A stretch of DNA of 64,000 nt, taken from positions 868,001-932,000 of the forward strand of contig NZ_LT906463.1 in the NCBI RefSeq assembly GCF_900186995.1, read 5' to 3'. Positions 1 through 64,000 of the stretch are shown in pieces. The stretch is from Haemophilus pittmaniae (GTDB lineage Bacteria; Pseudomonadota; Gammaproteobacteria; Enterobacterales; Pasteurellaceae). Position numbers and translations under genes: made by a program. The notes beneath the pieces are model-generated. The model saw nothing but the letters and a program-made list of their open reading frames with translations, had not been told where the DNA came from and ran no database searches. Within the stretch, counting starts at the first letter, position 1. Each line of letters opens with the position of its first letter.

Positions 1-2
1 TC

Positions 3-716
3 CTGTTGCATAAAATCAATGGTGGAGTAGCGCAGGCACGTAATGATGCTATTCGTTTAGCGCGTGGCGAATATATTATGTTTTTGGATGGTGATGATTA
101 TTGGTCGGGGACGCAGATATTAAGTGAACTATCGGCCTTAATCGAGCAGCGGCAGTATCCGGATGTAGTATTTACCTATATGACCAGCGTATATCCTGAT
201 CATGTCCATTATCATCAGCTCGCTTGTGAGGTGATGCAGGGGGATCTTCACCAGCATTTTGAGCATTTATATAAAAAAGGGGTTTATGTCGGTTTTTGTA
301 TGCCTAAGGTAATTAAACGGACTATTTTTAATCAACCCGATACCTTCTTTCCAGCAGTAGACACTTTTGAGGATGTAGTTTGGAGCTATCGTTTAGTGAA
401 ATATTTACATTCCTTTGCTATTTATCCGAATACCTTTTACATGTATCGACGAGAGCGTGAAGGCTCAATTACTTCAACAGTGAGCGTGCCATCACAAATT
501 GATCAGTTTGCCAATTTTATGTTGATTATGGATGAGTTGGAGTTGATTGAAAGTCAGCATCCTACGCTTTATCCGATGATGAAACATTATGCTCGGGAAA
601 TTCATCAATATTGTATGAAATGCTTTGAGCTATTGTTACCGGAAAATCAACAGATATTGAGTGAACAAAAAGAGAAACATTTAGCTATTGTGCAGCATTA
701 TTTGTCCGATGAATAA
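3..716 (+). CDS. Glycosyltransferase family 2 protein, 5' end outside window
   Basis: The gene runs in from the left edge: the reading frame is already open at base 3 and there is no start codon with a ribosome binding site, so only about the C-terminal 237 residues are visible. Near the start are two GT-A family 2 signatures, an NGGVAQARNDAI segment and a DGDD metal/nucleotide-sugar motif (DxD type) followed by YW. The family transfers a sugar from a nucleotide donor, usually in LPS or capsule synthesis on the cytoplasmic side of the inner membrane. The acceptor cannot be told from this fragment. The stop is followed immediately by a strong terminator shared with the convergent mutase gene. 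Confidence 0.85.
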   Translation: MLHKINGGVAQARNDAIRLARGEYIMFLDGDDYWSGTQILSELSALIEQRQYPDVVFTYMTSVYPDHVHYHQLACEVMQGDLHQHFEHLYKKGVYVGFCMPKVIKRTIFNQPDTFFPAVDTFEDVVWSYRLVKYLHSFAIYPNTFYMYRREREGSITSTVSVPSQIDQFANFMLIMDELELIESQHPTLYPMMKHYAREIHQYCMKCFELLLPENQQILSEQKEKHLAIVQHYLSDE

Positions 717-718
717 AA

Positions 719-747
719 AAATCCCGCGTGATAAACGCGGGATTTTT
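719..747. terminator. Bidirectional intrinsic terminator
   Basis: Stem AAATCCCGCG / CGCGGGATTT with a 7-base loop (TGATAAA), A-rich on the left and T-rich on the right. It sits between the converging glycosyltransferase and phosphohexomutase genes and can serve both strands. Confidence 0.9.
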
Positions 748-760
748 CATAGTTAGCATG

Positions 761-2419
761 TTAGCAATCTTGTTTGCCGTAGGCTTCTTGACGTAACAGT
801 TGGCGAACCGCCTGATCAAAGTCGCTTAAGACTTGGTCTGCATCCTTCGGATCTTGTCCGCGGGCATCCAAATAGAATTTGATTTTTGGTTCTGTGCCTG
901 ATGGACGAACAATTAAGCGGCCGCCATTTTGTAGCATAAAGACTAAAATATCGCTTTGACGATCAGTTTTGGTGTGGTCGATAAATTGTGCCACAGGAAC
1001 CACACCAATTTGGCTTGGTGGATTGCTACGTAAGGCACTCATTAGTTTACCGATTTCACTTAAATCGCTAACGCGAATGGAGATTTGGCCACTGACATAA
1101 GCACCAAATTCGGCAGTGAATTCGTCGGCGTAATCTGCCAAGGTTTTACCTTGTTTTTTCAGATGACGAACTAAATCCAAGAACATGATAGCAGCAGAAA
1201 TACCATCTTTATCACGTACTTTATCTGGGTCAACTAAATAACCAAGAGCTTCTTCGAAACCGAATAATAAGCCTTGTACTTTACCGATATATTTAAAACC
1301 GGTCAGGGTTTCTTCGGATTGTAAACCGTATCTTTTCGCAATTTCTGCTAGCGCCGGAGAGGAAACCAATGAACAGGCAAGAATACCTTTTTGGCCTGCG
1401 GCTTGGTATTGTTTAGCCAAATGCCAACCTAAGAAACAACCCACAGTATTACCGTGTAAAGGTTTCCAGTTGCCTTGTGCATCTGGTACAGCAACCGCTA
1501 AACGGTCCGCATCCGGGTCATTGGCAATAATGAATTCGGCATTTTTTTCTTTCGCTAATTTAATGGCTAAATCCAAGGCACCTTTTTCTTCTGGGTTAGG
1601 GAAGTTTACGGTTGGGAAATTGCCGTCCGGCCAAACCTGTTCAGCAACCACATAAGGTTGTGGCAATCCTGCTTTTGCTAAGGTTTTACTTAATACTTCA
1701 TAGCCAACCCCATGCATTGCGGTATACACATAATTAATGTCGCAAGCCGGCTCTTTGGCAATGGCTGCAGTTTTTTCAATATAGGCATTGATGACGGTGT
1801 CATCTAATACTTGATAATCTTCACTGCGCGGTAAATCGTTGATATTGCCAGCAGCTACTTTATCGATTAATGCTGCGATATCTTTATCCGCCGGAGAAAC
1901 GATTTGACCGCCACCGTTGGCTTTACCTAAATAGACTTTATAGCCGTTATCTTCCGGTGGGTTATGGCTAGCGGTCACCATAACACCGGCGGTGGTATCA
2001 AAATACTGGATAGCATAAGCTAGCACCGGAGTTGGTAATTTACGTGGCAATAAATAGGCTTTAATACCGGCTCCAGCCATGATTTCTGCGGTATCGCGAG
2101 CAAATACATCAGAGTTTTTACGGCCGTCATAACCGATTACGATAGAAGGTTGTTTGTCATAATCTTTTAAATAATCTGCCAAACCACCTGCAGCTTGCGC
2201 GACTAAAACACGGTTCATTCCCATAGGGCCTGCTTGTAATGGACCACGAAGTCCAGCGGTACCAAATTGCAAACGGCCATCAAAACGCGCTTCCAATTCC
2301 GCTTTGGCCTGGGTATCGCCGCTTTTTGCCGCGTCTAACAAGGCGCTTAATTCAGCATGGGTTTCGGCATCCGGATCTTGAGCCAACCAACGTTGTGCGA
2401 TATCAAAAATTGCAGTCAT
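761..2419 (-). CDS. Phosphohexomutase (phosphoglucomutase/phosphomannomutase family)
   Basis: A 552-residue alpha-D-phosphohexomutase, interconverting hexose 1- and 6-phosphates in the cytosol and feeding nucleotide-sugar and LPS precursor synthesis. The four family signatures are visible: the catalytic TASHNPP loop with phosphoserine at about residue 151, the metal-binding DPDADR at about 301-306, a TGFKYIG sugar-binding stretch, and the C-terminal RPSGTEPKIKFY phosphate-binding loop. Length and N-terminus fit the long PGM2-like branch rather than the short AlgC/GlmM type. An AGAGG ribosome binding site lies 6 bases before the ATG. A perfect CRP site lies about 136-151 bp upstream of the start. 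Whether glucose or mannose phosphate is the main substrate cannot be decided here. Confidence 0.9.
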   Translation of the reverse strand: MTAIFDIAQRWLAQDPDAETHAELSALLDAAKSGDTQAKAELEARFDGRLQFGTAGLRGPLQAGPMGMNRVLVAQAAGGLADYLKDYDKQPSIVIGYDGRKNSDVFARDTAEIMAGAGIKAYLLPRKLPTPVLAYAIQYFDTTAGVMVTASHNPPEDNGYKVYLGKANGGGQIVSPADKDIAALIDKVAAGNINDLPRSEDYQVLDDTVINAYIEKTAAIAKEPACDINYVYTAMHGVGYEVLSKTLAKAGLPQPYVVAEQVWPDGNFPTVNFPNPEEKGALDLAIKLAKEKNAEFIIANDPDADRLAVAVPDAQGNWKPLHGNTVGCFLGWHLAKQYQAAGQKGILACSLVSSPALAEIAKRYGLQSEETLTGFKYIGKVQGLLFGFEEALGYLVDPDKVRDKDGISAAIMFLDLVRHLKKQGKTLADYADEFTAEFGAYVSGQISIRVSDLSEIGKLMSALRSNPPSQIGVVPVAQFIDHTKTDRQSDILVFMLQNGGRLIVRPSGTEPKIKFYLDARGQDPKDADQVLSDFDQAVRQLLRQEAYGKQDC

Positions 2420-2554
2420 AATTACCTCTTTTTAATTAAGCAAGAAAATTCAGAATAGACTAACGGAAAAGCCGCTAAATTGGAAATGACAAAGGGGGCT
2501 TTTTTAGCTTTTTTTGACCTAGATACGGGAAATGGTTCGAGTTTGGTTTTGTTT

Positions 2555-2570
2555 TGTGATGTAGGTCACA
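2555..2570. promoter_or_regulatory. CRP-binding site upstream of phosphohexomutase gene
   Basis: TGTGA-TGTAGG-TCACA, a perfect match to both CRP half-sites, flanked by T-rich sequence on both sides. It lies upstream of the minus-strand mutase gene, which is the only gene it can serve nearby. cAMP-CRP control is an inference from the motif. Confidence 0.75.
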
Positions 2571-2619
2571 TTTTTGCGAGCTCAGTTAAAGCTAATATTT
2601 TTTGATTTTTAAACAAACT

Positions 2620-2683
2620 CCAATAAAATCAATGGGTTAGGTGTTGTTTTTTGGAAAAATTTGGTTTTTTGTTGGGGCATTTT
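2620..2683 (+). repeat. Dispersed intergenic element, copy 1
   Basis: Begins AATAAAATCAATGGGTTAG and ends GGGGCATTTT. Orientation '+' means the TAATAAAATCAAT end comes first. It lies next to the terminator of the 2717-3283 lipoprotein gene. Confidence 0.8.
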
Positions 2684-2692
2684 AAAAGCAAA

Positions 2693-2712
2693 CAGGCGGA
2701 AAATCCCGCCTG
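2693..2712 (-). terminator. Probable terminator of the small lipoprotein gene
   Basis: CAGGCGG / CCGCCTG stem with a short loop directly after the stop codon of the minus-strand lipoprotein gene. The T-tract on the minus strand is interrupted, so efficiency is uncertain. Confidence 0.6.
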
Positions 2713-2716
2713 CTGG

Positions 2717-3283
2717 TTAGAGTAATAGGGCTGAACCCCATTTAATAATGTCGAAGAAGAATTTATTTTGGTTGGTGGCAACGCCATCGGGCGAGGTCGA
2801 CTTGCCGTCAGCAGTTTGTTGGGTTTGAACCATCCCATCGATATATTTCCCTTTCACCACTTCTAAGTCTTCTCGTGCCTGTTTGCGCAATATTGCACAT
2901 TTTTTCTCGTCTAAGGCATCGACTTCCCCCGTTTGGTCACGGAATTTTTTAAATTGTAGGGTGGCGTAATTCATTGATTTCTCATCTTTTTGGATGATTT
3001 TTACATAGTCTTCACCGATGATTTTTTCTAGCGGATAGAAAAATACGTATTGCGAATGAATATAGCTGTCTTCCTTACCAAAATGTTGTTGTTGAATACG
3101 GGTTAGGTTCGGGTAAATACATTGTTCGGCCTGTTTACTGGCAAATGCCCATTGTTGGGCATCTTTGTCGCTTAGTAAATAATCGGCGCCGGCATATTCC
3201 GCGGGAATCGCGGATTGGGGGGTACTGAATAACGAACAGCCGCTGATCAATACGCTTAAGGCAAAAATTGGAAATAATTTCAC
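2717..3283 (-). CDS. Small lipoprotein of unknown function (DUF5358-like)
   Basis: About 188 residues with a classic lipoprotein signal: charged start, hydrophobic core and lipobox LISGC, the acylated cysteine at about residue 16. I choose the GTG at 3283 because a GAAGGATC ribosome binding site lies just upstream and the resulting N-terminus (VKLFPIF...) is a normal signal peptide; a TTG 15 bases upstream is possible but has no such site. The mature part is hydrophilic with no enzyme motif visible. It resembles a Pasteurellaceae-restricted lipoprotein family that I recall as DUF5358; that name is from memory. It stands alone between two terminators. Function unknown. Confidence 0.8.
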
Positions 3284-3380
3284 AAATGGATCCTTCAAGT
3301 AAAAATAATGGGCGCGATTTTAGCAATAAGGCGCCTCCGATCAAAGGGGAAATTTCTTTTTAGATTTAGCAAAGTTTCGC

Positions 3381-3386
3381 TATAAT
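3381..3386 (+). promoter_or_regulatory. menB: Possible -10 element for menB
   Basis: TATAAT 70 bp ahead of the menB start. No convincing -35 at standard spacing, so this is a weak promoter call. Confidence 0.35.
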
Positions 3387-3455
3387 GCGGCGATTTCATC
3401 GGTGGGCTGGCTGTTTTGTCGCTCGCTGCCTGTTTATTAATAGAAGGAATTTTCC

Positions 3456-4313
3456 ATGCAAAATCCAAAAGATGATGTGTTATATGCGCCGGTAGAATGG
3501 GTGGATCATAGTGAAGGTTATACCGATATTCGCTATCACAAATCCACCGATGGCATTGCCAAAATCACGATTAATCGTCCGGAAGTGCGTAATGCATTTC
3601 GTCCACAAACCGTGAAAGAAATGATCCACGCGTTTTCCAATGCGCGTTTCGATGAGAAAATCGGCGTGATCGTATTAACCGGCGAAGGCGAAAAAGCATT
3701 TTGTTCCGGTGGTGACCAAAAAATTCGTGGTGACTACGGCGGCTATAAAGATGAAAGCGGTGTACATCATTTAAATGTTTTGGATTTCCAGCGTGATATT
3801 CGTACCTGTCCGAAACCGGTTGTAGCGATGGTGGCCGGTTATGCTATCGGTGGTGGCCATGTATTGCACATGTTATGCGATTTAACAATTGCTGCGGAAA
3901 ATGCAATTTTCGGCCAAACCGGCCCGAAAGTGGGTTCCTTTGATGGTGGCTGGGGTGCAAGCTATATGGCACGTTTAGTGGGGCAGAAAAAAGCGCGCGA
4001 AATTTGGTTCCTATGCCGTCAATATAATGCCCAAGAAGCCTTAGATATGGGCTTGGTGAACACGGTAGTGCCTTATGCCGATTTAGAAAAAGAAACCGTG
4101 CGTTGGTGCCGTGAAATGTTGCGTAACAGTCCAATTGCCTTACGTTGCTTGAAAGCAGCATTAAATGCGGATTGTGACGGTCAAGCCGGGTTGCAGGAGC
4201 TGGCCGGTAATGCGACTATGTTGTTCTACATGACTGAAGAAGGTCAAGAAGGTCGTAACGCGTTCAATGAAAAACGTGCACCGGACTTCAGCAAATTTAG
4301 ACGTAATCCTTAA
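3456..4313 (+). CDS. menB: 1,4-dihydroxy-2-naphthoyl-CoA synthase
   Basis: A 285-residue crotonase-fold enzyme that closes the second ring in menaquinone synthesis, converting o-succinylbenzoyl-CoA to 1,4-dihydroxy-2-naphthoyl-CoA. Visible signatures are [10 protein letters not shown] near residue 39, the oxyanion-hole region GYAIGGGH near 128-135, and [16 protein letters not shown] near 152-167, which contains the conserved aspartate and the QTG of the bicarbonate-dependent type of MenB. Length is that of E. coli MenB. An AGAAGGAA ribosome binding site precedes the ATG. menC lies 166 bp downstream on the same strand, with a weak hairpin and one copy of the dispersed element between them. Menaquinone is the quinol that would feed the nap system also present here. 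Confidence 0.97.
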
Positions 4314-4321
4314 AATAATCT

Positions 4322-4353
4322 ATGCGGCGGATCAGGCAGATTCGCCGTATTTT
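4322..4353 (+). terminator. Weak terminator after menB
   Basis: GCGGCG / CGCCGT imperfect stem around an AT-containing loop, followed by ATTTTTTT. It lies 10 bases after the menB stop. Confidence 0.5.
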
Positions 4354-4404
4354 TTTGGAAAAATAATTAATACAGCCGTTCACAATACATTTTTAATTCA
4401 TTTC

Positions 4405-4465
4405 TAATAAAATCAATGTGTTAGCCGTTGTTTTTGGCAAAATGTTGTAATTCGGTAGGGCGTTT
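4405..4465 (+). repeat. Dispersed intergenic element, copy 2
   Basis: Starts TAATAAAATCAATGTGTTAG, ends TAGGGCGTTT. Its right end reaches to within 15 bp of the menC start codon, so it is likely inside the menC leader. Confidence 0.85.
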
Positions 4466-4479
4466 ATCAGGAGATTGCC

Positions 4480-5469
4480 ATGGAAAATAAATCCTTTAAT
4501 CTTTACCGCTATTCGATTCCCGTGGATAGCCAGCTGGTGCTACGCGATCGTTTTTTAAAGCGTCGTGAAGGACTCATTGTTCGGGTGGCTTGCAGCCGTG
4601 ACGGTTGGGGTGAAATAGCGCCCTTACCGGGATTTAGTCGGGAAACCTTAGATGAAGCTCAGGCTCAGGCAATTGAATGGTTAACCGCTTGGCAGAATGC
4701 GAGTTGTGAAGCTCCACGCGTACCGCTGGATGGTTGCTATCCATCGGTGGCCTTTGGCATTAGTGCAGCGATGGACGATATGAAAGGTTATTTGCAGGAT
4801 GCTGGGAATTATCAGGCTGCGCCCTTGTGCTATGGCGATCCCGATGAATTGTATGCCGAGTTAAACAATTTAGAGGGGGAAAAAGTTGCAAAAATTAAAG
4901 TGGGTATGTATGAAGCCAATCGTGATGGCTTGATCGCTGATATGTTTTTAGAGGCCATTCCCGATTTGCAATTACGTTTGGATGCCAATCGCCAGTGGAG
5001 TCTGGAAAAAGCATTGCAATTTGCCACGAAGGTTAAACCGGAACATCGAACACGTATTCAATTCCTGGAAGAACCTTGTAAAACGCCGGAATTAAGTCGC
5101 GAATTTGCTCGGCAAACGGGGATTCCTATCGCTTGGGATGAAACAGTGCGCGAGGCGGATTTTGCGCTGACTCAGGAGGCGCATTTAGCTGCAATCGTGA
5201 TTAAACCAACATTGGTTGGCTCGATTCAGGATTGTGTGCATTTGATTCGACAGGCGCAGGCATTAGGCATGAAGGCAGTCATTAGTTCTAGTTTGGAAAG
5301 TAGTTTGGGATTAGGTCAGCTCGCCCGCATGGCGGCACAATATACGCCAAATGTGACGCCGGGATTGGATACCTTGGATTTAATGAATTATCAAATTTTG
5401 CGTCCATGGCCTGGCTCAACATTACCATTATTGAATTTGGACTCGGAATTCATTGAAAAAATTATTTAG
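4480..5469 (+). CDS. menC: o-Succinylbenzoate synthase
   Basis: A 329-residue enolase-superfamily enzyme that dehydrates SHCHC to o-succinylbenzoate, the step before MenE in menaquinone synthesis. Family landmarks: capping-domain N-terminus, KIKVG (KxK catalytic lysine near residue 139), metal ligands in LRLDANRQW and EEPCK, AWDETVRE, and IKPTLVGS with the second catalytic lysine. CAGGAGA ribosome binding site 6 bases before ATG. aroQ follows 60 bp later, with a TATAAT at 5500-5505 in the gap that may give aroQ its own transcript. Confidence 0.95.
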   Translation: MENKSFNLYRYSIPVDSQLVLRDRFLKRREGLIVRVACSRDGWGEIAPLPGFSRETLDEAQAQAIEWLTAWQNASCEAPRVPLDGCYPSVAFGISAAMDDMKGYLQDAGNYQAAPLCYGDPDELYAELNNLEGEKVAKIKVGMYEANRDGLIADMFLEAIPDLQLRLDANRQWSLEKALQFATKVKPEHRTRIQFLEEPCKTPELSREFARQTGIPIAWDETVREADFALTQEAHLAAIVIKPTLVGSIQDCVHLIRQAQALGMKAVISSSLESSLGLGQLARMAAQYTPNVTPGLDTLDLMNYQILRPWPGSTLPLLNLDSEFIEKII

Positions 5470-5529
5470 AGATTCGACCACCGAAAAATTAGAAAACGTT
5501 ATAATCAGCGCGTTTCAAAAGGAAAGAAA

Positions 5530-5982
5530 ATGAGTAAAAAATTCAATATCTTGCTGTTAAATGGCCCGAATTTGAATATGTTAGGCGCTCGTGAACCTAA
5601 ACATTATGGCCATCTTTCATTAGCTGCAATAGAAGAGAATTTGCAACGCTTGGCTACACAACAGCAGGTGCATTTGGAATGTTTCCAAGCCAATAGTGAA
5701 GAAAAGCTGATTGATAAGATTCATCAGAGTTTTCAACAGGTTGATTTCATTTTAATTAATCCTGCCGCCTATACTCACACGAGTGTAGCATTGCGCGATG
5801 CGCTCTTGGCGGTGGCTATTCCTTTTGTGGAAATCCATTTATCCAATGTGCATAAACGCGAACCTTTCCGTCATCATTCCTATTTTAGTGATGTAGCGGA
5901 GGGTGTGATTTGCGGATTGGGCGCTAAAGGGTATGAATGTGCGTTTTCTTTCGCATTGGAATTTTTAGCTCAAAAAGCGTAA
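5530..5982 (+). CDS. aroQ: 3-dehydroquinate dehydratase, type II
   Basis: 150 residues, the size of type II dehydroquinases, cytosolic dodecamers that make 3-dehydroshikimate in the shikimate pathway. Signature [15 protein letters not shown] near residues 9-23 contains the catalytic loop, followed by [17 protein letters not shown] and [17 protein letters not shown] with the conserved histidine. AAAGGAAAG ribosome binding site before ATG. The order aroQ-accB-accC is a frequent gammaproteobacterial arrangement. A hairpin 84 bases after the stop separates it from accB. Confidence 0.97.
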
Positions 5983-6065
5983 AAATTCATATTTTTTCAA
6001 TAATTTTGTCGCCAAAAGGCTCGTTTTGCGGTAATCTTGCGCGCGCAAAACTCCATTTCTATAAG

Positions 6066-6105
6066 CCGTCCTTTGAGAGATTTGTACAAAGGGCGGTTCT
6101 ATTTT
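6066..6105 (+). terminator. Hairpin between aroQ and accB (terminator or attenuator)
   Basis: CCGTCCTTTG pairs with CAAAGGGCGG (one G-T pair) around an 11-base loop and is followed by TTCTATTTT. It sits 20-60 bases ahead of the accB start, so it could end the aroQ transcript or attenuate accB. Confidence 0.5.
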
Positions 6106-6125
6106 CACTTTTTTAGGAAGAACGT

Positions 6126-6587
6126 ATGGACATTCGTAAAATTAAAAAACTCATTGAGTTAGTAGAAGAATCGGGTATTACCGAATTAGAGGTTTCCGAA
6201 GAAGAGGGGACAGTTCGCATTAGTCGTGCTGCACCTGCCGCAGCGCCTGTTCAATACAGCGTGCCGGCAGCTGCACCGGTTGCAGCTGCCCCTGCAGCGA
6301 GCGCTCCGGTAGCTGCAGCTCCAGCGGCTAGTGCTGCAGCTGCTGAAGTAAGCGGTCACCAAGTGCGTTCACCAATGGTTGGAACCTTCTACCGTAGCCC
6401 AAGCCCGGAAGCTAAAGCTTTCGTGGAAGTGGGACAAAGCGTGAAAGTCGGCGATGCATTATGTATCGTTGAAGCGATGAAAATGATGAACCGCATCGAA
6501 GCCGATAAAGCCGGCGTCGTGAAAGCCATTCTTGTTGAAGACGGCGAAGCGGTGGAATTCGACCAACCGTTAATCGTTATCGAATAA
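6126..6587 (+). CDS. accB: Biotin carboxyl carrier protein of acetyl-CoA carboxylase
   Basis: 153 residues. The N-terminal helical segment (about 1-33) is followed by an Ala/Pro-rich flexible linker (about 34-74) and a biotinyl domain. The biotin-accepting lysine is in EAMKMMN at about residue 119. The protein carries carboxybiotin between biotin carboxylase and carboxyltransferase, the first step of fatty acid synthesis. AGGAAGAACGT precedes the ATG. accC begins 58 bp later, but a strong terminator stands between them, which may explain higher BCCP than biotin carboxylase output. Confidence 0.97.
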
Positions 6588-6603
6588 TCCTCCAAACTCA
6601 ATA

Positions 6604-6629
6604 ATGACGGGGTTTCCCGTCATTTTTTT
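6604..6629 (+). terminator. Intrinsic terminator inside the accB-accC operon
   Basis: Perfect 8-bp stem ATGACGGG / CCCGTCAT, 4-base loop (GTTT), then seven Ts. It ends 16 bp before the accC start codon. Partial read-through would set the accB:accC ratio. Confidence 0.85.
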
Positions 6630-6645
6630 ACAAGCGGAATTTGTT

Positions 6646-7992
6646 ATGTTAGAAAAAGTGGTAATTGCCAATCGTGGTGAAATCGCCTTACGTATTTTGC
6701 GTGCCTGTAAAGAATTAGGCATTAAAACCGTAGCCGTGCATTCCACCGCCGATCGTGATTTAAAACATGTTTTATTGGCCGATGAAACCGTCTGCATTGG
6801 TCCTGCGCCTTCAACTAAAAGTTATTTGAATATTCCGGCGATTATTGCCGCGGCAGAAGTGACCGGCGCTGATGCGATTCACCCAGGATATGGTTTCTTA
6901 TCGGAAAATGCTGATTTTGCCGAACAGGTTGAGAAATCCGGATTTATTTTTATCGGTCCAACAGCCGATGTGATTCGTTTAATGGGCGATAAAGTTTCCG
7001 CGATTCATGCGATGAAAAAAGCGGGCGTACCTTGTGTGCCGGGTTCTGATGGTCCGGTCGGTAACGATATTGCGAAAAATAAAGAAATTGCTAAACGTAT
7101 CGGTTATCCGATCATTATTAAAGCTTCCGGTGGTGGCGGTGGTCGTGGTATGCGCGTAGTGCGCAATGAAGACGCATTGGAAGAATCCATTGCGATGACC
7201 AAAGCAGAAGCCAAAGCAGCCTTTAATAATGACATGGTGTATATGGAAAAATATTTGGAAAACCCACGTCACGTGGAAATCCAAGTATTGGCAGATACCC
7301 ATGGTAATGCCGTTTATTTAGCTGAACGCGATTGTTCAATGCAGCGTCGCCACCAAAAAGTGGTGGAAGAAGCACCTGCTCCAGGGATTACTGAGGAAGT
7401 ACGCCGTGATATTGGTTCGCGTTGTGCTAAAGCTTGCGTAGAAATCGGTTATCGTGGTGCGGGTACTTTCGAATTCCTTTATGAAAATGGCGAATTCTAT
7501 TTCATTGAAATGAACACCCGTATTCAGGTGGAACACCCGGTTACTGAAATGATTACCGGTGTAGACTTAGTAAAAGAGCAGTTGCGTATTGCTGCAGGCT
7601 TACCGATTTCTTTCAAACAGGAAGATATCAAAGTGAAAGGTCATGCAATCGAATGCCGTATCAATGCAGAAGATCCAAGAACCTTCCTTCCTTCACCGGG
7701 GAAAGTTGAGCATTTGCATTCACCGGGTGGTTTAGGCGTACGCTGGGATTCCCATATCTACGGCGGTTATACAGTGCCTCCACACTATGATTCGATGATT
7801 GCCAAGCTGATCACTTACGGTGATACCCGTGAAGTAGCGATTCGTCGTATGCAAAATGCTTTATCGGAAACTATTATTGATGGTATCAAAACCAATATTC
7901 CGTTGCATGAATTGATTTTGGAAGATGAAAACTTCCAAAAAGGTGGTACCAATATTCACTATTTAGAGAAGAAATTAGGAATGCACGATTAA
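6646..7992 (+). CDS. accC: Biotin carboxylase subunit of acetyl-CoA carboxylase
   Basis: 448 residues from the ATG at 6646 ([18 protein letters not shown]), matching the usual length of AccC; an upstream in-frame ATG at 6604 lies within the terminator hairpin and is unlikely. ATP-grasp enzyme that carboxylates biotin on AccB using ATP and bicarbonate. The glycine-rich ATP loop [14 protein letters not shown] is near 159-172, and the catalytic [14 protein letters not shown] near 288-301. The ribosome binding site is weak (AGCGGA). It is followed by a strong terminator, so the operon ends here. Confidence 0.97.
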
Positions 7993-8012
7993 GTGCTAAT
8001 CTCGTAATAAAT

Positions 8013-8046
8013 AAAATGGCAGATAGTAATATCTGCCATTTTTTTA
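8013..8046 (+). terminator. accC terminator
   Basis: AAAATGGCAGAT / ATCTGCCATTTT stem with a 6-base loop and a T-run. Confidence 0.9.
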
Positions 8047-8062
8047 TGTAAACATGAGAAAA

Positions 8063-8078
8063 TGTGATTAATGTCACA
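8063..8078. promoter_or_regulatory. CRP-binding site upstream of the first Slam cargo gene
   Basis: TGTGA-TTAATG-TCACA, perfect in both half-sites, 170 bp ahead of the lipoprotein start and 15 bp before the first TTTAC of the adjacent 10-bp array. No equivalent site was seen ahead of the second cargo gene. Confidence 0.7.
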
Positions 8079-8093
8079 TAAGTTGTTGTTTTA

Positions 8094-8128
8094 TTTACAC
8101 TTCTTTACAAAGATTTACACAAATTTAC
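8094..8128 (+). promoter_or_regulatory. Tandem CpxR boxes (four TTTAC words at 10-bp spacing)
   Basis: TTTAC occurs at 8094, 8104, 8114 and 8124, each separated by exactly five bases. The known CpxR box is GTAAA-N5-GTAAA, whose complement is TTTAC-N5-TTTAC, so this gives three overlapping perfect boxes. It lies 120-154 bp ahead of the lipoprotein start, with a plausible -10 (TATAGG/TATAAG) 10-20 bp downstream. Envelope-stress control of the Slam cargo is an inference. Confidence 0.7.
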
Positions 8129-8129
8129 C

Positions 8130-8247
8130 ATTTTCCCTATAGGTTATAAGGGAAATTCTTGTTAAAATTTTCCCCGCAATCTAGGGAACCAAATCCTAAT
8201 TTGCCTATTTTATAAAATCTATAATTTTAATAATGAAGGGGCAACCC
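8130..8247 (+). promoter_or_regulatory. Conserved leader of first cargo lipoprotein gene
   Basis: This stretch (CCCTATAGG..AAGGGAA..CTTGTTA.AAT...GGGA.C...TCC..ATTTGC...TTTTATAAA) can be aligned with the stretch at 9235-9343 ahead of the second cargo gene. Both start with a short hairpin (CCC-TATA / TATA-AGGG type). Shared 5' UTR structure or operator is likely; its function is unknown. Confidence 0.5.
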
Positions 8248-8997
8248 ATGAAGAAAAATCTCCTAAAGTTTGGCTTTAGTGTTCTTGCCGCATTTACCTT
8301 AGCTGCTTGTAGTAGCGGTGGTGGCAATGATGGTGATCCTGTACCGCAAGCCAATAATAATGCAGTACAAACGCAGACCCCGTCTAACCAGAACCAAACC
8401 GGTCAAGATAATACTAATCAACCATCTACTGCAGCTGCAGTAGCTTATACCACAAGCGGTAAAAAATTATCGACAAGCGGTTCGGGGATTAATAGTATTG
8501 TGGTTAATGGACAAACTTTACGTTTGGTTCATCCGAACCTTTATGCCGGTACCTGGCAAAACTTGAACGGCCAAAACGTTTGTTGTGGTAAGTTTAGCGA
8601 TGTGCGTGTAGGTGCGTCTAAGGTGAATGGTGAAGATGTTGTGTTCTACACCGGTAATGCTACTCAGTCTATGCCAAATAATGGTGTGGCAACCTATAAA
8701 GGCTATGCTGCTATTCGTGATGCATCTGGTTTGCATACAGCCTCCGCAGAAAATACCGCAGTATTTACCGCAGATTTTGCAGCGAAGAAACTAACAGGTT
8801 CCTTTACGGCGGATAGTAAAACGGTAAATGTTGATGCGGCAATTGATGGTAATGGATTCTCTGGCACGGCGAACTCAGCTCAATTAGGCCAAGGTAAAGC
8901 GGAAGGTAAATTCTATGGTAACAACGCCAAGGAATTAGGCGGTCTTGCACAGGGTAATGATAATTCTTGGAGTGCAGTCTTTGCGGCACAACAATAG
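8248..8997 (+). CDS. Surface lipoprotein, Slam (type XI secretion) cargo, TbpB/hemophilin-like barrel
   Basis: 249 residues from the ATG at 8248 (GAAGGGG ribosome binding site); an in-frame ATG 15 bases upstream is less likely. Lipoprotein signal with lipobox LAACSSGGG, cysteine at about residue 19, then a Gly/Asn/Gln-rich spacer (about 20-65). The C-terminal half has the hallmarks of the transferrin-binding-protein-B-like beta-barrel used by Slam cargo: NGFSGTANS followed by GKFYGNNAKELGG near the end. A conserved Cys-Cys pair lies in NVCCGKFSDVRVGA. The second gene downstream is a paralogue, and a Slam follows, so surface display through type XI secretion is likely. Relatives bind heme or transferrin; the ligand here is unknown. 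CRP and CpxR-type sites precede it. Confidence 0.85.
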   Translation: MKKNLLKFGFSVLAAFTLAACSSGGGNDGDPVPQANNNAVQTQTPSNQNQTGQDNTNQPSTAAAVAYTTSGKKLSTSGSGINSIVVNGQTLRLVHPNLYAGTWQNLNGQNVCCGKFSDVRVGASKVNGEDVVFYTGNATQSMPNNGVATYKGYAAIRDASGLHTASAENTAVFTADFAAKKLTGSFTADSKTVNVDAAIDGNGFSGTANSAQLGQGKAEGKFYGNNAKELGGLAQGNDNSWSAVFAAQQ

Positions 8998-9013
8998 AGC
9001 CTAATCACCTTTT

Positions 9014-9041
9014 AAAAAGCAAGCGTAATGCTTGCTTTTTT
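9014..9041 (+). terminator. Terminator after first cargo lipoprotein gene
   Basis: AAAAAGCAAGC / GCTTGCTTTTT with a 5-base loop. The same stem sequence recurs after the second cargo gene, so the duplicated unit included the terminator. Confidence 0.9.
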
Positions 9042-9345
9042 ATTGTGTAAATTCATTGAATGCTGCTGTCGGTCATTAATGCTGTTTATTGTTTAGTAGG
9101 TATGGGGTTTATGTATAGGTTTTTTATAAAACCTCGTAGTTCAATTTATTCCTTTGGTTTAAAAAATGTGAACTAGCTAGCATTATTGATAATAAATCAC
9201 CATTTTATGGCGAGATTTTATGCTGAACTGTTAATCTCCCTATAGGTCCTAGGGGAATCTTCTGTTAGAATCCGCCACTCAATTTTACGGGACCTCATCC
9301 CGATTTGCAGATTTTATAAATTTACAATTATACCTAGGATCCTCT
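9042..9345 (+). promoter_or_regulatory. Intergenic region with leader of second cargo gene
   Basis: AT-rich region of about 300 bp. From 9235 (CCCTA...TAGGGG hairpin) to 9343 it resembles the leader of the first cargo gene. ATTATTGATAATAAATC at about 9182-9198 is a partial (about 12 of 19) match to a Fur box and is only suggestive. No CRP site and no 10-bp TTTAC array is present, unlike the first copy. Confidence 0.4.
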
Positions 9346-10116
9346 ATGAAAAAATTAATCTTAAAATTTGGAATTACAGCCCTGACCGCATTTACGTTGG
9401 TTGCTTGTAGTAGCGGTGGTGGTAGCGATAGTGCACCTGCGCCGGCGGCACCACAAGCCAATAACAACGCAGCACAGAATCAACCCCAGCCAAATCCGGC
9501 TCAAAATAATCCGGTTCAATCAGTGCCAGCCGTGGCCTCTTATAGTTTATCTGGTGACAAATTATCGGTGACCGGTTCTGGTATTAATCGAATTACTGTT
9601 GAAGGGCAAGAATTAGATCTGACCTATGATGCGAATCCAGCCACTATTTGGAGCAGTAAAAGTGGCCTATCTTGCTGTAGTAAATTCACTGATGTGCGTG
9701 TCGGTGCTGGAAGAATTGGGGATTTAGTCAATTTTAAAGATGTCGTGTTCTATACCGGTAACGAAACTCAAACTATGCCGGAAAGCGGTGTTGTAACTTA
9801 TAACGGCTATGGATTGATTCATAGAGTGGCTGCTCCAGGATACACTACAGATGATGCTCAAGGCTATGCAACCTTTACTGCAGATTTTAATACTAAGAAG
9901 CTGACAGGTTCTTTTGGTAATGCAGATGTGGAATATGAAACCGTGAGTATCGATGCAGCAATTAGTGGCAATGGTTTCTCCGGTACAGCAAATTCTCCGC
10001 AGTTAGGTCAAGGTAAAACCGAAGGTAAATTCTATGGTGAGAATGCCAAAGAATTGGGCGGTGTTGTATTGGGTGATGATAAAACTTGGGCTGGTGCTTT
10101 CGCAGCGCAACAATAA
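9346..10116 (+). CDS. Second Slam-cargo surface lipoprotein, paralogue of the preceding gene
   Basis: 256 residues. Signal peptide with lipobox LVACSSGGG, then an Ala/Pro/Asn/Gln-rich spacer to about residue 65. The rest aligns end to end with the 8248-8997 product: LSCCSKFTDVRVGA, VVFYTGNETQTMPESGVVTYNGYG, then NGFSGTANSPQLGQGKTEGKFYG and ELGGVVLGDDKTW. The barrel C-terminus is the part recognised by Slam proteins in this family. Small insertions near residues 125 and 165 distinguish it from its sister. AGGAT ribosome binding site. It lies 71 bp ahead of the Slam gene with a terminator between. Ligand unknown; heme or transferrin binding is known for relatives. Confidence 0.85.
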   Translation: MKKLILKFGITALTAFTLVACSSGGGSDSAPAPAAPQANNNAAQNQPQPNPAQNNPVQSVPAVASYSLSGDKLSVTGSGINRITVEGQELDLTYDANPATIWSSKSGLSCCSKFTDVRVGAGRIGDLVNFKDVVFYTGNETQTMPESGVVTYNGYGLIHRVAAPGYTTDDAQGYATFTADFNTKKLTGSFGNADVEYETVSIDAAISGNGFSGTANSPQLGQGKTEGKFYGENAKELGGVVLGDDKTWAGAFAAQQ

Positions 10117-10133
10117 ACACCTCCGTTCTATCG

Positions 10134-10160
10134 AAAAAGCAAGCATCGGCTTGCTTTTTT
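10134..10160 (+). terminator. Terminator after second cargo gene
   Basis: AAAAAGCAAGC / GCTTGCTTTTT with loop ATCG, the same stem as after the first cargo gene. It stands 27 bp before the Slam start, so Slam expression would depend on read-through or its own promoter. Confidence 0.9.
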
Positions 10161-10187
10161 ATTCTGTAAGTTTATCGGGGTAATCTC

Positions 10188-11621
10188 ATGAAGTTGAATG
10201 CATTAATGTGTTGTTTACTAGCAATACTATCCACACCTCTGGTTCAGGCTGAAGTTGCACAGTCAAAGAATGATAGTTTAGATGAGCGTTTGTCCATTGC
10301 TCGGCCGTCTCAGCCTCAATCCCTTTCACAAGCAGCGCAAAAAACATCAGGCCAAACTCTCAATCTCAGCAAGCAGGAACTGGCAAATCGCCCAGATCTT
10401 ATTGTGCGGGCATTGATTCCGGCGGTGTTAGAAAATAACGCTAATGCGGTGAAATTGCTCCTGCCGTTGTATCAAAATGTGCCGCAGCAGGATCCATTTT
10501 TATTGCAATGGGCACAAGCTATTGATGCCCGTGAGCAAGGGCAATATGAGCTGGCGATTCGTCATTATCGTCGTCTGTTTGCCCAAGCACCGGAAAATTT
10601 GGCAATTCGTTATCAATTGGCGCAAGCTTTGTTTTTAAATAATGATAATGAAGCGGCTCAGGATCAATTCCAAAAATTACGAGCTACTCAGCAAGATCCT
10701 GAAAACTTGCGATTGTTTGATGCTTATTTGAATGCGCTCAATCAACGTGATCGTTGGAAGATTTCCGGCGGGCTTTCATTTCTCAATGAAAGTAATATAA
10801 ATAATGCACCGAAGGCGGGAACCCGTATTGGTAACTGGCAGGCATGGGAGCGGGAAAGCGCAAGGGGATTATCTTATTCTCTCAATGTTGAGAAAAAATG
10901 GTCACTGGCTAATCATTTGTTTAGCAAAGTACTGTTGGAAGGCAATGGTAAATATTATTGGGATAACAAAAAGTATAATGAATTTACAGCCCGAGTTGGT
11001 GTCGGCTTAGGTTATCAAAATGCCCGGACAGAATTTTCCGCGATTCCCTTTACGGAGCGTCGTTGGTATGCTGGCGGCTCAAGAGGCAGTAAGTCATTAA
11101 AACGTTATTCCCAAAATAGTGGGTTACGCCTAGAACTGAATCATTGGCTCAATCCGCAATGGCAATATGCCGGCGCATTGGAATATGGTGAACAGCGTTA
11201 CGTTACTCGCAAGCACCTCAATGGTAACAATTATCTCTGGTCAAATACGCTGATTTATTATCCCCAAAATGGTCAGTATTGGTTTGCGGGTGTGGATTAT
11301 AGTCGGGAAAATACTCGTGATGCGGATAACGCCTACCAACGTAAAAATGTGCGTTTGGGGTGGGGGCAGGAATGGTCTTGGGGAATTTCTACTCGCGTGT
11401 CCTTAGGCTATGCGAGACGAACCTACAAAGGTGCCGATCTTTTCCAAATTCGTCAGAAAAATAACGAGTACAGCGGCGCTTTCAGTATTTGGCACCGCGA
11501 TCTCTATTTTGGGGGAATCACCCCTCGGTTAACTTGGGCATATCAAAAAATCGATAGTAATCATCCGTTTTATAGTTATGACAAAAATCGGATTTACTTA
11601 GAAATGAGCAAAACCTTCTAA
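10188..11621 (+). CDS. Slam family outer-membrane protein (DUF560), type XI secretion translocon
   Basis: 477 residues. A signal peptide ends at about VQA-E (residue 22). Residues about 80-190 form TPR-like helices (AREQGQYELAIRHYRRLFAQAPENLAIRYQLAQALF). From about 195 to the end is a beta-barrel of alternating aromatic strands ending in a terminal Phe (MSKTF), as in outer-membrane barrels. This two-domain plan is that of Slam/NilB proteins, which move folded lipoproteins or hemophores across the outer membrane. Both upstream genes encode cargo-type lipoproteins, so this is a self-contained secretion locus. A terminator follows. Confidence 0.9.
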   Translation: MKLNALMCCLLAILSTPLVQAEVAQSKNDSLDERLSIARPSQPQSLSQAAQKTSGQTLNLSKQELANRPDLIVRALIPAVLENNANAVKLLLPLYQNVPQQDPFLLQWAQAIDAREQGQYELAIRHYRRLFAQAPENLAIRYQLAQALFLNNDNEAAQDQFQKLRATQQDPENLRLFDAYLNALNQRDRWKISGGLSFLNESNINNAPKAGTRIGNWQAWERESARGLSYSLNVEKKWSLANHLFSKVLLEGNGKYYWDNKKYNEFTARVGVGLGYQNARTEFSAIPFTERRWYAGGSRGSKSLKRYSQNSGLRLELNHWLNPQWQYAGALEYGEQRYVTRKHLNGNNYLWSNTLIYYPQNGQYWFAGVDYSRENTRDADNAYQRKNVRLGWGQEWSWGISTRVSLGYARRTYKGADLFQIRQKNNEYSGAFSIWHRDLYFGGITPRLTWAYQKIDSNHPFYSYDKNRIYLEMSKTF

Positions 11622-11637
11622 TCCTCTAATCCTCAAT

Positions 11638-11667
11638 ACGGGCGGCTTTAGCCGTCCGTGCTTTTTC
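11638..11667 (+). terminator. Slam gene terminator
   Basis: ACGGGCGGCT / AGCCGTCCGT (one G-T pair) followed by GCTTTTTC. Confidence 0.8.
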
Positions 11668-11728
11668 AAACGCCCCCTCGATTTTAAAAGTTTCTCTAAA
11701 AATACAATGTAACTAATTGATTTTATTA
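11668..11728 (-). repeat. Dispersed intergenic element, copy 3
   Basis: Starts AAACGCCCCCTCGA and ends TTGATTTTATTA, the reverse orientation. It abuts the Slam terminator. Confidence 0.9.
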
Positions 11729-11862
11729 GGGTTGTGTTTGAAATCGAAAAATCCTCAGATTTTGTCGTTGTTGTAGCTGAAAAAAGTCTGGTCAACGCAT
11801 TGCATTTAGCACCTCCATCGCGCAGAATATTTGCCTTTCGATAAATGCCTTGGAGGGATCAA

Positions 11863-12132
11863 ATGACATTATCGCAACGCTATCGCCAAGCGGCGAAGGA
11901 AGCCCGTTGGGCGTTGGGATTAAGTTTGTTATATGTGATTGGTTGGTGTGTATGCGCCTATTTGCCAAAGGGGACTGCCGGACCGTTGGGATTCCCGCTG
12001 TGGTTTGAGCTTTCCTGCATTTATCTGCCGATTTTATTTATTGTGTTGGCGTATTGGATTTTACGCATTGTTTATCAGGATATTTCCCTGGAGATTCCCA
12101 CACAGACAGATGAGTCGGAGGATAAACAATGA
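11863..12132 (+). CDS. yhdT: YhdT family small membrane protein (DUF997)
   Basis: 89 residues from the ATG at 11863, chosen because GGAGGG lies 8 bases upstream; an in-frame ATG 18 bases earlier precedes that site. Two transmembrane helices are visible (about 19-33 and 47-69). It is the usual partner gene of panF and overlaps it by ATGA, implying translational coupling. Its biochemical role is not established; context suggests an accessory of the pantothenate symporter. Confidence 0.85.
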   Translation: MTLSQRYRQAAKEARWALGLSLLYVIGWCVCAYLPKGTAGPLGFPLWFELSCIYLPILFIVLAYWILRIVYQDISLEIPTQTDESEDKQ

Positions 12133-13559
12133 ATTTAGGAATCATACTGCCATTGGTGATCTATTTGGTCTTTGTATTCGGTGTGGCACTTTATGCTTAT
12201 ATCAAACGTACCAAAGGCGATTTTTTAACCGAATATTATGTGGGGAATCGCTCAATGACCGGTTTTGTGTTGGCGATGACCACCGCCTCTACCTATGCTA
12301 GTGCCAGTTCTTTTGTGGGGGGGCCGGGAGCTGCCTATAAATACGGCTTAGGCTGGGTGTTATTGGCGATGATTCAAGTGCCAGCGGTGTGGCTGGCATT
12401 GGGTGCATTAGGGAAAAAATTTGCGTTATTGGCGCGTGAAACCAATGCGCTAACCCTCAATGATCTTTTTCTTTATCGTTATAAAAATAAATATTTAGTC
12501 TGGCTTTCCAGTGTAGCGTTATTGCTAGCATTTTTTGCCGCGATGACCGTGCAGTTTATTGGTGGAGCCCGTCTATTAGAAACCACAATAGGCATTTCAT
12601 ATACGCAGGCGCTATTGATTTTTGCCATTACCGTGGGCATCTATACCTTTATCGGTGGTTTCCGTGCAGTGGTTCTGACCGATACCATTCAAGGGACGAT
12701 GATGATTGTGGGCACGCTGATTTTGCTCGGGGGCACGATTTATGCCTTGGGTGGCGTCGATGCAGCGATGACTAAATTAACTCACATTGATCCGGCCTTA
12801 GTCACGCCTTTCGGGCCCAATAATTTCTTAGATTTACCTTTTATGGCATCCTTTTGGGTGTTGGTCTGTTTTGGGGTTATTGGTTTACCACATACGGCGG
12901 TGCGCTGTATGGCATTTAAGGATAGTAAGGCGCTGCATAGCGGAATGCTGATCGGTACTGTGGTGTTGTCGATTATTATGTTCGGGATGACCTTATCAGG
13001 CGCCTTGGGACGGGCAATTCTGCCGGAATTAACAATTTCTGATCAGGTTATTCCAAGTTTGATGTTAACCGTGTTGCCACCGATTGTGGCCGGTATTTTC
13101 TTGGCAGCACCAATGTCGGCCATTATGTCGACGATTGATGCGCAATTGATTCAATCCTCATCAATTTTTGTCAAGGATTTGTATTTATCGGTGCGCCCAA
13201 AGGCAATTGAAAATGAAAAACGCATCAGTCGGATTTCGTCTTTAATTACCTTAGCCATTAGTGCACTTTTGGTGTGTGCTGCGCTTAATCCGCCGGATAT
13301 GATTATTTGGTTGAATTTATTTGCCTTTGGTGGTTTGGAAGCGGCTTTTCTATGGGTGATCGTATTAGGAATTTACTGGGATAAAGCGAATGCAACGGGC
13401 GCACTAAGTTCAATGGTTGTTGGACTCGGTAGTTATATTGCTTTAAGCCAATTTGGCATTAAATTGTTAGGCTTTAATGCGATTGTTCCGGCACTTATTT
13501 TGGGGTTGGCAGCCTTTTTAATTGGTAATCGATATGGAGCAGCAAAAAACGCAGATTAA
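12129..13559 (+). CDS. panF: Sodium/pantothenate symporter
   Basis: 476 residues with about 13 hydrophobic segments of the sodium:solute symporter (SSS) family, located in the inner membrane. It imports pantothenate for coenzyme A synthesis using the sodium gradient. SSS landmarks include FLTEYYVGNRSMTGFVLAMTT near the start, GGFRAVVLTDTIQG, and APMSAIMSTIDAQLIQSSS, which holds sodium-site serines/threonines. The start codon overlaps the yhdT stop. A DMT-family gene follows 11 bp later, probably in the same transcript. Confidence 0.95.
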   Translation: MNLGIILPLVIYLVFVFGVALYAYIKRTKGDFLTEYYVGNRSMTGFVLAMTTASTYASASSFVGGPGAAYKYGLGWVLLAMIQVPAVWLALGALGKKFALLARETNALTLNDLFLYRYKNKYLVWLSSVALLLAFFAAMTVQFIGGARLLETTIGISYTQALLIFAITVGIYTFIGGFRAVVLTDTIQGTMMIVGTLILLGGTIYALGGVDAAMTKLTHIDPALVTPFGPNNFLDLPFMASFWVLVCFGVIGLPHTAVRCMAFKDSKALHSGMLIGTVVLSIIMFGMTLSGALGRAILPELTISDQVIPSLMLTVLPPIVAGIFLAAPMSAIMSTIDAQLIQSSSIFVKDLYLSVRPKAIENEKRISRISSLITLAISALLVCAALNPPDMIIWLNLFAFGGLEAAFLWVIVLGIYWDKANATGALSSMVVGLGSYIALSQFGIKLLGFNAIVPALILGLAAFLIGNRYGAAKNAD

Positions 13560-13570
13560 ACGGAGGGAAT

Positions 13571-14440
13571 ATGATTTATCAAATTCTGGCCTTATTTATC
13601 TGGAGTAGTGCTTTCGTCGCCGCCAAGTTTGTATTCGCCATGCTGGATCCAGTATTGATGATTCAAGCTCGTTTGTTAATCGCCACTCTGATTGTGTTGC
13701 CTCTCTTTCTGCGGCGTTGGAAAGGCGTATCGGGCGAGATGCGTAAACAGTTGTGGTGGTTGGCTTTTTTAAATTATACGGCAACTTTTTTACTGCAATT
13801 TATTGGGCTCAAATATACCAGTGCCGCCAGTGCTAGCACGATGTTAGGACTAGAACCCTTATGTGTGATTTTTATTGGCCATTTATTTTTTCAGGATAAG
13901 GCCAAATGGTTCCATTGGTTGTGTGGCTTACTCGCTTTTATTGGCGTGGGTGTATTGATTATCGGTGGGCAAGATAATAGCGGACATAGTGAAATTAATG
14001 TATTCGGTTGCCTATTAGTGTTGGCGGCCAGTATTGTTTTTGCAGCTAGTTTGCGTTGGACGAAGAAGGTAATTGCGAGTGTCGGTACCGAAGCCTATAC
14101 CTCGATTACGATTATGCTGGGCACGATAGCAACGATCCCTTTTACTTTGTTACTCACAGAAAGTTGGCATATTGAATTTAATTGGTTGGGCTTTTTCGGC
14201 TTGCTATATCTTGGCATCGCTTGTAGCTGGTTTGCATTTTGGTTATGGAATAAGGGACTAAATTCCGTCGATGCAAAAATTTCCGGTATTTTGGTTGCAC
14301 TAGAACCAATTTTCGGTAGTTTATTGGCGGTGTTATTGCTTGGAGAACAACTTTCTTGGCTTTCCTCCCTTGGGATTGTACTGATTATTGCTTCTACTAT
14401 TGGCGCTAGTTTGCTGCCGAAGTTATTAAAAAAGAACTAA
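13571..14440 (+). CDS. EamA/DMT family transporter
   Basis: 289 residues with ten hydrophobic helices arranged as two EamA repeats (about 3-130 and 146-285). Members export or import small metabolites across the inner membrane; substrate cannot be predicted. The second repeat ends with the typical LEPIFGSLLAVLLLGEQLSWLS segment. CGGAGGGA ribosome binding site. It sits 11 bp behind panF, suggesting co-transcription. Confidence 0.9.
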   Translation: MIYQILALFIWSSAFVAAKFVFAMLDPVLMIQARLLIATLIVLPLFLRRWKGVSGEMRKQLWWLAFLNYTATFLLQFIGLKYTSAASASTMLGLEPLCVIFIGHLFFQDKAKWFHWLCGLLAFIGVGVLIIGGQDNSGHSEINVFGCLLVLAASIVFAASLRWTKKVIASVGTEAYTSITIMLGTIATIPFTLLLTESWHIEFNWLGFFGLLYLGIACSWFAFWLWNKGLNSVDAKISGILVALEPIFGSLLAVLLLGEQLSWLSSLGIVLIIASTIGASLLPKLLKKN

Positions 14441-14532
14441 GGATTCAAAACAATTTCAACGCTTTCGGGTTTAAACACCGCGGTGATTTTGGAATAATGT
14501 AAACAATTTATTAGATAAAAAAGGAAAAGAAT

Positions 14533-15414
14533 ATGGCGTGGGTTCAAATTCGAATCAACAGTACTAACGAACAGGCCGAGCAAATGAGCGATTTCCTAAC
14601 GGATATCGGTGCGGTGTCAGTGACTTTTATGGATAGTCAGGATACGCCAATTTTTGAACCTTTGCCGGGAGAAACCCGTTTGTGGGGTAATACCGATGTT
14701 ATCGCATTGTTTGATGCGGAAACCGATATGCAGGAAATCGTCGCACAATTGTCTGCAGAAGGACATTTAAATGCGCAAAGCGCCTATAAGATTGAACAAA
14801 TCGAAGATAAGGATTGGGAACGTGAATGGATGGATAATTTCCACCCAATGCAATTTGGTAAACGTTTATGGATTTGTCCAAGCTGGCGTGAAATTCCTGA
14901 TCCGCACGCAGTTAATGTGATGCTTGACCCAGGCCTCGCCTTTGGGACCGGCACCCACCCAACCACGGCGCTTTGTTTAGAATGGTTGGATGGATTAGAT
15001 TTGCAAGGCAAAACAGTCATTGATTTTGGTTGTGGTTCAGGAATTTTAGCAATTGCGGCATTAAAACTGGGGGCGAAACAGGCTATCGGTATTGATATCG
15101 ATCCTCAGGCAATTTTAGCCAGTCGTAATAATGCTGAACAGAACGGCGTAGCGGATCGTTTGCAGCTCTTTTTATCGGAGGATAAACCGACGGATTTACA
15201 AGCTGATGTGGTTGTAGCGAATATTTTGGCTGGCCCATTGAAAGAGCTTTATCCAATTATTTCCCAATTGGTTAAGCCGCAAGGTGATTTGGGATTATCC
15301 GGTATCTTAGAAAGCCAATCGGCATCGGTTTGCCAAGCTTATCAAGCGTCCTTTGATTTAGAACCGGTAGCAGTCCGTGAAGAATGGTGCCGCATTACCG
15401 GGCTAAAACGTTAA
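14533..15414 (+). CDS. prmA: Ribosomal protein L11 methyltransferase
   Basis: 293 residues, standard for PrmA, a class I SAM-dependent enzyme that trimethylates lysines and the N-terminus of L11. The N-terminal L11-recognition domain (1-60) is followed by a linker and the catalytic domain. [15 protein letters not shown] is near 137-151, motif [18 protein letters not shown] near 164-180, and ANILAGPL near 232-239 (the NPPY-equivalent). Ribosome binding site AAAAAGGAAAA. A strong terminator follows. Confidence 0.96.
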
Positions 15415-15433
15415 ACGCTTTTGATTTTTATAG

Positions 15434-15462
15434 AGCAATGTCTTGTGGACATTGCTTTTTTT
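15434..15462 (+). terminator. prmA terminator
   Basis: AGCAATGTC / GACATTGCT stem with a 5-base loop and TTTTTTT. Confidence 0.95.
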
Positions 15463-15555
15463 ATGCCAATTTTATAGCTAATAAAAATGGGTTAAAGAGG
15501 GGGTGAAAACGTATTTGTCAATCAAAAAAAGTGCATTTTTTAAACAAAATTTACT

Positions 15556-15590
15556 TTGCAAAGGTTGGCAAAGTGCGTATGATAACACCC
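15556..15590 (+). promoter_or_regulatory. dusB-fis promoter
   Basis: TTGCAA (15556-15561), 16-bp spacer, TATGAT (15578-15583), followed by AACACCCC near the expected start site. The C-rich stretch after the -10 is reminiscent of growth-rate-controlled fis promoters; control is an inference. Confidence 0.6.
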
Positions 15591-15644
15591 CTTGTCGACG
15601 GGCCAAGGCTTGTCGTAATTGGGTTCTCGGAGGTTTAGCTAACA

Positions 15645-16625
15645 ATGCGGATTGGTTCTTATGAATTAAAAAATCGCATTTTGCTGGCGCCTATGGCCGG
15701 AATCACCGATCAGCCGTTTCGCCGTTTATGCGCTCATTATGGTGCCGGTTTAACCTTTTCGGAAATGATGTCCGCCAACCCGCAAGTATGGCATACGGAA
15801 AAATCCAAACTCCGTTTAAGCCATAGCCGTGATGCCGGTTTAAATGCCGTGCAAATCGCCGGCGCTGATCCCTTGGAAATGGCTCAAGCAGCCGCGATCA
15901 ATGTGGAATATGGCGCACAGATCATCGACATCAACATGGGCTGTCCGGCCAAAAAGGTCAATCGTAAACTTGCCGGCTCTGCGCTTTTACAATTTCCCGA
16001 ATTAGTGGAGCAGATTTTAAAAGCGGTAGTGAGTGCCGTTGATGTACCGGTGACCTTAAAAATTCGTACCGGTTGGGATAAATCCCATCGCAATTGTGTG
16101 GATATCGCCAAGATTGCCGAGCAATCGGGAATTGCCGCGTTAACCATCCATGGGCGAACCCGGGCCTGTTTATTTGAGGGCGCTGCGGAATATCAAAGTA
16201 TTCGGGCAGTAAAACAGGCGGTAGGCATACCGATAATCGCTAACGGTGATATTGGTAGTGCTGAAAAAGCACAGCAGGTATTGGCCGAGACCAATGCCGA
16301 TGCAATTATGATCGGCCGTGCCGCATTGGGCAATCCCTGGCTATTTCGGTCAGTGGAAGGCTTAATTGAGCATGGCTCGAACGTCCAAATGCCGGACTTA
16401 CGTGAAAAATGCGCACAAATCTTGCAACATATAAGTGAACTTCATCGCTTTTATGGTTGCCAAAAAGGTTATCGTATTGCCCGTAAGCATGTGGCTTGGT
16501 ATTTACAGGGAATTCAACCTGATTCCGTTTTTAGACAGACTTTTAATGCCATCACTGAGCCGGCGGCTCAGTTGGCGGTATTGGAAGAGTTTTTAAATTC
16601 ACTTTTGGATAAAGAAAAATGTTAG
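15645..16625 (+). CDS. dusB: tRNA-dihydrouridine synthase B
   Basis: 326 residues. FMN-dependent TIM-barrel enzyme that reduces uridine in the tRNA D-loop. Signatures: [16 protein letters not shown] near 15-30, [10 protein letters not shown] near 96-105 with the catalytic cysteine, [12 protein letters not shown] near 167-178, [10 protein letters not shown] and [14 protein letters not shown]. First gene of a two-gene operon with fis, as in enterobacteria, and its 3' end overlaps the fis start by 7 bp. Confidence 0.97.
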
Positions 16626-16918
16626 AACAACAACGTAGTCCGGCCGAGGCCTTAACGGTTTCGGTGTTAAACTCACAAGCACAAGTGACCAACAAGCCTT
16701 TGCGCGATTCGGTAAAACAAGCATTACGCAATTACCTTTCCCAATTGGATGGTCAAGATGTGAATGATCTCTATGAATTGGTTTTGGCGGAAGTTGAGCA
16801 CCCGATGTTGGATATGGTTATGCAATATACGCGCGGTAATCAAACCCGTGCAGCGAATATGTTAGGCATTAACCGTGGTACCTTACGTAAAAAATTGAAA
16901 AAATACGGTATGGGCTAA
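16619..16918 (+). CDS. fis: DNA-binding protein Fis
   Basis: 99 residues, the usual size. Fis is a nucleoid-associated dimer that bends DNA and activates rRNA and other growth genes. The C-terminal helix-turn-helix ([22 protein letters not shown], about 74-95) is almost identical to known Fis. The start codon lies inside the last codons of dusB, so translation is probably coupled. A strong terminator follows. Confidence 0.98.
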
Positions 16919-16933
16919 TCGGAACAAACAGTC

Positions 16934-16958
16934 AAGCGGCATCATTGCCGCTTTTTTT
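16934..16958 (+). terminator. fis terminator
   Basis: AAGCGGCA / TGCCGCTT with loop TCAT and seven Ts. Confidence 0.95.
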
Positions 16959-16981
16959 ATATCTGAATCCTAACAACATAA

Positions 16982-17013
16982 AAGGCAGCGTTTAAAACGC
17001 TGCCTTGTTTTTT
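16982..17013. terminator. Bidirectional terminator between fis and the ABM gene
   Basis: AAGGCAGCGTTT / AAACGCTGCCTT inverted repeat with T-runs on both strands. It would stop the minus-strand amidohydrolase-ABM transcript. Confidence 0.85.
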
Positions 17014-17056
17014 GGAGTTTTTCTTAAAATAACCTGTAACTCATTGATTTTATTAT
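17013..17056 (-). repeat. Dispersed intergenic element, copy 4 (GGGGCGTTT end lost)
   Basis: Has the TTGATTTTATTATA end and the internal TTTTTCTTAAAATAACCTGTAACTC region, but where other copies carry AAACGCCCC this copy runs into the terminator hairpin. Confidence 0.75.
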
Positions 17057-17072
17057 AGGTTGTTAAAAAATC

Positions 17073-17357
17073 TTAAATCAGCTCAAGAACATTGATATCC
17101 AAGCCATTTTCCAGTAATGCGACTAATTGGGGCGCATGTTGTTGGAAAAATGGACTAGCCAAATGGGCGTCTAATGCCTGTTTATCGGCCCAACGTTCAA
17201 TAAAGCAATAATAACCCGGTTTATCGTTAACCGCACCACAGTCATAACTGATGCAGCCTGCGTGAGTTCTGCTTTCTTTAATAAATTGTTGGGCTAGTTC
17301 GATAAAGGCGGCTTGTTGGTCGGTTTTTACCAGACCGGTTGCATAAACACCAATCAT
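17073..17357 (-). CDS. ABM-domain protein (YgiN-like putative monooxygenase)
   Basis: 94 residues, the length of antibiotic-biosynthesis-monooxygenase (ABM) domain proteins, small ferredoxin-fold dimers that oxidise quinol-like or other small aromatic substrates without cofactor. Motifs: SRTHAGCISYDCG, YCFIERWADKQALDAHLASPFFQQH. GGAGGAG ribosome binding site. It lies 16 bp behind the amidohydrolase gene in the same direction and is probably co-transcribed. Substrate unknown. Confidence 0.8.
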   Translation of the reverse strand: MIGVYATGLVKTDQQAAFIELAQQFIKESRTHAGCISYDCGAVNDKPGYYCFIERWADKQALDAHLASPFFQQHAPQLVALLENGLDINVLELI

Positions 17358-17373
17358 TTTCTCCTCCTCTCAA

Positions 17374-18366
17374 TTAAACCGGATCCAATCCTAAAACTTT
17401 ACGGCCGTTGATGCTGGCGATATTAATCATGGCATCTAAGTGTGGGAAGCGGCAACCGGCAGCCAATAGGCTAAGTTCCTGCCAGAGATCCCCTTCACAT
17501 AACGGCACCATATAATCGCAAATATTATCGGTACCAAGTGCTACCGTAATTCCTTCCGGGATCATTTCATCCGCCGGCGTTAGCGCATTATGGAATGGTT
17601 GTAAATCTTCTTTACGGTTACTGTCAATCCAAGCCATTGGGCAGGCAATCATCATCATTTTAGCTTGGCGCATTTTTTCATAAAGTTGATAACGATACTC
17701 TTTGGAATGCGCGCCAATGGAAATGCCATGAATACCAACAACGCGCCCTTGCATACCGTGTTCGATGGCTTTATCACAGAGTTGTTCGGTTTCTTTTTCA
17801 TTTGGATTATTGAATTGATCCACGTGGACATGGCACATAATGCCTAAGGATTTGGCTTTATCGAGCAAAATATCCATGGCTTCTAAGCCTCGTCCATAAT
17901 CCAATTCATCACGATAAGGCAATCCGCCAATCATATCGACCATTTCTGAGCCAATGTCAAACCATTTACGCGCGGTTGGTTCGATTACGCCTTTTAAGGT
18001 TTGGTTGGCGAATTTTAAGATGATGTCATGTTTATAGACTTCGCGTGCTTTATGTGCAGCGATAATGGCGCGATCTTCGCAAATTGGGTCGATATCCACA
18101 AAGGTTCCGAAGGCGGTAACCCCTTGTGAAATCATTAATTCGATGGCTTGACAGAAGCGGGCGTAATAATCATCCACCGATGAAGTACGTTTAACCTCAT
18201 CCACCAAATCCCATTTTTGTTGCAAGTTACTGGAATGGTAGATGCCGATTTTTTCCGGTGTCATGGTAAAGGCGCGGTCGGCGTGTGCGTGGGCGTTTAC
18301 CCAGCCCCCTTTTTTGATAATTTCATCGCGGATGTAGGTTTTAAAACTACGCACATGATTTTTCAT
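17374..18366 (-). CDS. Amidohydrolase-superfamily protein (cytosine-deaminase-like)
   Basis: 330 residues. TIM-barrel metal hydrolase: HAHAD metal site near 24-28, CHVHVDQ near 186-192, HGISIG near 221-226 and GTDNICDYM near 281-289 supply the usual His/His/His/Asp ligands of deaminase-type members. It lacks the N-terminal beta-sandwich typical of full-length CodA (about 420 residues), so it is shorter. It may deaminate or hydrolyse a cyclic amide or a purine/pyrimidine-like compound, but the substrate cannot be named. GGAG ribosome binding site. First gene of a pair with the ABM protein, which suggests a short catabolic or detoxification step. Confidence 0.75.
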   Translation of the reverse strand: MKNHVRSFKTYIRDEIIKKGGWVNAHAHADRAFTMTPEKIGIYHSSNLQQKWDLVDEVKRTSSVDDYYARFCQAIELMISQGVTAFGTFVDIDPICEDRAIIAAHKAREVYKHDIILKFANQTLKGVIEPTARKWFDIGSEMVDMIGGLPYRDELDYGRGLEAMDILLDKAKSLGIMCHVHVDQFNNPNEKETEQLCDKAIEHGMQGRVVGIHGISIGAHSKEYRYQLYEKMRQAKMMMIACPMAWIDSNRKEDLQPFHNALTPADEMIPEGITVALGTDNICDYMVPLCEGDLWQELSLLAAGCRFPHLDAMINIASINGRKVLGLDPV

Positions 18367-18496
18367 AATAACTCCGTCAAAAAGAAAAGAAGGGCGACGT
18401 TGAAGAGCATTAATTAGAAAAAGGGCGGTAATCCGCTGGGAATGTTTACAATGTTATGAAAAATTCTCTGATTTTAATTAATAACATCTTTTCGTC

Positions 18497-18530
18497 TTGA
18501 ACGGGCGCTGAGTATAAGCGTTCAACGCCC
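18497..18530. other. Interleaved inverted repeats downstream of yejM (possible pseudoknot)
   Basis: TTGAAC (18497-18502) pairs with GTTCAA (18520-18525), and GGGCG (18503-18507) pairs with CGCCC (18526-18530). The order A-B-A'-B' is that of an H-type pseudoknot on either strand. It lies between the yejM stop and the amidohydrolase start. No standard T-tract terminator is seen for yejM. Confidence 0.4.
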
Positions 18531-18543
18531 AAAAAGCTATTTT

Positions 18544-20289
18544 TTATTTGTCAAAAAAGCGCCGTTCCAGTTTGAATACATCTAGGAATAATCCGAGCGG
18601 TGGCCGACTGGATGACTGTTCATGGTAATCCGCATCAAATTTTTTGTAGTTCCCTTTGTTATCAATATGGTATTGGTTGCCATCCGGTGTAATGATTACG
18701 TTCCAGCGATGGTTGGAAGCTAATACCCAATTATCACCAGACAAATTGAATAAATTATGTCCTTGGGCGTAATCAGCGAGAGGATTTTGAGTATTAAAAA
18801 TATCGTTCATAAGCGCCGGTAGAATATCGGTGTGACTGGTTAATTCGTTACGATGTCCAATAGGCAGCTCCTTCCAATACACGAATAACGGCACTTGAAT
18901 CATATCTCGCCCGAAATAGTTTTCCTCTGCTTTGTTAGCTTGGGCATCAAAACTAAGACCGTGTTCAGCGGTGATAATCACCATGCTGTTGTTTAATGGG
19001 GTCGCGCTTAATAATTTTTCCAATTGGCCATCTAGAGCAGTTAGTGCGCCGCGATATTCGGCTTCGGTGGTACCTTTAAGATCCAGATCAACATAGCTAA
19101 ACCAAGGCTGTTGCTCATTTTGTTGGGCGATAAAACTGAGATATGCCTGTACCGCCCCCTCATTACCATTATTGACTTTGGTCGTTTTCAAACCCCGGAA
19201 CAAGGCTTGGCGGAAAAGGCTATCCTTGAAGTTTTGGGCCGAGAATAAACCGAAGCGATATTTTTCACTTTGTAGTTTATCGATTAGTACCGATGGCGTA
19301 TGGGCACGTAAGATACTGTCGGTGTAATTGGCGTTGAGGCCATAGAAAATGCCTACCAATCCGGCATTATTACTGTTACCAGTACTGTAATGGTTGGTAA
19401 AACTTGTCGCGCTTTCGGCAAACTCATTGAGTTTAGGCATTTTTTCGTTATCTACAGCATCAACACGTAAGCCGGAAATCGTGATAATTAGAAGGTTTGG
19501 TTTTTGTGTAAGTGCGGCAAACTGTAAGGGTTGTTTCGGGTAGTTAATCTTAGGAGCATCTGGACGCCCCTCTTGCTCCAATTTTTGGCTATATTCTTCG
19601 CGGTCAATAAATCCTTGTTTTTCTAAGAAGGTACGCGCAGTCATCGGATAGGAAAGCGGGAAGTTCGAACGCTGCATCGTGATTGGTCGATACACAAAAG
19701 CGTCCGCCCAAGCATAGATTAGATGGGTTGCGATGAATGTAAGGGTGAGCGTAAGACCAACTGATTTTAACCACTTTTGTCGTTCCAAACTGCGTAGCTT
19801 CTGCCAACTCCAGCGTGAAAATAGCATTTGTAGCATTAAAATAATTGGCATTGGCGCGAAGAAAATCTGCCAATCTCGCGAAAGTTCGCCATTTTCAGGG
19901 TTAACCAGCAGATTCCAAACGACTGAGGACAGGTGCAGGTTGAAACGGGCAAATACTTCCGTATCAAAGAGTAACAAGGTACTGCCAAGCGTTGCAATAA
20001 TTACTGTGAGACCTCGGAAAGTGCGGTTATTCTTGATCAGAAAACTGAGCGGAAAAATGACCAACAAATACAGGGCAAAAACACAGAAACTGAAATGCCC
20101 TAACAGGCTGACAAAAAAATACAGTCGTCCCGCTAAAGTATCCGGCCAATCGATGAGAAAGGCGTAACGGGAACCAATAAGAATTGCGATGATGATATTA
20201 AAAAAAGCAAACCAATGCCCCCACGAAATTTTTCGTGAAGTTTCTTCGCGGTATTCGCGGCCATTGAAACCTTTCTTAAACCACCACAT
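18544..20289 (-). CDS. yejM: Inner-membrane sulfatase-like protein YejM (PbgA/LapC)
   Basis: 581 residues, normal for YejM. Five hydrophobic helices in residues about 25-190 are followed by a periplasmic linker and an alkaline-phosphatase/sulfatase-fold domain (about 255-560; LLIITISGLRVDAVDNEKMP, then STGNSNNAGLVGIFYG, and IITAEHGLSFD). In E. coli the protein senses periplasmic-leaflet LPS and restrains LapB/FtsH degradation of LpxC. Sulfatase metal ligands are partly replaced (ISGLRVD instead of a canonical DD pair), as expected for a non-enzymatic regulator. yejL lies 4 bp upstream, so the two are an operon. Confidence 0.95.
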   Translation of the reverse strand: MWWFKKGFNGREYREETSRKISWGHWFAFFNIIIAILIGSRYAFLIDWPDTLAGRLYFFVSLLGHFSFCVFALYLLVIFPLSFLIKNNRTFRGLTVIIATLGSTLLLFDTEVFARFNLHLSSVVWNLLVNPENGELSRDWQIFFAPMPIILMLQMLFSRWSWQKLRSLERQKWLKSVGLTLTLTFIATHLIYAWADAFVYRPITMQRSNFPLSYPMTARTFLEKQGFIDREEYSQKLEQEGRPDAPKINYPKQPLQFAALTQKPNLLIITISGLRVDAVDNEKMPKLNEFAESATSFTNHYSTGNSNNAGLVGIFYGLNANYTDSILRAHTPSVLIDKLQSEKYRFGLFSAQNFKDSLFRQALFRGLKTTKVNNGNEGAVQAYLSFIAQQNEQQPWFSYVDLDLKGTTEAEYRGALTALDGQLEKLLSATPLNNSMVIITAEHGLSFDAQANKAEENYFGRDMIQVPLFVYWKELPIGHRNELTSHTDILPALMNDIFNTQNPLADYAQGHNLFNLSGDNWVLASNHRWNVIITPDGNQYHIDNKGNYKKFDADYHEQSSSRPPLGLFLDVFKLERRFFDK

Positions 20290-20293
20290 CGGA

Positions 20294-20509
20294 TTATTTT
20301 TTTATTGCATTGATGAGTGAATTGGCAAAAGCCTGAGCAACGGCTTCGCGTTGGGCAACAGGTACATTGGCGGTTAAGATGTTGCTGGCCAAATTACCTA
20401 ATACGATAAGCGCTAAATCGGCGGGCGCTTTATGATTTTCCAATATGCCAATCATTTCGCCGGCAATCGCGTTAACTTGTGCATCGGAATATTTTGAACG
20501 TTGTGCCAT
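20294..20509 (-). CDS. yejL: YejL family protein (DUF1414)
   Basis: 71 residues from the ATG at 20509 (MAQRSKYSDAQVNAIAGEM), which aligns with the start of E. coli YejL; a TTG 12 bases upstream is the only longer option. Small helical protein of unknown function (HKAPADLALIVLGNLASN is the most conserved part). It precedes yejM by 4 bp and is divergent from yejK, as in E. coli. Confidence 0.9.
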   Translation of the reverse strand: MAQRSKYSDAQVNAIAGEMIGILENHKAPADLALIVLGNLASNILTANVPVAQREAVAQAFANSLINAIKK

Positions 20510-20632
20510 GGGAAGATCCAAATCAAAAAATTGCGCTTATGATACCTGATTATTGCCCTGAGCTGAATAGCAATTATTTTTAAAACGGGCAAAATGCGGT
20601 AGAATTTTGTTCCCTTTGACTAAGGAAAGAAT

Positions 20633-21649
20633 ATGAGTATCAGCGTAAATCAAATCGTGTTGCACCAATTGGTAAAACACAGTGAAAACGAACAAACCAA
20701 CATGCAATCAATTCTTCGTGAGCAATTACTGAGCGTGACGCCAGAAGTTGAACAAATGATGTTGCAACTGCATCAAGGTTACCAAAATAAAACCAAGGCC
20801 TTCGGTTTGTTTAAGGAAGACTCTCTTTTTGCCCAACTATTGAACCGCTTGTTGGAAAATGAGATGGAGTTTTTAGGATTTAGTCAACAGTCCACCAAAT
20901 TATTAGCAGCAGAGTTGGGCAAATATAATTTTGCCGATAGCGGAACCTTAATTCTTTGCCGCTATAATTTCTTGGCAACCGATTATTTGTTTATCGCGTT
21001 GTTGGATAGCCGTAGCAGTATGTTGGTGGATGAACACTTGGATATCCATCGCACGAGTTACTTGGATATTACGCAATTTGATATTGCTGCTCGGATTAAT
21101 TTGACTGAGTTGCAAATTAATGCAAATTCCAACCGTTACCTGACTTTTATCAAGGGGCGTGTCGGCCGTAAAATTAGTGACTTTTTTATGGATTTCTTAG
21201 GGGCTGAGGAAGGTTTTAATCCACAGTTACAAAATCAATGTTTATTACAAGCGGTTAGTGATTATTGTGAAGCCGGTGAATTGAATAAAGAACAGACCCA
21301 AGCGGTTAAAAAACAGGTATTTGAATATTGTAAGGGACAATTGGCTGAAGGTGATGACATTGCTTTAACCGAACTTTCTGCCAATTTACCTACTTTAAAC
21401 GACAAACCGTTTGTCAATTTTGCCGAAGAGCAGGAGTACGGTTTGGAAGAAAATATTCCGCCGTTACGTGCAACGTTAAAAAGTCTCACTAAATTTTCCG
21501 GTGCCGGCAAAGGGGTCAGCTTAAGCTTTGATGCCGATTTACTTAATCAACGAATTTATTGGGATCCAATAACGGATACTCTAACCATTAAAGGGATTCC
21601 GCCAAACTTAAAAGATCAGTTGCAAAAAGCACTGAAAACCGATAATTAA
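20633..21649 (+). CDS. yejK: Nucleoid-associated protein YejK (NdpA)
   Basis: 338 residues, the usual size for the NdpA/YejK family, which copurifies with the nucleoid. Conserved stretches include [24 protein letters not shown] and [33 protein letters not shown] ribosome binding site. Divergent from yejL-yejM. bamE follows with its own promoter. Confidence 0.95.
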
Positions 21650-21650
21650 T

Positions 21651-21679
21651 TTGGCAAGGCTATAAACTTTCGGTATCAT
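21651..21679 (+). promoter_or_regulatory. bamE: bamE promoter
   Basis: TTGGCA, 17-bp spacer, TATCAT. It begins just after the yejK stop and lies about 37 bp before the bamE start. Confidence 0.65.
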
Positions 21680-21715
21680 TCGGCCAATATTTTCGTCTTT
21701 AAAAGGTAGATATTA

Positions 21716-22138
21716 ATGCAATTTAAAACGTTTTTCGGTGCGGCGGTTTTAGCGCTCGCACTCACTTCCTGTTCTAGCGTGCAGAAAGTGGTTTATCGAA
21801 TTGATGTGCCGCAGGGTAATTATTTAGAAGCGGCAACCGTTGCACAGGTAAAACCGGGCATGACAGCACCGCAGGTACAGTATCTTTTAGGTACGCCGGT
21901 ATTAATTGATCCTTACAGCAATTTAACTTGGTATTACGTATTCTTAGAGCAACAGTCTTATCAAAAACCGGTTCAACATACTTTTGTAGTGAATTATAAC
22001 CCACAAGGCGTGGTTACTGCGGTGGATTTGGATAAACCATTGCCGGAAGTGGCTCATCAAGATGCTAACAATACTATTATTAGTACGCCGGAGAGCGCAT
22101 CGAATAAGTCGAAACGTTGGTGGCAATTCTGGAAATGA
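21716..22138 (+). CDS. bamE: Outer membrane assembly lipoprotein BamE (SmpA)
   Basis: 140 residues. Lipobox LTSCSS with cysteine at about residue 19. The SmpA/OmlA fold follows: YRIDVPQGNYLE, VKPGMTAPQVQYLLGTP, and TWYYVFLEQQSYQKPVQHTFVVNYNPQGVV. BamE is a periplasmic-face outer-membrane lipoprotein that supports BamA-BamD in beta-barrel insertion, relevant for the Slam and CsgG-like proteins encoded nearby. The C-terminal tail is basic and tryptophan-rich (KRWWQFWK). Followed by a strong terminator. Confidence 0.95.
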   Translation: MQFKTFFGAAVLALALTSCSSVQKVVYRIDVPQGNYLEAATVAQVKPGMTAPQVQYLLGTPVLIDPYSNLTWYYVFLEQQSYQKPVQHTFVVNYNPQGVVTAVDLDKPLPEVAHQDANNTIISTPESASNKSKRWWQFWK

Positions 22139-22141
22139 TAG

Positions 22142-22175
22142 AATACCTGCTTGATCGCTCAAGCAGGTATTTTTA
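22142..22175 (+). terminator. bamE terminator
   Basis: AATACCTGCTTGA / TCAAGCAGGTATT with a 4-base loop (TCGC) and a T-run. Confidence 0.95.
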
Positions 22176-22236
22176 TCTTATTTGCAACTAATCCGTAACG
22201 AATTTGTAACAAGATATCTGAATTTTGGAGGAAATA

Positions 22237-22953
22237 ATGTCAAGGATTTTATTGGTTGATGATGATGTTGAACTCACCGAGTTACTGGCTGAAGTATTGC
22301 GCTTCAGTGGGTTTGATGTAGATGTTGCCAATAATGGACAGGAAGCCTTGGATAAATTAGACAGTAGCTATCAATTGGTGCTACTCGATGTGATGATGCC
22401 GGTGCTTAACGGTATTGAAACTTTAAAGCAAATTCGGCAAAAATCGCAGGTGCCGGTGATGATGCTAACAGCGCGTGGCGAAGATATTGACCGAGTCTTG
22501 GGGCTTGAATTAGGAGCCGATGATTATCTGCCGAAACCGTTCAATGATCGTGAACTAATTGCCCGTATTAAAGCGATTTTACGTCGCACTGAACAACAAT
22601 CGCCATTTGCTGGTCATGCATCTAAAGTACCGGATCGTTTATTTGACGAAGGTACTATCGAATTCGGTGGGCTAAAATTATTAACCGGCCATCAGCAGGC
22701 GTTTTATAACGGTAGCGACCTTAATCTCACCGGTACCGAATTTGCGCTATTGCAAAAATTAGCCTGTTCTCAAGGTCGGGTGATTTCCCGTGAAGAACTC
22801 AGCTATGAAGTACTTGGTAAAAAATTAATGGCTGCGGATCGTACCATTGATATGCATATGTCCAATTTACGCCGTAAACTGCCGTTGCGTGAAGACGGTA
22901 CACCTTGGTTAAAAACCATGCGGGGTAGTGGTTATTTGTTGGTTACCGAGTAA
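22237..22953 (+). CDS. cpxR: Response regulator CpxR
   Basis: 238 residues from the ATG at 22237 preceded by GGAGG; the longer TTG start at 22225 would begin inside that site. The receiver domain has the acidic pocket at residues 8-10, phospho-acceptor Asp51 (LLDVMMP) and KPF lysine near 100. The C-terminal OmpR-type winged helix is about 140-235 (TGTEFALLQKLACSQGRVISREEL, RTIDMHMSNLRRKLP). It answers envelope stress by binding GTAAA-N5-GTAAA. GTAAC-N6-GTAAC at 22196-22211 upstream is a near match with off spacing. The cpxA ATG overlaps its stop codon (TAATG). Confidence 0.96.
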   Translation: MSRILLVDDDVELTELLAEVLRFSGFDVDVANNGQEALDKLDSSYQLVLLDVMMPVLNGIETLKQIRQKSQVPVMMLTARGEDIDRVLGLELGADDYLPKPFNDRELIARIKAILRRTEQQSPFAGHASKVPDRLFDEGTIEFGGLKLLTGHQQAFYNGSDLNLTGTEFALLQKLACSQGRVISREELSYEVLGKKLMAADRTIDMHMSNLRRKLPLREDGTPWLKTMRGSGYLLVTE

Positions 22954-24350
22954 TGCGCTATAAATTGATCAACTTCAACCATTTAACAGTTCGCACATTC
23001 AGTGTTTTCTGGTTTTCTTTTCTAACATTAGTGGCAATGTTGGTAGCATTGCCCTATTTTGATACTCGTACCTATTCCGCCCTGAATGAAAGTGAAATAG
23101 CTTTTTATCAAAAGAAATTGGTTGAATCGATCCGTTCTAATAAAATCAAAGCGATTATTTCCGGTGTACCTGTATTGCCTAGCGATCGTTTTGATGCAGC
23201 CCGTCCGGTTTTAATCGATACAAAGACCCATCAAATCATGGGCGCGTTAAATAGTGAAAAGCTAGATCTGATCCGCTTTGCTGAAAATACCGATAGTTTT
23301 TCTCCACCGAAACGTAAAAATTTTCGTGATTTGCAAATTGCCGGCCCTTTTCCTCTTTATGTTGATGAGGCAGAAGATCCTTATTCATTATTTTTTCTTT
23401 CCTATGTAGATAGCCAACAAGAAATTCTCCGCTATATGTTGGATAACCCTTGGTTGTTGCTCGGTCTCGCTTTGTTGATTACGACACCGTTATTATGGTG
23501 GTTTACCTACACCATCGTGAAACCGATCACCCGTTTACAAAAAGCAGCCAACAATGTTGCTGCAGGAAACTTTAAGGTAGATCCTCAGCTGGCAGCTAGC
23601 GGACCGGCGGAATTTCGCGAAGTCGGAAGTAGTTTTAATAAAATGTCGGCAGCGATTGATAATTTGATTTCTAACCATCACAATTTACTTTCTTCTATCT
23701 CCCACGAGTTGAAAACTCCACTTACCCGCTTGCAATTATCCGTTGCATTGATACGTCATCAAGTCGGCGAAACAGAATCGGTACAACGCATCGAAAAAGA
23801 AATCGGGCGGATGGATAAAATGATTAGTGAATTGTTGTTACTTTCCCGGCAGCAAATGGATTCACGTATTCAACATGAGATTTTCAGTATCGATCAGATT
23901 TGGTTAGATGTTGTGAAAGACGCCCAATTTGAAGCAAAACATCGCGGTATCCGTTTTAATCTAAGTATTCAAATTGAACAACCGGGACAATTGCCAATTT
24001 ATGGAAATCTGGATTTGTTACAAAGTGCAACCGAAAATATTGTGCGTAATGCCCTCAAATATACGAAGGATGCTATCGCGCTCAAAATTTTTCTGCAGGA
24101 AGACGAAAAAAATGAATACTTACGTATTCGAGTTGATGATAATGGGGCAGGGTTGGATCCGTCTGAATTCGAAAATATTTTTAAACCTTTCTATCGGGTG
24201 GATGAAACCCGTACCCGTTCTACCGGGGGCACAGGATTGGGATTGGCGATCGTGGCGAACGTGATCAACGAACACCAAGGGAAAGTTTGGGCAGAACAAA
24301 GTCCATTAGGCGGTTTGGCCGTCATCATTCAGTTACCACTCTGGCAGTAA
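22953..24350 (+). CDS. cpxA: Sensor histidine kinase CpxA
   Basis: 465 residues. Two transmembrane helices (about 14-33 and 167-190) flank a periplasmic sensor domain; a HAMP region follows, then the H-box SSISHELKTPLTRL (phospho-histidine near 251), N-box NIVRNALKYT, G1 DDNGAGLDP and G2 GGTGLGLAIV. The kinase is intact. It phosphorylates CpxR on misfolded-envelope signals; no cpxP is seen beside it. The stop codon overlaps the first bases of a dispersed repeat copy. Confidence 0.96.
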   Translation: MRYKLINFNHLTVRTFSVFWFSFLTLVAMLVALPYFDTRTYSALNESEIAFYQKKLVESIRSNKIKAIISGVPVLPSDRFDAARPVLIDTKTHQIMGALNSEKLDLIRFAENTDSFSPPKRKNFRDLQIAGPFPLYVDEAEDPYSLFFLSYVDSQQEILRYMLDNPWLLLGLALLITTPLLWWFTYTIVKPITRLQKAANNVAAGNFKVDPQLAASGPAEFREVGSSFNKMSAAIDNLISNHHNLLSSISHELKTPLTRLQLSVALIRHQVGETESVQRIEKEIGRMDKMISELLLLSRQQMDSRIQHEIFSIDQIWLDVVKDAQFEAKHRGIRFNLSIQIEQPGQLPIYGNLDLLQSATENIVRNALKYTKDAIALKIFLQEDEKNEYLRIRVDDNGAGLDPSEFENIFKPFYRVDETRTRSTGGTGLGLAIVANVINEHQGKVWAEQSPLGGLAVIIQLPLWQ

Positions 24351-24409
24351 ACGCCCCTTCAAAAATTTAAGTTTTTTGAAAAATAAAAGCTAAGTTATTG
24401 ATTTTATTA
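24349..24409 (-). repeat. Dispersed intergenic element, copy 5
   Basis: Starts AAACGCCCCTTC, overlapping the cpxA stop codon by 2 bases, and ends TTGATTTTATTAG. Reverse orientation. Confidence 0.9.
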
Positions 24410-24826
24410 GTGTTGATTTTAAAAATAATCGCTAATTCATTTTTTCTGAAAAAATACTGATTTGGTTATAAATTCATCATTTCTTATATTTTTTAGAGCT
24501 AAAATATAAGCCCTTCAATTGTTTTAATCTATTTATTTTCATTATTTATCGAATAAATCCTTATTTCATATAGGGATATTCTATCTAAAGTCCTTTCTGT
24601 TTTCTCTTAAATTAGGATTCAATATATTGTTTTTATTAATAAAAAATAAATTTTAACCATATATTAACAATGTGCGACATTATTCATTCTACATGGTTCA
24701 AAATAAAATGGTCTGACAAGCAGGGGTGTTGCAATGTGCTAGAGTCTTGATGTCCAAAGTTGTACAAACTTTGGAGTGTAATCCCGATTAGAGGATTTTT
24801 CTCATGGAAAAGCTGTGAGGCAAAAA
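24410..24826 (+). promoter_or_regulatory. Long AT-rich upstream region of the secreted-repeat-protein operon
   Basis: About 417 bp with no gene; 24410-24690 is markedly AT-rich and contains many T and A runs, as in silenced or bent regulatory DNA. No clear -35/-10 pair could be fixed. A four-codon ORF (ATG GAA AAG CTG TGA) starts at 24804 and its stop overlaps the ribosome binding site of the first gene. Confidence 0.5.
24754..24774. promoter_or_regulatory. 21-bp inverted repeat upstream of the operon
   Basis: CCAAAGTT-GTACA-AACTTTGG, a perfect 8-bp inverted repeat with a 5-base centre, 53 bp ahead of the first start codon. Probably an operator or a 5' UTR hairpin; the regulator is unknown. 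Confidence 0.55.
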
Positions 24827-25210
24827 ATGAAGAAACAAACTTTTTGTTTGCAAAAATCACTACTGCTTTCACTAGGAGTTTTGGCTATTTCGTTTAGCGC
24901 GATGGCCGGCTCACAAAGGGTTACTGTTAACGGGAATATTTATAATTCCTCTAGCGGTAGCGGTAAGGCAATGGTGAATATTGGTTCTACTGTCGGAAAA
25001 CGCATTGGTAATAATTCACAAAATGTTTCTGTAAGAGGTAACTTGGTGAATCGCGCCAGCGGTAGAGGCAGAGCCAGTATCAATATAGGTTCAGTGGTCA
25101 ATGACGGTGGGAGTTATGTCCAAGCCGTGAGCGTCGCTGGCTCTATAGTGAATGCCGCTTCGGGAGGTAAATCCGAGGTGAATATCGGTTCTATAGTAAG
25201 AGACTTTTAG
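24827..25210 (+). CDS. Small secreted repeat protein 1 (candidate fibre subunit)
   Basis: 127 residues from the ATG at 24827 (GTGAGG upstream). A signal peptide ends at about AMA-GSQ (residue 28). The mature protein is three tandem units of about 31-34 residues with the pattern Q-x-V-x-V-x-G-x-I/L-x-N-x3-SG-x-G-(K/R)-(A/S)-x2-N-I-G-S-x-V. It is rich in Gly, Ser, Asn and Val and has no cysteine in the mature part. Short alternating beta-forming units that stack are typical of amyloid-type subunits (curlin) or beta-solenoids; this is an inference from pattern. The gene heads an operon that contains a CsgG-like pore. I do not recognise a named family. Confidence 0.8.
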   Translation: MKKQTFCLQKSLLLSLGVLAISFSAMAGSQRVTVNGNIYNSSSGSGKAMVNIGSTVGKRIGNNSQNVSVRGNLVNRASGRGRASINIGSVVNDGGSYVQAVSVAGSIVNAASGGKSEVNIGSIVRDF

Positions 25211-25253
25211 TCTATTTAGTATAGGAATTCAGTGAAATAATCATTCATTTAAT

Positions 25254-25273
25254 GGGAATTTAAATTCCCTTTT
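25254..25273 (+). terminator. Palindromic hairpin between repeat-protein genes 1 and 2
   Basis: Perfect 16-bp palindrome GGGAATTTAAATTCCC followed by TTTT, 15 bases ahead of the next start. Can act as an attenuator or mRNA-stabilising hairpin. Confidence 0.55.
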
Positions 25274-25287
25274 AAAGAGGAAATACT

Positions 25288-25587
25288 ATGAAAAACTTGA
25301 TTAAAATCGGTTTAGCTGCAACTTTTGCTGCATCTCTTGCTTTATCAGCTAATGCAAAAATTGAAATCAGAGGAACCAATGATCAGTCAGTGAATGTTCA
25401 AGGTGCTGTAACTAATATTGCGGTTAGCAACAGTAAAGCCACTCAAAACTTAGCTTCCAACCATGGTAAAGTGACAATTAACGGTAACAATAAACAGCAT
25501 GTTGAGATTACTGGTGCAGTGACTAATATCGCAGTCAATGACAGTAAAGCTACTCAAAACTTAGGTTCAAATAGTAGTATTGAATAA
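25288..25587 (+). CDS. Small secreted repeat protein 2 (candidate fibre subunit)
   Basis: 99 residues. Signal peptide ends at about ANA-KIE (residue 23). Two near-identical units follow: QSVNVQGAVTNIAVSNSKA plus TQNLASN, and QHVEITGAVTNIAVNDSKA plus TQNLGSN, separated by HGKVTINGNNK. The unit shares the Q-x-V-x-(V/I)-x-G-x-(V/I)-x-N skeleton with protein 1 and ends in an N-L-(A/G)-S-N like protein 1's N-I-G-S. The Gln/Asn-rich, cysteine-free make-up recalls curlin repeats. AGAGG ribosome binding site. A strong terminator-like hairpin follows, so this gene and the previous one may be expressed above the rest. Confidence 0.8.
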   Translation: MKNLIKIGLAATFAASLALSANAKIEIRGTNDQSVNVQGAVTNIAVSNSKATQNLASNHGKVTINGNNKQHVEITGAVTNIAVNDSKATQNLGSNSSIE

Positions 25588-25597
25588 TATGTAATTA

Positions 25598-25635
25598 ATT
25601 GGTTATTGGAGAGATTCCAATAACCAATTTTTCTA
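25598..25635 (+). terminator. Strong intra-operon terminator after repeat-protein gene 2
   Basis: Perfect 12-bp stem ATTGGTTATTGG / CCAATAACCAAT, 7-base loop, followed by TTTTTCTATTTT. It ends about 38 bp before the next gene. Confidence 0.8.
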
Positions 25636-25672
25636 TTTTAGACCTGAGAACTCTTTTGAGGAGGGTTATCTG

Positions 25673-26044
25673 ATGAAAAGCTATCGATATCTTATCTTTT
25701 TCAGCATCTCGTTTTTTGCTGTTAGTTCTTTTGCCGGTAATAATGAAGAGTTGGTGCCACGTAAAGGCTTAGGACCGCTAGATCGAGCAAAGGTGAATAA
25801 TGTACAGGCTCAGAAGTGGGCGCGTATTGGTATGGGCATCGGTGAAGGGGACGAGCAGGCGGATGATACAAGAAATAATGCTAATTCGATGAGCAGTGGT
25901 TATGGTGGTATGCGTTCACGAAACTGTTCAACCAATGTCGGAACAATACAGAATCAAAAAGGTGCAAGCTCTGGACGTTACGGCCCTAGAGGCAAGGGAA
26001 ATATCGTTGTTGTGAAAGGCGATGTCATTAGCGTTTGTAAATAA
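25673..26044 (+). CDS. Small secreted protein of unknown function in the CsgG-like operon
   Basis: 123 residues with a signal peptide ending at about SFA-GNN (residue 22). The mature protein has a charged N-terminal part (LGPLDRAKVNNVQAQKWARIG), a Gly/Asn/Ser-rich middle (NSMSSGYGGMRSR) and a C-terminal segment with two cysteines that could form a disulfide (NCSTNVGTI and DVISVC, at about residues 84 and 122). I do not recognise a family. From its place just ahead of the pore gene it could be an adaptor, minor subunit or anchor comparable in role to CsgF or HfaA, but no sequence similarity is claimed. GAGGAGG ribosome binding site. Confidence 0.75.
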   Translation: MKSYRYLIFFSISFFAVSSFAGNNEELVPRKGLGPLDRAKVNNVQAQKWARIGMGIGEGDEQADDTRNNANSMSSGYGGMRSRNCSTNVGTIQNQKGASSGRYGPRGKGNIVVVKGDVISVCK

Positions 26045-26069
26045 TTAATAATAACAATTTGGATATATT

Positions 26070-27653
26070 ATGAAGTTGCGTAAGACTTTTATTTCATGTT
26101 TCTTAATCTCTAATTTAGTCGGTTGTTCATTGTCACCAACCAACTTAAAGGATGATCGACCATATATTGGTTCAACTACTACACATAATTCGCCGGCAGT
26201 AGAACCTGTGCGTGCAATGACCAGTTTTAGTGATAGTTTGAACTGTATGGATGACCTATTACGTCAAACTGGTTTGGGCGAAACAGTTGTTGCGGTTAAG
26301 ACTGTGAAAGATCCTTCCGGCAAGGCTGCTGCTGCGGCAAACGAGATGATAGTTACAGCACTCTCGCAAATGTCACGAACCAGCGGTGCATTTAAAGTTG
26401 TTGATTTTGAGGTTGATCCGTTGAAACAGGATACCGTACAAACATTGACTAACCTTCTACTACCTACCGGCTCTATGCAAATTCCTGCGCCACAACTTTA
26501 TATTTCCGGTGCCGTATCCTATGTTGATCAAAATGTCCTACGAAAATCCAATAGCGCCGGTGTGTCCTATGGCGAAGATGGTGAGTTGGGTGTTTCCAAT
26601 GATTTAATGACTACTGCTTTAGGCTTAGAGTTACATATCGGTGATTTCTTAACACGTACACTTTATCCAGGAATTGATTCGGCCAATGAAATTGTGGCGG
26701 CGGCTAAGGGACTTGGTGTGGATGCGGGAGCCCGAATTAGTAAAACAGGCGTGCAATTTTCCTTTGAGCGGAATTTATCCCAAGGGATAGGGGGAGCAAT
26801 TCGAACCTTGGTAGATCTAGGGACTATCGAGTTAGTCGGAAAGCTATCTAAGGTTCCTTATTGGCAATGTTTATCCCTCGATCAGGCGCATCCTGAATTC
26901 CAACGGGAGTTGCTCGATTGGTATGGTGGTATGGGAGAACGTGAAAAAATTAAGTTCTTCCAAACAGGGTTGAGAAATTTAGGTTATTACAACGGCTCTG
27001 CTAATGGTAAGAGTACGATTGAATTCCGTCAGGCATTATCAGCCTTCCAAAAGGATAATAATGCAACACCATCCGGCTTTATTAATTTTGAAAGCTATGA
27101 ACGCTTAATGAAAAATTATGTACGAGCTGATGCTAATGGTAATTTCAAAAAAGTAGGAATGACGGCCTCAAATACCAATGATAAAGAAAATGAACCACGT
27201 GAAGGATATCCTTACTTCTATTCGGATAAAGAATCACCGATTAACGTGGCTATTCGTTTGGATAAACCAACTTATAATCGTGGTGATAGCTTGCAATTGG
27301 ATATAGCGGTGGATAATGACTCAACCTATTTGGCCTGTTTCTACCAGGATACATCCAATACAATTAGCCAAATTTATCCAAATCCATTAGAGCCAGAACG
27401 TTTGGTTTCTAAAAATAATCCGCTAAAAATTCCTGACTCAGATGCCTTTAACTTAAGTTTAAGCAAGAAGGGGAAAGAATCGGTTATGTGTATGGCTTCT
27501 TACTATAGCGTGACAGATAAACTCAATAATAATTTGGGCGCGGCTTTCCAACCATTGAAAGTAAAAAATATGGAACAATTGGCAAACCAATTAAAATCTA
27601 TTTTTGGCGAGGATATAAAAGGTATACGAACTGTCAACTATCAAGTGAAGTAA
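26070..27653 (+). CDS. CsgG/HfaB-like outer-membrane lipoprotein with PG-binding and DUF4384-like domains
   Basis: 527 residues. Lipobox LVGCSLSP (cysteine near residue 19). Residues about 60-275 read as a CsgG-family domain: LGETVVAVKTVKDPSG, LYISGAVSYVDQN, a variable hairpin, LGLELHIGDFLTRTLYPG and ISKTGVQFSF, ending TIELVGKLSKVPYWQCL, comparable with the end of the CsgG pore domain. Residues about 288-350 fit a PG_binding_1 domain (FFQTGLRNLGYYNGSANG, FRQALSAFQKDN). Residues about 385-490 fit DUF4384 (NVAIRLDKPTYNRGDSLQLD, ISQIYPNP). CsgG forms a nonameric secretion pore; the added domains could dock to peptidoglycan. Domain calls are by eye. Confidence 0.8.
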   Translation: MKLRKTFISCFLISNLVGCSLSPTNLKDDRPYIGSTTTHNSPAVEPVRAMTSFSDSLNCMDDLLRQTGLGETVVAVKTVKDPSGKAAAAANEMIVTALSQMSRTSGAFKVVDFEVDPLKQDTVQTLTNLLLPTGSMQIPAPQLYISGAVSYVDQNVLRKSNSAGVSYGEDGELGVSNDLMTTALGLELHIGDFLTRTLYPGIDSANEIVAAAKGLGVDAGARISKTGVQFSFERNLSQGIGGAIRTLVDLGTIELVGKLSKVPYWQCLSLDQAHPEFQRELLDWYGGMGEREKIKFFQTGLRNLGYYNGSANGKSTIEFRQALSAFQKDNNATPSGFINFESYERLMKNYVRADANGNFKKVGMTASNTNDKENEPREGYPYFYSDKESPINVAIRLDKPTYNRGDSLQLDIAVDNDSTYLACFYQDTSNTISQIYPNPLEPERLVSKNNPLKIPDSDAFNLSLSKKGKESVMCMASYYSVTDKLNNNLGAAFQPLKVKNMEQLANQLKSIFGEDIKGIRTVNYQVK

Positions 27654-27671
27654 CACTGCGAGAGGATAAAC

Positions 27672-28721
27672 ATGTCGTGTAATTATGTAATGTTAAGAAA
27701 CTGTATCCCCGCAGTGTTAGCGGGGTTCATCAGCCTTACCACGCAAGCGGAAATTGTGATTAATCGTCCATTGGAGCTGCCACAAACCCCTAGTGAAGCA
27801 TTATCAACGCAGGATTCTGGCTACTCTTTGGTAATGGCTTATGACAGTTACCATAATAAACAGTATCAAGATGCTTACGAAGAATTTGAGTTTTTTGCGA
27901 AGAAACAAGATCCTAAAGCATTGATGGCAAATGCCTATTTGTTATTTAGTGGTTATATTTCTAAAGATTTCGCTAAAGCCTCGGAATACCTTACGAGGGT
28001 AGCTTCTTTAAAGTATGCTCGTGCGGTGTATTTGCAAGGATTACTTGAAGCCAATCGGAATTCTGGCCGATTGAATAAAAGTGCGGAGCGTTTTATTAAT
28101 CAGGCAGCTGTGATGGGGGATTATGTAGCGGCCAATGCATTGGCAAATTTTCATTTTCAACACGGAAATTACGCATTAGCTCAACGCTGGAATGAAAAAG
28201 CCGTTGAGTTAGGAAGTCCGGCAGCACGCCAGAATCAGCGAATTATATTGAATTCATCAAGAGAGGTGAGCACTCAACCAACGATTTCCAAAGAGGTTGT
28301 GAATTCCTCCAATACAGGCGTTATTGGTGAATTGCGTCAACGTTCATTGGCCGGTGAAGGTGGTGCTAGTTATGATTTAGCGGTACGGTATCATAAAGGG
28401 ATCGGTGTCGCGGTAAATTTCGGTGAAGCAATTCGGTTATATCAATTGGCGGCTAAGCAGGGAAGCAAAGAGGCGAAAAAAGTGTTACCGATTTTGCTTT
28501 CCCGGCGCTCACCAAGTGGTAATTTAAATAGTATGTGGATGCAGGAGATGTCTAATATGATGCCGAGCCCGGTGATCGTTCAAGAAGCTCCAACACACAA
28601 GATGACTGAGCATAATTTAGCTGAGCGTGCAGCAGAGCAAGAGAAAATATCTGCAAATATCCAACCATTACAGGAAGATGATCCCTTAGATGGTTTACTG
28701 CGTTTAGCTCCTAATCAATAA
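27672..28721 (+). CDS. Secreted Sel1-repeat protein of the CsgG-like operon
   Basis: 349 residues; signal peptide to about TQA-EIV (residue 26). Helical repeats follow: a TPR-like start (MAYDSYHNKQYQDAYEEFEFFAK), Sel1-type units near 85-195 and a clear Sel1 unit near 232-268 (ASYDLAVRYHKGIGVAVNFGEAIRLYQLAAKQGSKEA). The C-terminal 70 residues are low-complexity and Met/Glu/Gln-rich. Such periplasmic scaffolds often help assemble envelope complexes; here a chaperone or assembly role for the pore or subunits is inferred. GAGAGG ribosome binding site, 18 bp behind the pore gene. Confidence 0.8.
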   Translation: MSCNYVMLRNCIPAVLAGFISLTTQAEIVINRPLELPQTPSEALSTQDSGYSLVMAYDSYHNKQYQDAYEEFEFFAKKQDPKALMANAYLLFSGYISKDFAKASEYLTRVASLKYARAVYLQGLLEANRNSGRLNKSAERFINQAAVMGDYVAANALANFHFQHGNYALAQRWNEKAVELGSPAARQNQRIILNSSREVSTQPTISKEVVNSSNTGVIGELRQRSLAGEGGASYDLAVRYHKGIGVAVNFGEAIRLYQLAAKQGSKEAKKVLPILLSRRSPSGNLNSMWMQEMSNMMPSPVIVQEAPTHKMTEHNLAERAAEQEKISANIQPLQEDDPLDGLLRLAPNQ

Positions 28722-28751
28722 TTTATCAACAATAAATAAAGGAAGGTCTCA

Positions 28752-29285
28752 ATGAAACTCACTTATTCTAAATTGGCTATTGTGCTGTTTGGCTGTTCAG
28801 CATTATTTGCTCAAGCGGATAATAATCAATCAGTTTCCATTAAGGGGACGATAATTAATTCTTCTAGTGGTGGTGGCGAGTCCGTACAAACAATTGCAGG
28901 TAAAAAAAGTACCGTAGTGAATGGCACAATTATTACGCATAATGGAGAAACTATTGTTAATACCACTAATGAAGGTGGGGCGAGCACTGGCAACATTAAT
29001 GCAACATTAAATGGTAAGGATTTTTCTGGTCAAAATTTAGCAGGACAGAAATTTGTTAATTCAGATTTAGAAAATACGAATTTTAGTAATGCAAATTTGA
29101 GCGGTGCGAATTTTATTAATGCAAACTTGCAAAATGCTAATTTTTCTCAAGCAAATCTGCAAGGCGCCAATTTTACTAATGCGAATTTGGAAAATGCAGA
29201 TCTACGCGGTGCTAATTTGAAAGATGCAATTCGTGTGAATGCTAATTTAAATGGTGCAAAAACCCAAGGTACACTTTGGGAATAA
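28752..29285 (+). CDS. Secreted pentapeptide-repeat protein sharing the operon's subunit module
   Basis: 177 residues. Signal peptide ends at about AQA-DNN (residue 22); a Cys near residue 15 follows L-F-G and is a poor lipobox. Residues about 23-50 (NQSVSIKGTIINSSSGGGES) repeat the Q-x-V-x-G-x-I-x-N-x-SSG module of protein 1. Residues about 92-170 are some fifteen A(N/D)LxN/G pentapeptide units (FSNANLSGANFINANLQNAN), a right-handed beta-helix. The combination suggests a subunit module fused to a rigid beta-helix, for example a cap or minor tip component. That role is an inference. Last gene of the operon, followed by a terminator. Confidence 0.8.
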   Translation: MKLTYSKLAIVLFGCSALFAQADNNQSVSIKGTIINSSSGGGESVQTIAGKKSTVVNGTIITHNGETIVNTTNEGGASTGNINATLNGKDFSGQNLAGQKFVNSDLENTNFSNANLSGANFINANLQNANFSQANLQGANFTNANLENADLRGANLKDAIRVNANLNGAKTQGTLWE

Positions 29286-29298
29286 TGCTACTACTAAT

Positions 29299-29328
29299 AA
29301 AAAAACCGTCATGATTGACGGTTTTTTT
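29299..29328 (+). terminator. Terminator of the CsgG-like operon
   Basis: A-run, CCGTCA / TGACGG stem with loop TGAT, and seven Ts. Confidence 0.95.
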
Positions 29329-29363
29329 ATGGATGATAAATAGCGAATTTTATTAGAGAAATT

Positions 29364-29753
29364 CTATTCTCCTTTTAATCCAGCCAAAATTGGGCAGTCG
29401 GGAGAGCTATCTCCTTGGCAGCTATCATGCCAGGATTGTAATTCCTTAACCATTGCTTGTAATCGTTCGATTTGTTGATTTAGTGTTGCAATATGGGCTG
29501 CGGTAAGTGCTTTGACTTCACGACTGCAACGATGAGGATCATCCTGTAATCGTAGGAGCTGTTCAATTTGTTGTAAGGAAAAGCCAACATCCCGCGAATG
29601 TCGAATAAAGGCCAAGCGTCCTAAATCCATCTCTTCGTAATAACGATAACCCGCAGCAGTACGTTTGGCTGCACCGAGTAGTCCTAATTTCTCATAATCC
29701 CGAATTTGTTTAGTGGAAAGTCCAACAGCCTTTGCAGCTTGACTAATATTCAT
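29364..29753 (-). CDS. cueR: Cu(I)-responsive MerR-family regulator CueR
   Basis: 129 residues from the ATG at 29753 (MNISQAAKAVGLSTKQIRDYEKLGL); a GTG 9 bases upstream is also possible. N-terminal MerR winged helix (1-70), dimerisation coiled coil, and a C-terminal metal loop with two cysteines (HDSCQGDSSPDCPIL) spaced as in CueR, indicating a +1 metal ion sensor. Divergent from copZ-copA, and its presumed operator lies in the shared gap of under 90 bp. Confidence 0.9.
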   Translation of the reverse strand: MNISQAAKAVGLSTKQIRDYEKLGLLGAAKRTAAGYRYYEEMDLGRLAFIRHSRDVGFSLQQIEQLLRLQDDPHRCSREVKALTAAHIATLNQQIERLQAMVKELQSWHDSCQGDSSPDCPILAGLKGE

Positions 29754-29762
29754 AAAAAACAC

Positions 29763-29793
29763 TTGACCTTAACCTAATGTAAAGCTTTATAGT
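29763..29793 (+). promoter_or_regulatory. CueR-type promoter of copZ-copA
   Basis: TTGACC (29763-29768), a 19-bp spacer, and TATAGT (29788-29793). The 19-bp spacing is the hallmark of MerR-family activated promoters, which the regulator untwists. It starts 10 bp upstream of the cueR ATG. Confidence 0.85.
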
Positions 29794-29835
29794 AATGATG
29801 TTTCAAACAAAATCAACCCAATCTTAGGAGGTCCT

Positions 29836-30045
29836 ATGAAAACTATTACTTTAACTGTTGAAGGCATGACTTGTGGTGGTTGTGTCAAAAGTGTCACCCG
29901 TGTATTAGAAGAATTAAGCGGAGTATCGCAGGTAGAAGTGAGCCTGGAAAAGCATAATGCAGAAATTACTTTTGATGAATCACAAGTGAATGTTGCGCAA
30001 TTAATTGAAGCGATTGAGGAGGCTGGATTCGATGCCAACGAATAA
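29836..30045 (+). CDS. copZ: Copper chaperone CopZ (HMA domain)
   Basis: 69 residues, a single heavy-metal-associated domain with MTCGGC (CxxC) near residues 11-16 that binds Cu(I) and hands it to CopA. TAGGAGG ribosome binding site. Its last 14 bases overlap the start of copA, so the two are translationally coupled. Driven by the CueR-type promoter just upstream. Confidence 0.93.
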   Translation: MKTITLTVEGMTCGGCVKSVTRVLEELSGVSQVEVSLEKHNAEITFDESQVNVAQLIEAIEEAGFDANE

Positions 30046-32182
30046 AAAAATTGCTATTCAAATCGAGGGCATGACCTGTCAAACCTGTGCCAATCGAATT
30101 GAGAAAGTCCTCAATAAGAAGCCCTTTGTACAACAGGCTGGTGTTAATTTTGCCGCGGAGGAAGCTCTAGTGGAGTTTGACTCGTCGGCTGCATCCGAAC
30201 AAGACATCTTAACCATTATCCAAAAGGCCGGTTTTTCCGGTAAGGTTAAAACCGATGCCATCGAAGCGCCACAGAAAGTTGCAAAAGTGAGCCTCAGATT
30301 GTGGTTGCTATTGGCAATAAATCTGGTTTTTTTAGTCGGCATGGCAGGAATGTTGCTCGGTCGTCACGATTGGATGTTACCGCCGTTGTGGCAATTAGTA
30401 TTAGCGGGGATCGTCCAATTCGGTTTAGCTTGGCCATTTTATCGTAGTGCTATTGGCAGTTTGCGCGGTGGTATGGCTAATATGGATGTATTAGTCAGTA
30501 TTGGTACGCTGACAATCTACGGCTATTCGGCCTACATGCTATTTACCCGTGATGCGATGCATGTTTATTTTGAAGCATCGGTGATGGTGATTGGTTTTGT
30601 TAGTTTGGGCAAATTCTTGGAAGATCGAACCAAAAAACAAAGCCTAAATAGCTTGGGGTTATTGTTGCAACTGACACCGAATCAAGTGAATGTGCAACGC
30701 GATGGCCTGTGGCAGTTGCGATCCTTGGATAGCGTCGCGGTGGGCGATGTGTTGCGCGCTAATCATGGCGAACGTATTGCTGCCGATGGTGAAGTAATTC
30801 AGGGGAGTGGTTGGTGCGATGAAAGTCATTTAACCGGTGAGTCTCTCCCATTACAGAAAGTACCGGGGAGTCAGGTATTGGCCGGTGCATTGGTTAGTGA
30901 AGGTTCCCTTATTTATCGAGCGCATCAGTTAGGGCGTCAAACCCTACTCGGCGATATGATGCATGCATTGTCTGAAGCACAAGGGACGAAGGCGCCAATT
31001 GCCCGTTTTGCCGATAAGGTGGCCGGCGTTTTTGTACCGACAGTATTATTGCTTTCCTTTATCACTTTTTTACTGACACTATGGTTTGTACAGGATGTCA
31101 CTACGGCGGTTATCCATGCCGTGGCGGTATTAGTGATTGCCTGCCCGTGCGCCTTAGGGTTAGCTACTCCTGCCGCGATTATGGTGGGGATGGGGAAGGC
31201 GGTGAATGCTGGTATTTGGTTTAAGGATGCGGCATCCTTGGAAGAAAGTGCCCATGTAAATTGCGTTGTACTAGATAAAACCGGCACCTTAACCAAGGGC
31301 GAATTGACGGTCGCTGCAGTTTGGCAAGCACAGGACTATTCGCTAGATGCGGATACGCTTTATCGCTTGGCTGCCAGCGTTGAACAAACTGCTAATCACC
31401 CATTGGCGCGCGCTATTGTTCAGGCTGCGCAAGCGCGAGGGCTCACCTTAGCTTCTGCAGAAAATGTACAATCCTTGGCTGGCGAAGGTGTTGCTGCGGA
31501 TATTGCTGGGGTCGGACGGATAAAAGTCGGTAGTGCAGCTTTCTGTGGTTTAACGCTCCCAACAGATTTACCCTCAATTTGGTCGATTGCTAGTATTGTA
31601 GCGGTGGCCGTAAACGATCGACCAATCGGTGCATTTGCTTTGGCGGATAGTCTGAAAGAGGATAGCCGACAGGCGATCACGCGTTTGCAGCAGGCTAATA
31701 TTGAAGTGGTGGTGATGAGTGGTGATCAGCAGTCCGTGGTCGATCATATTGCTCAGCAATTAGGCATTAAGCAGGCTTTTGGACATTTGTCGCCGCGTGA
31801 TAAGGCCGCCCGTATTGCCGAGCTAAAAGCGCAAGGGAAGATTGTTGCGATGGTTGGTGACGGAATTAATGATGCTCCGGCCTTAGCGATGGCGAATGTT
31901 AGCTTTGCTATGAAAGGGGGAGCCGATGTTGCACAGCAAACGGCGTCAGCAACATTGATGCAGCATTCGGTAAATCAATTGGCGGATGCCTTGGTGATTG
32001 CCCGTGCGACCTTGAAAAATATTCGGCAAAATCTCTTTTTTGCATTGATTTACAATGTGTTAGGGATTCCGTTGGCCGCCTTAGGGTTTTTAACACCGGT
32101 ATTGGCCGGTGCGGCGATGGCAATGAGTTCGGTATCGGTGCTGATGAATGCCCTACGCTTAAAACGGGTAAAAATCCGCTAA
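30032..32182 (+). CDS. copA: Cu(I)-exporting P1B-type ATPase CopA
   Basis: 716 residues from the ATG at 30032, inside the copZ 3' end, with GAGGAGG upstream; an upstream in-frame start at 30005 is less likely. One N-terminal HMA domain (MTCQTC near 15-20), where E. coli CopA has two. P-type landmarks: TGES, CPC in the transport helix (VIACPCALG), phosphorylated DKTGT, NHPLAR, and GDGIND. The last two helices carry the P1B-1 copper signatures (N and Y in FALIYNVLGIP, and MSS in AMAMSSVSV). It pumps Cu(I) from the cytosol to the periplasm. Confidence 0.96.
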   Translation: MPTNKKIAIQIEGMTCQTCANRIEKVLNKKPFVQQAGVNFAAEEALVEFDSSAASEQDILTIIQKAGFSGKVKTDAIEAPQKVAKVSLRLWLLLAINLVFLVGMAGMLLGRHDWMLPPLWQLVLAGIVQFGLAWPFYRSAIGSLRGGMANMDVLVSIGTLTIYGYSAYMLFTRDAMHVYFEASVMVIGFVSLGKFLEDRTKKQSLNSLGLLLQLTPNQVNVQRDGLWQLRSLDSVAVGDVLRANHGERIAADGEVIQGSGWCDESHLTGESLPLQKVPGSQVLAGALVSEGSLIYRAHQLGRQTLLGDMMHALSEAQGTKAPIARFADKVAGVFVPTVLLLSFITFLLTLWFVQDVTTAVIHAVAVLVIACPCALGLATPAAIMVGMGKAVNAGIWFKDAASLEESAHVNCVVLDKTGTLTKGELTVAAVWQAQDYSLDADTLYRLAASVEQTANHPLARAIVQAAQARGLTLASAENVQSLAGEGVAADIAGVGRIKVGSAAFCGLTLPTDLPSIWSIASIVAVAVNDRPIGAFALADSLKEDSRQAITRLQQANIEVVVMSGDQQSVVDHIAQQLGIKQAFGHLSPRDKAARIAELKAQGKIVAMVGDGINDAPALAMANVSFAMKGGADVAQQTASATLMQHSVNQLADALVIARATLKNIRQNLFFALIYNVLGIPLAALGFLTPVLAGAAMAMSSVSVLMNALRLKRVKIR

Positions 32183-32192
32183 ATTTCAATGT

Positions 32193-32230
32193 AAAAGACC
32201 CGCAATCCTATCGGTTTGCGGGTCTTTTTT
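32193..32230 (+). terminator. copA terminator
   Basis: AAAAGACCCGCAA / TTGCGGGTCTTTT stem followed by a T-run. Confidence 0.95.
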
Positions 32231-32239
32231 TATTAACTT

Positions 32240-32300
32240 TAATAAAATCAAAGGGTTATCTGCTGTTTTAGACAAAACTCTGATTTTCATCGGGGCGTTT
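32240..32300 (+). repeat. Dispersed intergenic element, copy 6
   Basis: AATAAAATCAAAGGGTTA to CGGGGCGTTT. One base of the otherwise constant core differs (CAAAG for CAATG). It lies between the convergent copA and metJ genes. Confidence 0.9.
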
Positions 32301-32315
32301 GGCGAGGCGTTGAAA

Positions 32316-32633
32316 CTAGTAATCCCATTGCTCGGGATCGATGCCTAATTCACGCATTACTAATTTAGCATCCTCGGGGATCTCATCACTGCGTTCTTTC
32401 ATTAAATCTTCATCGGTTGGTAAGGGTTGACCGGTAAAGGCATGCAAAAAAGCTTCGCAGAGTAGCTCGCTATTCGTAGCGTGACGTAGGCTTTTCAGTT
32501 GGCGGCGGGTGCGCTCATTGGTGAGAATTTCCAACACTTTAATTGGAATAGATACCGTAATTTTTTTGACCTGTTCGCTTTTTTTGCCGTGTTCCGCGTA
32601 AGGGCTGATGTATTTGCCGTCCCAATTTGCCAT
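32316..32633 (-). CDS. metJ: Methionine repressor MetJ
   Basis: 105 residues, the standard MetJ length. Ribbon-helix-helix repressor that uses S-adenosylmethionine as corepressor and binds tandem 8-bp met boxes. The strand [46 protein letters not shown] region is highly characteristic. Its own upstream region contains three consecutive 8-bp units related to AGACGTCT, consistent with autoregulation. It is divergent from aqpZ and shares that region. Confidence 0.97.
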
Positions 32634-32698
32634 AACTCACCTAATAAACGTTAAAAGACTGTGGGTATTTTAGAGAAAATTATCAAAAATAACAATCT

Positions 32699-32722
32699 AG
32701 ACGGCTAAACTGCCATCCGTCT
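32699..32722. promoter_or_regulatory. MetJ operator, three tandem 8-bp met boxes
   Basis: AGACGGCT, AAACTGCC, ATCCGTCT: the outer two match the AGACGTCT consensus at 6 of 8 positions and are in exact 8-bp register. It lies 66-89 bp upstream of metJ and ends where the TTTAC array begins. Confidence 0.65.
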
Positions 32723-32766
32723 TTACAAAAATATCTTAATCTTTACAAAGATTTACCTGAATTTAC
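32722..32766 (+). promoter_or_regulatory. Tandem CpxR-type boxes upstream of aqpZ
   Basis: TTTAC at 32722, 32742, 32752 and 32762, all on one 10-bp register (the 32732 slot reads TATCT). This gives two perfect TTTAC-N5-TTTAC boxes plus an outlier. A 17-base stretch, TCTTTACAAAGATTTAC, is identical to the array ahead of the first Slam cargo gene. A candidate -10 (TATTCT, 32781-32786) follows at a distance that fits activation of aqpZ. Confidence 0.7.
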
Positions 32767-32840
32767 AGAACTTTAAGGCATATTCTTAGACTAATCACGG
32801 CGTTGCAATGGCAACGACATATATTTATTAGAGGATCATT

Positions 32841-33530
32841 ATGTCTAAAAAACTTTTTGCTGAATTTTTCGGTACTTTTTGGTTAGTTTTCGGTGGCTGT
32901 GGCTCAGCTTTATTTGCCGCATCCGTTAACTTGGGAATCGGTTATCTTGGCGTTGCTCTGGCTTTCGGTTTAACCGTGTTAACTATGGCATTTGCCGTAG
33001 GGCATATTTCTGGCGGGCATTTTAATCCGGCGGTAACCTTAGGCTTGGTTGCGGGCGGCCGTTTCTCAGCCAAGGAAGCGATTCCATACATTATTTCTCA
33101 AGTGCTCGGTGGTTTACTCGCCGGTGCCGCTTTGTATTTGATTGCTAGCGGTAAAGCAGGCTTTGATGCAACGGCAGGTTTTGCATCTAACGGTTATGGC
33201 GAACATTCGCCGGAAGGCTATTCAATGGCTGCGGTATTTATTGCTGAAGCGCTATTGACCGGTTTCTTCTTGTTGGTGATTCATGGTGCTACCGATAAAC
33301 GTGCGCCGGCAGGCTTTGCTCCAATCGCTATCGGTTTATGTTTAACCTTAATCCATTTGGTATCTATCCCGGTATCCAATACATCTGTGAATCCTGCACG
33401 TAGCACTGCCGTGGCTTTCTTCCAAGGTTCTTGGGCGGTAGATCAATTATGGTTGTTCTGGGTGGCGCCAATTGTTGGCGGTATCATTGGCGGTTTGATT
33501 TACCGCGTATTGCTTGAAAAGAAAGATTAA
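32841..33530 (+). CDS. aqpZ: Aquaporin Z
   Basis: 229 residues, six transmembrane helices and both half-helix NPA motifs ([11 protein letters not shown] near 60-70; [11 protein letters not shown] near 181-191). The residue pattern around the second NPA (NPARS) and the short length fit water-selective aquaporins rather than glycerol facilitators. Inner membrane water channel. AGAGGATC ribosome binding site. The upstream region has a CpxR-type array, so envelope-stress control is plausible. Terminator follows. Confidence 0.95.
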
Positions 33531-33543
33531 TTGAGCAGCAAAT

Positions 33544-33569
33544 AAAAAGCACCGTTAGGTGCTTTTTTT
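33544..33569. terminator. Terminator between aqpZ and the glycosyltransferase gene
   Basis: AAAAAGCACC / GGTGCTTTTT with loop GTTA; A- and T-runs on both sides allow use from both strands. It overlaps the end of the minus-strand gene. Confidence 0.9.
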
Positions 33570-35099
33570 GTTGCTGACAAATCCTTCAAGAGCCTTAATT
33601 ACCTGCTCAATTACCTCCGGCCAATAAATTAACGGAGAGCTCTGACGGAATGCTTGTATCGATGGATACCATAGATTTTCTCGCTCTAATCCCCAGCGCC
33701 AGTCCATGACAAATGGCAGCAATAAGAAAGTGGGCACATTCATGGCGCCGGCCAAATGGGCCACTGAAGTATCTACGCTAATTAAGAGATCCAGATTTGC
33801 TAAAGCGGCTGCAGTATCACTAAAATCGCGGCAGTTCGGGCCGATGAGTGGCACACTATAACGCTCCATTAATGCTTGTTCAGCCTCATTCAACTCTTTT
33901 TGTAGGCAAAACCACTGATATTCGTTGTGCGATAATAAGGATTCGACTGGCGCCAAATGATGAATTGAGCGACAGTGATCGTTTTCATGGGTCGATGAGC
34001 CCCGCCATACCAAGCCGATTTTTAATCCTGTGTTGGCTTTGATACGTGGAGCCATGGTGGCGACACGAGCCGGATCGGCAAATAAATAGGGAATACGTTT
34101 TGGTAGTTCGGCAAACGGCTGTGAGACATGAGCTAGAATGCTATGCGGATAAACCCAATAATCGAACTCGATAGATTGCTCACGCCAACTCTCGGTATCG
34201 ATAATCTGATCAATATCCGGGTGCGAACGCATAATTTCTGCAATTGGCGGTTGCACAATAAAGGTTAACTGCGCCGGCTTTAAGGTTTTGAGGTAATGGG
34301 CCAGTTGGCTAAACATAATCTCATCACCGAGGCCGAACTCACTCCATACCACTAAATGTTTCCCCGCCAAGGGTTCTCCTTGCCAACATTTATGAAGTAG
34401 CTCAGCGGATGGCGGGATAGTGCTACGGATGGAATGACGCTCTCCCAGAAAGAATTCCCGTTGCCGGAATCCACGTGGGTAATCACCGATGTTTAGGCGT
34501 TGCAATAGGGTGAAATAATGCAGATTTGGTTGTGGGTTGCGGAAGAAGTAATGCAACCAGCTGTTGACAGCAGCTTCGGTTACCCCTTGCATATTATAAA
34601 TTTGAGCTCTTGTATAAGGCGCTAGCCGTTCTCGCGGATAACTTTGCTCTAACTGATTGAGGGCATTTTGTACCCGATAATCGGTAACCGGATAATTAAG
34701 TAATTGCGTGCTTAAATTTTGTTGTAATAGCTCTTGGGCGGCCAATGGCTTTTTGCGTAATAACCAAATATCCCGATTATCGGTGACTGGTTGATATTCA
34801 AAAATCATCTCCAAATTATCTGCCAACATTTGTGGATTACAGTCTTCAATCGCTTCTAATGCTAAATATCCCCCTGCGCTTAGGGCATCTCCCCAACACA
34901 ACAGATGTTCTGTATCGTAGGAAAGACCGCTATCGACAAAAATGATATCCATAGAACCGCTTTTGACTCGGGATAAACGATCCCGAGGTCCCATGGATTT
35001 ATCCCAATCCTTCAGTTCTAAGGAGGCTAGAAAATCAGCTGTAAAATGCTTCAGAAACGCCTCATCACAGAGTTTAAGTCCGGCTGTTGGGTTACTCAC
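33555..35099 (-). CDS. Family-9-like glycosyltransferase with degenerate N-terminal methyltransferase-like domain
   Basis: 514 residues from a GTG at 35099, chosen for the GGAGA site upstream and because longer starts only add residues encoded over srmB in another frame. The C-terminal half (about 270-510) resembles heptosyltransferase-type (GT9) proteins: WSEFGLGDEIMFSQLAHYL, KIGLVWRGSSTHENDHCRSI and DLLISVDTSVAHLAGAMNVPTF. The N-terminal 120 residues (SGSMDIIFVDSGLSYDTEHLLCWGDALSAGGYLALE) resemble the latter part of a SAM methyltransferase fold without a clear glycine motif. A helical, TPR-like linker is between. The gene starts 8 bp inside srmB. Likely glycan modification; acceptor unknown. 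Confidence 0.75.
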   Translation of the reverse strand: MSNPTAGLKLCDEAFLKHFTADFLASLELKDWDKSMGPRDRLSRVKSGSMDIIFVDSGLSYDTEHLLCWGDALSAGGYLALEAIEDCNPQMLADNLEMIFEYQPVTDNRDIWLLRKKPLAAQELLQQNLSTQLLNYPVTDYRVQNALNQLEQSYPRERLAPYTRAQIYNMQGVTEAAVNSWLHYFFRNPQPNLHYFTLLQRLNIGDYPRGFRQREFFLGERHSIRSTIPPSAELLHKCWQGEPLAGKHLVVWSEFGLGDEIMFSQLAHYLKTLKPAQLTFIVQPPIAEIMRSHPDIDQIIDTESWREQSIEFDYWVYPHSILAHVSQPFAELPKRIPYLFADPARVATMAPRIKANTGLKIGLVWRGSSTHENDHCRSIHHLAPVESLLSHNEYQWFCLQKELNEAEQALMERYSVPLIGPNCRDFSDTAAALANLDLLISVDTSVAHLAGAMNVPTFLLLPFVMDWRWGLERENLWYPSIQAFRQSSPLIYWPEVIEQVIKALEGFVSNKKST

Positions 35100-36420
35100 C
35101 GAGATTCTCCGCATTGCTTGGTTTACGACGTTTACCGATATTCTTACTGTCTTGATGACGAAGTTTGACTTTTTTCTTTTGTGCGTCTTTTTTCTGTTGC
35201 GCCTTCTTATCCTTAATCCGCGCTTTCTGTTTTTTCGAAACGGATTTGATTTCACCGTCTTTTGGTGCTTTGGTACGTGGTTCTAATCCTTCAATGACCC
35301 GCGCTTTTAGCGGCTCTTCGGTATAGCGTTTGATTTTACCAAGCAATTTATAATCGTGGGCTTCCACCAAAGAAATTGCATTGCCCTTTTTACCGGCACG
35401 CGCCGTACGGCCAATACGGTGAAGATAGGTATCGGCGCTATATGGCAGGTCAAAATTAATGACCCAGTCCACATCGGCAATATCAATACCGCGTGCGGCA
35501 ACATCGGTTGCTACGAGCACATTGACCACGCCATTTTTTAGTTTATCGATTGCATTATTACGCTGGGTTTGTGCCATTTCCCCTTCCAAGTAGGTGGAAC
35601 GGATACCGCGTTTGCGTAAGGTTTCTGATAATTCCCGTACCGCTTCGCGTCGACGGACGAAAACAATGCCACGAGACACCTGTTCATTGTCGATCAAACG
35701 GGCCAGCAGCTTGATTTTGTGTTCCAGATTATCGGCGTGATAGTACCATTGGTTGATTTTTTTACGTTCACGGCGGCTAGGCTCGGCATCAATTTTCACC
35801 GGATCATCTAATAAACGGGCAGCAAAGTCCTGTAATAGCTCGCCTTCTAAGGTGGCAGAAAAAAGCATGGTTTGCTTGCGCCAGCGGGTTTCTGCGGCAA
35901 TTTTTTCCGCATCTTGGCCAAATCCCATGGCCAACAAGCGATCTGCTTCATCCAAAATTAAAATTTCTACCGCCCGGCAGTCAAAGTTTTCTTCTGCGAT
36001 ATATTGCAGCAGTCGTCCCGGAGTGGCGACAACGATATCTTGGTTTTCATTGAAAATTTCACCGTGGTTTTGGTAAGCCACACCACCGGTAATAGTGGCG
36101 GTTTTTAAATTGGTGAATTGGCAGAGCTGCTCTGATTGCTCGGCAACCTGCATCGCTAATTCGCGTGTTGGGGTGAGTACCAGTACCCGTGGGGCACCCG
36201 GTTTACGGCGCGGATAGTCCAATAGATGTTGAATGGCCGGTAATAAAAATGCGGCGGTTTTGCCGGTACCGGTTGGTGCGCTTCCTAACAGATCGCGTCC
36301 TTCCAATGCGGTCGGAATGGCCTCATTTTGTACCGCGGTAGGGCGGCTATAGCCTTTTTTATCAATGGCTTTAAGGAGTTCCGGGGATAGCTCGAAGGCT
36401 GAAAATTGGCTGAGATTCAT
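35092..36420 (-). CDS. srmB: ATP-dependent RNA helicase SrmB
   Basis: 442 residues from the ATG at 36420 (MNLSQFSAFELSPELLKAI), agreeing with E. coli SrmB; longer frames upstream lack support. DEAD-box motifs in order: Q motif, APTGTGKTAAF, PTRELAMQ, DEAD (ILDEADRLL), SAT, ATDVAARGID, HRIGRTARAG. The last 60 residues are strongly basic, as is normal. It assists 50S ribosomal subunit assembly. Divergent from trmN6, as in other gammaproteobacteria. Confidence 0.96.
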   Translation of the reverse strand: MNLSQFSAFELSPELLKAIDKKGYSRPTAVQNEAIPTALEGRDLLGSAPTGTGKTAAFLLPAIQHLLDYPRRKPGAPRVLVLTPTRELAMQVAEQSEQLCQFTNLKTATITGGVAYQNHGEIFNENQDIVVATPGRLLQYIAEENFDCRAVEILILDEADRLLAMGFGQDAEKIAAETRWRKQTMLFSATLEGELLQDFAARLLDDPVKIDAEPSRRERKKINQWYYHADNLEHKIKLLARLIDNEQVSRGIVFVRRREAVRELSETLRKRGIRSTYLEGEMAQTQRNNAIDKLKNGVVNVLVATDVAARGIDIADVDWVINFDLPYSADTYLHRIGRTARAGKKGNAISLVEAHDYKLLGKIKRYTEEPLKARVIEGLEPRTKAPKDGEIKSVSKKQKARIKDKKAQQKKDAQKKKVKLRHQDSKNIGKRRKPSNAENLGE

Positions 36421-36522
36421 TATTTTGTCGTCGCTTGGTAAAAGTTTGCTAAAATCGCGGCGGATTATACCTGAATAGATATAAAAATGCTGTGAATTTG
36501 CAGGATAGAAAGAGATTTCATT

Positions 36523-37236
36523 GTGGCCGATTTTACCTTTAAACAATTTCAAATTAAGCAACAGAATTGCGCCATGAAAGTGGGAACCGATGGCGTATTA
36601 TTGGGCGCTTGGGCGCCACTGGATAATGTTCAACATATATTGGATATGGGGACCGGTACCGGGCTGTTAGCTTTAATGGCCGCGCAGCGTGCGCCTCAAG
36701 CGACAATTAGTGCGGTGGAATTAGATGCAGCAGCTTGCCACCAAGCAGTACAAAATGTGGCGGCGTCCCCTTGGTCTGAGCGAATTGAGCTGTATCATGC
36801 GGATGTAGGGGCGTTTTGTCGCCAGACAACGCAAACCTTTGATTTGATTGTTGCCAATCCGCCTTATTTTCCAGTCGGAGTGGCTTGTGCATCGCCATCC
36901 CGCGCGCAGGCTCGCTATCTGCAAGAATCCCATTGGACTTGGTTGAATTGGGCTGGATGCTGTTTAGCTGAACAAGGACGTGTGGCCATGGTGTTACCTA
37001 TGGAGGCGGGGCAGCAACTGATTGCACAGACACAGAACGAACCGGCTGCTGCTTGGCATTGTATTCGGCAAACTCAGGTGATCACCAAAGCGGGTAAGAT
37101 GCCACAACGAGTATTACTGCTTTTTGCGCGCTATGCGCAGCTATGTGTGAGCGATAGCTTAACGGTGTATGATGAGAATAATCGTTATACGGAAGGCTTT
37201 ATTGCACTAACCCGTGACTTCTATTTGGCTTTCTAG
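36523..37236 (+). CDS. trmN6: tRNA1(Val) (adenine37-N6)-methyltransferase
   Basis: 237 residues from a GTG start (AGAGA upstream). YfiC/TrmN6 family class I methyltransferase: motif I LDMGTGTGLLALMAAQR near 37-53 and the amino-methylating NPPYF near 113-117. The N-terminal FKQFQIKQQNCAMKVGTDGVLLGAWA is diagnostic. It methylates A37 of tRNA(Val). Divergent from srmB. Its stop codon touches a dispersed repeat copy. Confidence 0.93.
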   Translation: MADFTFKQFQIKQQNCAMKVGTDGVLLGAWAPLDNVQHILDMGTGTGLLALMAAQRAPQATISAVELDAAACHQAVQNVAASPWSERIELYHADVGAFCRQTTQTFDLIVANPPYFPVGVACASPSRAQARYLQESHWTWLNWAGCCLAEQGRVAMVLPMEAGQQLIAQTQNEPAAAWHCIRQTQVITKAGKMPQRVLLLFARYAQLCVSDSLTVYDENNRYTEGFIALTRDFYLAF

Positions 37237-37296
37237 AACGCCCCATGGGAAATCAGAGTTTTTTGTTAAAATGCATGTAACCAATTGATTTTATTA
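37236..37296 (-). repeat. Dispersed intergenic element, copy 7
   Basis: Starts GAACGCCCCATGG, sharing one base with the trmN6 stop, and ends TTGATTTTATTA. Confidence 0.9.
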
Positions 37297-37345
37297 GATT
37301 TTGTTTTAAAAGTTGGTTTGGAATTTGAATGCCGGGATAAAATAA

Positions 37346-37371
37346 AAAAGGCGAATTAATATTCGCCTTTT
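37346..37371. terminator. Bidirectional terminator downstream of tonB
   Basis: AAAAGGCGAAT / ATTCGCCTTTT with loop TAAT. Serves the minus-strand exbB-exbD-tonB operon. Confidence 0.9.
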
Positions 37372-37381
37372 GAGTTTTGGA

Positions 37382-38155
37382 TTATTGTAAAGTAAAGCTG
37401 ATTGGAACGCTTAATCCGCTTGGGAAGCCTGCCGGTTTCGGGCCAACTGCGTTGGCACTTCTCACAGCTTCTAAGGCTGCATTATCCAAACTTTCGTCAC
37501 CAGATGATTGGGCTATCCGTTCACCATTTAAGGAACCATCCCCTCCAACGTTAAAGGCTACGGTGACGACACCTTGTTTACGCATCATGCGGGCGCGTGC
37601 CGGATAACGTTTTTGCCGTTCGATAGCTTTGCGGATTGCACTACGATAAGCCGCAATTTCATCGGAACTGGCTCCTGAACCGGCGGTTTGTCCGCTATTA
37701 CCGGTTTGTCCGGTGGTCGTTTGCTTGGAGTTTACCGTGGCCTGTGAATTGACGTTACGATCACCGACCGGCAAGTTTTTCGGCATTTCGACCGGTTTTT
37801 CCTGCGGTTTTACCACTTCTTTTTTCGGTTTTGGTTTTGGCTTTTCTTTTGGTTTTTCCGGTTTTTTCTCAGGTTCTTTTTTCTTTTCCGGTTCCGGTTT
37901 TAAGGTCGGATCGGCAACCACTTCCTGTTTTTCCGGTTCCGGTTCGCTTTGCGGCTCGGGTTCCGGTGCGGGCTCTTCCATACGCATGCCTTGGATCATT
38001 TCCATCGAGATAGTGGTTGAGATTTCACCAGGCATGGAATTGGCTGCTTCCTCGTGCTTTTGCCAACCCCACCAAAGAGCGCCCACGATCAGACCGTGCA
38101 CTAGTAAAGAAACCAGTAAACCTAAAAGTGATCGTTTGGCTTGTTGCTCGTTCAT
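37382..38155 (-). CDS. tonB: Energy-transducing protein TonB
   Basis: 257 residues. N-terminal membrane anchor (about 9-29) with the conserved SxxxH face, then a long Pro/Glu/Lys-rich periplasmic spacer (about 55-130; [21 protein letters not shown]), a Gly/Ser/Thr-rich segment, and the C-terminal TonB domain (about 175-257; [21 protein letters not shown]). It spans the periplasm and drives outer-membrane iron/heme receptors using the proton gradient captured by ExbB-ExbD. Its start overlaps the exbD stop (ATGA). Confidence 0.96.
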
Positions 38156-38607
38156 TGACTATTTCCTGTGGCCGGGACATTTTCCGTTTTTGCGCCTTGC
38201 GCGTTTTGCTCTTTTTTGGCCGGAGCGCCCTTATCTTTCATGGAAACAATGGCGACATTTTTAATATCATTTTTCGCCAACATATCGGTAATGGTGACAA
38301 AATCTTGGAAACTGGCTTCGGCATCAATTTTTAAACTGACTTTCTGATCCTTATTCCATTTTGCAATTTCTGCTTCCAAGTCTTCTTGAGAAATAGGTTT
38401 GTCATTGTAATACAATGACTTATCTGCAGTGACAGTAAGTAGTTTGGCCAATTCATCGGCTTTAAAGGCGACACTAGAACTGGCTTTTGGCACGTTTACC
38501 TTGATTTTTCCTTGGGAAATAAAGGAGGCGGTGATCAACACAATCGCCAATAGCACCAACATAATGTCGATGAATGGGATAATGTTAATTTCATCAAATT
38601 TTTTCAC
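38152..38607 (-). CDS. exbD: TonB-complex proton channel subunit ExbD
   Basis: 151 residues. One N-terminal transmembrane helix with the essential aspartate ([18 protein letters not shown], Asp near residue 13), then a periplasmic domain. The C-terminus has a short charged extension ending near KENVPATG-like residues. Partner of ExbB and TonB in the same operon, 3 bp after exbB and overlapping tonB by 4 bp. Confidence 0.96.
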
Positions 38608-38610
38608 GGC

Positions 38611-39063
38611 TTATTCCTTATCTTTTTGCGCGTTTAACACTTTCCATTTTAAGCGGTTAACTTCGGCTTTACGGCCCAATGCGTTGTAGAACATCATGGA
38701 TGGGATAGCCACCAAAATACCTAATGCGGTTGCTTTTAAGGCTAGCGATAAGTGCATCATCACGACCCCAGCATCCACTTCGCCCCCGCCATGACCAATT
38801 TGATAGAAGGTCAGGATAATCCCGATAACGGTACCAAGTAGCCCCACGTAAGGTGCGTTGGCACCTACGGTGGAGATGATCGTCATATTGCGTTGGAGAT
38901 CGATATCCAAAGCATGAATATTGGAATATTTAGCAACATTAATGCGACTAAAGAAAATGAAGCGTTCAATCACCATTGCCAGCATAATGATGCTCATCAG
39001 CAGTAAAAGGCCAATAATAATGAAATCGCTGTAAGCTTGCAGAAATTCGATAAATTGTATCAT
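38611..39063 (-). CDS. exbB: TonB-complex proton channel subunit ExbB
   Basis: 150 residues, the short Pasteurellaceae form (E. coli ExbB is 244). Three transmembrane helices, with the MotA/TolQ/ExbB core APYVGLLGTVIGIILTF near 69-85 and ALKATALGILVAIPSMMFYN near 108-127. Forms the pentameric proton channel around ExbD. First gene of the operon. GATAATGAGAATAAAAAGA about 15-33 bp upstream of its start resembles a Fur box. Confidence 0.96.
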   Translation of the reverse strand: MIQFIEFLQAYSDFIIIGLLLLMSIIMLAMVIERFIFFSRINVAKYSNIHALDIDLQRNMTIISTVGANAPYVGLLGTVIGIILTFYQIGHGGGEVDAGVVMMHLSLALKATALGILVAIPSMMFYNALGRKAEVNRLKWKVLNAQKDKE

Positions 39064-39076
39064 CGTGAAATCCTTT

Positions 39077-39095
39077 GATAATGAGAATAAAAAGA
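39077..39095. promoter_or_regulatory. Possible Fur box upstream of exbB
   Basis: GATAATGAGAATAAAAAGA matches the 19-bp Fur consensus at about 13 positions, including a perfect first GATAATGA. It lies 14 bp upstream of the exbB start; iron control of this operon is known in relatives. Confidence 0.5.
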
Positions 39096-39216
39096 AAATT
39101 GAGAATGAATTTCAATCAGGTTTGAAATTCTAGCAAAAGCCCGTGGGAGCGACAATAGAAAAATCTGTAGGCTACAGAAGGTTTTTTACGGTATGTTCAG
39201 GTTTTATTTTCATCCC

Positions 39217-39276
39217 TAATAAAATCAATGGGTTAGGGCATTTTTTTAGGGAAACTTGGTAATCCGAGGAGGCGTT
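39217..39276 (+). repeat. Dispersed intergenic element, copy 8
   Basis: TAATAAAATCAATGGGTTAG to GAGGAGGCGTTG. Lies in the gap between exbB and the tannase-like gene. Confidence 0.85.
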
Positions 39277-39338
39277 GGTAACGAACCATTATGTGCTGTA
39301 GCTGTCTACAAACGCGTTCAAAGAAAAAGGAGACAACC

Positions 39339-40877
39339 ATGAAGAAACTGAGCTTAGCTTTGAGCTTAGGCTTGGTCGCGTTAAGTGCCCAAAGTCTTGC
39401 TGTCACTCCCGAGGTGACCGATACTCCGGTTTATGGCAATCAACGCGGTGATCTTTTTGAGATGAAATTTTCACCCGATTTCCAATATCGCACCGTTGAG
39501 GCTGAAGTGAATGGGCAAAAGATCGCCTTTGTCGCCTATGAAAATTTGGTGTATGTGAAAAAACCATTAGCGCCGGCATATCAATCAATGAAATTGTATA
39601 TTCCAAAGGCGTATTTTGAGGGCGGAGAAATTAACGGATTTAATGCGAAAACCGCACCGATTTTTATGCCGAATTCAGTAGGCGGTTATTTGCCGGCCAA
39701 ACCGGCAGCTTACGATGACAAGGGATTCGGTGCACAGGGAGATAAGCCAAATGCAATTCTTAGCGCATTAGCTAAAGGTTATGTGGTGGCTAGTGTTGGC
39801 GCGCGCGGACGCACCCTGCAACAAGATGGACAATATATTGGTAAGGCTCCTGCCGTTATTGTGGATTTAAAAGCTGCGGTGCGTTATTTGCATTTTAACG
39901 ATAAGCTCATGCCGGGCGATGCGAATAAAATTATCAGTAATGGCACTAGCGCAGGTGGGGCACTTTCGGCCCTCTTAGGGGCCGCCGGTAAATCAGCCGA
40001 TTATGCTGATGCGCTGCGTGAAGCGGGAGCGGTGGAAGCATCTGAGCAAATTTTTGCGGTGTCCGCCTATTGTCCGATCGCCAATCTAGAACATGCCGAT
40101 AGCGCCTATGAATGGGAGTTTAACGGTGTGAACCAATATCAGCGCGTGGATATGAGCAAGCTGAATGCGCAGAGCTACAACGATCGCAGCAAAGCTATGC
40201 AGATGGCGACCGTTAAGGGCAATTTGAGTGCGGCAGAGATTGCCGTCTCCGATGAGCTGAAAGCCGCTTTCCCGGCTTATTTAAACAGCTTGAATTTAAG
40301 GGATGCGCAAGGCAATCCATTAACCTTAGATAGCAACGGCGATGGCTCCTTTAAGGATTATCTGGCTGCGGCAGTGTTACGTGGTGCGCAAAAAGCCCAA
40401 GCAGCAGGCGTGGATTTACGTAATGTAGCCTATTTACAATGGCAAGATAATCAAATTAGTGGGCTGAATTGGCAGGGATATGTGCATTCTGCCAAACGGA
40501 TGAAATCGCCACCGGCCTTTGATGCTTTGGATTTAAGCAGCGGTGAAAATAATTTGTTTGGTGATGGTACGGTCAATAATCGCCATTTCACCAGTTTTAG
40601 CCAACAACATTCCAGTTTGGATGGGCAAATAGCTGATGCTAAAGTGATTAAAATGATGAACCCAATGAGTTATCTGGCACAAAGCCCAACCCGATATTGG
40701 CGAATTCGTGCGGGGTCAATGGATCGTGATACTTCCCATGCGATTAGTGCAATATTGGCGGTTAAATTGGGAATGGCCGGCAAATCCGTGGATTATGCTA
40801 TTCCATGGGGTGTCGGACATGGTGGGGATTATGATTTGGATGAATTATTCCAATGGACGGATGCCATCACTAAATAG
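39339..40877 (+). CDS. Secreted tannase-like (subtype B) alpha/beta hydrolase
   Basis: 512 residues from the ATG at 39339 (AAGGAGA site); the frame is open further upstream but that start has no site and would hide the signal peptide. Signal peptide ends at about SLA-VTP (residue 22). The nucleophile motif GTSAGGALSALLGAAG lies near 203-218. A likely catalytic Asp and His are in SMDRDTSH near 463-470 and GHGGDYDLDELFQW near 493-506. This combination is characteristic of the bacterial subtype B tannase family, esterases that release gallic acid from tannins and gallate esters. The true substrate may be another aromatic ester. Stands alone with its own terminator. Confidence 0.75.
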   Translation: MKKLSLALSLGLVALSAQSLAVTPEVTDTPVYGNQRGDLFEMKFSPDFQYRTVEAEVNGQKIAFVAYENLVYVKKPLAPAYQSMKLYIPKAYFEGGEINGFNAKTAPIFMPNSVGGYLPAKPAAYDDKGFGAQGDKPNAILSALAKGYVVASVGARGRTLQQDGQYIGKAPAVIVDLKAAVRYLHFNDKLMPGDANKIISNGTSAGGALSALLGAAGKSADYADALREAGAVEASEQIFAVSAYCPIANLEHADSAYEWEFNGVNQYQRVDMSKLNAQSYNDRSKAMQMATVKGNLSAAEIAVSDELKAAFPAYLNSLNLRDAQGNPLTLDSNGDGSFKDYLAAAVLRGAQKAQAAGVDLRNVAYLQWQDNQISGLNWQGYVHSAKRMKSPPAFDALDLSSGENNLFGDGTVNNRHFTSFSQQHSSLDGQIADAKVIKMMNPMSYLAQSPTRYWRIRAGSMDRDTSHAISAILAVKLGMAGKSVDYAIPWGVGHGGDYDLDELFQWTDAITK

Positions 40878-40891
40878 CTGTTAAGCTGGAA

Positions 40892-40918
40892 AAGGGCGTT
40901 TATCACGCCCTTCTTTTT
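40892..40918 (+). terminator. Terminator of the tannase-like gene
   Basis: AAGGGCGT / ACGCCCTT stem, 5-base loop, CTTTTTG tail. Confidence 0.85.
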
Positions 40919-40925
40919 GGCGTGC

Positions 40926-40986
40926 AAACGCCCCCTCGAAAATCAACGTTTTTCTTTAAAATAATGCTAAATCATTGATTTTATTA
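40926..40986 (-). repeat. Dispersed intergenic element, copy 9
   Basis: AAACGCCCCCTCGAAAATC to TTGATTTTATTAT. Lies between convergent tannase-like and recQ genes. Confidence 0.9.
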
Positions 40987-41015
40987 TGGTTGATTTAAAA
41001 ATGAATTGCTTTCGG

Positions 41016-42878
41016 TTATGCCGGTTGTTTTTCCGCTTGTGCCAGAATAGCTTTGTGTTCGCGGATTAAATGTAAGAAGGCTTGGCCGAAGCGATCCAAT
41101 TTGATTTGGCCGACACCGTTAATTTGTAGCATTTCAGCATTGGAGCATGGCAAATATTGAGCCATTTCCTGCAAGGTGGCATCGTTGAAGACGATATAGG
41201 GTGGGATATTTTCTTTGTCGGCGATTTGCTTACGCAGAAAACGCAGACGGGCGAACAGATCCTTGTCGTAATTGGCGGTGCGATGTTGCGGTGCGCGTGT
41301 TAATTGGCTAATCGCAGAAATACGCGGTAGTGCCAATTCCAATTCGATTTCACCCTTCAGCACAGGTTTGGCACTTTCGGTTAATTGCAGCGTTGCATGG
41401 TTGAAATCACTCAGCACTTGCTGGATAAAACCTAAGTGAATTAGCTGGCGGATCACCGATTGCCAATGTTCTTTGCTTTTGTCTTTGCCAATACCAAACA
41501 CCGAAAGGCTTTCATGGCCACGTTCGGTGATTTTTTGATTGTGCATGCCGCGCAATACCGCAATTACATATTGAGCCCCAAAGCATTGGCCAACCCGATA
41601 AATGGTTGACATGACCTTTTGTGCATCGATCAAGCCATTGTATTTTTTCGGTGGATCTAAACAAATATCGCAGTTTTGACAAGGGGTTTGGCGATGTTCG
41701 CCGAAGTAGTTTAGCAACACTAAACGACGACAGGTTTGGCTTTCGGCAAATTCGCCGATGGCTTCCAGTTTATGTTGTTCGATTTGTCGTTGTGGAGTTT
41801 CCGGTTTTTCCAATAGCATTTTTTGTTGCCAGGCGTAGTCGGAGGGTTCGTAAAACAGCACCGCTTCCGCCGGCAAGTCATCACGTCCGGCACGGCCAGT
41901 TTCCTGATAATAGGATTCAATGCTTTTCGGCAAATCGAAATGAGCAACAAAGCGCACATTGGATTTATTTATTCCCATACCAAAGGCGATAGTCGCCACT
42001 ACAACCTGAATATTATCGCGCTGAAAATCCTGTTGTACTTTCTCGCGTACCGCAATTTCCATACCGGCATGGTAGGCCGCGGCGGCAATCCCTTTGTGGC
42101 GCAAGCTTTCCGCAATGCGTTCAACTTTGTTACGACTATTGCAATAAATAATGCCACTTTTGCCTTTTTGTGCCTGAACAAAGCGCAGCAATTGCTCCAT
42201 TGGTTTAAATTTTTCCTGCAGCGTGTAGCGGATATTCGGACGGTCAAAACTACCGATATATTGATGGGGTGACTGCAAATGGAGCAGGGTGAGAATATCC
42301 TGACGGGTTGCATAGTCGGCGGTGGCGGTGAGTGCCATAATTGGCGCCTGTGGAAAGGCGTTTTTTAGCCCGCCCAGTTGGCTGTATTCAGGGCGGAAAT
42401 CATGTCCCCATTGAGAAATACAATGGGCTTCGTCAATCGCGATAAAGCTGATTTTAGCTTCAGCGATGAATTGAAAAAAACTATGGGTCATCACCTTTTC
42501 CGGCGATACATACAGCAGTTTAAGCTGCCCCGACATGAGTTTATTTTGAACCTGTTGCTGTTGTTCGGGTGTTTGGCTGGAATTCAGAAAATCTGCCGCT
42601 ACGCCATTAGTTTGTAGCTGATCTACCTGATCCTTCATAAGTGAGATCAGCGGAGAGATGACTAAGGTCAAACCATCAAAACAGAGCGCGGGGATTTGAT
42701 AACAGAGGGATTTGCCATTGCCGGTTGCCATGACCACTAAGGCATCTTGGCCACGTAGTGCGGCATCGATAACTTCAGCCTGGCCTTTACGGAATGACTG
42801 GTAGCCGAAAACCGACCGCAATACCGTTAATGCGGTCGATGAGTTAGGATTGGTGACAGAGGCGTCTTCGGCACTCAT
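41016..42878 (-). CDS. recQ: ATP-dependent DNA helicase RecQ
   Basis: 620 residues with helicase motifs ATGNGKSLCYQIPAL, DEAH (AIDEAHCISQWGHDFRPEY), TATAD, ATIAFGMGINKSNVRFVAHFDLPKS and QETGRAGRD. The RecQ-Ct zinc site is CRRLVLLNYFGE..CQNCDIC, and the HRDC domain occupies about 530-610. 3'-5' helicase in recombination repair (RecF pathway). The start overlaps the cyaY stop (ATGA), so both are translated from one message. Confidence 0.97.
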   Translation of the reverse strand: MSAEDASVTNPNSSTALTVLRSVFGYQSFRKGQAEVIDAALRGQDALVVMATGNGKSLCYQIPALCFDGLTLVISPLISLMKDQVDQLQTNGVAADFLNSSQTPEQQQQVQNKLMSGQLKLLYVSPEKVMTHSFFQFIAEAKISFIAIDEAHCISQWGHDFRPEYSQLGGLKNAFPQAPIMALTATADYATRQDILTLLHLQSPHQYIGSFDRPNIRYTLQEKFKPMEQLLRFVQAQKGKSGIIYCNSRNKVERIAESLRHKGIAAAAYHAGMEIAVREKVQQDFQRDNIQVVVATIAFGMGINKSNVRFVAHFDLPKSIESYYQETGRAGRDDLPAEAVLFYEPSDYAWQQKMLLEKPETPQRQIEQHKLEAIGEFAESQTCRRLVLLNYFGEHRQTPCQNCDICLDPPKKYNGLIDAQKVMSTIYRVGQCFGAQYVIAVLRGMHNQKITERGHESLSVFGIGKDKSKEHWQSVIRQLIHLGFIQQVLSDFNHATLQLTESAKPVLKGEIELELALPRISAISQLTRAPQHRTANYDKDLFARLRFLRKQIADKENIPPYIVFNDATLQEMAQYLPCSNAEMLQINGVGQIKLDRFGQAFLHLIREHKAILAQAEKQPA

Positions 42879-43183
42879 GCAAATTGCACCGGCGCACCAT
42901 GGGCAGCGCAGGCTTCGCTAAGGCGATCCCAGAAGCGTGTGCCATCGGAGGCTATCCAGTCATTATTTTTAAAGACAAAATGGTAACCGCCCAAACGACT
43001 CGCCAACCAGAGTTCAAGTAATGGTTCTTGTTTGTTGATAACAACTTGGCTACGGTTATCGAAGGTGATGGTAAATACCGAACCTTGGGTTTCGCAGTCC
43101 ACATCAGCTTCCTGCGCGTCTAATTGTTCTTCGATGTTCTGCCAAAGGGCTTCGATATTTTGGTGAAATTCTGCAACATTCAT
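42875..43183 (-). CDS. cyaY: Iron donor protein CyaY (bacterial frataxin)
   Basis: 102 residues, the standard length. Acidic N-terminal helix (AEFHQNIEALWQNIEEQLDAQEADVDCE) and the frataxin sheet VFTITFDNRSQVVINKQEP, then LWLASRLGGYHF. Modulates the IscS/IscU iron-sulfur assembly complex and may supply iron. Divergent from lptM-lysA, and co-transcribed with recQ downstream. Confidence 0.95.
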   Translation of the reverse strand: MNVAEFHQNIEALWQNIEEQLDAQEADVDCETQGSVFTITFDNRSQVVINKQEPLLELWLASRLGGYHFVFKNNDWIASDGTRFWDRLSEACAAHGAPVQFA

Positions 43184-43283
43184 AAAAATTTTTCTGCTAA
43201 ATCTGATAGAATGCCGCGGATTATAAAGCCTTTGACCGGGATGGCAAAGGCGGTTTTAGTTATCAATCGAGAGAACCAAACCT

Positions 43284-43406
43284 ATGCAAAAGCTAATTTC
43301 CCTCTTCCTTCTCACGGTTTGTTGTGCTGCAATCAGCGGTTGTGCGGTCAAAGGCCCGCTTTATTTCCCTGATCAGGAACAGCCAAAACATCAAGCCCAA
43401 CATTAA
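43284..43406 (+). CDS. lptM: LPS translocon maturation lipoprotein LptM (YifL)
   Basis: A 40-residue lipoprotein: MQKLISLFLLTVCCAAISGC signal and lipobox, then AVKGPLYFPDQEQ, matching the G-C-x-x-KGPLYFP motif of LptM. In E. coli it binds the LptD-LptE translocon in the outer membrane and promotes correct LptD disulfide formation. A GAGA site lies ahead of the ATG. It precedes lysA by 27 bp, the usual arrangement in gammaproteobacteria. Confidence 0.92.
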   Translation: MQKLISLFLLTVCCAAISGCAVKGPLYFPDQEQPKHQAQH

Positions 43407-43433
43407 TCAAACCGATTTATTGCAGGATATTTT

Positions 43434-44684
43434 ATGGATTTCTTCCAATTTCAAGATGGTCGCCTGTTTGCTGAAAAACGCGCCGTACAACAACTTGCCG
43501 AAGAGTTCGGTACACCACTTTATATTTATTCCCGCGCAACCTTGGAACGACATTGGCACGCGTTTGATAGTGCATTGGGAACGCATCCACATTTGATTTG
43601 TTATGCGGTAAAAGCCAATTCCAATATTGCCGTATTGAATGTGATGGCGCAATTGGGTTCGGGCTTTGATATTGTGTCGCAGGGAGAATTGGAACGCGTC
43701 TTGGCCGCAGGTGGTGAGCCTGGCAAGGTGGTATTTTCCGGCGTGGCTAAATCCCGTGAAGAAATCATGCGAGCCTTGGAAGTTGGGATTCGCTGCTTTA
43801 ACGTGGAATCCGTAGCTGAATTGCATAATATCAATCAAATTGCCGGTGAAATGGGCAAGATTGCACCGATTTCATTGCGCGTGAACCCTGATGTGGATGC
43901 GCATACTCATCCGTATATTTCCACCGGCCTGAAAGAAAATAAATTCGGTGTGAGTGTGGATGAAGCCCGGGCCGTGTATAAATTGGCGGCCGGTTTGGCG
44001 CATGTAAAAATTGTCGGTATGGATTGTCATATCGGTTCTCAGCTGACCGAGTTACAACCTTTTTTAGATGCGACCGATCGTTTATTAGTGCTAATGGAGC
44101 AGTTGCAACAGGATGGTATTGAACTGCGTCACTTGGATTTTGGGGGCGGTTTAGGCGTGCCTTACCATGGTGAAACGCCACCACACCCGAGCGATTATGC
44201 GCGTGCCCTATTAAATAAATTAAAAGCCTACCCACAATTGGAAATTATCCTTGAACCGGGACGTGCGATCAGCGCAAATGCGGGAATTTTGGTTAGCCAA
44301 GTACGTTATTTAAAAAGTAACGAAAGCCGCAACTTCGCAATTGTTGATGCGGGGATGAACGATATGATTCGTCCAGCGCTTTATCAAGCCTATATGGAAA
44401 TTGTCGAAGTGGATCGCAACAAACCGCGTGATAGCGCCATTTATGATGTCGTGGGGCCGATTTGTGAAACCTCCGATTTCTTAGGTAAGGGCCGTCAATT
44501 GGCGATTGCGGCAGGTGATTTTATTGCTCAACGTTCAGCTGGGGCTTATGGGGCCAGCATGTCCTCCAACTACAATTCTCATCCGCGCACGGCTGAAGTG
44601 ATGGTAGACGGTGAAAAGGCTAAATTAATCCGCCGCCGCGAAGCCTTAACAGAATTATGGGCTTTAGAAAGCTTAATGGATTAA
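43434..44684 (+). CDS. lysA: Diaminopimelate decarboxylase
   Basis: 416 residues. PLP-dependent fold-III decarboxylase that makes lysine from meso-diaminopimelate. PLP lysine in YAVKANSN near 59-66, glycine loop LDFGGGLGV near 233-241, EPGRAI near 275-280, and the C-terminal GPICETSDFLGKGR with the catalytic cysteine, then AYGASMSSNYN. Follows lptM; a strong terminator ends the unit. Confidence 0.97.
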   Translation: MDFFQFQDGRLFAEKRAVQQLAEEFGTPLYIYSRATLERHWHAFDSALGTHPHLICYAVKANSNIAVLNVMAQLGSGFDIVSQGELERVLAAGGEPGKVVFSGVAKSREEIMRALEVGIRCFNVESVAELHNINQIAGEMGKIAPISLRVNPDVDAHTHPYISTGLKENKFGVSVDEARAVYKLAAGLAHVKIVGMDCHIGSQLTELQPFLDATDRLLVLMEQLQQDGIELRHLDFGGGLGVPYHGETPPHPSDYARALLNKLKAYPQLEIILEPGRAISANAGILVSQVRYLKSNESRNFAIVDAGMNDMIRPALYQAYMEIVEVDRNKPRDSAIYDVVGPICETSDFLGKGRQLAIAAGDFIAQRSAGAYGASMSSNYNSHPRTAEVMVDGEKAKLIRRREALTELWALESLMD

Positions 44685-44710
44685 GAAAAAAATCGATAAA
44701 GACAACACAG

Positions 44711-44737
44711 AGGCGGGGTTTTCCCCGCCTTTTTTTG
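44711..44737 (+). terminator. lysA terminator
   Basis: AGGCGGGG / CCCCGCCT with loop TTTT and seven Ts. Confidence 0.97.
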
Positions 44738-44763
44738 TGCAAAAAAGTATTTTTATGCAACTC

Positions 44764-44824
44764 TAATAAAATCAATGAGTTACATGTTGTTTTGGGAAAA
44801 ACTTGTTTTTTCTAGGGGGCGTTT
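44764..44824 (+). repeat. Dispersed intergenic element, copy 10
   Basis: TAATAAAATCAATGAGTTAC to AGGGGGCGTTT. Between lysA terminator and gsp. Confidence 0.9.
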
Positions 44825-44855
44825 GAGCATTGCGATATTTGGGGGCTCTTAGCAA

Positions 44856-44886
44856 AAAGCGCTATACTGATTAGCGCTTTATTTTT
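44856..44886 (+). promoter_or_regulatory. Hairpin with embedded -10-like box ahead of gsp
   Basis: Perfect 9-bp stem AAAGCGCTA / TAGCGCTTT, 7-base loop, then ATTTTTA. It has the look of an intrinsic terminator 15 bp ahead of the gsp start. A TATACT (44863-44868) spans the left arm and loop and could instead be the -10 box. Confidence 0.5.
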
Positions 44887-44900
44887 ACTCGGAGTTTTTT

Positions 44901-46778
44901 ATGCCAGATCGTTCCCCCAATATTGTCACCCATGATCCTTTTGGTAGCCTACTTGGTTATGCGCCGGGTGGCGTAGCCATTTATTCCTCGGATTACACCA
45001 CTGCCGACGATACCGAATATCCCAATGATGCTGCGTTTCGTAGCTATTTAGGCCGTGAATACATGGGCTATAAATGGCAATGCGTGGAATTTGCCCGTCG
45101 CTATTTGTATCTTAATTATGGATTGGTATTCACCGATGTCGGCATGGCCTACGAGATTTTCTCCTTACGCTTTTTACGTTGTGTGGTGGATGATGCCTTA
45201 GTGCCACTACAGGCCTTTGCCAACGGTTCGCAGCGTGCACCACAAGCCGGTGCATTGTTGATTTGGGCAGAAGGAGGGGAATTTAAAAACACCGGCCATG
45301 TGGCGGTGATAACTGAAGTGTTAGCGGATAGAATTCGGATTGCCGAACAAAATGTGATCCATAGTCGTTTACCAACTGGCCAACAATGGACTCGTGAATT
45401 ACCGTTGCGCCATGATGATTGCGGCTATTGGTTGCAGGATACCTTTCAAGACACCCATATTTTAGGCTGGATGTTACAAACTGCGGATACCCAATATAGT
45501 CAGCCACAACCAATGCCATCGGCGGAGAAACTGCCGATTAAGGCGGAATATATTGCTGATCGCGGCCAATTTAATGGCCCTTGGCTGGATGAGCACAAGC
45601 CCTTTGATGCGGCTTACGTAAAAGCAATGGGCGGACATCGGGTGAATCGGGGCAGTCAATATCGCTACTTTGCTATTTCTGATAGTGCCCATCAGGAGCT
45701 GATTCGGGCCACCAATGAAGTGCATTTAATGTATTTGCACGCCACTGATAAAGTCTTAAAAGACGATAATTTATTGGCTCGTTTTGATATTCCGAAAGTA
45801 TTGTGGCCACGGTTACGTCTGTCTTGGCAAAATCGTCGTTATCAAACCATTACCGGCCGTTTGGATTTTTGTTTAGATGAACGTGGTTTGAAGGTATATG
45901 AATATAATGCCGATTCGGCATCCTGTCATGCGGAAGCCGGCGATATTATGACCCGTTGGGCACAGCAGGCCGGAGTGAATTTAGGCGAAAATCCGGGGGA
46001 TGGTCTACGTAATGCATTGGCTGATTGTTGGCAGCATAGTGAGGCATCGAAACTGGTGCATATTTTGCAGGATCATGATAATGAAGAGGACTACCATTCA
46101 TTATTTATGGCGACAGCATTGGCACAGGCGGGATTCCGCGCCAAGATTATTCACGGTACCGAAGGATTGTATTGGGATAATCGGGGGCGTTTGTTGGACG
46201 ATGATAATAATTTAGTTCAAACTGTATGGAAGACTTGGGCATGGGAAACCATGATCGAACAGTTGCGCCAAGAAACCCGTGGTGATGAAACCGCTCCGCC
46301 GATTCGTACCGGTTATGCCGGTGATAAGGTGCGTTTAATCGATGTGTTGCTACGTCCTGAGGTTTTAGTGTATGAACCGTTATGGACAGCAATTCCTAGT
46401 AATAAGGCGATTTTGCCGGTGCTTTGGTCACTCTTCCCAAACCATCGTTATTTATTAGAAGCCTCTTTTTCTCCAACGGAGAATCTGAAACTTGAAGGGT
46501 ATGCCAAAAAACCGATTAGCGGTCGCCGTGGCGATAATGTGACGCTGATTGGTGAGGGGAAAACCCTCGGTGAAACTAATGGTAAATTTGGTGCACAGGA
46601 GAATATTTACCAACAGCTTTGGTGTTTACCTCAGGTGGATGATCAATATGTGCAAATCTGTACCTTCACCGTTGGTGGTCATTACGGCGGTAGCTGCTTG
46701 CGTTCCGATCCGAGCCGGGTTATTGTCGGTGATAGTGATATGCAGCCATTGCGGGTATTACCGGATAATGCGTTTTAA
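44901..46778 (+). CDS. gsp: Bifunctional glutathionylspermidine amidase/synthetase
   Basis: 625 residues, close to E. coli GspSA (619). The N-terminal CHAP amidase domain has its nucleophile in YKWQCVEFARRYLYL (Cys near 61) and its histidine in NTGHVAVI. The C-terminal ATP-grasp synthetase domain (about 205-620) contains GRLDFCLDERGLKVYEYNADSAS and the ending GGHYGGSCLRSDPSRVI. The enzyme joins spermidine to glutathione and hydrolyses the product, a polyamine/thiol redox function in the cytosol. CGGAG ribosome binding site. Confidence 0.95.
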   Translation: MPDRSPNIVTHDPFGSLLGYAPGGVAIYSSDYTTADDTEYPNDAAFRSYLGREYMGYKWQCVEFARRYLYLNYGLVFTDVGMAYEIFSLRFLRCVVDDALVPLQAFANGSQRAPQAGALLIWAEGGEFKNTGHVAVITEVLADRIRIAEQNVIHSRLPTGQQWTRELPLRHDDCGYWLQDTFQDTHILGWMLQTADTQYSQPQPMPSAEKLPIKAEYIADRGQFNGPWLDEHKPFDAAYVKAMGGHRVNRGSQYRYFAISDSAHQELIRATNEVHLMYLHATDKVLKDDNLLARFDIPKVLWPRLRLSWQNRRYQTITGRLDFCLDERGLKVYEYNADSASCHAEAGDIMTRWAQQAGVNLGENPGDGLRNALADCWQHSEASKLVHILQDHDNEEDYHSLFMATALAQAGFRAKIIHGTEGLYWDNRGRLLDDDNNLVQTVWKTWAWETMIEQLRQETRGDETAPPIRTGYAGDKVRLIDVLLRPEVLVYEPLWTAIPSNKAILPVLWSLFPNHRYLLEASFSPTENLKLEGYAKKPISGRRGDNVTLIGEGKTLGETNGKFGAQENIYQQLWCLPQVDDQYVQICTFTVGGHYGGSCLRSDPSRVIVGDSDMQPLRVLPDNAF

Positions 46779-46784
46779 AGCATA

Positions 46785-46814
46785 AAAAAAGACCGTTAAC
46801 TACGGTCTTTTTTA
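46785..46814. terminator. gsp terminator
   Basis: AAAAAAGACCGT / ACGGTCTTTTTT stem with short loop; T-runs on both strands. Confidence 0.9.
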
Positions 46815-46939
46815 TTTAAGGAGAAATCTTTGTGGTGTTGCTATCAACGTCTTAATACATAAAAAATCTGCACCTTCATCAGTTTTTCTTAACCTTCGGG
46901 TGCAGGTAATAGATATTTTAAAGCTTTAGCTTATCACGA

Positions 46940-47578
46940 TTATTTCGCGTCTTTGTTATCAGCCGCTTTTTCAGGCGCTTTCAACATGTCTTCCGGAATA
47001 AAGCTTTGTTGCACTTTTTCCATGTGTGGAAGGTTGTGAGCAATACCTTTATGACAGTCAATACAGGTTTTGTTTTGTTCCTGTGCAAGGGCGTGCATTT
47101 GTTGCGCTACAGTTTTTTGTTGAGTAAAGTCCATATCGTTGAAGTTATGGCAGTTACGACATTCTTGAGAACCATTAGCTTTCATGCGGGCCCACTCGCG
47201 TTCCGCCATTTCTAAACGATGTTTTTCAAATTTTTCTTTGGTATCAACTTTACCCGTATAGTACGCAAATACTTCGGTAGAAGCCTGCATTTTACGGATC
47301 ATTTTTGGAACGAATTCATGTGGTACATGACAGTCTGAACAGATCGCTTTGACACCTGAGCGGTTGCTAAAGTGTACGGACGCTTGGTATTCAGGCACAA
47401 CATCATTGGTGTGACAATCTGAACAGAATTGTTCCGTATTGGTGGTGGCCATTCCTACATTGAATAGGTTGGTGCCAACGATAGTTCCAATGATGGTTAA
47501 TAAAATAACGCCGCCAATAGCCATTTTGCTTGGTGAGCGTAACCAACGGCAGACTTTTTGAATGCTTGATTTAATCAT
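46940..47578 (-). CDS. napC: Cytochrome c-type protein NapC
   Basis: 212 residues. One N-terminal membrane helix (about 20-40) and four CxxCH heme motifs (CSDCHT, CSDCHV, CRNCHN, CIDCHK), the NapC/NirT pattern. It oxidises menaquinol in the inner membrane and passes electrons to NapB-NapA. C-terminal tail is Lys/Ala-rich. Last gene of the nap operon; 11 bp separate it from napB. Confidence 0.96.
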   Translation of the reverse strand: MIKSSIQKVCRWLRSPSKMAIGGVILLTIIGTIVGTNLFNVGMATTNTEQFCSDCHTNDVVPEYQASVHFSNRSGVKAICSDCHVPHEFVPKMIRKMQASTEVFAYYTGKVDTKEKFEKHRLEMAEREWARMKANGSQECRNCHNFNDMDFTQQKTVAQQMHALAQEQNKTCIDCHKGIAHNLPHMEKVQQSFIPEDMLKAPEKAADNKDAK

Positions 47579-47589
47579 GGTGTTGCTCC

Positions 47590-48018
47590 TTATTTACCTT
47601 GCATCTGACGAATGGTTTCAAATTTATTTTGAATAATTGGGTTCACGTCGGTTTGTTGAACGTGGCATTGTAAGCAGAAATAACGACGTGGTGAGGTGCC
47701 TTCTGTTTTTTGTCCATCGCGAGTAAGGAAATGGCTTTCCGGTACGCGAGGTGCACCGGTTGTTGGAGCAACATCCGGAGAGTGACAACCTAAACATTGG
47801 TTGGCATTCTTAGTGACTTGTAAACCACGAATACTGTGTGGAACAAGTGGGGGTTGGTTAGGGAAGGTCACAGGGATATTGCCCGCATCTTTATAAGGAT
47901 TAGTAAATGCAGGTGCAATACTTTCTGCAGTTTTATCAATGCTGTTTGCAACTTGCGGAGCATCGGCAAACGCCAATCCGCTACATAAAGCCAGCATGAA
48001 AATAAATGTTTTTTTCAT
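47590..48018 (-). CDS. napB: Diheme cytochrome c NapB, nitrate reductase small subunit
   Basis: 142 residues from the ATG at 48018 (MKKTFIFMLALCSGLAFA), preceded by GGAG; the longer TTG frame lacks a signal peptide at its start. Signal peptide cleaved at about AFA-DAP. Two heme motifs, CLGCHS and CLQCHV. Periplasmic partner that feeds electrons to NapA. Confidence 0.95.
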   Translation of the reverse strand: MKKTFIFMLALCSGLAFADAPQVANSIDKTAESIAPAFTNPYKDAGNIPVTFPNQPPLVPHSIRGLQVTKNANQCLGCHSPDVAPTTGAPRVPESHFLTRDGQKTEGTSPRRYFCLQCHVQQTDVNPIIQNKFETIRQMQGK

Positions 48019-48031
48019 GAAATCCACTCCA

Positions 48032-48922
48032 TTAAATATTTTTAATTTTAACTTGTTTCTCAAAACGAGAACCAAACGTAAATACATTTTCAGGGCAAAC
48101 GTCAATACAACGTCCACAGGTTATACAATCTTTTGCTAACACAATTTGGCTATCTTCTGCATCTCCGTGTAAAGGAAGGCGTAACACTTGCGGTTCAGGG
48201 CAGACGTTATAGCAGTCCATACAACGGTCACAGCGATTACGATCAATCACGTTGATTTTGATTAGGCTTTTGGCTCCAATCACGCCGTACATCGCGCCAA
48301 TTGGGCAAAGGTGACCACACCAACCATGTTCGGCAACCAGTAAGTCAAATAGGAAAATGACTGCTACTAACCAAAGAGTCGCCCCCGTTCCGAAAACGAA
48401 CACGCGGCCAAAGGCTGCAACAGGGTTTATCCATTCCCATAAGAGAGTGCCGGTTATCGCACTACCAACTAGAATCATCGCTAAAACTACATAACGAAGT
48501 TGGCGTGAGATTTTAAGTGATTGGCGAATACCCAATTTTCTACGTAACCAAGCTGCTGCATCGGTGACCATGTTCATTGGGCAAACCCAACTGCAAAAGG
48601 CTTTGCTGGCAACGATGGCGTAGAATATGACAATGACCAAGGCACCGATGATCGTTGTGATTTCTGGTAAATAACCAGTCACTAAACTTTCAGCGGTAAT
48701 CAATGGATCTGTAAATGGCACAGTATCCAAAAGCATACTTGAGCTGTAATTGCCTTTTAGAATCCAAAACTGCCAAATCGGGCCGCTTAAGAACATCAAA
48801 ATAATGCTCAATTGGCTAATTCGTCGTAGAATCAAAAAGCGATATGCATGCCACCACCCCAGTTTTTGACGAGCTTCTAAGCCTGCATCTTTGGGTTTAT
48901 TCGGGGTATATTTTTCAGCCAT
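48032..48922 (-). CDS. napH: Ferredoxin-type quinol oxidase subunit NapH
   Basis: 296 residues, four transmembrane helices, cytoplasmic CxxxCP motifs (CSWVCPMN, CGHLCPIG) and two [4Fe-4S] sites near the C-terminus (CDRCMDCYNVCP, CITCGRCIDVCP). With NapG it forms a second route from quinol to NapB. Start overlaps the napG stop by one base-triplet edge (TAATG). Confidence 0.95.
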   Translation of the reverse strand: MAEKYTPNKPKDAGLEARQKLGWWHAYRFLILRRISQLSIILMFLSGPIWQFWILKGNYSSSMLLDTVPFTDPLITAESLVTGYLPEITTIIGALVIVIFYAIVASKAFCSWVCPMNMVTDAAAWLRRKLGIRQSLKISRQLRYVVLAMILVGSAITGTLLWEWINPVAAFGRVFVFGTGATLWLVAVIFLFDLLVAEHGWCGHLCPIGAMYGVIGAKSLIKINVIDRNRCDRCMDCYNVCPEPQVLRLPLHGDAEDSQIVLAKDCITCGRCIDVCPENVFTFGSRFEKQVKIKNI

Positions 48923-49827
48923 TATTTAACCCCCTTAATGTTTAAGTCCAGATTTGGAAATTGCTCAGCTTCCGGTACCGTTGTTGGATTAGGTACATAA
49001 TCCATTGTTGCACGATTCGGCGTTGCCACTTTTTGGTTTGGTTGAACCTGCATTGGCTGATAAACCGGCTCATGTAAGCCTTCCGGCATACGAGCATCCA
49101 TTGCTGGACGTAAACCATCCGGATGTTGTTCCTCAATTAAGGATTTTCCAGCGTTTTGTTTTTCTTTCCAGCCTAAGCGATAGTGGCGGCCGAGTAAGCC
49201 TTTGGCGATATCCATCGGTAAGACTTTAATTGCCGCTTCTTCTAATACGCAAGCTTGTTCGCATTTACCACATCCGGTGCAAGCATCGGAATGAACAGTT
49301 GGAATAAGCTTCGCATGAATTCCCGTACGATCATTGTGCACACGTTCGAGCGTAATTGCTTTATCCACTAATGGACAAACACGATAACAAACATCACAAC
49401 GTAAACCTTGCCAGTTAAGACAAGTTTCATGGTCTAGCAAAACCGCCAACCCCATTCTCGCATCATTGATGTCTTTAAGTTCTTCACTTAACGCACCACT
49501 TGGGCAGGCATTCATACAAGGAATATCCGGACACATTTCGCAAGGTTTATCCCGAGCGATAAAATAAGGTGTGCCGGCTTCCATTGGAGAAATTAGCGAG
49601 GCTAGATACAACATATCATATGGACACGCTTGGACACATTGTCCGCAGCGGGTACAAGCAGCCAAGAAATCCTTTTCCGGTAATGCACCGGGTGGACGTA
49701 AGGCGACGCCTTCTTTTGCTTTAGCTTGTTGTTGCTGTAAGCCAAGAATGACGCCTACACCACACACTCCGACAGCCGTTCGGGTCACATTTTTTAAAAA
49801 TTGACGACGGTTGGGATCAAGTTTCAT
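48922..49827 (-). CDS. napG: Ferredoxin-type protein NapG
   Basis: 301 residues. Twin-arginine signal ([15 protein letters not shown], residues about 6-20) shows export of the folded, cluster-bearing protein. Four [4Fe-4S] binding groups: [35 protein letters not shown] and [11 protein letters not shown]. It is the periplasmic partner of NapH. The gap to napA is 118 bp and holds a hairpin, which is unusual in an otherwise tightly packed operon. Confidence 0.95.
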
Positions 49828-49913
49828 CAGCGTTTCCTTTTATAAGCGATTTGCTTTCACAACAGCGTTGTTTAGTTCAATCGCTCTTGTTGGTAGTTCG
49901 TAAATTTAATATA

Positions 49914-49934
49914 GGGGCGTACTTGCTACGCCCT
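49914..49934 (-). other. Hairpin between napA and napG
   Basis: GGGGCGTA / TACGCCCT (one G-T pair), 5-base loop. No good T-tract on the minus strand, so mRNA processing or stabilisation is as likely as termination. Confidence 0.5.
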
Positions 49935-49945
49935 TACAGCTGTAT

Positions 49946-52432
49946 TTACGCTTTAACAACTTTAACCGCACATTTTTTGAAGTCGGTTTCGCCTGAAATT
50001 GGGTCGGTTGCATCTAAAGTTAATTTGTTAGCAAGCTGACCTGCATCAAAGAAGGTGGTGTAAATTAAGCCCTGAGGACATTTGTTACGACCACGGGTAT
50101 CTAAGTAAGAAACCATTTCACCACGACGAGTAATTAACTTCACTTTATCCCCATGACGTAAGCCATATTTTTTTGCATCCGCTGGGTGCATCCAAACTAA
50201 GTTGTTCGGGAACGCACGGTGTAATTCAGGTACACGACGAGTCATAGTACCGGTATGCCAGTGCTCAAGTACACGACCAGTACATAACCATAATGGATAT
50301 TCTTCATCCGGTGATTCTGCAGGGTCTTCATAAGGCACACCTAAGATAATTGCTTTTTTATCTGGATAACCGTAGAAAGCAACATCTTCGCCTGCTTTAA
50401 CGTACGGGTCAAAGCCTTCACGGTAACGCCATAAGGTTTCTTTACCGTCAACAACCGGCCAACGTAAACCACGTACTTGGTGATAAGTATCGAATGGTGC
50501 TAAGTCATGACCATGACCACGACCGAAGTCAGCGTATTCTTCGAATAAGCCTTTTTGTAAGTAGTAACCAAAGTGATCCGCTTCATCATTGATGTATCCC
50601 GGAACATCTGTTGGTACTTTAAATTTGTTTACTTCACCATTTTCGTAAAGCACTTCATATAAAGTTTTGCCACGATATTCAGGCATTTGAGCTAATAACT
50701 CTTCACCCCATACTTCATCCGTTTTGAAGTATTTAGAGAATTCAACAATTTGCCATAAGTCAGAACGAGACTCACCCGGGCCTTTTACTTGTTGACGCCA
50801 TAATTGGGTACGACGTTCTGCATTACCATAGCCCCCTTCTTTTTCTACCCACATACAAGTTGGAAGAATTAAGTCAGCAGCAACCGCAGAAACGGATGGG
50901 TAAGGGTCTGAAACAACGATGAAGTTTTCAGGGTTACGCCAGCCTGGGAAAATTTCTTCATTAATGTTTGGACCGCCTTGCATGTTGTTGGTACAAAGTT
51001 GCCATAAGAAGTTTAATTTGCCATCTTTTAATGCACGGCTTTGTTGTACAGCAGAGTATCCAGGTACAGTTGGAATGGTACCTTTTGGTAATTTCCATTT
51101 TTTCTCAGTGATTTCAACGTGTTTAGGATTGGTCACCACCATGTCCGCCGGTAAACGGTGAACGAAAGTACCGACTTCACGTGCTGTACCACAGGCTGAA
51201 GGTTGACCAGTTAATGAGAACGGGCCACAACCAGGTTTAGAAATTTTACCTGTAAGCAAGTGTACGTTATAGATCATGTGGTTAACCCACACACCACGGG
51301 TATGTTGGTTAAAGCCCATTGTCCAGAAAGAAACTAAGTTTTGTTCTGGATCTGCATACATCTTCGCGAGGGTTTCAAGCTGATCTTTTGGTACACCAGA
51401 AATGCGGTGAGCTTCATCTAATGTATAAGGCGCAACGATTTTCTTAAATTCTTCGAAATCGGAGTCATACATTTTACCCGCAGTTTTGCGATTTTTTGCT
51501 GCAACTTCAAGTGGGTGTTCTGGGCGTAAACCATAACCGATATCGGTTTCACCACGTTTGAATTTGGTATGTTTATTAACGAAATCCCAGTTTACTTTAT
51601 CGTTTTGGATAATGTAGTTTGCGATGTAGTTAAGGATTGCAAGGTCTGAATGTGGATTAAATACGATAGGCACATCAGCTAATTCAAAAGAACGGTGTTC
51701 GAAAGTAGACATTACCACAACACGCACTTTATCATCTGAAAGACGACGGTCAGAAATACGCGACCATAAAATTGGATGCATTTCCGCCATGTTTGAACCC
51801 CAAAGCACAAACGCATCGGTTTTTTCGATATCGTTATAGCAGCCCATTGGTTCATCCATACCAAAGGTACGCATAAACGCAACCGCTGCAGATGCCATAC
51901 AGTGGCGAGCATTAGGATCGATAGTATTAGAACGAAGACCGGCTTTCCAAAGTTTTACTTTTGCATAGCCTTCATAGATGGTGGTTTGGCCTGAAGAGAA
52001 CATCCCTACAGCATTTGGTTCTTTTTTCTTCAAGATATCTTTGATTTTTTCCGCCATAATGGTGAAAGCTTGATCCCAAGAAACCGGTGTAAAGTCGCCT
52101 TCTTTGTGGAATTTGCCGTCTTTCATACGTAATAACGGAGTTTGTACACGGTCTGCACCGTACATGATTTTAGAAAGGAAGTAACCTTTGATACAGTTTA
52201 AACCGCGGTTTACCTCTGCATCTGGGTCACCTTGGGTGGCAACAACACGACCGTCTTTAGTTCCTACCAATACGCTACATCCTGTACCACAGAAACGACA
52301 TGGTGCTTTATCCCATTTGATGCCCATATCTTCTGCCGCATCGACCTGTTTAACAGGGATGGTCATACCGGCAGCCGCAGCTGCAGCAAGCGCAGCATTG
52401 GCTTTCATAAAATCTCTACGATTAAGTTCCAT
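49946..52432 (-). CDS. napA: Periplasmic nitrate reductase catalytic subunit NapA
   Basis: 828 residues from the ATG at 52432 ([14 protein letters not shown]); a GTG 12 bases upstream is the alternative. Twin-arginine signal NRRDFMKA, cleaved after about VDA-AED. [4Fe-4S] site CRFCGTGC near 45-52 and bis-MGD molybdenum cofactor domains; the Mo-ligand cysteine is in the region [17 protein letters not shown] near 150. Reduces nitrate to nitrite in the periplasm. Length matches NapA of relatives. Confidence 0.97.
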
Positions 52433-52496
52433 AGTTTTCCCCACTCGTTGTTAAATTTCAGTACGCACAAATAAAGCTGATGTACGTCCAATCATT

Positions 52497-52760
52497 TTAT
52501 TTTTCATCTAAATAATTCGAAATTAAAGACACAACAATCACGCCCGGAATGTCTTTAATTTCATCCATAAGATCTGCTAACGCTAGTTGGCGGTTACTTT
52601 CAAGGGTAACCACCAATTTACCTTCATCGGCTTTCTCACCGTGAATTTCAGCCGTTGGAATGGCTAAAATAGCCGCTTTGACTTGATTGAGTTTTTCCGG
52701 TCTGGCCTGCACCACAATGCTGCATACATACCAGTTCTCGTTTTCGCTAAATTGACTCAT
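52497..52760 (-). CDS. napD: NapA signal-peptide-binding chaperone NapD
   Basis: 87 residues from the ATG at 52760 (MSQFSENENWYVCSIVVQARPEK); the upstream TTG frame start is not needed. NapD binds the twin-arginine signal of NapA and delays export until cofactor is loaded. Overlaps the 3' end of napF by 14 bp. Confidence 0.93.
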   Translation of the reverse strand: MSQFSENENWYVCSIVVQARPEKLNQVKAAILAIPTAEIHGEKADEGKLVVTLESNRQLALADLMDEIKDIPGVIVVSLISNYLDEK

Positions 52761-53298
52761 TTTTGTTAACTTCAAAATTAATAATTTTAATCGCTTTTGT
52801 CGGACACACGCTTAAACATGCCCCACAACCATTACAACTTTCCAAATTTAGTATGGGTTTTGCAACACCGCCCAATTGTAATCGGAAGCGAATAGCAGCA
52901 GTTGGGCAGTTATCTTGGCAGCTGCGACATTCAACCCGTTTTTCACTTAGGCATTGCGATGTAATTTCAATTTTATGCGCCCAAGGTTGTTCTTCTAATG
53001 GACGAAAAATGGGTTGCTGGCAAACTAAAACGCATTTTTGACAAAAAGTACATTCGCCTTTATCGAAGCGAATTTCAGGGAAATCACCTTCACCTTTAAC
53101 GATAATGTTGGTTTCACAAACCAGTATACAATCACCACAGCGGGTACAATTTTCAACGAAATCCGCATTGTTAATGGCCCAAGGTGGGCGTAGATAATCG
53201 GTTTGTTGCAATTGTTTGTGTTCGGGTTTTAATGAGGACAAAAACTCACCGCGCAAGAAGTGTCGTCGGGAGATGGATTGATCGCTCATTTCAGTCAT
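52747..53298 (-). CDS. napF: Ferredoxin-type protein NapF
   Basis: 183 residues (174-183 depending on the start: ATG at 53298 or at 53289, the latter beginning MSDQSISRRHFLRG). Cytoplasmic iron-sulfur protein with [4Fe-4S] groups CTRCGDCILVCE, CTFCQKCVLVCQ, CRSCQDNCP and CNGCGACLSVCP; it aids maturation of NapA. First gene of napFDAGHBC, the Haemophilus order. Confidence 0.94.
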   Translation of the reverse strand: MTEMSDQSISRRHFLRGEFLSSLKPEHKQLQQTDYLRPPWAINNADFVENCTRCGDCILVCETNIIVKGEGDFPEIRFDKGECTFCQKCVLVCQQPIFRPLEEQPWAHKIEITSQCLSEKRVECRSCQDNCPTAAIRFRLQLGGVAKPILNLESCNGCGACLSVCPTKAIKIINFEVNKNESI

Positions 53299-53324
53299 TT
53301 TTATTCGTTTTTACTATGATTTCG

Positions 53325-53415
53325 GCGGGGCATTATGCGGTGCTAATAGGGGAATAGGAACTACCTAAAATGGGTAGATTGGCAAAAAGAAATGTTTTTT
53401 TTGATCCCGGTCTAA
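53325..53415 (-). promoter_or_regulatory. napF promoter with NarP-like and FNR-like sites
   Basis: On the minus strand a -10 CATAAT (53332-53337) predicts a start near 53325. A CTACC-N7-GGTAG palindrome (53361-53377) is centred about 44 bp upstream of that start, the position used by NarP in napF promoters, though its spacing is one base short of the 7-2-7 consensus. TTGAT-CCCG-GTCTAA (53401-53415) is a half-preserved FNR site. Confidence 0.5.
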
Positions 53416-53467
53416 ATTGAGGTTAAAAAAATAGCGTTGAATGTAAATAAATTGTTAAAAAACAAAG

Positions 53468-53496
53468 AAAAAAGGCGATTTTATATCGCCTTTTTT
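53468..53496. terminator. Terminator between yggL and napF promoter region
   Basis: AAAAAAGGCGAT / ATCGCCTTTTTT stem with 5-base loop. Serves the minus-strand yggL gene. Confidence 0.9.
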
Positions 53497-53514
53497 GAGT
53501 GCCTTTTTTATGGA

Positions 53515-53850
53515 TTATTTAGCCGGGTAATCCCACCAAATATCGAATAATTGGCTAACTTCGATTTGTTGCAAACCATTCTTTTCCAACCATCGTTGAA
53601 CTAATTGACGGTGGCTTTCATCGCATTTACCGATTTTCTCTAAGCAAACTAAGCCTTCCCAATGTAAATAGCCGCTACCTTCATAGGCCAAGCCATTTGG
53701 TTGTACAACTTCGGCGATAAAACGATCTACGGTGTCATCGATTGTTTCAAGGCTGGTGCCTTCAGCGAATTGCCAGTTGACTAAAAAGCCTAATTCTTGG
53801 AATTCAGCCAAATGCATTTTTTTACGTTGGCGTTGATTGCGAGTTGCCAT
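53515..53850 (-). CDS. yggL: YggL family 50S-ribosome-associated protein (DUF469)
   Basis: 111 residues of the YggL family: basic N-terminus (NQRQRKKMHLAEFQELGFLVNW), then acidic and aromatic core, and the ending LFDIWWDYPAK. Family members associate with the large ribosomal subunit; precise role unclear. Lies downstream of trmB, as in E. coli, but separated by a dispersed repeat. Confidence 0.88.
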   Translation of the reverse strand: MATRNQRQRKKMHLAEFQELGFLVNWQFAEGTSLETIDDTVDRFIAEVVQPNGLAYEGSGYLHWEGLVCLEKIGKCDESHRQLVQRWLEKNGLQQIEVSQLFDIWWDYPAK

Positions 53851-53897
53851 GTTGTTTCTCCTATTTTGTGGTAGAAATTCAGTTGTTTGGAGGTTCC

Positions 53898-53958
53898 AAA
53901 CGCCCCCTGAATTTATAAAGTTTTTCTAAAAATCAATCATAAGTCATTGATTTTATTG
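53898..53958 (-). repeat. Dispersed intergenic element, copy 11
   Basis: AAACGCCCCCTGAATTT to TTGATTTTATTGA. Lies between trmB and yggL. Confidence 0.88.
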
Positions 53959-53986
53959 ATAGTTGTTGAAAATGAGGCCGAGTGGG

Positions 53987-54733
53987 TTAACGCTTAATAA
54001 AATACAGATCCCAAACACCGTGCCCTAGCCGATGGCCGCGCGCTTCGAATTTGGTGAGCGGGCGGAAATCGGGACGTGGAATGAAGTCCTGAGGAGCCGT
54101 GTTTGTTAAATGTGGGTTGGCAGATAGCACTTCCAACATTTGTTCCGCATAATTTTCCCAGTCGGTCGCCATATGAATAAAGCCGTTCGGCTGCAATTTT
54201 TGTACGACTTGAGCGACAAACGGGGGTTGTACGATGCGACGTTTATGGTGCTTGGCCTTATGCCACGGATCCGGGAAGAATAGCTGTAGACCGCCAAGGC
54301 TCGCATCAGCAACGGCATCACGTAGAATTTCCGTTGCATCATGGCAAATTATCCGCAGGTTGGTTACAGCTTTTTCTACTGCATAAGCGATACAGGCACC
54401 GACTCCAGGCGTATGGACTTCAATCCCTAAGTAATTTTTATCGGGATTCGCGGCGGCCATTTCCACCAAGGATTTTCCCATCCCGAAGCCAATTTCCAAG
54501 ATAACCGGCTTATCGTTACCGTAAATTGCTTGGAAATCAAAAGGCGTGTTTTGGTAATCCAAGCCCAAGTGCGGCCAGTGTTCCACCATCATGTTTTTCT
54601 GGAAATCGCTCAGGCGGCCGGTACGTAACACAAAACTGCGGACGCGGCGTTTATAGCGGCCATCTTCGGTAAACTCGGCGGTTTCGACGGTTTTACGTTT
54701 TTGATCGGCAAAAACAGCGTTTAAATCGGTCAT
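53987..54733 (-). CDS. trmB: tRNA (guanine-N7-)-methyltransferase
   Basis: 248 residues. Methylates G46 in tRNA. Motif [17 protein letters not shown] near 77-92, [12 protein letters not shown], and [24 protein letters not shown] near 153-176, the most diagnostic part. Divergent from priA; about 115 bp between them. Confidence 0.96.
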
Positions 54734-54813
54734 TTGTTTATCTTTAATGAAAAAATCGGCCTGCGATTATACACGAAAATACCCTGCGCCAAGATCTTTG
54801 TGAACGATTTGCG

Positions 54814-54819
54814 TATAAT
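54814..54819 (+). promoter_or_regulatory. priA: Possible -10 element for priA
   Basis: TATAAT 39 bp ahead of the priA start codon; no clear -35 at standard spacing. Confidence 0.4.
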
Positions 54820-54857
54820 GCCGGCAATTTTTTGAGTTTTCTGAGTATTTGGCATTC

Positions 54858-57047
54858 ATGAAGATTGTACGAGTCGCTTTGGCGGTGCCTTTAGCGCAAT
54901 ATTTTGATTATTGGTGTGCGGACGATTTGCCGATTGTTGTTGGTGCGCGGGTGAAAGTTCCTTTCGGCCGGCAACATAAGGTAGGGATCGTCGCGGCATT
55001 ACCGGCTGAATCCGATATCACACCAAGCCAACTCAAATCCATCGATTGTTTATTGGATGAACAATCTTTATTTAATTCGGTGAGTTGGCAATGGCTTCAT
55101 TGGGCGGCGGATTATTATCAGGCACCGATTGGTGAAGTGTTGTTGCAGGCATTACCGGTTAAATTGCGTAACGGTGAGCCGTTGACGGCCACGGAGCGGG
55201 TTGTATGGCGTTTGACGGCGCTCGGTGAACAAGCATTAATCGAACATTGGGCAAAACGTGCCAAGAAACAACAAGAAGCCTTGCAAGCCTTATGCGATGG
55301 TGAATTAGAGAAAGGTAATAATCCGTTTAGTAGCGCACTGTGGTCGGCTCTCGTGGGGAAAAATTGGGTGTGCCAGGTAAGCCAACCGATCATTCGGCAA
55401 AGCTGGCAGCAAGCGTTAGGTGAGCAACCCTTAGTGAATGCTAACGACCGTCTAACCCTCAATAAACAGCAGGCCTTGGCCTTTAGCCAACTGCAATTTC
55501 AGCAAGGTTTTAATGTATGGTTGCTAGATGGTGTGACCGGCTCAGGGAAAACGGAAATTTATCTGCAATATATTGAAGAGATTTTAAAACAAGGTAAACA
55601 GGTATTGGTGTTGGTACCGGAAATCGGTTTAACGCCACAAACCGTTGAGCGTTTTAATAGCCGCTTTAATGTTCGCATTGATGTGTTGCATTCTAATTTA
55701 AATGATAGTGAGCGTTTACAGGTGTGGGAACGTGCGCGCAATGGCGAAAGTGCGATTGTGATTGGTACCCGTTCCGCACTATTTAGCCAATTTGCCGATT
55801 TAGGTTTGATCATTTTAGATGAAGAACATGATGGTTCCTTCAAACAACAGGACGGTTGGCGCTATCATGCGCGAGATTTAGCGGTAGTGCTAGCGCAAAA
55901 AATGGCGATTCCGATCATCTTGGGATCTGCAACCCCAAGCTTGGAAAGCCTAAATAATGTGCATAACGGCAAGTATCAACATCTGCAATTAGCCCGCCGT
56001 GCGGCTTCCGGCAATGCATTACGACAAACGGTCATTGATTTGAAACATCAAAGGGTACAACAGGGGCTGTCGCAACCTTTACTAAATAAAATGCGCGAGC
56101 ATTTGGAAAAGGGCAACCAAGTGTTGTTGTTCCTCAATCGTCGTGGCTTTGCTCCGGTATTACTGTGTCATGAGTGTGGTTGGATTGCGACTTGCCGCCA
56201 TTGCGATAAACCCTATACCTATCACCAGCAGCTCCGTGTATTGCGTTGCCATCATTGTGGTGGCCAAAAGCCGTTACCCATGCAATGTGGCGATTGTGGT
56301 TCCACCAATTTGATTACCACCGGCTTGGGCACTGAGCAGCTAGAAACGGCCTTGGCGGAGATTTTTCCACAATATCAGATAGCTCGTATCGATCGGGATA
56401 GCACGGCTCGTAAAGGTAAATTAGAAGGCTACTTAGCGGATATCAATGCGGGTAAAAGCCAAATCCTTATTGGTACTCAAATGTTAGCAAAGGGGCATCA
56501 TTTCCCAAATGTGACCCTAGTAGCGTTAATTAATGTGGATAGTGCTTTATTTTCCTTAGACTTTCGGGCTGAGGAGCGGCTTGCCCAATTATATGTGCAG
56601 GTAGCAGGTCGCGCCGGACGGGCTGAAAAAGCGGGGGAAGTGGTATTACAAACCCATTATCCTGATCACCCGCTACTCACAACCTTGTTAGCCAAGGGAT
56701 ATACAGCTTTTGCTGAGCAGTGTCTTCAACAACGCCGACAAATGGGTTTACCCCCGTTTAGTTTTCAAGCTCTTTTCAAGGCACAGGCGCGTCATAGTGA
56801 TGAAGCGGAACAAACATTATTACGGATAGCTGATTTTGTACGCGGACAGCAGGTGGCAGGATTGCAGATTTTAGGACCGATGCCGGCGCCATTTAGTAAG
56901 AAAGCCGGGCAATATCGTTGGCAATTGTTGTTGCAACATCCATCGCGACGCGCCTTGCAATTACTGTTACAGACTTATCGAGGACAGACATTGAAAGGTT
57001 CTTCGGTGCGTTTGGCGTTGGATGTGGATCCTCAGGATTTAAGCTAA
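54858..57047 (+). CDS. priA: Primosomal protein N' (replication restart helicase PriA)
   Basis: 729 residues from the ATG at 54858 (MKIVRVALAVPLAQYFDYW), the conserved PriA start. N-terminal 3'-DNA-binding domain, Walker A GVTGSGKTEIYL near 224-235, DEEH near 315, GSATPSLESL near 350. Four CxxC zinc pairs near 436-480 (CHECGWIATCRHC, CHHCGGQKPLPMQCGDC) and motif V/VI GTQMLAKGHHFPNVTLV and AGRAGRAEK. It reloads the replisome at stalled forks. Weak ribosome binding site. Confidence 0.97.
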   Translation: MKIVRVALAVPLAQYFDYWCADDLPIVVGARVKVPFGRQHKVGIVAALPAESDITPSQLKSIDCLLDEQSLFNSVSWQWLHWAADYYQAPIGEVLLQALPVKLRNGEPLTATERVVWRLTALGEQALIEHWAKRAKKQQEALQALCDGELEKGNNPFSSALWSALVGKNWVCQVSQPIIRQSWQQALGEQPLVNANDRLTLNKQQALAFSQLQFQQGFNVWLLDGVTGSGKTEIYLQYIEEILKQGKQVLVLVPEIGLTPQTVERFNSRFNVRIDVLHSNLNDSERLQVWERARNGESAIVIGTRSALFSQFADLGLIILDEEHDGSFKQQDGWRYHARDLAVVLAQKMAIPIILGSATPSLESLNNVHNGKYQHLQLARRAASGNALRQTVIDLKHQRVQQGLSQPLLNKMREHLEKGNQVLLFLNRRGFAPVLLCHECGWIATCRHCDKPYTYHQQLRVLRCHHCGGQKPLPMQCGDCGSTNLITTGLGTEQLETALAEIFPQYQIARIDRDSTARKGKLEGYLADINAGKSQILIGTQMLAKGHHFPNVTLVALINVDSALFSLDFRAEERLAQLYVQVAGRAGRAEKAGEVVLQTHYPDHPLLTTLLAKGYTAFAEQCLQQRRQMGLPPFSFQALFKAQARHSDEAEQTLLRIADFVRGQQVAGLQILGPMPAPFSKKAGQYRWQLLLQHPSRRALQLLLQTYRGQTLKGSSVRLALDVDPQDLS

Positions 57048-57169
57048 TCGTATTGAAATACGCCCGTCCCTCTAGCGAAACGGGGCAATTTTCAGTAGAA
57101 TTGGCCGGTTTTTCATCGGATAAATTTTTTGGCGGTTTTTACCCCATTAACAGTTAGGATCTTAATATA

Positions 57170-57991
57170 GTGGCTCATCGCGACTTTGCCGCCCGTCAGC
57201 GCGGTAACAACAAAAAGAAAAAAGGCAAAAAAGCCAATAAAACTCTCTTAATCTTAATCGCTTTAGCGGTGGTAATCGCCTTTGCAGGCGGTCTGTTTTT
57301 ATTGCGTTCGAAAACCCCTGAGCCGGTAACTCCAGCACCGGCCGTAGTAGAAAAAACGCAACCGAAAAGCGTTCTGCCGAATCGTCCGGAGGAGGTGTGG
57401 AGTTATATCCAAGCGTTGGAAACCCGCACTGTACCGGTGGACAATAACCAAAATTCGGTGGAAAAAAACATGCGCTTGACCAAAGAGCAACGTGAAGTGT
57501 TGCTGCAAATGGAAAAAGAGCAAAAAGCCCAAGAAGCGAAAAAATTAGAAGCGCAGGCAAAAGCGGAATTAGCCGCGAAAGTGGAAGCAGCAACTAAAAC
57601 TGAAACAGCAGCAACGCCAGCTCAAGTGGTGAAACCTGAAGCGGTGAAAAAAACGGAACCGGTGAAGAAACCGGAAGTGAAAGTGGAAACTGCACAGCAG
57701 CCACAGCCGAAAAATGAACCGGCGAAAATTGAAACTGCCAAGAAGGCAGAAGTGAAAACCGATGCGGCAAGTGGTGAGAAAAAATTTGGTTTGCAATGTG
57801 GAGCTTTTAAAAATCGCACTCAGGCCGAAAGTTTGCAGGGCCGTTTGGCTATGGTCGGCGTGAATGCCCAAGTGGTTGTTAGCGGCGAATGGAATCGGGT
57901 GCGGGTTGGCCCCTTTGCTTCCCGGGATGGTGCTGTTCAAGTGCAGGAAAAAGCCAAATCAGTAATTGGCTGTGTTGTTATCGGTATGTAA
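57170..57991 (+). CDS. ftsN: Cell division protein FtsN
   Basis: 273 residues from a GTG start with AGGAT upstream; N-terminus MAHRDFAARQ matches FtsN. Short basic cytoplasmic tail, one transmembrane helix (about 25-44), an essential-domain region with glutamine/basic motifs, a long Ala/Lys/Glu/Pro linker (about 110-200), and a C-terminal SPOR domain (about 203-273; FGLQCGAFKNRTQAES, NRVRVGPFASRDGA) that binds denuded peptidoglycan. Triggers septal peptidoglycan synthesis. Follows priA by 122 bp as in E. coli-type gene order. Confidence 0.94.
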   Translation: MAHRDFAARQRGNNKKKKGKKANKTLLILIALAVVIAFAGGLFLLRSKTPEPVTPAPAVVEKTQPKSVLPNRPEEVWSYIQALETRTVPVDNNQNSVEKNMRLTKEQREVLLQMEKEQKAQEAKKLEAQAKAELAAKVEAATKTETAATPAQVVKPEAVKKTEPVKKPEVKVETAQQPQPKNEPAKIETAKKAEVKTDAASGEKKFGLQCGAFKNRTQAESLQGRLAMVGVNAQVVVSGEWNRVRVGPFASRDGAVQVQEKAKSVIGCVVIGM

Positions 57992-57998
57992 CCTTCAG

Positions 57999-58037
57999 AT
58001 AAAACCGCAAAATCGTGAGATTTGCGGTTTTATTTTT
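57999..58037 (+). terminator. ftsN terminator
   Basis: ATAAAACCGCAAA / TTTGCGGTTTTAT stem with loop ATCGTGAGA and TTTTT. Confidence 0.9.
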
Positions 58038-58042
58038 ACCTC

Positions 58043-58103
58043 TAATAAAATCAATGACTTAGCTTCTATTTTCGGCAAAATGTTAAAAAACTCGGGGGCG
58101 TTT
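58043..58103 (+). repeat. Dispersed intergenic element, copy 12
   Basis: TAATAAAATCAATGACTTAG to CGGGGGCGTTTT. Immediately after the ftsN terminator. Confidence 0.9.
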
Positions 58104-58139
58104 TCAAATAACTCCTTGCCAAGTGGGTAAAAATCCATA

Positions 58140-58155
58140 GAATGAACGTTCATTC
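58140..58155. promoter_or_regulatory. Probable TetR-type operator upstream of acrR
   Basis: GAATGAACGTTCATTC is a perfect 16-bp palindrome 75 bp ahead of the acrR start. TetR-family efflux regulators bind such AATGAACGTTCATT-like dyads; autoregulation of acrR-acrA-acrB is inferred. Confidence 0.65.
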
Positions 58156-58229
58156 ATTTGGGCTGTGATAATCAATTCTTATCGTTTCAAATGTTCCTTT
58201 CTTCATTTAAATCCTAGAAAAATTTTATT

Positions 58230-58793
58230 ATGCGACAGACAAAAGCTGATTTGAGCGCACAGATTTTTGCCGCCACTGATCGCCTAATGGCCAAAGAGGG
58301 TTTGCATCATTTATCGATGCATAAATTGGCTAAAGAAGCAGGTATCGTTGCGGGAACGATCTATCTGTATTTTAAAAATAAAGATGAGCTGTTGACGAAC
58401 TTTGCCCGTCAGGTGTTTTGCCAATTTATAATGGCGATTGAACAAGATGTTGATGAAAATCAGCCATTGTTTAACCAATATCGCACTATGTGGTGGAATA
58501 TCTGGCGGTTTTTGCAGAACAATCCGACGATTCTTTGCAATATTAATCAATACCGATCACTCCCTGAATTTGTAGATATTTGTCGGGAGCCGAAACATTC
58601 CTGCTGGGATCGCTTTTGCGAACAGGGACGAGAGTCCGGAATCCTCGCTGATTTATCAAACGATATTTTATTTATGTTAAGTCTGAAAACCGCCATGGCA
58701 GTAGCGTCAGACTTTAAATTTTTTCAATCGGAGATTACCGATGAAATTCTGGAATCTGTGGTTGACCGTTCTTGGCGGGCAATTCAGAAATAA
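58230..58793 (+). CDS. acrR: TetR-family efflux regulator (AcrR-like)
   Basis: 187 residues. N-terminal TetR helix-turn-helix (about 8-55; HHLSMHKLAKEAGIVAGTIYLYFKNKDELL) and an all-helical C-terminal ligand domain. Expected to repress the downstream RND pump genes until a drug or metabolite binds. Weak ribosome binding site (AGAAAA). A perfect palindrome in its promoter region is the likely operator. acrA starts 33 bp after the stop. Confidence 0.88.
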   Translation: MRQTKADLSAQIFAATDRLMAKEGLHHLSMHKLAKEAGIVAGTIYLYFKNKDELLTNFARQVFCQFIMAIEQDVDENQPLFNQYRTMWWNIWRFLQNNPTILCNINQYRSLPEFVDICREPKHSCWDRFCEQGRESGILADLSNDILFMLSLKTAMAVASDFKFFQSEITDEILESVVDRSWRAIQK

Positions 58794-58826
58794 CCTGTAA
58801 CTTTATGTTTTAACGGAGTTTTCCAA

Positions 58827-60023
58827 ATGAGTATAACTCAATCTCAACGACCAAAGCGTTCGCATGTTTTCTTTTTGAAATTAGCGTTGGGCGTGTTTGT
58901 GTTAATTTTTGCTGCGATGATTTTTATGAATCAGATGAAAGCAAAAGGTATCGCAGAGTTCTTGGCCAATAAGCCGGAAACGGCATCTCCTGTAACCGCT
59001 ATGACCGTAGCGGCATCCGAGTGGACGCCGGTAATTGAAACGACCGGTCTTGTTCGTCCAAATCAAGGAGCTATGTTAAGTTCGCAGAATGCCGGAACGG
59101 TAGCAAGAGTATTAGTCAGCAACGGCCAGCAGGTGAAAAAAGGCGATTTGTTGGTTGAATTGGATAGCTCTGTTGAGCGAGCTAGTTTAGCGGCCGCTGA
59201 AGCCCAGTTACCTTCATTACGGGCGACCTATCAACGTTATGCTAGCTTGATTGCCAGCGGTTCGGTATCCCGTCAGGAACTGGATAGTGCCAAAGCCGCC
59301 TATGATGCTCAGGCTGCTAATATCAATTCTTTAAAAGCGGCTATTGAGCGTCGTCAAATTGTGGCACCTTTCGATGGTAAAGCCGGTATTGTGAAAGTGA
59401 ATGTTGGGCAATATGTCAATGTAGGTACGGAAATTGTACGTGTTGAAGATCGTTCTTCTATGAAAGTCGATTTCGCTATTGCGCAGAATTTGTTGGATAG
59501 ACTGCATGTGGGGCAAAAAGTGACGGCTACTGCTGATGCCCGTAAAGGTGAAACCTTTGCTGCAAAAATCACCGCTATTGAGCCTGCGATCAATACTTCG
59601 ACCGGTTTGATTGATGTTCAAGCAACCTTTGAGCCGGAAGACGGTGCAAAATTGCTCTCCGGTATGTTTACCCGTTTAAACGTGGCTTTACCGACCGAAC
59701 ATAGCCAAATTGTAGTGCCACAAGTGGCGGTGAGTTACAACATGTATGGCGAATCTCTTTATGTGTTGACCGCACTTTCTGACGAAGATATTGAGAAATT
59801 AGGTGGTGCAGAGAAAGCCGCAAATATGTACCGTGCGAAATCAATCACCGTCTTTACTAAGGATCGTCAAGGCATTTATGCGCAATTAAAAGGCGATGAA
59901 GTGAAAGTAGGCGATAAAATTGTGACCGGAGGCCAACAAAACTTAAGCAATGGTGCTTTAGTTTCCGTTGCCGATAAAGAAGGCGTGGGTACGCAACAAC
60001 CGGCGAAGAAAACCAATCTTTAA
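58827..60023 (+). CDS. acrA: RND efflux periplasmic adaptor (AcrA-like)
   Basis: 398 residues. N-terminal membrane anchor (about 14-33) rather than a lipobox, then the adaptor folds: lipoyl half (GAMLSSQNAGTVARVLVSNGQQVKKGDLLVELD), alpha-hairpin (ASLAAAEAQLPSLRATYQRYASLIASGSVSRQELDSAKAAY), second lipoyl half and beta-barrel (APFDGKAGIVKVNVGQYVN). Links the inner-membrane pump to a TolC-like outer-membrane duct, which is not encoded here. Confidence 0.92.
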   Translation: MSITQSQRPKRSHVFFLKLALGVFVLIFAAMIFMNQMKAKGIAEFLANKPETASPVTAMTVAASEWTPVIETTGLVRPNQGAMLSSQNAGTVARVLVSNGQQVKKGDLLVELDSSVERASLAAAEAQLPSLRATYQRYASLIASGSVSRQELDSAKAAYDAQAANINSLKAAIERRQIVAPFDGKAGIVKVNVGQYVNVGTEIVRVEDRSSMKVDFAIAQNLLDRLHVGQKVTATADARKGETFAAKITAIEPAINTSTGLIDVQATFEPEDGAKLLSGMFTRLNVALPTEHSQIVVPQVAVSYNMYGESLYVLTALSDEDIEKLGGAEKAANMYRAKSITVFTKDRQGIYAQLKGDEVKVGDKIVTGGQQNLSNGALVSVADKEGVGTQQPAKKTNL

Positions 60024-60036
60024 TTAGGAAAAGCGA

Positions 60037-63000
60037 ATGAGATTTACCGATATATTTATTCGTCGCCCTGTTTTAGCGGTTTCGATTAGCCTGTTAATCA
60101 TTATTTTAGGATTACAGGCCATCTCGAAATTGGCGGTGCGTGAATATCCGAAAATGACCACTACGGTAATTACGGTGAGCACGGCTTATCCGGGGGCGGA
60201 TGCAAACTTAATTCAAGCGTTTGTGACCTCAAAAATTGAAGAAGCGGTGGCACAAGCGGATAACGTGGATTATATGTCCTCCAGTTCTAGCCCAAGCTCT
60301 TCAACGGTAACCGTAAAAATGAAATTGAATACGGATCCGAATGCGGCATTGGCGGATGTATTAGCCAAGGTAAACTCGGTGCGTTCCGAGTTGCCTAGTG
60401 GGATTGAAGATCCGACAATTTCTTCCTCTACCGGTGGTTCGGGAATTATGTATATTAGTTTCCGTTCTAGCAAACTCGATGCAAGCCAAGTGACTGACTA
60501 TATTCAACGCGTAGTCAAACCTCAGTTCTTTACCGTAGAAGGGGTGGCGAGTGTAAATGTTTTCGGGGCTTCTGAATACGCATTGCGGATTTGGCTTGAT
60601 CCGGAAAAAATGGCTGCACAAAATCTTTCGGCAACTCAGGTGATGTCGGCGTTATCGGCAAATAACGTACAAACTGCGGCAGGTAATGATAATGGTTATT
60701 TTGTGACCTATAAAAACAAAGTGGAAACCACCACCAAATCCGTTGAAGAGTTAAGAAATTTAATCGTAACCTCTAGTGGTGATAAATTGGTGCGTTTACG
60801 CGATATCGCCGATATTGAGTTAAATAAATCAAGTGATACCTCACGTGCGGTAGCGAATGGTGCTGATTCTGTTGTATTAGCGATTAACCCAACTTCATCA
60901 GCGAACCCACTCACCGTTGCAGCTAAAATCCGTCCGTTGTATGAAAGCATTAAGAATAATCTACCGGATGCTATTCAATCGGATATTTTATATGACCGCA
61001 CGATTGCAATTAATAACTCAATTAATGAAGTGGTAAAAACCATTATCGAAGCGACGGTGATCGTATTGGTGGTGATCACCATGTTTATCGGTTCATTCCG
61101 GGCGATTTTAATTCCGATTATTACCATTCCGATTTCCTTGATCGGGGTAATTATGTTGCTGCAATCCTTTGATTTCTCCATTAACTTGATGACTTTGTTA
61201 GCCTTGATTCTAGCCATCGGTTTGGTGGTGGATGATGCGATCGTTGTATTAGAAAACGTGGACCGTCATATCAAGCTTGGGGAAACACCATTCCGTGCAG
61301 CGATTATCGGCACCCGTGAAATCGCCGTGCCGGTGATTTCTATGACGATTGCCTTGATTGCGGTATATTCTCCAATGGCGTTAATGGGCGGGATTACCGG
61401 CACATTATTTAAGGAGTTTGCCTTGACCTTAGCGGGGGCGGTATTTATCTCCGGTATTGTGGCGTTAACCCTTTCACCAATGATGACCAGCCAATTGCTG
61501 AAATCCAATGCGGCTCCAAGTAAATTGGAGCAACGTGTAGAGCATACACTTAGCAAATTGAATGCTGTTTATGGTTATGCGCTTGATTTAGTGATGATGA
61601 ATCGTAAATGTATGCTTGTGTTTGCAGCGATTATCTTTGCAACCTTACCGGTATTGTTTAAATCACTTTCGAGTGAATTAACCCCACCGGAAGACAAAGG
61701 CGCATTCTTGGCTATCGGTTCAGCACCTTCTAATGTGAACGTGGATTATGTGCAGGCAGCTATGGCACCTTATCAGGAGATTTTAACGAATACACCGGAA
61801 GTGCAGTTTGCAATGACCATTTCAGGTGCACCAAACGCTAACCAATCGTTAAACGTAATTACGTTAAAAGACTGGAAAGAACGCTCAAAAAGCCAAGCGG
61901 CAATCCTGAATGAATTAAATGCTAAAGCAAAAGCGATTCCTGAAGTATCTGTACAAGGCTTCGCGTTCCCTGAAATTGAAACCGGTGAACAAGGGCCACC
62001 AATTGGCTTTGTGATCAGCACATCTCAAGAATATGGTGATTTGGCCAAGGTTGCCGGTAAATTCTTAGAGGATATGCAAAAATCCGGCAAGTTTGTGTAT
62101 ACCAATCTCGATCTGAAATTTGATACGGCACAAATGCGCATTAAGATCGACCGTGAAAAAGCGGGTAGTTACGGTATTACCATGCAACAAATCAGCCGTA
62201 CGTTAGGGAGTTTCTTATCTGCGGCAACTATTGAACGCGTGGATATTGATGGCCGAGCTTATAAAATTATTTCCCAAGTAAAACGAGACAACCGTTTATC
62301 ACCGGAAAGCTTTAATAAGTACTACATCTCAGCTGCAGACGGTACCTCCGTGCCATTAAGTAGCTTAGTGACTGCTACACTTGAGCCACAACCAAGTTCC
62401 TTACCGCGCTTCAGCCAGTTAAATTCTGCGGTGATTAGTGCAGTACCGATGCCGGGGACTTCGGTTGGTGATGCGATCCAATGGTTACAAGACAATGCCA
62501 AGGATAGCTTACCACAAGGCTATAACTACGACTTTAAAGGTGAAGCCCGTCAGTTAGTGCAAGAGGGTAACGCACTTGCAGTAACGTTCTTACTTGCTGT
62601 AGTGATTATTTTCTTAGTTTTGGCGATTCAGTTTGAATCAATTCGCGATCCAATCGTGATTATGATTTCTGTACCTTTAGCGGTGAGTGGCGCCTTGTTG
62701 GCTCTAAATATCTTCGGGTTTATTGGTACAGCAGGCTCGACGCTAAATATCTACTCACAGGTTGGTTTGATTACCTTAGTTGGTCTTATCACGAAACACG
62801 GTATTTTGATGTGTGAAGTGGCCAAAGAAGAGCAATTAAACCACGGTAAAACCCGGGTTGAAGCTATTACCGAGGCGGCTAAAGTACGTTTACGTCCAAT
62901 TCTAATGACAACCGCAGCGATGATTGCCGGTCTTGTACCGTTGCTTTATGCAACAGGTGCCGGTGCGGTATCGCGCTTTAGTATTGGTATTGTTATCGTG

Positions 63001-63141
63001 GCAGGTTTGGCTATCGGTACATTGTTTACCTTGTTCGTATTGCCAGTGATTTATTCTTACATCGCAAGCGAACATAAACCATTACCGGAGTTCGATGAAA
63101 ATGTGAAACCGATTGAAGGACACATTAACGAACAACATTAA
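60037..63141 (+). CDS. acrB: RND multidrug efflux permease (AcrB-like)
   Basis: 1034 residues, the usual size for HAE-1 RND pumps. Twelve transmembrane helices with two large periplasmic loops; proton-relay aspartates are in LAIGLVVDDAIVVLENV near residues 400-410. N-terminus MRFTDIFIRRPVLAVSIS is typical. It expels drugs, dyes and detergents by proton antiport together with acrA 13 bp upstream. It looks closer to MexB/MdtF-like sequences of Pasteurellaceae than to heavy-metal CusA. Terminator follows. Confidence 0.93.
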   Translation: MRFTDIFIRRPVLAVSISLLIIILGLQAISKLAVREYPKMTTTVITVSTAYPGADANLIQAFVTSKIEEAVAQADNVDYMSSSSSPSSSTVTVKMKLNTDPNAALADVLAKVNSVRSELPSGIEDPTISSSTGGSGIMYISFRSSKLDASQVTDYIQRVVKPQFFTVEGVASVNVFGASEYALRIWLDPEKMAAQNLSATQVMSALSANNVQTAAGNDNGYFVTYKNKVETTTKSVEELRNLIVTSSGDKLVRLRDIADIELNKSSDTSRAVANGADSVVLAINPTSSANPLTVAAKIRPLYESIKNNLPDAIQSDILYDRTIAINNSINEVVKTIIEATVIVLVVITMFIGSFRAILIPIITIPISLIGVIMLLQSFDFSINLMTLLALILAIGLVVDDAIVVLENVDRHIKLGETPFRAAIIGTREIAVPVISMTIALIAVYSPMALMGGITGTLFKEFALTLAGAVFISGIVALTLSPMMTSQLLKSNAAPSKLEQRVEHTLSKLNAVYGYALDLVMMNRKCMLVFAAIIFATLPVLFKSLSSELTPPEDKGAFLAIGSAPSNVNVDYVQAAMAPYQEILTNTPEVQFAMTISGAPNANQSLNVITLKDWKERSKSQAAILNELNAKAKAIPEVSVQGFAFPEIETGEQGPPIGFVISTSQEYGDLAKVAGKFLEDMQKSGKFVYTNLDLKFDTAQMRIKIDREKAGSYGITMQQISRTLGSFLSAATIERVDIDGRAYKIISQVKRDNRLSPESFNKYYISAADGTSVPLSSLVTATLEPQPSSLPRFSQLNSAVISAVPMPGTSVGDAIQWLQDNAKDSLPQGYNYDFKGEARQLVQEGNALAVTFLLAVVIIFLVLAIQFESIRDPIVIMISVPLAVSGALLALNIFGFIGTAGSTLNIYSQVGLITLVGLITKHGILMCEVAKEEQLNHGKTRVEAITEAAKVRLRPILMTTAAMIAGLVPLLYATGAGAVSRFSIGIVIVAGLAIGTLFTLFVLPVIYSYIASEHKPLPEFDENVKPIEGHINEQH

Positions 63142-63158
63142 TTCACCATAAAAATAAC

Positions 63159-63193
63159 AACCGCATTTGGGCTGACTCAAATGCGGTTTTTTT
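63159..63193 (+). terminator. acrB terminator
   Basis: AACCGCATTTG / CAAATGCGGTT stem, 8-base loop, then seven Ts. Confidence 0.95.
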
Positions 63194-63200
63194 CTGTCTT

Positions 63201-63261
63201 AAATGCCCCCGTGAAAATCAATGTTTTTTCAAAAATATATGCTAAGTGATTGATTTTATTA
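63201..63261 (-). repeat. Dispersed intergenic element, copy 13
   Basis: AAATGCCCCCGTGAAAATC to TTGATTTTATTAC. Immediately after the acrB terminator. Confidence 0.9.
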
Positions 63262-63345
63262 CAAGTGTTTAAAAAAGTCCTTTGTGACTAAAAACGATGA
63301 ATATGAATGAATCGACTATTTAGAATGGCATTAAATCAGCAAGCG

Positions 63346-63407
63346 AAACGCCTCTTTAGAATCTTAAATTTTTTCTTAAAATAAGGTGTAAGTAATTGAT
63401 TTTATTA
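63346..63407 (-). repeat. Dispersed intergenic element, copy 14
   Basis: AAACGCCTCTTTAGAATC to TTGATTTTATTAG. Same orientation as copy 13 and 85 bp from it, the only tandem pair in the window. The 63262-63345 stretch between them holds no gene or recognisable signal. Confidence 0.88.
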
Positions 63408-63487
63408 GGGATGGTTTAAAAGTTGGATGTTCAGGGGAAATAGGGCGCTCGTATATGAGTGCCAGAGTAAATAAATAGTTTGGCCGA

Positions 63488-64000
63488 TTAGCCTTGGAAA
63501 GGAAAAAGTAAAGGAACAAGGAAAACCGTAACTAACATGACCAGCAGGGTGAAAGGGACACCGATTTTAATGAAGTCGCTGAAACGGTAACCGCCGGGAC
63601 CAAGCACCATGGTATTTACCGGTGAAGAGACCGGTGTCATAAAGGCACTGGAGGCGGCAATAGCGACCACCATAGCAAATGCAATAGGTGACATGGAAAG
63701 TTTTTCCGCTAAGCTGATAGCAATTGGTGCGACTAAAATTGCCGTAGCAGTGTTGGAGATAAAGAGTCCAACAACGGCGGTGAATAAGAATAACACCATG
63801 AGCACCGCATACATGCTCCACCCCTGTACCAGCTGCAACATGCCATCCACAGCTAAGGCGATCCCGCCGGTTTTTTGTAGGGCGATTGAGAACGGCATCA
63901 TTCCGATAATTAAAATCAAACTTTGCCAATGAATGGATTGATAAGCACTTTGACTGTCGATACAGCGGAAATAGCCGAGTAATAAGCAGCCGATAAGCGC
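63488..64000 (-). CDS. SLC13-type anion permease, C-terminal part (5' end outside window)
   Basis: About 170 residues of the C-terminal half are visible. The frame stays open to the right edge ([28 protein letters not shown]...), so the gene begins beyond base 64000. Hydrophobic helices and the [18 protein letters not shown] motif (SNT, anion/Na+ site) plus [20 protein letters not shown] are those of the SLC13/DASS and ArsB/NhaD permease group. Substrate may be sulfate, phosphate or dicarboxylate; the missing part could carry TrkA-C domains. Confidence 0.85.

Follow-up and report, generated by a model that had tools for sequence, protein, structure and literature searches.

A six-gene operon in Haemophilus pittmaniae that looks like an undescribed relative of the curli system

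Six genes of Haemophilus pittmaniae (g1 to g6, 24827-29285), all on the forward strand and separated by short intergenic gaps, form an operon that looks like an undescribed relative of the curli system. They lie in the window, the 64,000-nucleotide stretch of DNA analysed here, to which all coordinates refer. We consider it somewhat probable that they make up an export and assembly system of the CsgG superfamily, in which a g4 pore tied to the cell wall would export g1 and g2, and these would build, by stacking, a solenoid fibre or coat of the kind seen in functional amyloids. An earlier note on this DNA had proposed a fibre or surface-anchor system. Our results support this overall; the formation of a fibre is what we infer. 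The coordinates and reading frames that it gave for the operon were correct on recheck, and each of the six products has, by eye, the hydrophobic leader with basic residues that it had read as a secretion signal. No account of such a system was found among the literature matches listed, which cover few subscription papers and no preprints, and no paper on DUF4384 was about it, as judged by titles or the start of abstracts.

The proposed major subunit, g1 (24827-25210), is a secreted protein of 127 residues with three imperfect repeats of about 34 residues. The second proposed subunit, g2 (25288-25587), is a secreted protein of 99 residues with two repeats of about 37 residues, and some of its relatives have three repeats instead of two. 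Both proteins are internally repetitive (0 of 200 shuffles as good in each case), and by sequence comparison they are paralogues, with none of 500 shuffles scoring as well. The earlier note had ascribed a common short module to g1, g2 and the secreted, 177-residue g6 (28752-29285). This holds for g1 with g2 and for g1 with the N-terminus of g6 (2 of 500 shuffles as good), but the likeness between g2 and g6 is weak (15 of 500). Internal repetition in the N-terminal part of g6 is not clear (15 of 200 shuffles as good), and most of the protein is a pentapeptide-repeat domain (Pfam E 2.7e-22) that was absent from the note. A g1 homologue from Haemophilus pittmaniae (P0126) is 93% identical to g1.

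The structure model of g1 is a stacked beta-solenoid, the layered fold that had been expected for this protein. A Foldseek search with the model ranked the FapC fibril first (E 6.2e-4) and CsgA fibrils second. We regard the solenoid fold of g1 as a prediction with fair support. Pfam searches with 19 aligned repeat proteins gave matches scattered over unrelated models, the best being DUF3918 (E 1.2e-6, two members) and archaeal TrmB (E 2.8e-6, four members); we rejected these as chance matches in repetitive sequence.

The candidate pore gene, g4 (26070-27653), encodes a lipoprotein of 527 residues. Its lipobox cysteine, Cys19, is conserved in at least 90% of 41 aligned homologues, taken from at least 120. 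The domain fusion described earlier was borne out by Pfam for PG_binding_1 (residues 291-341, E 4.3e-7) and DUF4384 (residues 401-477, E 3.3e-15), and its CsgG part by structure prediction, which assigns a CsgG fold to residues ~49-270 with fair support. The Pfam CsgG model has no match to g4 at E<=1, and searching PDB sequences with the g4 profile returned no CsgG and mostly weak matches across the peptidoglycan-binding part. The sequence alignment of g4 with E. coli CsgG is weak but collinear. One copy of g4 was found in the genome, a single contig of 2.18 Mb.

The two remaining genes are proposed to encode an assembly or adaptor protein (g3) and a periplasmic adaptor (g5). The secreted, 123-residue g3 (25673-26044) has a conserved N-terminal segment and a C-terminal domain flanked by two cysteines. 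These had been noticed before; C85 and C122 are indeed invariant, together with K40, G90 and G116, in an alignment of 18 members drawn from Pasteurellaceae and the distant loci. The protein has no Pfam match and belongs to no known family, and the aligned members gave just three Pfam matches, each in one member and at E 0.02-0.06. We found 845 homologues at E<=1e-3, and none of the 120 listed carries a Pfam domain. There is no relation of g3 to E. coli CsgF. By eye, the C-terminus of g3 had also resembled one subunit repeat, a likeness that shuffles and profile comparison did not support. The secreted, 349-residue g5 (27672-28721) is a Sel1/TPR-like protein, and its earlier reading as a Sel1-repeat protein stands with a Pfam score of 30.3 bits, marginally below the cut-off of 30.7. 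A Sel1 gene also lies 3' of the g4 relative in a distant locus (L051) that probably belongs to Acidovorax sp. Leaf160.

Subunit and machinery genes are separated by a hairpin at 25597-25629 on the forward strand. The scan gives it 15 pairs, and the sequence just after it is T-rich. A strong hairpin occupies the g2-g3 gap in all 11 Pasteurellaceae operons compared, and its sequence differs among lineages (the twelfth operon, L078, was omitted since its contig starts inside g2). Its z score is -3 or lower in 10 of the 11, the exception being L070 (z -1.0), and only three of 11 g1-g2 gaps reach that value. By eye, the window and four near relatives have a U run after the stem, which is scarcely present in the other operons. 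The claim of a hairpin is based on this comparison between species and not on counts of consensus sites, which were not above chance for promoter-like (13 against 15.8 in shuffles) or terminator-like sites (4 against 4.5). The hairpin may act as a leaky terminator or stabilise the 3' end, as would be expected if subunits were made in excess over the machinery. A further hairpin with a T run, at 29297-29330 (forward strand) 3' of g6, was missed by the consensus scan and is strong when folded; it is probably the operon terminator. An Rfam scan of the region gave only matches below gathering scores. The sequence 5' of g1 is not conserved among the 11 operons, so we claim no leader RNA.

The same gene set is present in other members of the family, where the earlier note had suggested looking for it. 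g4 was found in 12 of 140 Pasteurellaceae genomes and five of 43 genera, H. pittmaniae included. g2, g3, g5 and g6 accompany it in all 12 operons and g1 in 11; the lone operon without g1 starts at a contig end inside g2. Most of the 12 carriers probably belong to H. parainfluenzae, Rodentibacter, Aggregatibacter, Actinobacillus sp. GY-402 and Cricetibacter.

Relatives of g4 (E<=1e-20) also occur in 19 of 398 sampled Pseudomonadota genomes and in three of 274 genomes of the host's class, with H. pittmaniae counted in both. We compared 18 distant loci, 16 from the 18 other Pseudomonadota genomes (G413 and G512 left aside) and two from the class search. Profile searches found repeat proteins in 14 of them (E 1.4e-5 or better; none found in L062, L063, L064 and L068) and g3-like proteins in 13 (E 2e-8 or better), and the usual gene order is repeat proteins, g3, g4. 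Both profiles were built partly from the distant loci themselves; the positive loci that contributed no sequence number five for repeat proteins and four for g3-like proteins, one of them (L059) being a close relative of a contributing locus. Reversed sequences gave best E-values of 0.91 and 0.97 for the two profiles. Loci L055, L056, L059 and L060 probably come from Magnetococcales, and Lysobacter has g1-like proteins with two repeats (P0149).

Several distant loci hold further genes. Downstream of the g4 relative, L055, L056, L058, L059 and L060 each encode a protein with an OmpA-family domain, recognised by Pfam in L056 and L058 and by eye in the remaining three. A small secreted protein lies there too; it shares a CWQ motif among these loci, and the L056 copy has no Pfam match. 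Caspase-domain genes (Peptidase_C14) occur within a few kb of the g4 relative in L064 (11075-11818), L065 (10520-11779) and L066 (6071-7801), the last also carrying a DUF4384 domain. L054 encodes a subunit-like protein (9744-10454, reverse strand) that, at 237 residues, is far longer than its Pasteurellaceae counterparts; by eye it has about six repeats, and its C-terminus contains cysteine. Two large Azospirillum plasmids, NZ_CP029832.1 and NC_016587.1, carry distant g4 relatives of ~31% identity, found in a plasmid search.

The operon lies at differing genomic sites. In the window (flanks 24351-24826 and 29364-32182) it sits between cpxA and a copper locus, which is inverted. Upstream of g1 are cpxR- and cpxA-type genes (NCBIfam; CpxA above its cut-off, CpxR slightly below), and g6 is followed by a MerR-type regulator (Pfam) and further downstream by a small heavy-metal-type protein and a copper-type P-ATPase (by eye). 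In all 10 other genomes of the genus compared, cpxA and copA are direct convergent neighbours, and three of these carry the operon at another site. A comparison of the flanks of 12 operons, two with one flank only, yielded five groups with one weak cross-link (71-72 identical residues between the downstream flanks of two groups). The window forms a group of its own, and its cpx neighbourhood is not common to the other operons. Most simply, the operon arrived at its present site in the lineage of the window, together with the inversion of the copper locus, a direction that we infer.

The operon shares with curli a predicted CsgG-fold lipoprotein, small secreted repeat subunits and, in g1, a predicted stacked beta-solenoid. 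Unlike CsgG, g4 carries peptidoglycan-binding and DUF4384 domains, and the Sel1, two-cysteine and pentapeptide proteins are additional to the curli set. The repeats are also longer, at 34-37 residues compared with ~23 in curlin as given in an excerpt of PMC10192328. The regular expression for curlin from that paper has no match in g1, g2, g3 or g6 and single matches in two of 19 aligned repeat proteins, whereas it matches CsgA seven times and CsgB 10 times. As the earlier note had stated, no csgA, csgB, csgE or csgF homologue is recognisable: the curlin (PF07012), CsgE and CsgF models have no match in the genome at E<=1, and each control search was positive in E. coli (for CsgE and CsgF, above cut-off in one control genome each).

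Fap of Pseudomonas (fapABCDEF) is linked to the operon by the FapC fibril, the best Foldseek match of the g1 model. However, the geometric match to that fibril is weak, and there is no sequence match to the FapC chain in the PDB. Fap secretion runs through the FapF transporter and not through a CsgG-type pore. FapF and FapD families are not among the Pfam and NCBIfam matches of the six genes, in libraries that may not hold them. FapC has three imperfect repeats, each forming one layer, in the sections of PMC12392863 consulted, as is predicted for g1. CsgG models match likely paralogues outside curli (excerpt of PMC3521004), a CsgG-like protein of A. baumannii with two co-expressed lipoproteins represents a different arrangement (PMC3224125, in part), and NanoporeDB lists CsgG-like pores widely, its main text containing none of the words 'DUF4384', 'peptidoglycan' and 'Haemophilus' (PMC13397529).

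In the mechanism that we favour, all six products would be exported by Sec. g4 would become an outer-membrane lipoprotein and assemble as a CsgG-like ring that has a beta-barrel pore; its PG-binding and DUF4384 domains would link the pore to the cell wall. g1 and g2 would cross this pore unfolded, and their repeats would then stack on one another to build a beta-solenoid fibre or coat. g6, with one subunit-like module and a pentapeptide beta-helix, may serve as a minor subunit, cap or anchor; in place of CsgF and CsgE, g3 and g5 may act as adaptor or assembly proteins; and the hairpin 3' of g2 would leave subunits in excess over the machinery.

The strongest of three rival readings, which we nevertheless hold to be unlikely, is that g1, g2 and g6, exported by g4, make a short patch at the outer membrane by which polysaccharide or capsule is fastened to the cell, with no free fibre. 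Its model is HfaABD of Caulobacter. There HfaB, a protein similar to CsgG, anchors polysaccharide, and the CsgA-like HfaA depends on it to reach the cell surface (PMC6707917, as excerpted). The PG-binding domain of g4 would suit an anchor, and the NCBIfam HfaB model does match g4 residues 47-102 (E 3.1e-4), yet its 20 bits fall far below the cut-off of 300. At E<=1 the NCBIfam matches of g1-g6 include neither HfaA nor HfaD, in a library that may not hold these models. To our knowledge, HfaABD lacks domain fusions and accessory genes like those here. Among the window ORFs, inspection by eye shows no genes for polysaccharide export next to the operon, a glycosyltransferase-like ORF (33555-35255) lying past the copper genes, and the variety of genomic sites argues against such a link as well.

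Less probable still is a role within the envelope, with g4 a periplasmic ring like PelC or FlgT and the solenoids lying between peptidoglycan and outer membrane, where they would stiffen or sense the envelope. The structural matches of g4 that come next after CsgG include PelC and FlgT, but the CsgG match extends over the membrane-bound form (4uv3, with 195 aligned residues), and the prediction places four long strands at residues 143-237, with clear alternating hydrophobicity in 226-237 only. The PG-binding domain and the OmpA-family proteins that neighbour the g4 relative in four of the distant loci (3' of it in L056, L058 and L066, on the opposite strand in L061) do point to the cell wall. 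The cpxRA-type genes next to the operon in the window would fit as well, but are lacking around the other operons. We give very little credence to the last reading, in which the repeat proteins are secreted effectors, such as surface-aggregating antibacterial peptides, and not structural subunits. They are small, rich in glycine, serine and asparagine, carry leader peptides and vary in repeat and gene number, as effectors might; against this, no immunity-like gene was recognised by eye, their genes are co-conserved with a predicted pore and cell-wall-binding domains, and a layered solenoid is predicted.

Curli and Fap are the two paradigm routes for the export and assembly of bacterial amyloid. 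A survey that searched for these two, published in 2025, detected at least one of them in ~4.2% of GTDB species, according to an excerpt (PMC12822426). Beyond the export and assembly mechanism preferred above, it is quite possible, if short of probable, that the operon represents a third major class of functional-amyloid or solenoid fibre in Gram-negative bacteria. This class would extend from Pasteurellaceae of the human mouth to Acidovorax-type bacteria, Lysobacter and Magnetococcales. It would be marked by a distinct subunit repeat (~34-37 residues, each layer made of three strands), by a two-cysteine assembly protein of its own and by a CsgG-type pore that is itself anchored to peptidoglycan. 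It would have been overlooked so far because published surveys begin with curlin or Fap repeats. If true, this further CsgG-superfamily system, whose subunits are unrelated, would add to the natural set of secreted solenoids and pores and raise the question of how a pore of the CsgG type operates when CsgE and CsgF are absent, and a wall-bound pore would be of interest to nanopore engineers. No matrix component is described for H. parainfluenzae or Aggregatibacter among the literature matches listed. The system would, if true, provide a candidate matrix component for such oral bacteria.
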